A stretch of 21,013 nt of DNA from a virus. Positions 1-21,013 of this stretch are shown piece by piece. Location: IMG/VR virus record IMGVR_UViG_3300034071_002353, positions 1 to 21,013 of that record; one strand, given 5' to 3'. Within the stretch, counting starts at the first letter, position 1. Every line of letters begins with the position of its first letter. The position numbers and the translations under genes are program-made. The notes below the pieces were generated by a model. That model did not search any database, was not told the DNA's origin, and worked only from the letters and a program-made list of their open reading frames with translations.

Positions 1-180
1 AATCGCATTGTTCGCCTTCTTGCAGACTGGGGACTTATTACGGTTCTAAATCAAGATAAAGTATCTGATATTGCTCCTTTGAATCAAATCAAAGTTCTTG
101 CTTATAAGGATAAGGGAGACTGGATTCTTGAACAAAAGTATAACATTGGTAAAAAAGGAAAAGCAGCAGAAACCGAATAA
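1..180 (+). CDS. regA: RegA translational repressor (3' end only)
   Basis: The frame is open from base 1 and gives 59 C-terminal residues ending at TAA 178-180; the start lies outside the window. The segment contains LLADWGLITV and ends in a KYNIGK motif. From memory, T4 RegA has LLEDWGLIEI and ends VPKYTIGN, so order, spacing and end all agree. RegA is a small RNA-binding protein that blocks translation of many early phage mRNAs by covering their start regions, including its own. The position just before hsp20 and gene 43 fits the T4 order, where regA precedes the polymerase gene. The last residues (KKGKAAETE) extend beyond the T4 protein. The identification is firm despite the truncation. 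Confidence 0.88.
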   Translation, partial: NRIVRLLADWGLITVLNQDKVSDIAPLNQIKVLAYKDKGDWILEQKYNIGKKGKAAETE

Positions 181-230
181 ATAAGTATGGGACCTTTCGT
201 GCGGTCTCTACAAAAGTCGGAACACCCTAA

Positions 231-265
231 AGAGAAGTTCGGTTTTTACAGTTCTTCTCTTTTTT
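231..265 (+). terminator. Intrinsic terminator after regA
   Basis: AGAGAAG (231-237) pairs with CTTCTCT (254-260) around a 16-base loop, followed by TTTTT at 261-265. The 7-bp stem is modest. It would end the replication-clamp/regA transcript before hsp20. The rest of 181-414 is AT-rich and holds no ORF that I can support. Confidence 0.65.
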
Positions 266-347
266 GTTTCTTGTATTTTATAAGTATATGAAAAACATCT
301 TGAAAACAATGTAGTAGAAACCACACTTTAAAAATAATACAAACTAT

Positions 348-355
348 TATAAATT
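348..355 (+). promoter_or_regulatory. Possible late promoter element for hsp20
   Basis: TATAAATT matches the T4-type late element TATAAATA at 7 of 8 positions. By the T4 rule the transcript would start near 361, 54 bases ahead of the hsp20 ATG. AT-rich sequence makes chance matches common. I found no convincing sigma70 promoter pair in this gap. Confidence 0.35.
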
Positions 356-414
356 ATTAATGATCGCCTTATTGGGATCGCACAAACAAACTCGCTTTTA
401 AAGGAGCTACTATA

Positions 415-849
415 ATGACTAATCTGATGAAGTATCAGTCTGCGGATCTTCCTGCTTTGCTGGAAAGAATTAATCGCAATACGATTGGTATGGATGAATA
501 CTTTGATCGTATTTTTAAAATTCACGAAACAACTTCCAATTATCCGCCATATAATCTTGTTCAAGTAAGCAACGTAGAATCTCGTCTTGAACTTGCACTT
601 GCTGGATTTAAAAAGAAAGAAGTTTATGTCTACACGCAAGATGGTAAACTTTTTGTTGAGGGTCAAAAAGAAGATAAAGAAACGGAGTCCAACTATATCC
701 ACAAGGGTTTGGCTCAACGGAGTTTTAAGAGAGCGTGGACACTTGCGGATGATACAGAAGTCGCAGATGTATCATTTGAAGACGGACTACTCTCTATCAA
801 CTTGAAGAAAATTGTTCCTGATCACCACAAACGTAAAGATTATCTATAA
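415..849 (+). CDS. hsp20: Small heat shock protein, Hsp20/IbpA type
   Basis: The 144-residue protein has an alpha-crystallin domain over roughly residues 45-135. Visible features are the beta-strand pattern VESRLELALAGFKKKEVYV, then LFVEGQKE, and the closing FEDGLLSINLKK, which is the usual G-x-L-x-[IV] end of the domain. Hsp20 proteins are ATP-independent holdases that keep unfolded proteins soluble. Phage copies are a hallmark of T4-like cyanophages and usually sit near gene 43, as here. The start is chosen because AAGGAG (401-406) lies 8 bases before ATG 415. The C-terminal I-x-I oligomerisation motif is not obvious; the tail is VPDHHKRKDYL. Its task in infection is not established and may be folding of virion or replication proteins. 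Confidence 0.93.
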   Translation: MTNLMKYQSADLPALLERINRNTIGMDEYFDRIFKIHETTSNYPPYNLVQVSNVESRLELALAGFKKKEVYVYTQDGKLFVEGQKEDKETESNYIHKGLAQRSFKRAWTLADDTEVADVSFEDGLLSINLKKIVPDHHKRKDYL

Positions 850-852
850 ATA
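845..852 (+). promoter_or_regulatory. Exact TATAAATA late-promoter motif at the hsp20 stop
   Basis: TATAAATA overlaps the hsp20 stop codon (847-849). Unlike the other exact copies in the window, it is followed within 22 bases by a terminator hairpin (874-915) instead of directly by a gene. It may start a short RNA of about 58 bases or be a chance match around a TAA stop. Confidence 0.4.
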
Positions 853-873
853 TATTTGAATATCGTCGGCGCA

Positions 874-915
874 GAGGAGCACCTGGCAAAATCCAGGTTG
901 ACTCCTCCTTTTTTT
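874..915 (+). terminator. Strong intrinsic terminator after hsp20
   Basis: The outer stem GAGGAG (874-879) pairs with CTCCTC (902-907). The inner stem ACCTGG (881-886) pairs with CCAGGT (893-898) around CAAAAT. A run of seven T follows (909-915). It ends the hsp20 transcript and physically overlaps the promoter of the next operon. Confidence 0.88.
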
Positions 916-926
916 ATTGCTAGAAT
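898..926 (+). promoter_or_regulatory. Sigma70-type early promoter for the replication operon
   Basis: TTGACT (898-903) and TAGAAT (921-926) each match consensus at 5 of 6 positions and are 17 bases apart. TGC just before the -10 box gives an extended -10 element. Transcription should start near 933, 15 bases ahead of the first ATG (948). The -35 box lies inside the 3' arm of the preceding terminator. This is the only strong sigma70 promoter that I see before gene 43, uvsX and gene 41. Confidence 0.72.
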
Positions 927-947
927 AGTAAGAGGTATGGAGTACAA

Positions 948-1334
948 ATGACAGTAAAACTTTTGCTTTTAAAGTCTGGTGAAGACCTTATTGCAGACAT
1001 AAAAGAGATGGTAGTTGGTGAAGAGGAAAATGTAAGGGTTGTTGGATATTTTCTCCACAAACCTTGCGTTGTTAAGATGACCCCTCCATCTAATGTTCCA
1101 GAAGAATTCAAAGAAGAAATTGACCCACAGAAAGCATCTTTTCAGGTAACTCTTTTCCCGTGGATGCCTTTGTCCAAAGACAATACTATTCCAATTTCTA
1201 CTGATTGGGTTGTTACTATGGTAACTCCAAGCGACAAACTAAATGACATGTATACTGAGGATGTAATGAACTATGGAAAAGACAATCAAAGTTTTGGCAC
1301 TGACCAACAATCTAATTCTAATAACCAAAATTGA
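948..1334 (+). CDS. Hypothetical protein, first gene of the replication operon
   Basis: A 128-residue protein that I recognise only as the sort of small gene found before gene 43 in cyanophages. It opens with a strand-turn-strand pattern (KLLLLKSGEDLIADIKEM) reminiscent of the start of Sm-like beta barrels, and ends in a polar tail rich in N, Q and S (residues about 110-128). The core resembles the next gene product: K-[LV]-L-x-L near the start, P-x-VVK in the middle, then a TPxxxLxxxY-like end. GGAG (939-942) lies 5 bases before the ATG. It overlaps the next gene by 62 bases, so the two are probably translated together. Sm-like fold is an inference from pattern only; no catalytic motif is visible. 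Confidence 0.72.
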   Translation: MTVKLLLLKSGEDLIADIKEMVVGEEENVRVVGYFLHKPCVVKMTPPSNVPEEFKEEIDPQKASFQVTLFPWMPLSKDNTIPISTDWVVTMVTPSDKLNDMYTEDVMNYGKDNQSFGTDQQSNSNNQN

Positions 1335-1533
1335 AGAAGTTGGTGCTGATATTGGAGAACCAGATTGTAAACTCATATCACCATTTGTTGTAAAAAGTGA
1401 TAAAACTTTAGAACCATTTCTTTGTGGATATACAAAAGAAAAAACTTTTATGATGAGTTCGGAAAAGATTTTTACTCTTGTGGATCCAACACCAACTCTA
1501 CTTGAAAAATATGAAGACTTGATTAAAGAATGA
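1273..1533 (+). CDS. Hypothetical protein, likely paralogue of the 948 product
   Basis: An 86-residue protein beginning MEKTIKVLALTNNLILITKI. Its gene starts inside the preceding gene in another frame, and its stop overlaps the gene 43 start (ATGA at 1530-1533), so three genes are chained. It can be aligned by eye with the 948 product: KVLAL against KLLLL, then an I-x-E stretch, P-x-VVK, and VDPTPTLLEKY against VTPSDKLNDMY, but it lacks the polar tail. A GAGG (1257-1260) lies 12 bases before the ATG, which is a long gap. Function unknown. Its place beside polymerase suggests a replication accessory role, without direct evidence. Confidence 0.72.
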   Translation: MEKTIKVLALTNNLILITKIEEVGADIGEPDCKLISPFVVKSDKTLEPFLCGYTKEKTFMMSSEKIFTLVDPTPTLLEKYEDLIKE

Positions 1534-4031
1534 TGCAACGCTTTTATACTAATGTTCAATTGATTGGAAACCAAATTCTTGTTCGTGGAGTTGAAAATGG
1601 AAAGAGATTTGAAAGTAGAGATGAGTTTTACCCAACTCTCTTTGTAAAAACTAAAAAAGAATCAAAATATAGAACTTTAAGTGGAGAATTTGTAGAACCT
1701 ATAAAACCAGGAACTATCCGAGATTGTCGTGAGTTTTATAAAAAGTATGAAAGCGTAGATGGATTTGAGATTTATGGAAATGACAGGTATATCTGCCAAT
1801 ACATTTCTGAAAAATATCCAGAGGATGAAATCAAGTTTGATATTAGTAAAATCAAACTTGTAACTCTGGATATTGAGGTTGCTTCTGAAGCAGGATTTCC
1901 TGATGTCGAATCTTGTTCTGAAGAAATTCTTTCAATTAGTATTCAGGACTATACTACTAAAGAGATTATTACTTGGGGAGTCAAACCTTTTAATAATAAG
2001 CAAAGCAATGTGACCTATCACTATTGCCCTTCGGAGTATGAACTTCTCAATCACTTTATCAATTATTGGATGTTCAATGTTCCTGATGTAATCACTGGGT
2101 GGAACATTCAGTTGTATGACGTTCCTTATATTTGTAAACGTCTAAATCGTGTTCTTGGTGAGAAACTAATGAAGCGTTTCTCTAACTGGGGACTTGTAAC
2201 TGAAGGGGAAACTTATATTCAAGGAAGAAAGCACACTACATTTGATGTTGGTGGTCTAACGCAACTTGATTATCTTGACCTCTATAAAAAGTTTACTTAT
2301 AAGGCACAGGAGTCTTATCGTCTTGATTATATTGCTGAAGTGGAACTTGGTCAGAAAAAACTGGATCACTCTGAGTTTGATACTTTCAAAGATTTCTATA
2401 CTCAAGGTTGGCAAAAGTTTATTGAGTACAACATCGTTGACGTAGAACTTGTTGACCGTTTGGAAGACAAGATGAAACTCATTGAGTTGGCACTGACAAT
2501 GGCATATGACGCTAAGGTAAATTATGCTGATGTGTTTTACCAAGTGAGGATGTGGGACAACATTATCTACACATATTTGAAGAAAAGAGATATTGTCATT
2601 CCACCAAAGAATAAAACACAGAAAGACGAAAAGTATGCAGGTGCTTATGTAAAAGAACCTATTCCTGGAATGTATGATTGGGTGGTGAGTTTTGACTTGA
2701 ACTCACTATACCCCCACCTGATCATGATGTATAACATCAGCCCTGAGACTCTATTGGAGGAAAAGCATCCAACAGTCTCTGTAGATAAGATTTTGAATCA
2801 AAGTCTTAATTTTGAAATGTACAAGGATTATTCTGTGTGTGCTAACGGAGCAATGTTTCGTAAGGATGTTCGTGGGTTTCTTCCAGAACTAATGGAGAAG
2901 ATTTATAATGAACGTGTAATTTTTAAAAAGAAAATGCTTGCTGCAGAGCAAGAATATGAAAAGACAAAGAACAAAGAGTTAGTTAAAGAAATTGCTCGAT
3001 GCAATAACATTCAGATGGCAAGAAAGATCCAACTTAACTCAGCTTATGGTGCCATTGGTAATCAGTATTTTAGATATTATAAACTTGCAAATGCCGAAGC
3101 AATCACTTTATCTGGACAGGTTTCTATCCAATGGATCATGAATCGTGTGAATTCTTATCTAAACAAGATATTGAAAAGTGGAGATGCAGATTATGTTATT
3201 GCTTCAGATACTGATTCTCTTTATATCAATATGGGTCCTTTGGTTGACAATGTATTCAAAGGAAGAGAGAAAACTACTCAAAGCATTGTTTCGTTCCTTG
3301 ATAAGGTCTGTCAGGTGGAATTTGAAAAATATATTGAAAGTTCTTACCAAGAATTGGCGGATTATGTAAACGCTTACGAGCAGAAAATGTATATGAAGCG
3401 TGAGTGTATTGCTGAACGTGGAATTTGGACTGCGAAAAAGCGTTATATTCTTAGTGTGTGGGACAGTGAAGGTGTTCGTTATGAAGAACCCAAACTGAAG
3501 ATTAAAGGTATTGAGGCAATCAAATCTTCTACACCAGCACCTTGTCGTAAATTATTGAAAGAATCTTTTAATATTATGATGAGTGGAACAGAGGATGATA
3601 TGATCAATTTTATTGATACTTGTAGAGAAAAATTTAAGAAACTTTCTCCAGAACAAATTGCCTTTCCACGTTCTGCCTCTGACGTTCAAAAATATTCTTC
3701 TTCGTCTGATATTTACATTAAAGGAACACCAATTCATGTTCGTGGAGCACTTCTGTTCAATTATTATGTTAAACAAAATAAGTTATCAAATAAGTATTCT
3801 TTAATCCAAAATGGAGAAAAAATTAAATTTGTCTATCTCAAAAAACCAAATATTATTCATGAGAATGTTGTTTCATTTATCCAGGAGTTTCCAAAAGAAC
3901 TTAATCTTGACAAATATATAGACTATGAACTACAATTTGAAAAAGCATTTTTAGAACCACTCAAAATTATTCTTGATACAATTGGGTGGAGTGTAGAAAA
4001 AACTGTAAACCTTGAATTATTTTTTGCGTAA
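1530..4031 (+). CDS. 43: DNA polymerase, family B (T4 gp43 type)
   Basis: The replicative polymerase with 3'-5' proofreading, 833 residues against about 898 in T4. Exonuclease motifs in order: Exo I TLDIEV (D114, E116), Exo II around [10 protein letters not shown] (N192, D197), Exo III Y300-NIV-D304. Polymerase motifs: [10 protein letters not shown] (D389), in which His follows the Pro instead of the usual Ser; B, K499-[14 protein letters not shown] (D560, D562). A KKRY motif follows motif C. All catalytic acids are present, so both activities should work. The start overlaps the upstream stop by four bases, and the stop overlaps the uvsX start by one (TAATG). It should work with the sliding clamp and loader, whose genes probably lie upstream of this window beside regA. 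No intein or intron interrupts it. Confidence 0.97.
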
Positions 4032-5038
4032 TGGATTTTCTTAAAGATATTGTAAAAGAAATTGGCGACGACTTTACTAAGTTGGCATCAGATATTGACG
4101 AAACAGAAACTTATGTTGACACAGGTTCGTACATTTTTAATGCACTGGTTTCAGGTAGTATATTTGGCGGGGTATCTGGCAATAAGATTACTGCTATTGC
4201 TGGAGAGTCTAGTACTGGAAAAACTTTCTTCAGCCTCGCCGTTGTTAAGAATTTTCTGGATACCAATCCCGATGGTTATTGTCTCTATTTTGATACTGAG
4301 GCTGCTATCACTAAATCACTTATAGAAAGTCGCGGTATTGATACATCTCGTTTGGTTGTTGTTAATGTTGTAACTATTGAAGAGTTTCGTACAAAGGCAC
4401 TCAAAGCAGTAGATATGTATCTGAAAGCACCACTAGAAGATCGTAAACCTTGCATGTTTGTGCTAGACTCTTTAGGTATGCTCTCTACAACCAAAGAGAT
4501 TACCGACGCACTAAACGAAAAAGAAGTTCGAGATATGACTAAATCTCAACTTATTAAAGGTGCTTTCCGAATGCTCACACTCAAACTAGGTCAAGCAAAT
4601 GTCCCGCTCATTGTCACAAATCATACATACGATGTCATTGGAGCTTACGTACCAACTAAAGAAATGGGAGGAGGTTCTGGACTCAAATACGCATCCAGTA
4701 CGATCATTTATCTCAGCAAAAAGAAAGAAAAGGATGGAACGGAAGTGGTCGGAAATATTATCAAAGCTAAGACTGCTAAATCGCGTTTGAGTAAGGAGAA
4801 TAAAGATGTTGAAGTCCGTTTGTATTATGATGAGCGCGGTCTTGATCGTTACTATGGTCTTCTGGAACTTGGTGAGATTGGTGGACTCTGGAAGAATGTA
4901 GCAGGACGCTATGAGATTGATGGTAAGAAACTTTATGCCAAACAGATTCTAAAAGAACCTGAAGTATACTTCACTGAAGAAGTGATGCAACAATTGGACG
5001 AAATCGCACGTAAGGAATTTAGTTATGGAGAAAGTTGA
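4031..5038 (+). CDS. uvsX: UvsX, RecA-like recombinase
   Basis: A 335-residue RecA/UvsX-family strand-exchange ATPase, shorter than T4 UvsX (391). Walker A is GESSTGKT (58-65) and Walker B is MFVLD ending at D146, followed by SLGML. The family sequence IVTNHTYD and a [11 protein letters not shown] segment (L2-like DNA-binding region) follow. The enzyme coats single-stranded DNA and drives recombination-dependent replication and repair. It shares one base with the end of gene 43 and overlaps gene 41 by 14 bases, so expression is probably coupled. The Shine-Dalgarno sequence before its ATG is weak, as expected for reinitiation. Confidence 0.96.
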
Positions 5039-6401
5039 GTTTCTAATTCTTAGAAACCTTTTACACAATGAAAAATATATTCGAAAAGTAATACCCTTTA
5101 TCAAATCAGAATACTTCGAAGATCAAAATCAAAAAATTGTATTTGAAGAAATACTTTCTTTCGTTCAAGAGTATAATCAACCAGCAACAAAAGAAGTTCT
5201 CTGTATTGAAGTAGAAAAGAGAACAGATATTAACGAGCAGTCTTTTAAAGAGATTGCTCAAATTATTTCCTGCCTTGAAGATGTCTCTACCGAATTTAAT
5301 TGGTTAATTAACACTACTGAAAAATGGTGTCGGGATCGTGCCATTTATTTGGCACTTATGGAGTCTATTCATATTGCTGATGGAAATGATGAAAAGAAGA
5401 ATCGCGACAGCATTCCCTCTATTCTTTCTGGTGCTCTTGCTGTAAGTTTTGATAATCATGTCGGTCATGATTATCTTGAGGATTACGAACAAAGATACGA
5501 ATCATATCACAAAAAGGAGGATAAAATTGAATTTGATCTTGAGTACTTTAACAAAATCACGAAAGGTGGTCTCCCTAACAAAACTCTTAATATCGCTCTT
5601 GCTGGTACGGGTGTCGGGAAATCTCTATTCATGTGCCATGTGGCTAGCTCCGTCTTGCTCCAAGGACGAAACGTTCTGTACATTACGTTGGAAATGGCAG
5701 AAGAACGCATTGCTGAAAGAATTGATGCAAACCTCTTGAATGTCCCTATTCAGGATATTACAAATCTTCCAAAGCAAATGTTTGAGAATAAAGTTACGAG
5801 TCTTGCAAAGAAAACTCAAGGTACTTTGATTATTAAAGAGTATCCAACTGCATCTGCACACTCTGGGCACTTCAAGTCTCTTCTAAATGAACTTGCATTG
5901 AAGAAGTCATTTCATCCAGATATTATCTTTATTGATTATCTGAATATCTGTTCTTCTTCTAGGTTCAAGGGAGGTAGTAATGTTAATTCTTATACATTGG
6001 TCAAATCAATTGCAGAGGAACTTCGTGGTCTTGCCGTGGAGTTTAATGTTCCTATCGTGAGTGCCACACAGACTACTCGTAGTGGTTATGGTTCTTCTGA
6101 TGTAGAACTGACTGATACTTCAGAGTCTTTCGGTCTTCCTGCAACTGCTGATTTAATGTTTGCACTAATTTCTACAGAAGAACTTGAGGGTCTTGGGCAA
6201 ATCTTGGTCAAGCAGCTCAAGAATCGTTATAATGACCCAACTATTCATAAACGTTTTGTGGTTGGTATTGATAGGGCTAAAATGCGTCTCTATGACTGTG
6301 AACAATCTGCTCAACAAGATATTCTTGACAACGGAAAGGAAGAAGAGTATGATTATGAAGAAAAGAAACCTAAAAAAACATTTGAGGGATTTAAATTCTG
6401 A
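5025..6401 (+). CDS. 41: Replicative DNA helicase (T4 gp41, DnaB-like)
   Basis: A 458-residue hexameric 5'-3' helicase of the DnaB superfamily (T4 gp41 is 475). The N-terminal domain (1-150) is helical. The RecA-like motor follows, with Walker A AGTGVGKS (193-200), motif H1a [14 protein letters not shown] with the catalytic Glu at 223, and Walker B IIFIDYLN (D304). The tail ends KKTFEGFKF, acidic then basic. It unwinds the fork and binds primase gp61, which is encoded about 9 kb downstream under a separate early promoter. AAGGAA (5011-5016) lies 8 bases before the ATG. All motor residues are intact. Confidence 0.96.
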
Positions 6402-6402
6402 T

Positions 6403-6807
6403 ATGACTATTGATCTTAATAAGTATGTGGAGTTTGTGAATACCACAACTTCTAAACCCAGTAAAGAACATACTGCGTTTATTGATCGTCTGATGGAACT
6501 TCGTGAAGAGGAGTTTCCCACTGAGCGTCTTCTCACTGCTGCTGTAGGGATGTCTGCCGAAGCTGGTGAGTTTACTGAAATTGTAAAAAAGATTATCTTT
6601 CAAGGTAAACCAGTAAACCAAGAGAATCTTTTTCACCTGAAGCGTGAACTTGGGGATATTATGTGGTATGTTTCTCAGGCGTGTCTTGGACTTGATATTT
6701 CTCTTGAAGAAGTAATCCAAATGAACTTTGAAAAACTGAGTGCTCGTTATCCTGAAGGTGCTTTTACTATTGAACGTTCTGAAAATCGTAAGCAGGGAGA
6801 CCTATGA
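6403..6807 (+). CDS. mazG: MazG-like nucleotide pyrophosphohydrolase
   Basis: A 134-residue all-helical protein with the MazG metal-binding pattern: E53-AG-E56 followed by E82-LG-D85 (EAGEFTE and ELGDIMWYV). The family removes pyrophosphate from nucleoside triphosphates. In cyanophages it has been proposed to alter (p)ppGpp or to recycle host-derived nucleotides; substrate preference cannot be read from sequence. The start at 6403, one base after the gene 41 stop, is preferred to an upstream in-frame start at 6184, because the extra residues would lie wholly inside gene 41 and look like an out-of-frame shadow. The stop overlaps the next start (ATGA at 6804-6807), so the gene belongs to the replication operon. 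Confidence 0.9.
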   Translation: MTIDLNKYVEFVNTTTSKPSKEHTAFIDRLMELREEEFPTERLLTAAVGMSAEAGEFTEIVKKIIFQGKPVNQENLFHLKRELGDIMWYVSQACLGLDISLEEVIQMNFEKLSARYPEGAFTIERSENRKQGDL

Positions 6808-6992
6808 CTAAAGAAAAGCAAGTAACAATTAAAATTGATGCTCGCACAGCAGCGGCAGTTCGTCAAGTTTTGTTTGATGCTCAGAAAGGATATACCTATG
6901 ATGAGTTTAGTGTTCCTCCTCGCGTTTCTGATATTCGCAAAGTAATTCAACAACTTGATGATAATATTGATAAAGTTATTGGTGAAGAATAA
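6804..6992 (+). CDS. Hypothetical protein, 62 residues
   Basis: A small charged protein translated from an ATGA overlap with mazG; a GGGAG-type ribosome site lies inside the mazG end. The sequence reads as a short strand (VTIKIDA), a helix (RTAAAVRQVLFDAQ), a loop with PPR, and a second helix ending in IGEE. I recognise no family. The tight coupling to the replication operon makes it a real gene and suggests a related role. It could bind nucleic acid or a replication protein, but nothing in the sequence proves that. Confidence 0.7.
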   Translation: MTKEKQVTIKIDARTAAAVRQVLFDAQKGYTYDEFSVPPRVSDIRKVIQQLDDNIDKVIGEE

Positions 6993-6995
6993 ATA
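6988..6995 (+). promoter_or_regulatory. Near-match late element before the HExxH gene
   Basis: AATAAATA (7 of 8 to TATAAATA) overlaps the stop of the preceding gene. With a T4-like start six bases downstream the transcript would begin near 7001, only four bases before ATG 7005, giving an almost leaderless mRNA. It may instead be chance around a TAA stop. Confidence 0.3.
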
Positions 6996-7004
6996 AAAGC
7001 AAAA

Positions 7005-7403
7005 ATGTCTTTAATTGGAAAAAGAAGAGGAAGACCAACTACAAGATCTCAATTCGAATCAATTCTTAAAAAGTTTTTAATTTTTCTAAAGAGAGAACTT
7101 AAATTTGCTTACGATATTCCAATTATTCTTGTGGATGATGTAGATTTTTCTAAAAATAATAAAACATTTGGATTGATGTATCCGGATAAAATTGTTATTA
7201 GTATTGTTAATCGTCATCCAATAGATATTTTGAGAACCGTTGCTCACGAATATATTCATCATAAGCAGCAAAGTGAAGGCAAAAGGTTGAATGGAAATGC
7301 TGGAAGTGTCAGTGAAAACGAAGCAAATGCAAAGGCAGGAGAAATAATTAGAAAATACTCTAGTCTTCAATCTGATCTATTTGACTTAATACCAATTAGA
7401 TAA
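7005..7403 (+). CDS. Putative zinc metallopeptidase with HExxH motif
   Basis: A 132-residue protein with AHEYIHHKQ, where H81-E82-x-x-H85 is the classic gluzincin zinc and catalytic motif. SENEANAKA follows 16-20 residues later, and E106 there is a plausible third zinc ligand. The N-terminus is very basic (GKRRGRPTTR), like an AT-hook core (GRP). The fold upstream of the motif (strands IPIILVDDVDF and DKIVISIVN, then a helix carrying HExxH) suits a minimal metallopeptidase of the SprT/ImmA type, but I cannot place it in one. The ribosome site is weak. It lies between the replication operon and the late region and ends at a clear terminator. Substrate unknown; a phage or host DNA-bound protein is one guess. 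Confidence 0.72.
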   Translation: MSLIGKRRGRPTTRSQFESILKKFLIFLKRELKFAYDIPIILVDDVDFSKNNKTFGLMYPDKIVISIVNRHPIDILRTVAHEYIHHKQQSEGKRLNGNAGSVSENEANAKAGEIIRKYSSLQSDLFDLIPIR

Positions 7404-7433
7404 TAATTTGGTTCTACTCTTAACCTTTTATTC

Positions 7434-7457
7434 AAACCTCCTCTGGGAGGTTTTTTT
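7434..7457 (+). terminator. Intrinsic terminator closing the replication operon
   Basis: AACCTCC (7435-7441) pairs with GGAGGTT (7446-7452) around a TCTG loop, within a T run at 7451-7457. The last T of the run is the first base of the next late promoter, so one signal ends the early operon and the next starts the late region. Confidence 0.88.
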
Positions 7458-7464
7458 ATAAATA
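7457..7464 (+). promoter_or_regulatory. Late promoter for the 7485 gene
   Basis: An exact TATAAATA directly abuts the terminator T run. With a T4-like start the RNA begins near 7470, 15 bases before ATG 7485. In T4 such promoters need the phage sigma factor gp55 and the sliding clamp. Confidence 0.75.
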
Positions 7465-7484
7465 TCTAAAAAAGATTAAAAGTA

Positions 7485-7964
7485 ATGAAAACTTTTTTGG
7501 AGTTTATTTCTGAAGCAGAGGTTGCCTGGAATACGGGCACTCTTAAAGGAAGTAAAAAAAGTCCCTCCGCTACTGCAAGTCAAAAAGTAACTCAACTGGG
7601 TAGGCAAATGACTAATCCCAGAACTACTCCTCAACAAATGGCATCAATTGCTCAAAGAGTAAAGAAAATGAAATCTGCCATTGTCGGTTCTGGGGAAGTT
7701 GCAAAGGCATCTGATCCTCGTCCAGAAAACAAAGATGCAGGAAGAACTAATACTAAAGTAAGAGGATATGCCTCAAAAGGAAAAGATGAACGAGGAAGGG
7801 TAGGTAGTCTGCGTGATATAGATTCGGGCAATCAACCTTCAGATGTTAGAACTTCTGGTAGATACGGCGATACAAGATCCAGATCTCAAGGAGGTGGAAG
7901 TGTTCCTACAAGAAATAAAGGACAAGGATATAGCACTCCTGAAAGATCTCACTATAGTAGATAA
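7485..7964 (+). CDS. Putative internal head protein with capsid-targeting peptide
   Basis: A 159-residue basic, low-complexity protein. Its first 11 residues, MKTFLEFISEA, match the capsid-targeting peptide of T4 internal proteins (MKTYQEFIAEA), which prohead protease gp21 cuts after the Glu of an [I/L]-x-E-A site; here that is ISE|A at residue 10. The remainder is rich in K, R, S, G and Q, with repeated SR/GR stretches toward the C-terminus, and looks unfolded and DNA-binding. The known T4 equivalents enter the capsid with DNA and are ejected into the host. It has its own late promoter and a poor Shine-Dalgarno sequence. No enzyme motif is visible. The targeting function is inferred from peptide similarity and late expression. 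Confidence 0.72.
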   Translation: MKTFLEFISEAEVAWNTGTLKGSKKSPSATASQKVTQLGRQMTNPRTTPQQMASIAQRVKKMKSAIVGSGEVAKASDPRPENKDAGRTNTKVRGYASKGKDERGRVGSLRDIDSGNQPSDVRTSGRYGDTRSRSQGGGSVPTRNKGQGYSTPERSHYSR

Positions 7965-7975
7965 TACATTAATAT

Positions 7976-7983
7976 TATAAATA
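7976..7983 (+). promoter_or_regulatory. Late promoter for the 8011 gene
   Basis: An exact TATAAATA in the 46-base gap between two late genes. The predicted start is near 7989, 22 bases before ATG 8011. Confidence 0.75.
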
Positions 7984-8010
7984 TCCATAGAGTAGTATAA
8001 GTACAACAAA

Positions 8011-9618
8011 ATGAACTCCAAAGACATTGTATCTCTTTATGAAGCATACGCTGCTGTTTATGATGAAGATCTAAGAGATGAATTAGAATCTTCTTCAATT
8101 CAGGAAGATCTTTCTTTCGTTGATGATCTAAGTGATAATGAACTTGATCAGGTAATGGAAGATATTTTTGTATCTGGAGATATTGATATCAATGAGTGTT
8201 TTGATTCTTTGGATTATGTTCTATCTGAAGCAAGAGTAACTTCTTCTGATGATAGACCATCTGGTTCTGCAACAGTTACTAGAAGTTCAGAAAGACCAAG
8301 CAGAGCAGCAAGATCTGCAGAAAGACAAAGACAAGTAAGAATTGGTAGAATTGCTCAGGCAGCTCAGCGTACTGGTGAGAGACTAGCGGCTCCTGCACGT
8401 TCTACTGGAGGAACTTCAGCATCTGCTAGAGTTGGTCAAGCAAGTGCAAAAGTAAAATCCGCAGCACAAAAAGTAAAAGGATTCCTGGGTAAAGTTGGAA
8501 GAACAGCAAAATCTGGTTATGAAGCGGCTAAAAAAGAATTTAGCGGAGAAGCAGGAAGAGAAGCACAAGCAAGAACAACCGCTCGTCAAACGAAAAGGTC
8601 AGAAAGAAAACAGGCAGGTAAAGATACTTCTGAATTTGAAAGAAAACCAACATGGAGACCTGGTGGACAGAATGTAAATAGAACATTTAAACCTCAACAA
8701 GGCCCAACACCAGCACCAAAAGATGGCGAATCAAAACCATCATGGAGATCTGGTGGACAGAATGTAAACAGAACATTTAAACCTCAACAAGGTCCAACGC
8801 CAGCACCAAAAGGTCCAAGATCTCCTGCTCCTTATAGGAATGCGGGTAAAAGTGATACTGGACCTTCTTCAACTGGTAGAGCACTTCCTGGATCTTCTGC
8901 AAGAGCAGCACTTCCTCCCGCAAAGGAGTCTGATAGAAGAGCGGCCGCAAAAGCAAAATTACAAAAAGCATCTGCTGGTTCATCTGCAAGAGGAATTAGA
9001 TTTGCAGGAGAGAGAGTTGGTCAGTTAGCAACACAAAGAGCACATACTGGCAAACAAAATGCTCTAGAAAAATTCAGAAAGAAAATCGGAGTCAGTGAGG
9101 AAATCTTCAATCAGATTCTAAACACAATCTTTGAAGAAATGATTTATGAGGGTTATGTTGATTCTTATGAAAACGCACTTTATGTTCTTGAATCACTTTC
9201 AGAGTCTGATGTTCAAGATGTTGTTGAGTCCTATCTAGTTGAAGAAACTGAAATCGTTGATCTTTATGATGTTGTTCTTGAGCATCTTCTTGATGAAGGT
9301 TATGCGGACACTGTTGAAAATGCAGAAGTAATCATGACGAATATGAGTGAAGAGTGGAGAGATGAAATTGTTTTTGAAGGATTCAAGAAAATGAATCGCG
9401 CAAAAATCGAAAATCAAGCAAGAAGACTTGGTGGTGATAGAGGAGATGTTCTACGTGCCGTTGCCGACAAAATGGATACTGAAGTTGAGCGTAAGTATTC
9501 AACAAGACAAGCAAGATTAAATAGAGCAGGCGGAGCTGGTAGCGAATATAGAAAGGCACAGGAACTTAGAGCAAGAGATGATGCAAAGGCAGATTTCAAG
9601 AAGTATGGTCTTCGCTGA
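8011..9618 (+). CDS. Putative virion protein with acidic head, basic middle and EGY repeats
   Basis: A 535-residue modular protein. Residues 1-70 are very acidic. LSEA at 71-74, followed by RV, resembles a gp21-type protease site and marks the switch to a basic, disordered region rich in R, K, S, A and P (75-350). That region contains two 30-residue tandem repeats (212-241 and 242-271) and a helix-like KSGYEAAKKEF stretch near 170-180. Residues 365-455 hold two copies of an acidic helical module centred on EGY (380-382 and 429-431). The C-terminus is basic again. Similar EGY modules recur in cyanophage virion-type proteins. The 11089 product has the same plan. The late promoter, terminator and composition favour an internal head or DNA-condensing role; no enzyme motif is visible. 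There is no clear Shine-Dalgarno sequence at the start. Confidence 0.75.
   Translation: MNSKDIVSLYEAYAAVYDEDLRDELESSSIQEDLSFVDDLSDNELDQVMEDIFVSGDIDINECFDSLDYVLSEARVTSSDDRPSGSATVTRSSERPSRAARSAERQRQVRIGRIAQAAQRTGERLAAPARSTGGTSASARVGQASAKVKSAAQKVKGFLGKVGRTAKSGYEAAKKEFSGEAGREAQARTTARQTKRSERKQAGKDTSEFERKPTWRPGGQNVNRTFKPQQGPTPAPKDGESKPSWRSGGQNVNRTFKPQQGPTPAPKGPRSPAPYRNAGKSDTGPSSTGRALPGSSARAALPPAKESDRRAAAKAKLQKASAGSSARGIRFAGERVGQLATQRAHTGKQNALEKFRKKIGVSEEIFNQILNTIFEEMIYEGYVDSYENALYVLESLSESDVQDVVESYLVEETEIVDLYDVVLEHLLDEGYADTVENAEVIMTNMSEEWRDEIVFEGFKKMNRAKIENQARRLGGDRGDVLRAVADKMDTEVERKYSTRQARLNRAGGAGSEYRKAQELRARDDAKADFKKYGLR
8644..8823 (+). repeat. Two tandem 90-base coding repeats
   Basis: Copies at 8644-8733 and 8734-8823 encode nearly the same 30 residues, with core GGQNVNRTFKPQQGPTPAPK. 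They differ by a few substitutions (for example TWRP against SWRS) and by their last few residues. The high DNA identity points to a recent duplication or to frequent exchange between the copies. Confidence 0.92.
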
Positions 9619-9635
9619 TTGAAAACATAAAAATT

Positions 9636-9663
9636 AAAGAGGGTTTAATTACCCTCTTTTTTT
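9636..9663 (+). terminator. Intrinsic terminator after the 8011 gene
   Basis: A perfect 9-bp stem: AAAGAGGGT (9636-9644) pairs with ACCCTCTTT (9651-9659) around TTAATT, with T to 9663. The A-rich left flank means that it could also stop transcription in the opposite direction. The tRNA gene starts only 14 bases later. Confidence 0.9.
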
Positions 9664-9676
9664 GATACTTTGGGAA

Positions 9677-9749
9677 GGGGATATAGCTCAGTTGGTAGAG
9701 CGCGGTCTTTGCAAGGCTGATGTCAGGAGTTCGAGTCTCCTTATCTCCA
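9677..9749 (+). tRNA. trnA-UGC: tRNA-Ala, anticodon UGC
   Basis: A 73-base cloverleaf. Acceptor GGGGATA (9677-9683) pairs with TATCTCC (9742-9748) with one G-U pair. The D arm is GCTC/GAGC. The anticodon arm CGGTC/GGCTG holds the loop TTTGCAA, so the anticodon is TGC (alanine). The T arm is AGGAG/CTCCT with loop TTCGAGT. The discriminator base is A. CCA is not encoded, so host nucleotidyltransferase must add it. The G-U and U-G pairs in the anticodon stem are unusual but acceptable. No promoter fits between the preceding terminator and the tRNA, so it probably relies on readthrough. Cyanophage tRNAs are thought to support AT-rich phage codon use. Confidence 0.95.
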
Positions 9750-9777
9750 TAAATATAAGAAAACGTAAAAATAAATA
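9748..9777 (+). promoter_or_regulatory. Pair of near-match late elements before the 9798 gene
   Basis: CATAAATA (9748-9755) overlaps the tRNA 3' end and AATAAATA (9770-9777) follows; each matches TATAAATA at 7 of 8 positions. The second predicts a start near 9783, 15 bases before ATG 9798, the same spacing as the 7457-7464 promoter. Confidence 0.5.
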
Positions 9778-9797
9778 TAAGTATATAAAAAAATAGT

Positions 9798-11087
9798 ATG
9801 AAACGTTTCTTCCAATTTTTATCTGAAGCAAGAGAATCGCAGGCATCATTGCAAGCGAAAAAACTTGGTCTGGTTGGTGATGGTCATGGAGGATGGTTGG
9901 ATCGTGGTGGAAAACAAGTAGCAAGAACTGAAGGTGGGAAGTTAAAGTTTCTTGATGGTAGGCAAAAGTCCGCTCCAGAAGAAAAAGGTGCAAAACAAGC
10001 AACTGGTCCAGCATCAATGCCACAAGGACAACAAGCAGTCGCTCCAGTTTCACGCCCCCTTCCATCACAAGCATCTCCAGAAGAGCAAGAACCAGAGGAA
10101 AAACCAACTCTTACTATTGTATTGGGAAGGTTTAATCCGCCTACAATTGGACACGATAAAACATTTAATATTGCCAAAAAAGTTTCTGTTGGTGGCGACT
10201 TAAAAATATATCCATCAAGAACTCAAGATCCAAAGAAAAATCCATTGAATCCTGAAGTTAAAATTCAATACATGAGAATGATGTTCCCTGATTATTCTGA
10301 TAATATAATTGATGACCCTGATATGGAAAGTATTTTTGATGTATTAATTACTGCTTCTGAGGATGGGTATGGAACTGTAAATATTGTTTGTGGATCTGAT
10401 CGTCATGGTGAGTTTGAAAATTTATCTCAAAGATATAACAAAGAATTATATAATTTTGACTTGATTCGTGTTATATCTTCGGGAGTTAAGGATACTGAAG
10501 CTGAAGGGGCAATGGGAGTATCTTCTTCAAAAATGAGAAAAGCGGTGATTGATAATGATTTCTCAACATTTAGAAGAGGAACTCCTAAAACTCTCAGTAA
10601 CGCTGAAACTCAATCTCTGTTTGATCAAGTAAGACAGGGAATGAAAATTAAAAAAACAAAAACTCAAAAAGAAAATTATAACCTTTGGGAAATAGCTCCA
10701 AAACTTGATGTTCAAAATCTTCGTGAGAATTATATTTCTGGAAAAATATTCAATGTTGGAAATATTGTAGAAAATTTGAATACTGGATTGGTTGGAGAAG
10801 TCATACGTAGAGGGACTAATTATTTAATTTGTGTTACTAAAGAAGGTTATATGTTTAAGTCTTGGATCAAAGATTTAATGGAATATACTGAAGTTAAAAT
10901 GGATTCGCCGATGAGAGACAAAATTCATCCCAATACTCTTGTTGGAACTTTAGGTGCATTTAAACATTATGCAAAAATGACACCAGGTGTAATTGGAACA
11001 AATAGTCAATACCTTCAAAAAGGTGGTAAAGCATATGGAGTCAATTTTATAAATAAATATAAGGCAAAAAAAGCAAGCACTCGTTAA
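9798..11087 (+). CDS. Capsid-targeted nucleotidyltransferase-like protein
   Basis: A 429-residue fusion. Residues 1-11 (MKRFFQFLSEA) match the T4-type capsid-targeting peptide, with a candidate gp21 cut LSE|A at residue 10. Residues 21-58 carry a GDGHGGW module common in cyanophage virion-type proteins. A P/Q/E-rich linker follows (to about 104). Residues 105-275 form a cytidylyl/nicotinamide-nucleotide adenylyltransferase-type domain: GRFNPPTIGH (110-119), where T-x-G-H is the nucleotide-binding signature, SRTQDPKKNPL, CGSDRH, and SSSKMRKA (242-249), the ISSTxIR-like motif. The C-terminal part (about 300-429) contains FNVGNIVENLNTGLVGEVIR and a GGKAYG stretch seen in cyanophage proteins. Substrate is unknown; transfer of a nucleotide to NMN, a lipid head-group precursor or a protein is possible. 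It has late-type control. Confidence 0.8.
   Translation: MKRFFQFLSEARESQASLQAKKLGLVGDGHGGWLDRGGKQVARTEGGKLKFLDGRQKSAPEEKGAKQATGPASMPQGQQAVAPVSRPLPSQASPEEQEPEEKPTLTIVLGRFNPPTIGHDKTFNIAKKVSVGGDLKIYPSRTQDPKKNPLNPEVKIQYMRMMFPDYSDNIIDDPDMESIFDVLITASEDGYGTVNIVCGSDRHGEFENLSQRYNKELYNFDLIRVISSGVKDTEAEGAMGVSSSKMRKAVIDNDFSTFRRGTPKTLSNAETQSLFDQVRQGMKIKKTKTQKENYNLWEIAPKLDVQNLRENYISGKIFNVGNIVENLNTGLVGEVIRRGTNYLICVTKEGYMFKSWIKDLMEYTEVKMDSPMRDKIHPNTLVGTLGAFKHYAKMTPGVIGTNSQYLQKGGKAYGVNFINKYKAKKASTR
11048..11055 (+). promoter_or_regulatory. Late promoter inside the end of the 9798 gene
   Basis: An exact TATAAATA within the last codons of the upstream gene. The predicted start is near 11061, 28 bases before ATG 11089, so the next gene can be expressed separately although only one base separates the two reading frames. 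Confidence 0.65.
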
Positions 11088-11088
11088 G

Positions 11089-12888
11089 ATGACTAATAAT
11101 CACGTAAAAGATATATCCAGAATTTATCTGGACCAAATTGTTGGTGAAGCATTAGATCCTGTTGGAAAAGAGGACGCTGATATTGACAATGATGGTGATC
11201 ATGATAAGTCTGACAAGTATCTTCGCAAACGTAGAAAAGCAATTGGTAATGCAATTGCTACTCAAAAAGAGGCATTGGATCCTGTAGGTAAAGAAGATGA
11301 TGACATCGATAACGATGGTGATGTTGATAAGTCTGATGCTTACTTAAAGAATCGTAGAAAAGTTCGCTCAAAAGTAATCGCAAAAGAAGGTTATTCAAAC
11401 TGGAGAGAAGATCTAATTGAGGTTGTTGATAAAATCTCAAAAGATAGGAGTAAAGATGTAAAAATTACTGAAAAGCAAATTAATAATAAAATTGATATAA
11501 ATCCAAAACTTAATCTTGGTGAAAGAGTTGATCAACTTGGAGGAATTCTTCTTGAAATGTCTGAAATCGAAGACTTTGAAGGAGTTTTTGGTGATCTATC
11601 CGAATCTGAAATTTTCTTGCTATCTGACCAATTAATTGAAGAAGTAGTAGAAGAAGTTTTTTATGAGTGCCTTGAAGAAGGATATGATCTTCAAGATGTA
11701 GAAAATACTTTATTAGAATCTTTAGAAATTTCATCTGCGATTTTAATCGAAGCAAAAGTTACTTTAGGACATGACACTAAAATAAAAAATGATAAATTAG
11801 AAAAAGTAAAATCTATAGTTAAATCAGTAAGTAAAAAATTAGGTGCTGGATATAAGAGAGAGAGACATGGTGAATCTGAATCTTCATCAGGTTCTGGTTC
11901 TTCAAGACCCGGATTGCTTGGAAGAATAGGATCTGCACTTAAAAGTGGACTAAAGAGAGTGGTTCGTGGCGCAGGATATACTACTGGACTTGTTGCAAGA
12001 GGAGCAAAGGCAACAAAAAGAGAATTTGGTGCCGGGTATGAAAGAGGATCAAAAGGAAAAGGAAAAGGAAAGGAAAATCCAAGTGCTGTGCATTCAAAAG
12101 TAGGAGTAAGGTCTGCAAATCTACGTAGTGGTATTGGTGGTGGTAAAAGAGTAGAAGTTGCAGGAGAACGTAAAAAAGAAGAACCAGTTCAAAGAGTTTC
12201 TGTTAGAGATGTGACTCCACCAAAACCAAAACCAAAACCAGAATCAAAAGCACCCGCAGGAACTTCTGAAAATCCAAGAGTAGGGCAACCCGCATCAGAT
12301 AAACCAAAACCAAAACCAGAACCAACAGTAAGAACAAGAACAAGAACAGTATCAACTAAAGGATTTGGTAGTTTCAAACCATCATCAAGTGGAGAAGAGG
12401 CATATCAGAAGGAAAAAGAAAAGCAAGAAACTGCAAAGAGTGCAAAGAAATCAAGAACTAGATCATCTAGTAAGAAGAAATCAAAAGAACCAAATCCAAA
12501 AAAACCTGGAGCACCTTCATTAGATGATCTTCTAAAGTCTGAAGAATTTGAACTTGATGAAAAAACTTTAACTGCTGCCGAGACTAAACAAAAAGAAAGA
12601 ATTGTAAAGTCGATGAAAGATAAATCATCAGATTTTGAAAAGAGATACCCTGGTCGTGGTAAAGAAGTTATGTATGCTACTGCTACCAAGATGGCAAAGA
12701 AAATTGCTGAACAGGCAATGGAAATTCAACCAAAAACGCAGCAGCAGTCTGGTCAACAAAATGTTATGCAAAAAAAGGTAGCACAGCAAAAAGATAGACA
12801 AAAGCAGCAGGAAGTTCAAATTCTTCAAAGAAAACTTCAAGCACTGAGATCTGCTCCTAAAGGCGTAGATACTGATATTACATCTTGA
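11089..12888 (+). CDS. Putative virion protein with EF-hand-like repeats and basic core
   Basis: A 599-residue modular protein. Residues 20-60 and 61-101 are tandem repeats containing DIDNDGDHDKSD and DIDNDGDVDKSD, calcium-loop-like D-x-D-x-DG sequences as in EF-hand or dockerin loops. An acidic helical part with an EEGY module follows (196-199), then LIEA at 219-222 followed by KV, a gp21-like site that matches the position-type of LSEARV in the 8011 product. Residues 240-500 are basic and disordered, with GLLGRIGSALKSGLKR and KPKPKP stretches. The end contains RYPGRGKEVMYATATKMAKK, a motif I associate with cyanophage virion-type proteins, then a Q-rich helix. The protein looks built for the capsid interior. 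Function is unproven; no catalytic motif is seen. Confidence 0.75.
   Translation: MTNNHVKDISRIYLDQIVGEALDPVGKEDADIDNDGDHDKSDKYLRKRRKAIGNAIATQKEALDPVGKEDDDIDNDGDVDKSDAYLKNRRKVRSKVIAKEGYSNWREDLIEVVDKISKDRSKDVKITEKQINNKIDINPKLNLGERVDQLGGILLEMSEIEDFEGVFGDLSESEIFLLSDQLIEEVVEEVFYECLEEGYDLQDVENTLLESLEISSAILIEAKVTLGHDTKIKNDKLEKVKSIVKSVSKKLGAGYKRERHGESESSSGSGSSRPGLLGRIGSALKSGLKRVVRGAGYTTGLVARGAKATKREFGAGYERGSKGKGKGKENPSAVHSKVGVRSANLRSGIGGGKRVEVAGERKKEEPVQRVSVRDVTPPKPKPKPESKAPAGTSENPRVGQPASDKPKPKPEPTVRTRTRTVSTKGFGSFKPSSSGEEAYQKEKEKQETAKSAKKSRTRSSSKKKSKEPNPKKPGAPSLDDLLKSEEFELDEKTLTAAETKQKERIVKSMKDKSSDFEKRYPGRGKEVMYATATKMAKKIAEQAMEIQPKTQQQSGQQNVMQKKVAQQKDRQKQQEVQILQRKLQALRSAPKGVDTDITS
11146..11391 (+). 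repeat. Two 123-base repeats encoding Ca-loop-like modules
   Basis: 11146-11268 and 11269-11391 encode 41-residue units, each starting EALDPVGKED and containing an acidic D-x-D-x-DG loop and a basic RRK helix. The protein copies are closer than the DNA copies, which have diverged at third positions, suggesting an older duplication kept by selection. Confidence 0.88.
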
Positions 12889-12891
12889 ATT

Positions 12892-12899
12892 CCTAAATA
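12892..12899 (+). promoter_or_regulatory. Probable late element for the 57-residue gene
   Basis: CCTAAATA keeps the core TAAATA of the late box. The predicted start is near 12905, leaving the Shine-Dalgarno sequence at 12918-12924 intact in the mRNA. A CTAAATA box also precedes the 19018 gene, which supports it as a variant. Confidence 0.4.
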
Positions 12900-12928
12900 G
12901 AGAAGGATATTTTTTATAGGAGGTCATT

Positions 12929-13102
12929 ATGGGAGTATTAGTAGAAGTTGTAAAACCACTTCTTTTAGCGGCAATGAATTCTTGTCACACAAAGAGACTT
13001 GTTTGTGAACTTCTTGATCGTTATGTGAATACCACTGACAATGATATTGACAATGTAGTTGCTTCAACGGTAAGAACTGCACTTCTTAGAGATTGTAAGT
13101 GA
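12929..13102 (+). CDS. Small hypothetical protein, 57 residues
   Basis: The ATG at 12929 follows an excellent ribosome site, AGGAGGT (12918-12924), one of the best in the window, and the frame runs to TGA 13100-13102. The product starts MGVLVEVVKPLLLAAMNS, an amphipathic or weakly hydrophobic helix. It then has Cys at 19, 26 and 56, and a polar segment NTTDNDIDNVV. It is too short for a confident fold. It has its own upstream element and is followed by two stem-loops, so it is a stand-alone late unit. A small membrane-active or protein-binding peptide is possible. I recognise no family. Confidence 0.72.
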   Translation: MGVLVEVVKPLLLAAMNSCHTKRLVCELLDRYVNTTDNDIDNVVASTVRTALLRDCK

Positions 13103-13113
13103 TTAATTTTTTA

Positions 13114-13131
13114 GTTTAGACTATTCTAAAC
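13114..13131 (+). repeat. Perfect inverted repeat after the 57-residue gene
   Basis: GTTTAGA (13114-13120) pairs with TCTAAAC (13125-13131) around CTAT. No T run follows, so it is not a terminator by itself. It stands five bases before a true terminator and may protect the mRNA 3' end. Confidence 0.7.
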
Positions 13132-13135
13132 AGTA

Positions 13136-13166
13136 AAGGAGACCGAAAGTAGGGTCTCCTTTTTTT
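13136..13166 (+). terminator. Intrinsic terminator after the 57-residue gene
   Basis: A perfect 9-bp stem AAGGAGACC (13136-13144) pairs with GGTCTCCTT (13153-13161), followed by T to 13166. As at 7457, the T run merges into the next TATAAATA. Confidence 0.92.
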
Positions 13167-13173
13167 ATAAATA
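13166..13173 (+). promoter_or_regulatory. Late promoter for the 13207 gene
   Basis: An exact TATAAATA begins on the last T of the terminator. The predicted start is near 13179, 28 bases before ATG 13207. Confidence 0.75.
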
Positions 13174-13206
13174 ATTTTTAGCAAATAACATTTTAAGGTA
13201 AAGAGA

Positions 13207-13719
13207 ATGGCACTCTGGGGTAATAACGATTCTGTTTATTCTGCTGGTACAGTTGCAGTAAATTACAACACCCTTGTTGTTACTGGAACTGGAACTACTT
13301 TTGATACCAATGGTGTTGCCGTTGGTGACGTAATTCAAATTGGTGCTGGGTCTACTTTTGGCGAAGCTGTAATTGTTGGAGTCAGCAGTGCAACTCTATC
13401 AATTGCATCAACTCAGTTCTTAAGTGGCGCTGCTATTTCTAGTGCAGTTTATAACATTAACGAACAACCAAAGTATGCTCTTGGAGTTGGAAATACCTAT
13501 AGAGGTAGCACTAATCCATCTTTGATTTATGGGGTTGATGCAAATGAAGTTAGCGTTGCCTCAACAACCGCATATGCAGTTACTCACAGTGGATGGGTTG
13601 CAGTTGGAGCTACTTACATTGATGCTGAAGGCAATCTAAGAGTTAAGCATGAGGTTCTGGTTGCTGGTGGTATCAACACTACATCTGATGCTAACGACGA
13701 CGCAATCTTCCTTCCTTGA
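13207..13719 (+). CDS. Putative virion structural protein
   Basis: A 170-residue protein opening MALWGNNDSVYSAGTVAV, the kind of start I associate with a cyanophage structural family. The body is rich in G, T, V, S and A, with alternating beta-type strands (NTLVVTGTGTTF, DVIQIGAG, EAVIVGVSSATLSI). The end contains GWVAVGATYIDAEGNLRVK and a short tail. It has no Cys and little charge, which suits an exposed, stable beta-sandwich on the virion, such as a head decoration or tail component. It is driven by an exact late promoter; an AAGG-type ribosome site (13194-13198) is a little far from the ATG. The exact place in the particle cannot be told from sequence. Confidence 0.75.
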   Translation: MALWGNNDSVYSAGTVAVNYNTLVVTGTGTTFDTNGVAVGDVIQIGAGSTFGEAVIVGVSSATLSIASTQFLSGAAISSAVYNINEQPKYALGVGNTYRGSTNPSLIYGVDANEVSVASTTAYAVTHSGWVAVGATYIDAEGNLRVKHEVLVAGGINTTSDANDDAIFLP

Positions 13720-13729
13720 TGGATAATAT

Positions 13730-14122
13730 ATGATTTTTAATGAGTTGAATGAGGATAATTTCCTTTTGTTCGCAATTAAGTATTATGAAAATCCTCAGGC
13801 AGTAACTAAGGAAGATTTTGAAAAAGATCTAAATCATTTTAAGTATATTAAAAGATTATTGAAACGATATAAGAATACTGGTCAGTTAAAAACTCATCTA
13901 CTTCTTAATCATTTTATTATTCTTTATAATATTTTTGGGGAGGCAACAACTCCAATGCTTTTTTATAAGATTGAAAAAGAGTTGTGGTCTGCGATGAAGA
14001 CTTTTATAATCTTCCTTGGAAAATTGCCTGAATATCCAAAATGTTATATACATGATATTCAAGTTGATATCTATTGCCTTTCTGAACTCTATAAAATCTA
14101 CAATGGAAAAGAAGAAAATTGA
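13730..14122 (+). CDS. Conserved-type hypothetical phage protein
   Basis: A 130-residue helical protein starting MIFNELNEDNFLLFAIKYY. It is rich in aromatic residues, Lys and Leu, with several amphipathic helices (HFKYIKRLLKRYKNTGQ, LLLNHFIILYNIF). I remember similar small proteins in T4-like cyanophages but no assigned function. It starts 10 bases after the preceding stop with a GATGGA-like ribosome site, and may be read through from the 13166 promoter because no terminator intervenes. It overlaps the next gene by 20 bases. The hydrophobic stretches look like packed helices rather than clear membrane spans. Confidence 0.72.
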   Translation: MIFNELNEDNFLLFAIKYYENPQAVTKEDFEKDLNHFKYIKRLLKRYKNTGQLKTHLLLNHFIILYNIFGEATTPMLFYKIEKELWSAMKTFIIFLGKLPEYPKCYIHDIQVDIYCLSELYKIYNGKEEN

Positions 14123-14348
14123 TAAAGTCGTTGAAGCATTTCGCAATTATATAAATTTGAAAGAAGAAATGATGACGACTCAAAGCTCTCCCGGCAAACC
14201 TGGATTTAGTTCAGATGCCGATGATCAAGGACCAACCGCAGGCAGAAGTCCAAAAATGTTTCTTTTAGCAAGAACATTTGCCAAAACTTATGCTAAAGGT
14301 GGTCCTGGGTCTCGTAAAAAATGGTTAGATTATTTAAAAAATAAATAA
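14103..14348 (+). CDS. Hypothetical protein, 81 residues
   Basis: The start at ATG 14103 overlaps the upstream gene by 20 bases. A longer version from 14016 is open but would lie deep inside that gene. The product begins MEKKKIDKVVEAFRNYINLK, a helix, then has a flexible G/P/S/D segment (about 30-50) and a basic C-terminus ending KKWLDYLKNK. The central GKPGFSSDADDQGPTAG looks disordered. It could be a small virion or scaffold-binding protein. I recognise no family, and the evidence is the intact frame plus tight coupling to its neighbour. Confidence 0.68.
   Translation: MEKKKIDKVVEAFRNYINLKEEMMTTQSSPGKPGFSSDADDQGPTAGRSPKMFLLARTFAKTYAKGGPGSRKKWLDYLKNK
14340..14347 (+). promoter_or_regulatory. 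Near-match late element before the 14414 gene
   Basis: AATAAATA (7 of 8 to TATAAATA) overlaps the upstream stop. A T4-like start six bases downstream falls at 14353, one base before the structured leader begins, which strengthens the call. Confidence 0.5.
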
Positions 14349-14353
14349 TATTA

Positions 14354-14409
14354 ATACTACTTGAGGTATTTGTTTCATGTAAAAAGTAGTATGAAACTAA
14401 TAACCTCAA
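14354..14409 (+). promoter_or_regulatory. Structured 5' leader with competing stems
   Basis: Fold A: ATACTACTT (14354-14362) pairs perfectly with AAGTAGTAT (14384-14392). Fold B: TTGAGGT (14361-14367) pairs with ACCTCAA (14403-14409) and GTTTCAT (14372-14378) with ATGAAAC (14391-14397). The folds share bases (14361-14362 and 14391-14392), so they compete. Fold B ends five bases before ATG 14414. No Shine-Dalgarno sequence is visible. Regulation is inferred. Confidence 0.5.
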
Positions 14410-14413
14410 AAAA

Positions 14414-14824
14414 ATGTTCAATCAAAATACCTCCACAGATACTAAAATCGCTGTTTTAGAAGAAAGACTTTCTTCTTATGAATTAATGATAAAAAAAATT
14501 GATGAAGCAATCCAGATAATGGGAAAGACGAGTCAAAATATCAGCAAAATGCTTGCAGTCCATGAAGAAAAGATCGAACAATGCCACAAATCGGATGACA
14601 ATATCAGTAAATTGATAGAAGAATTAAAATCCGAAAATAAAACTTCCCATGAGGCAGTAATTGTAAGAATAGAAAAGGTAGAAAATAAGTTAGAAGAATT
14701 TGCAAAATATAGATGGATCATTCTTGGAGTATTCGCAGTTATTTCTTTTGCAATGTCTCAATCCCATATGGTTGTAGATATTTTGACTCCAGATGCTCAG
14801 CAAGTTCAAGTAAAAAATAAATAA
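14414..14824 (+). CDS. Coiled-coil protein with C-terminal membrane segment
   Basis: A 136-residue protein. Residues about 10-97 form a charged helix with heptad-like spacing (IAVLEERLSSYELMIKKIDEAI and VIVRIEKVENKLEEF), probably a coiled coil. Residues 101-115 (WIILGVFAVISFAMS) are one short hydrophobic span, followed by a tail of about 20 residues. There is no signal peptide, so a tail-anchored membrane protein with the coil in the cytoplasm is likely. Such proteins recur in T4-like cyanophages without assigned function. Roles in lysis or in membrane attachment are possible. It follows a structured leader and lacks a Shine-Dalgarno sequence. Confidence 0.75.
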   Translation: MFNQNTSTDTKIAVLEERLSSYELMIKKIDEAIQIMGKTSQNISKMLAVHEEKIEQCHKSDDNISKLIEELKSENKTSHEAVIVRIEKVENKLEEFAKYRWIILGVFAVISFAMSQSHMVVDILTPDAQQVQVKNK

Positions 14825-14830
14825 TTAAGT

Positions 14831-14849
14831 GTTGGCATAGAGTGCCAAT
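14831..14849 (+). repeat. Short inverted repeat in the 14825-14994 gap
   Basis: TTGGCA (14832-14837) pairs with TGCCAA (14843-14848) around TAGAG, with a flanking G-U. No T run follows on the + strand. Its role is unclear; it could be a weak terminator on the other strand or an mRNA end structure. The rest of this 170-base gap holds the next terminator and promoter and no gene. Confidence 0.55.
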
Positions 14850-14899
14850 GAAAACTAAAAATAAGACAACAATCTATTCCCTCCAAAAAATAACAAATT

Positions 14900-14934
14900 C
14901 GGTTATAAAATGGACCGCACTTATAACCGTTTTA
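14900..14934 (+). terminator. Probable terminator before the second early operon
   Basis: CGGTTATAA (14900-14908) pairs with TTATAACCG (14921-14929) in a perfect 9-bp stem with a 12-base loop, followed by TTTTA. The T run is short and the stem AT-rich, so it may be partial. Being so symmetrical, it could alternatively be a protein-binding operator next to the promoter. Confidence 0.6.
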
Positions 14935-14938
14935 TGCG

Positions 14939-14966
14939 TTGACAAGACCCAGTAACCTGGTATAAT
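14939..14966 (+). promoter_or_regulatory. Consensus sigma70 early promoter for gp61-nrdA-nrdB
   Basis: TTGACA (14939-14944) and TATAAT (14961-14966) are both perfect, 16 bases apart, and TGG precedes the -10 box (extended -10). The predicted start near 14973 leaves a leader of about 22 bases to ATG 14995, with no Shine-Dalgarno sequence in it. This should be one of the strongest host-type promoters in the region. Confidence 0.88.
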
Positions 14967-14994
14967 AAGTAGACTCCCCCCTCAGTGTATTGTC

Positions 14995-15963
14995 ATGGAT
15001 TTTGTTGATGTTAAATACATCAATTTGATTTCTGTAAGATTTCAAAAATTTAAAAAGGTAAAGCATAATCTTTATAATTTTCGTTGCCCTATTTGCGGAG
15101 ATTCTCAAAAGAACAAAAATAAGGCAAGAGGATATCTTTACCAAGTAAAAAATAATACAAATTTCAAATGTCATAATTGTGGAATTAATATATCTTTCAA
15201 TAATTTTTTGAAGCAGATTGATACTTCTGTATATAAACAATATACTTTTGAGAAGTTTAAAGAGGGACACACGGGGAAAAATTTCACTGTAGATGAACCT
15301 GTATTTAAGTTTGAAGCACCTAAGTTCAACCCAAAATTAAATCTACCAAAAGCATCTACAAACCCTGACGCAAAAAAGTATTTGGAAAATAGAAAAATAA
15401 ATCCAGATAACTATTATTACGCCGAAAAATTTAAGGAGTGGACTAACTCTCTTCGCCAAACATTCGACAGCACAGATAAAGATGAACAAAGGATTATTAT
15501 TCCTTTGTTTTATCAAAATAATCTAGTCGGATTTCAGGGAAGAGCACTTGGTCCCAGCAAGGTCAAATACATCACTATAATGCTTGACGATGACGCACCA
15601 AAAATCTATGGTCTTGATAAAGTCCAAAAAAGTGAAACTGTCTACATCACCGAAGGTCCGTTCGATTCAACCTTCATTCGCAACGCAATTGCTTTGTGTG
15701 GAGCTGATGGTGATGTTACTAAGTGGGATATTCGTGATTGTGTTTGGATATACGATAACGAACCACGTAATTCAGAAATCCTATCAAGAATTTCCCGAGT
15801 TATCGAAGATGGACAAAAAGTTGTCATCTGGCCTTCAACAATAAAAGAAAAGGATATTAATGATATGGTTTTATCTGGACTTGATGTTCAGTCTGTGATA
15901 AAATTAAATACTTACTCTGGATTAGAAGCAAAACTTAAATTTACTACCTGGAAGAAAATATGA
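14995..15963 (+). CDS. 61: DNA primase (T4 gp61 type)
   Basis: A 322-residue primase (T4 gp61 is 342) that makes RNA primers for lagging-strand synthesis with helicase gp41. The N-terminal zinc ribbon is CPICGDS...CHNCG (C31, C34, C59, C62); KARG between the pairs also matches T4. The Toprim catalytic core follows: YITEGPFDST with E220, and WIYDNEPRN with D254 and E256 as the metal-binding acids. The start is supported by alignment with T4 gp61 from its N-terminus, although no ribosome site is visible before the ATG. The stop overlaps nrdA by four bases (ATGA). Confidence 0.94.
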   Translation: MDFVDVKYINLISVRFQKFKKVKHNLYNFRCPICGDSQKNKNKARGYLYQVKNNTNFKCHNCGINISFNNFLKQIDTSVYKQYTFEKFKEGHTGKNFTVDEPVFKFEAPKFNPKLNLPKASTNPDAKKYLENRKINPDNYYYAEKFKEWTNSLRQTFDSTDKDEQRIIIPLFYQNNLVGFQGRALGPSKVKYITIMLDDDAPKIYGLDKVQKSETVYITEGPFDSTFIRNAIALCGADGDVTKWDIRDCVWIYDNEPRNSEILSRISRVIEDGQKVVIWPSTIKEKDINDMVLSGLDVQSVIKLNTYSGLEAKLKFTTWKKI

Positions 15964-18260
15964 GCAACGGTACAAAGGTTAAAAAGCGTGATGGTCGAAT
16001 TGAGTCTCTTGACCTAGACAAGATGCATTTAATGGTCGAAGAGGCATGTAAGGGTCTTGCAGGCGTCTCTGCGAGTCAAGTTGAAATGACTTCTGGTATT
16101 CAATTTTATGATGGAATTACGACAGAAGAGATTCAAGAAATTTTGATTCGTTCTGCCAGCGATCTGATTGATTTGGACCATCCAAATTATCAGTATGTTG
16201 CTGCTCGCCTGCTTCTCTTTGCAGTTCGCAAGCAACTTTATGGGAAAATGAAAGAACTTCCCACCCTAGAACAACACATTTATCAGTGTGTTAATCATGA
16301 AGTATATGATAATGATATCTTTAACAAGTACTCTCAAGAAGAGATTGTACGTGCTGATAATTTTATTGATCATGATCGCGACTATCTCTTTACCTATGCA
16401 GGTCTACGACAAGTAGTTGATAAGTACCTTGTGCAAGATAGAAGTGGTGGTGGTGTATATGAAACACCACAGTTTATGTACATGATGATTGCTCTGACTA
16501 TCTTTGCAGAGTATCCAAAAGAAACACGTCTCTCCTATGTAAAGAGGTATTATGACGCAATCAGCAAGCACAAAATCAACATCCCCACACCAATCATGGC
16601 GGGAGTGCGAACTCCGCTTAGACAATTTGCTAGTTGTGTCCTTGTTGACGTTGATGACACCCTCGATAGTATCTTTAGTTCTGATATGGCTATTGGCCGA
16701 TACGTTGCACAGAGGGCGGGCATCGGCATCAACGCTGGTCGAATCCGTGGCATCAACAGTAAAATCAGAGGGGGAGAAGTTCAACACACGGGTGTTGTAC
16801 CATTTCTCAAGAAGTTTGAAGCAACTGTCAGATGTTGCACGCAAAATGGCATACGAGGTGGATCCGCGACAGTCCACTTCCCCATCTGGCACCAAGAAAT
16901 CGAAGACATCCTAGTTCTTAAAAACAATAAGGGTACGGAGGATAATCGTGTTCGTAAACTTGATTACAGCATTCAAATCAGCAAACTCTTCTATGAGAGG
17001 TTCATTCAGGATGGTGAGATCACGCTTTTCTCCCCTCATGATGTACCTGGACTTTATGATAGTTTTGGACTCCCTGAGTTTGACGCTCTCTACGTACAAT
17101 ATGAAAAAGATCCGTCCATTAAGAAAAAAACTGTTAAAGCGCAAGAACTCATCCTTAGTCTTCTTAAGGAACGTGCGGAAACGGGGCGCATCTACATTAT
17201 GAATATTGATCACTGCAATTCTCACTCTTCCTTTAAGGATAAAGTTGAGATGAGCAATCTTTGTCAGGAAATCACACTTCCAACATATCCTATTCAACAT
17301 ATCGATGATACAAGTGGTGAGATTGCATTGTGTATTCTTTCGGCAATTAATGTTGGTAAAGTAAAGTCTGATGAAGAACTTGAAGAACTCTGCGAACTTT
17401 CTGTTCGTGGTCTTGATGAGTTGATTGATTATCAAAAATACCCAGTAGAGGCAGCAGAAATCGCCACTAAGGCACGTCGCTCCCTTGGCATAGGATTTAT
17501 TGGTCTAGCACACTATTTGGCAAAACTTGGGTTTAATTATGATTCTCAGGAAGCTTGGGATGCAGTTCATGGACTTTCTGAGTCATTCCAATATTATCTT
17601 CTGAAAGCATCCAATCAACTTGCTAAGGAAAAGGGTTATTGTAAATACTTTGGTCGCACAAAATATTCTGATGGCATTCTTCCAGTTGATACTTATAAAA
17701 AAGACGTAGACGAAATTACTACTAACCAACTGCAACATGATTGGGAAAATCTTAGGACATCTATCCTGGAACACGGTCTCAGGCACTCAACATTGTCCGC
17801 ACAGATGCCATCGGAGAGCAGTTCCGTTGTGTCAAATGCAACCAATGGAATCGAACCTCCTCGTGGATTCTTGTCCGTTAAGAAGAGTAAAAAGGGACCG
17901 CTCAAACAGATTGTTCCGCAGTATCATGCCCTTAAGAACAATTATACGCTTCTTTGGGATATGCCTAGCAATCGTGGTTATATTAACATTGTTGCTGTGA
18001 TGCAAAAATTCTTTGACCAAGCGATTTCTGGGAACTGGTCTTATAATCCAGAAAATTATCCCGATAATGAAGTTCCCGTGTCAGTGATGGCGCACGATAT
18101 GCTTTACTCATATTCTGTTGGTTGGAAAACAAGTTATTATCAAAACACTTACGATATTAAAACCGACGAGGTAGTAGAAGAACCAAAACAAGACCTCCAA
18201 TCACTTCTTCAAGAACTTTCTGGTGCCGAAGAGGAAGATTGCGAAAGTTGTAAAATTTGA
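15960..18260 (+). CDS. nrdA: Ribonucleotide reductase, class Ia large subunit
   Basis: The 766-residue alpha subunit reduces ribonucleoside diphosphates to deoxy forms, supplying dNTPs for phage replication. An ATP-cone opens the protein (about 5-95: VKKRDGR, QFYDGI, YQYVAARL), so allosteric activity control is likely kept. Active-site residues matched to E. coli NrdA: C226 (225), S-N433-L-C435-Q-E437 (N437, C439, E441) and C458 (462). The YYQNT pair near the C-terminus supplies the radical-transfer tyrosines. The tail ends C761-ES-C764-KI; the shuttle cysteines are spaced C-x2-C, whereas from memory E. coli has C-x4-C. A GGAAG ribosome site precedes the ATG. The partner nrdB lies about 1.5 kb further on, separated by two inserted genes. 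The central part (about 16590-16910) is visibly richer in G and C than its surroundings. Confidence 0.97.
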   Translation: MSNGTKVKKRDGRIESLDLDKMHLMVEEACKGLAGVSASQVEMTSGIQFYDGITTEEIQEILIRSASDLIDLDHPNYQYVAARLLLFAVRKQLYGKMKELPTLEQHIYQCVNHEVYDNDIFNKYSQEEIVRADNFIDHDRDYLFTYAGLRQVVDKYLVQDRSGGGVYETPQFMYMMIALTIFAEYPKETRLSYVKRYYDAISKHKINIPTPIMAGVRTPLRQFASCVLVDVDDTLDSIFSSDMAIGRYVAQRAGIGINAGRIRGINSKIRGGEVQHTGVVPFLKKFEATVRCCTQNGIRGGSATVHFPIWHQEIEDILVLKNNKGTEDNRVRKLDYSIQISKLFYERFIQDGEITLFSPHDVPGLYDSFGLPEFDALYVQYEKDPSIKKKTVKAQELILSLLKERAETGRIYIMNIDHCNSHSSFKDKVEMSNLCQEITLPTYPIQHIDDTSGEIALCILSAINVGKVKSDEELEELCELSVRGLDELIDYQKYPVEAAEIATKARRSLGIGFIGLAHYLAKLGFNYDSQEAWDAVHGLSESFQYYLLKASNQLAKEKGYCKYFGRTKYSDGILPVDTYKKDVDEITTNQLQHDWENLRTSILEHGLRHSTLSAQMPSESSSVVSNATNGIEPPRGFLSVKKSKKGPLKQIVPQYHALKNNYTLLWDMPSNRGYINIVAVMQKFFDQAISGNWSYNPENYPDNEVPVSVMAHDMLYSYSVGWKTSYYQNTYDIKTDEVVEEPKQDLQSLLQELSGAEEEDCESCKI

Positions 18261-18269
18261 CGAAAGTGT

Positions 18270-18309
18270 AAAGACCTGTTATTATAAATAGTAATAGGTC
18301 TTTATTTTA
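18270..18309 (+). terminator. Long hairpin after nrdA with the late promoter in its loop
   Basis: Bases 18270-18284 pair with 18289-18303 over 15 bp with two G-U pairs and a TAAA loop. T-rich sequence follows (TTTATTTTAT), so it can act as a terminator of the nrdA transcript. In a readthrough transcript the 3' arm would also hide the AGG (18296-18298), the only Shine-Dalgarno-like bases before the next gene. Confidence 0.75.
18283..18290 (+). promoter_or_regulatory. Late promoter of the homing endonuclease gene
   Basis: An exact TATAAATA forms the loop and top of the 18270-18303 hairpin. A T4-like start falls at 18296, so late transcripts would lack the 5' arm and could not form the hairpin. 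Confidence 0.72.
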
Positions 18310-18313
18310 TCTT

Positions 18314-19003
18314 ATGGAAGGTCGCATTTACAAAATAACCAATCAAGTTAATGGTAAGTTTTATGTTGGTAAAACTATGAAATCTTTACCAACAAGGTTT
18401 TATAATCATTGTTATGATGCTATTAATAGAAATTCTACATCTTATTTCCATAGAGCAATAAGAAAATACGGCAAGGAAAATTTTATTATTGAAGAAATTG
18501 AATTATGTGAAGATAATTTAGGAAACAGAGAAATATTTTGGATTTCTAAATTAAATCCTCATTATAATCAAACTCTTGGTGGTGATGGTGGTATGCTTGG
18601 ATATTCTCATACAGAAAAAACGAGACAACTATTATCGTTAAAAAGAAAAGGTAAATTTCTTGGAGAAGAAAATCCATTCTATAATCAAACGCATACAAAA
18701 GAACAAAAAGAAAAATGGAGTAAAATGAGAAAAGGGCAACCATCTCCTTGTGGATTTGCTGGAAAATCTCATAAGGAGGAAAGTAAATCGAAAACTTCTC
18801 AAACACTTAAAAATAATCCAAATGTAAAAAGAACCAAAGTATTTCAGTATGATATTGAAGGAAACTTTTTAAGAGAGTTCCAATCTATTAGTGATGCTTC
18901 TAAATTTGTAGGAACAAATCCTTCCAACATTAAATATACCTGTGAAGGAAAATTTAACCATTGTAAAGGGTATAGATGGAGTTATGAAAAACTAAATACC
19001 TAA
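18314..19003 (+). CDS. GIY-YIG homing endonuclease, free-standing
   Basis: A 229-residue protein. The GIY-YIG nuclease domain occupies about 1-90: GRIYKITN (the GIY strand, Y6), FYVGKT (the YIG strand, 16-21), R28 in TRFYNH as the catalytic Arg, and E73 in REIFWI as the metal ligand. Two or three NUMOD3-like DNA-binding segments follow (GYSHTEKTRQLLSLKRKG, NQTHTKEQKEKWSKMRKG, GKSHKEESKSKTSQTL). The C-terminal helix-turn-helix of the NUMOD1/IENR1 type is VFQYDIEGNF...ISDASKFVG...GYRWSY. Such enzymes cut an allele lacking the gene and copy themselves in by recombination. It sits between nrdA and nrdB, the same junction that holds mobE in T4. The gene is AT-rich and all catalytic residues appear intact. 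Confidence 0.93.
   Translation: MEGRIYKITNQVNGKFYVGKTMKSLPTRFYNHCYDAINRNSTSYFHRAIRKYGKENFIIEEIELCEDNLGNREIFWISKLNPHYNQTLGGDGGMLGYSHTEKTRQLLSLKRKGKFLGEENPFYNQTHTKEQKEKWSKMRKGQPSPCGFAGKSHKEESKSKTSQTLKNNPNVKRTKVFQYDIEGNFLREFQSISDASKFVGTNPSNIKYTCEGKFNHCKGYRWSYEKLNT
18991..18998 (+). promoter_or_regulatory. Probable late element for the 19018 gene
   Basis: ACTAAATA shares the TAAATA core and lies at the end of the endonuclease gene. The predicted start is near 19004, 14 bases before ATG 19018, the same spacing as at 7457-7464. Confidence 0.42.
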
Positions 19004-19017
19004 AAGCAAAGTAAGAA

Positions 19018-19692
19018 ATGAAAACATTTCAAGAATTTATGTATATTGCAGAAAAATATTATGAACCTAATGAAAAACTTCCTTCTGGCAAAACTCCAAT
19101 GCAAAAAGCAAGTAATAAAAAATTTAAAGATAAACAACGACAAGAAAGACAAAGTAATTTAACTCTAACTAAAGTTAGACACGGGGCAGATAATCCAAAT
19201 CCAAATCCACATGTAAGTCGTAAAGATAAAAAGGAAGTAAAAGTAACATCTCATTCTAGTGGAATTGATGTTCACCATAAACCATCTGGAATTACATATA
19301 AAGTATATAAAACTCCAGAATCTCCTGCAAATAATATGAATACAATAGAATGGGGACATAATAAAACTCCAAAAACAAAAGGAGACAAAATTAAAATTGC
19401 AAGAGATGCGGAAAGAGTTTGGAATAGACATGTATCTCATCGCCTACCTCATAATACAGTAGCACATAATAGTCCTTTAAGTTCGGGATCAGATGATTTA
19501 GGAAATGAACATAGAAATCGTAGAGAAAGATTGTATTCTAAACGAGGTGGATTTGGACCAAAAGATTCTGAAGGCGATCAATTTGCAAAAGTAGGAAGAA
19601 ATCCATCTCGCAAACAACAAGAAAAAGGTAAAAAAAGACTTTCGCCAATTGAACCGAAACATTTGCATCGTCATACTCAATATGATGAATAA
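19018..19692 (+). CDS. Putative internal head protein with targeting-like N-terminus
   Basis: A 224-residue very basic protein. The first seven residues (MKTFQEF) match the capsid-targeting peptide of T4 internal proteins; the expected cut site is shifted and imperfect (IAE|K at 10-13), so removal by gp21 is less certain than for the 7485 and 9798 products. The body is hydrophilic and rich in K, R, N, H and P. A segment at about 85-125 (SGIDVHHKPSGITYKVYKTP) could fold, followed by RDAERVWNRHVSHRLPHNT and a long basic tail with a HLHRH stretch. No catalytic motif is obvious. It lies between nrdA and nrdB although its type is late, so it looks like an insertion, perhaps carried with the endonuclease gene. 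Confidence 0.72.
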   Translation: MKTFQEFMYIAEKYYEPNEKLPSGKTPMQKASNKKFKDKQRQERQSNLTLTKVRHGADNPNPNPHVSRKDKKEVKVTSHSSGIDVHHKPSGITYKVYKTPESPANNMNTIEWGHNKTPKTKGDKIKIARDAERVWNRHVSHRLPHNTVAHNSPLSSGSDDLGNEHRNRRERLYSKRGGFGPKDSEGDQFAKVGRNPSRKQQEKGKKRLSPIEPKHLHRHTQYDE

Positions 19693-19745
19693 TAAATTCT
19701 AACTATTTGAACTTTTTAAATAAAACTATGCAAAAGGAAACAAAC

Positions 19746-20924
19746 ATGCAGTTTAAAATTTCTTCAACAGAAGAATCTACAAATATTAAGGGAATGACAG
19801 TTTTTAACACCGAAAAAGTAGATACCAAAAAGCAACCTATGTTTTTTGGAAAACCTCTTGGAGTTCAGAGATACGATTCATACAAGTACCCAATTTTTGA
19901 TAAACTAACTACTCAGCAACTTGGATACTTCTGGAGGCCCGAAGAGGTGTCTCTTCAGAAGGATCGTGGAGATTATCAAACTCTTCGCCCAGAACAGAAG
20001 CACATCTATACATCTAATTTGAAGTATCAGATCATGCTTGACTCTGTTCAGGGTCGTGGTCCTGGTATGGCATTTATTCCATACTGCTCACTTCCTGAAC
20101 TGGAAGCGTGTATGGAAGTATGGGGATTTATGGAGATGATCCATAGTCGCTCATACACATATATTATCAAAAACATTTATTCCGATCCTTCTGAGGTCTT
20201 TGATACAATCATTGGTGATGAACGCATTCTGGAACGTGCCAAGAGCGTTACAGAGTCATATGATGACTTCATTCAATCTGCACAACAGTATGGTGTATCC
20301 GATGCTTGGATGCATAATCTTGAAGGAGTTTCATACGCTAAGGAAACAGTAAATGACGTTAAAAGAAAACTGTACAGAGCAGTCGCCAACGTTAACATTC
20401 TTGAAGGTATTCGCTTCTACGTTAGTTTTGCTTGTAGTTTCGCCTTTGGTGAACTTAAGCTTATGGAAGGATCCGCTAAGATCATCTCTCTTATCGCAAG
20501 AGACGAAAATCAACACTTAGCACTTACTCAGAATATTCTGAATAAGTGGAGAGAGGGTGATGATCCAGAAATGCAAAAGATTATGAAGGAAGAAGAAGAG
20601 TGGACTTATAAAATGTTTGATCGTGCTGTAAATGAAGAAAAGAAATGGGCAGATTATCTGTTCAAAGATGGCAGCATGATTGGATTGAATGATAAACTTC
20701 TTCAGCAATACGTTGAATGGGTGGCAAATAGAAGACTTAAAGCAATTGGACTAAAACCCCAATACGATATTTCAGCAAACAATAATCCACTTCCTTGGAC
20801 TCAGCACTGGATCTCTTCTAAAGGTCTCCAGGTGGCACCGCAGGAAACGGAAGTAGAATCCTACGTTGTAGGAGGAATCAAACAAGATGTTACCAAAAAT
20901 ACTTTCTCAGGATTCAAACTATGA
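19746..20924 (+). CDS. nrdB: Ribonucleotide reductase, class Ia small subunit
   Basis: The 392-residue beta subunit houses the di-iron centre and tyrosyl radical that start catalysis in NrdA. Ligands by comparison with E. coli NrdB: D99 (in LDSVQGR), E130 and H133 (EMIHSRSY), E220 (LEGIRFYVSFAC), E254 and H257 (RDENQH). The radical Tyr is Y137. All are present, so it should be active. The C-terminal tail (FSGFKL) that binds NrdA is present. The start at 19746 is chosen because AAAAGGA (19732-19738) lies 7 bases before it; starts at 19707 and 19728 lack a site. The protein is about 16 residues longer at its N-terminus than E. coli NrdB. It is separated from nrdA by two genes, and no promoter of the strong early type is visible between them. 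Confidence 0.96.
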   Translation: MQFKISSTEESTNIKGMTVFNTEKVDTKKQPMFFGKPLGVQRYDSYKYPIFDKLTTQQLGYFWRPEEVSLQKDRGDYQTLRPEQKHIYTSNLKYQIMLDSVQGRGPGMAFIPYCSLPELEACMEVWGFMEMIHSRSYTYIIKNIYSDPSEVFDTIIGDERILERAKSVTESYDDFIQSAQQYGVSDAWMHNLEGVSYAKETVNDVKRKLYRAVANVNILEGIRFYVSFACSFAFGELKLMEGSAKIISLIARDENQHLALTQNILNKWREGDDPEMQKIMKEEEEWTYKMFDRAVNEEKKWADYLFKDGSMIGLNDKLLQQYVEWVANRRLKAIGLKPQYDISANNNPLPWTQHWISSKGLQVAPQETEVESYVVGGIKQDVTKNTFSGFKL

Positions 20925-21013
20925 TGAATGGTGCGAACAGGAAATCCTGAACGCATATAGAGTGGCAGCAGAGTGCGATGAGTTTATGTTTGGTGACTAT
21001 GACTATTGTAAAG
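20887..21013 (+). CDS. Hypothetical protein, start only
   Basis: A frame opens at ATG 20887 and runs off the window, overlapping the nrdB end by 38 bases in another frame. AGGAGG (20870-20875) lies 11 bases upstream inside nrdB. The visible 42 residues start MLPKILSQDSNYDEWCEQEI and continue with an acidic, Cys-containing helix (C27, W14 and several aromatic residues). The competing ATG at 20921, right at the nrdB stop, dies after nine codons, which supports this frame. Overlapping genes are the rule in this operon. I recognise no family from so short a piece. Confidence 0.6.
   Translation, partial: MLPKILSQDSNYDEWCEQEILNAYRVAAECDEFMFGDYDYCK

Follow-up and report, generated by a model that had tools for sequence, protein, structure and literature searches.

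A late-promoter octamer in the loop of a conserved hairpin: a candidate combined silencer and promoter of an endonuclease gene in a T4-like cyanophage

How could a free-standing endonuclease gene be kept silent in RNA that reads into it from an upstream gene, and still be translated late in infection? The question is raised by a gene that lies between nrdA and nrdB in a T4-like cyanophage, ahead of which a late-promoter octamer sits in the loop of a long hairpin. An earlier note on this DNA had proposed that a transcript from nrdA would fold the hairpin, either ending there or hiding an AGG, and that a late transcript would escape it. Here we compare the locus with its relatives and weigh this proposal against other explanations.

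The nrdA-nrdB junction and its hairpin

The window, by which we mean the whole 21-kb stretch of DNA that was analysed, is a piece of a T4-like cyanophage, with Synechococcus phages such as S-SRM01 and DSL-LC03 (Kyanoviridae) as its best annotated relatives. The features at the junction are as follows.

15960-18260, plus strand: nrdA, recognised by its Pfam domains of the ribonucleotide reductase large chain; it lies upstream, and its transcript would run on through the hairpin
18257-18285, plus strand: sigma-70-like match TTGACG-17-TATTAT (10/12), an alternative promoter reading
18268-18284, plus strand: 5' arm of the hairpin, from the fold and pair counts
18283-18290, plus strand: late-promoter octamer TATAAATA, an exact match, spanning the loop together with the two pairs that close it on either side
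18289-18305, plus strand: 3' arm of the hairpin, from the fold and pair counts
18296-18313, plus strand: predicted late leader, from the octamer position (start about 6 nt past the octamer, T4 rule)
18314-19003, plus strand: free-standing GIY-YIG endonuclease gene with NUMOD3 and NUMOD1 (Pfam, PHROGs)
19018-19692, plus strand: gene starting MKTFQEFM, next after the endonuclease gene
19746-20924, plus strand: nrdB, from its ORF and similarity to annotated relatives; start MQFKISS, with 19728 also possible

The nrdA gene is uninterrupted and reads through to its stop, 53 nt ahead of the endonuclease ATG on the same strand. The endonuclease gene encodes a product of 229 aa, in which Pfam recognised a GIY-YIG domain (PF01541, E 5.8e-8) as well as the NUMOD3 and NUMOD1 domains; PHROGs assigned it to phrog_314, homing endonuclease, and by these family matches it is putatively of the homing-endonuclease type. 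A group I intron as its setting was rejected, as no group I intron family was found in an Rfam scan of the window. The following gene had no family match in Pfam or PHROGs; its start, MKTFQEFM, presumably resembles T4 capsid-targeting leaders, and it is possibly a late gene sharing the promoter of the endonuclease gene. In two related loci (L037, 3704; L065, 3703) ORFs starting MKTFQEFIAEA lie directly 3' of the endonuclease gene and give weak, below-cut-off ADP-ribosyltransferase matches (PARP E 0.13, ART-PolyVal E 0.012); it is possible that they encode capsid-delivered enzymes. Elsewhere in the window the genes at 7485 and 9798 start with MKTFLEFISEA and MKRFFQFLSEA, which we likewise take to resemble T4 capsid-targeting leaders, and the former is preceded by TATAAATA.

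The pairing of 18270-18284 with 18289-18303, including two G-U pairs, which the earlier note had described, proved exact, and two further pairs (18269-18304, U-A; 18268-18305, G-U) extend the stem to 17 pairs closing a 4-nt loop, TAAA, at 18285-18288. At most three of the pairs are G-C. The late motif claimed for the loop region is likewise present, covering the whole loop and standing 23 nt ahead of the endonuclease ATG; the reported cyanophage late motif is NATAAATA (PMC2984593). The octamer itself is partly self-complementary. The RNA fold has a z of -3.9, with equal stability in 0 of 200 dinucleotide shuffles, and when the octamer was fixed and its 40-nt flanks were shuffled a contiguous stem of at least 17 pairs arose in 7 of 200,000 cases (3.5e-5). 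The window contains six octamers against 1.7 expected, all of them on the plus strand, and only the one at 18283-18290 has a long enclosing stem.

The base of the hairpin lies 8 nt ahead of the start codon, and the AUG is outside the stem. The AGG at 18296-18298 is indeed paired within the stem, as had been claimed, but the 15 nt that separate it from the ATG at 18314 are too many for an ordinary Shine-Dalgarno sequence, and none was seen at normal spacing ahead of this ATG.

Conservation and covariation among relatives

A search of IMG/VR at the protein level yielded 80 loci, to which the leader pattern added a few, so that the compared set comprised the window and 83 loci (n=84) with 31 distinct 54-nt leaders. 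The stem core is kept in all 84 sequences and the exact octamer in 83, the exception (L016) carrying TATAAACA; the octamer-to-ATG spacing is 22 or 23 nt throughout (84/84). Relatives with the promoter and without the pairing, which the earlier note had named as evidence against its proposal, were looked for in this set and none was encountered. In 48 loci aligned without gaps, the 24-nt core is 97% identical, compared with 66% at third positions of the endonuclease gene and 58% at those of nrdA.

The covariation that the earlier note suggested looking for in related phages was found. The stem varies compensatorily: among 22 distinct sequences 95.7% of cells are paired and four pairs have changes on both sides, most of these two-sided changes being single cells. 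When the arms were slid by 1-3 columns, 37-61% of cells remained paired, a control that favours the structure on this measure because the structure was derived from the same sequences. G-U accounts for 75 cells of the stem compared with 6 for A-C, and strict Watson-Crick pairing reaches 81% compared with 96% for coding-strand RNA; it is therefore the RNA of the coding strand that is kept.

The endonuclease gene is variably present, and nrdA-nrdB junctions without it exist, many of which have the start of nrdB within the last nrdA codons. The first 95 nt at nrdA ends without the gene (most of L160-L236) contained neither such a stem nor the exact octamer, so that both travel with the endonuclease gene. 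A pattern scan of IMG/VR for the leader returned 81 stretches, and the four outside known endonuclease loci were inspected. Occurrence of the leader elsewhere without the gene was rejected, as all four have the same leader between nrdA and a gene of the same kind (L116 ends just past the start codon; L151 was judged from DNA only).

Other genes were observed at this junction. A different, NUMOD3/HNH-like gene is located there in L160, L191 and L295-L300; its AUG is buried by a hairpin of about 14-15 pairs in L295, L296, L297 and L300, with no exact TATAAATA, and the hairpin in L300 shows an apparently compensatory change from G-C to A-U. The nrdA gene of L006 (1-2947) is divided by an apparent split intein (NLC/VAGDTLIS... 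and ...NDILVHN/CQEI), an arrangement that we take to resemble 'fractured genes'. Another GIY-YIG gene, with its own octamer-hairpin ahead, lies between the halves, and this second junction is also found in L007, L010, L041, L053, L054, L065, L209 and others.

Proposed silencing and late expression of the endonuclease gene

We propose, with a probability of roughly 0.77, that the element acts as silencer and promoter in one for the homing-endonuclease-type gene that this T4-like cyanophage carries between nrdA and nrdB. RNA reading through from nrdA would fold 18268-18305 into the 17-bp hairpin, which would block the 30S subunit and so keep early translation of the endonuclease low. Later in the infection TATAAATA in the loop would be used by the late sigma factor of the phage, transcription would start near 18296, the 5' arm would be absent from the RNA and the open 18-nt leader would then be translated. 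The position of the octamer fits such a start, which would exclude the 5' arm. Octamer usage, the position and timing of the start, repression of translation and homing are steps that we infer. The core logic, a read-through hairpin and a late start beyond its 5' arm, is supported by the retention of octamer, stem and spacing, by compensatory changes, by pairing on the coding strand only, by the absence of both elements from empty sites and by modelled ribosome access. This part of the earlier proposal holds up better than Shine-Dalgarno hiding, termination and novelty.

In the modelling, late RNA began 6 nt past the octamer. In read-through RNA the predicted cost of opening the ribosome footprint from -18 to +13 is 18.7 kcal/mol, compared with 4.9 in late RNA, and opening was easier in the late RNA of all 40 distinct loci (40/40). 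The modelled gap is small for the footprint from -8 to +13 (6.6 vs 4.6), and taken by itself the AUG does not become more accessible in the late RNA of the window (unpaired 0.23 vs 0.5-0.8 in read-through RNA); the proposed block would therefore act on the upstream landing zone. Given the poor spacing of the AGG, occlusion of the 30S landing zone is more likely than hiding of a Shine-Dalgarno sequence.

Rather than silencing translation, the hairpin might mainly be an intrinsic terminator for nrdA, with the late promoter restarting transcription for the endonuclease gene and the next one. The window has a suitable U-rich tail, TTTATTTTATCTT, and terminators directly ahead of the octamer are common in these phages. 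A simple scan also scores the hairpin as terminator-like, but the same scan finds equally many such sites in shuffles. In many relatives the tail is TTTTAATAATTCTT or broken, unlike the GC-rich stems at 7435 and 13136 with their T5 or more, and the pairing of a GC-rich stem with a conserved U tract that marks an intrinsic terminator is not seen here. Other octamer-hairpins lack a U tract altogether, and the sister hairpin of L006 stands inside the split nrdA, ahead of its second half. With a GC-poor stem, an unconserved U tract and nrdB downstream, ending of read-through at the hairpin, as claimed earlier, is the weaker branch, and we consider this explanation unlikely. GC-rich terminators whose T run passes straight into TATAAATA were noted at 7435-7464 and 13136-13173 of the window, and a terminator just ahead of the octamer at 23 of 114 octamers in eight records.

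It is less probable still that host RNA polymerase starts at the overlapping sigma-70-type sequence, which would make the gene early or constitutive, with a transcript that again lacks the 5' arm. The match has TG ahead of its second hexamer, TTGAC occurs in 34 of 43 distinct leaders of relatives, and overlapping early and late promoters have been reported for cyanophages (PMC2984593). However, TTGAC is partly the stop codon region of nrdA, the nine leaders that lack it keep octamer and stem, and sigma-70-type matches in the region are no more frequent than by chance (29 vs 25 in shuffles). A 12/12 match, TTGACA-16-TATAAT with TG ahead of the second hexamer, was observed at 14939-14966, 28 nt ahead of an ORF at 14995.

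Alternatively, the repeat could work at the DNA level, forming a cruciform at the promoter or serving there as a palindromic operator, for example in self-repression of the kind seen with I-TevI. The centre of the palindrome is the promoter, and I-TevI is reported to repress its own late promoter (PMC2988022), yet the G-U bias described above disfavours pairing at the level of DNA, and we regard this as very improbable. An operator resembling the homing site was rejected, as resemblance to nrdA or nrdB did not exceed that of shuffles. Chance folding of an AT-rich spacer, which the partial self-complementarity of the octamer would suit, is hardly credible in view of the stem probability of about 3.5e-5, conservation far above that of neutral sites, compensatory changes and recurrence in other families.

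The mechanism of combined silencing and late promotion is the one already known from T4, and the window gene adds a case, not a new class, since similar designs of promoter and RNA structure are described for T4 I-TevI, II and III, segB and Aeh1 mobE (PMC2988022), and for T4 gene e. In the T4 intron endonuclease genes, too, a stable stem forms in read-through RNA of the early and middle periods, and the late promoter of I-TevI is so positioned that late RNA cannot form the stem. Genes of the I-TevI type are intron-encoded, whereas the window gene is free-standing, and their stem holds a consensus Shine-Dalgarno about 8 nt from the AUG, where the window has no normally spaced one. The novelty claimed for a free-standing GIY-YIG gene is forestalled by segB (GIY-YIG) and mobE (HNH), which are listed as free-standing endonuclease genes with a similar arrangement (PMC2988022), mobE also being tied to ribonucleotide reductase genes. 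These belong to other phages and encode other proteins; in contrast to them, the window octamer has the apical loop at its centre, and covariation of the stem extends over many relatives. T4 gene e (lysozyme), for which about 100-fold repression by a leader stem is reported, has late promoters in the 5'-strand region of the silencing stem, so that promoter and silencer are again fused, but involves no endonuclease gene (PMC3014915). In Aeromonas phage 25 a stem of great stability adjoins the ribosome site of seg43 (segD-like) on its upstream side without covering it; the window differs by its late octamer in the loop, and the effect of the seg43 stem on translation was left undetermined (PMC2988022). 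For psbA of S-PM2d, which also has a late promoter, a hairpin in the 5' UTR has been predicted (PMC5931967). The literature searched, which included few subscription papers, contained no report of a hairpin-promoter design on cyanophage endonucleases, so that this absence is weak evidence. With the present locus, a T4 regulatory trick known for few genes would extend to cyanophages of marine and freshwater hosts, and natural covariation becomes available for this type of hairpin silencing.

Recurrence on other endonuclease-like genes

Ten long cyanophage records were scanned for recurrence, the window and nine others (S-SRM01 minus its last 842 bases). A strict no-bulge stem scan missed hairpins with internal loops and an unconstrained fold scan served for finding candidates only; 153 distinct octamer sites were instead folded with only enclosing stems allowed. 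Downstream ORFs were clustered and most representatives scanned with Pfam, some with PHROGs; the representatives left over, and the ORFs in mixed clusters, were assigned to classes from their similarity and by inspection. A stem counted as significant at 2 or fewer of 200 shuffles and an E of -10 or lower.

Significant enclosing stems were found at 9 of 31 octamers ahead of endonuclease-like genes, a class that rests on family matches, vs 0 of 87 others (p=2e-6), five of the ten records having been chosen on the window's family. Leaving this family out, the counts are 5/27 vs 0/87 (p=0.0006; family level p=0.002); all these p values ignore that thresholds were set after the ranked list was seen and that some records are related. 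At a looser cut-off 18 of the 31 endonuclease-like genes have the octamer but no hairpin, several of them with a terminator just ahead of the octamer. The same layout was found beside or inside nrd genes in further families, whose products start with MYYVY, MNNYIL, M(K/R)(S/T)YIVYKITN and MSWRYNENEF. MYYVY leaders, judged by eye, contain changes on both sides of the stem (caaactg/cagtttg, caacctg/caggttg, gaaactg/cagtttc). The stem of these other octamer-hairpins often extends to the AUG, with no U tract after it. At 126148 of S-SRM01 (MW015081.1) lies a perfect 20-pair hairpin whose loop carries the octamer and whose 3' arm includes the start codon of the next gene, located at 126172 and annotated as recombination endonuclease VII. 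In DSL-LC03 an octamer-hairpin stands ahead of an HNH gene at 40846.

We lean towards the view that the hairpin-enclosed late promoter recurs as a module on free-standing endonuclease genes in T4-like cyanophages, having arisen or been acquired separately in several families (GIY-YIG/NUMOD, SegE-type, HNH, endonuclease VII-like), and that genes without the module are often shielded by a distinct terminator. Such recurrence of octamer-hairpins, of which the literature searched holds no description, is possibly new, and its spread over several endonuclease families suggests selection for nuclease silence until late. If true, the module would serve as a mark by which mobile endonucleases could be found, and selfish genes would have adapted repeatedly to phage timing. 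An octamer in a loop is a simple sequence signature that can be tested in isolates with sequenced genomes, for example S-SRM01 and DSL-LC03. In the window itself, a tRNA gene at 9677-9749 (Rfam) is followed directly by a late-like octamer, CATAAATA, and then by the cytidyltransferase gene at 9798.
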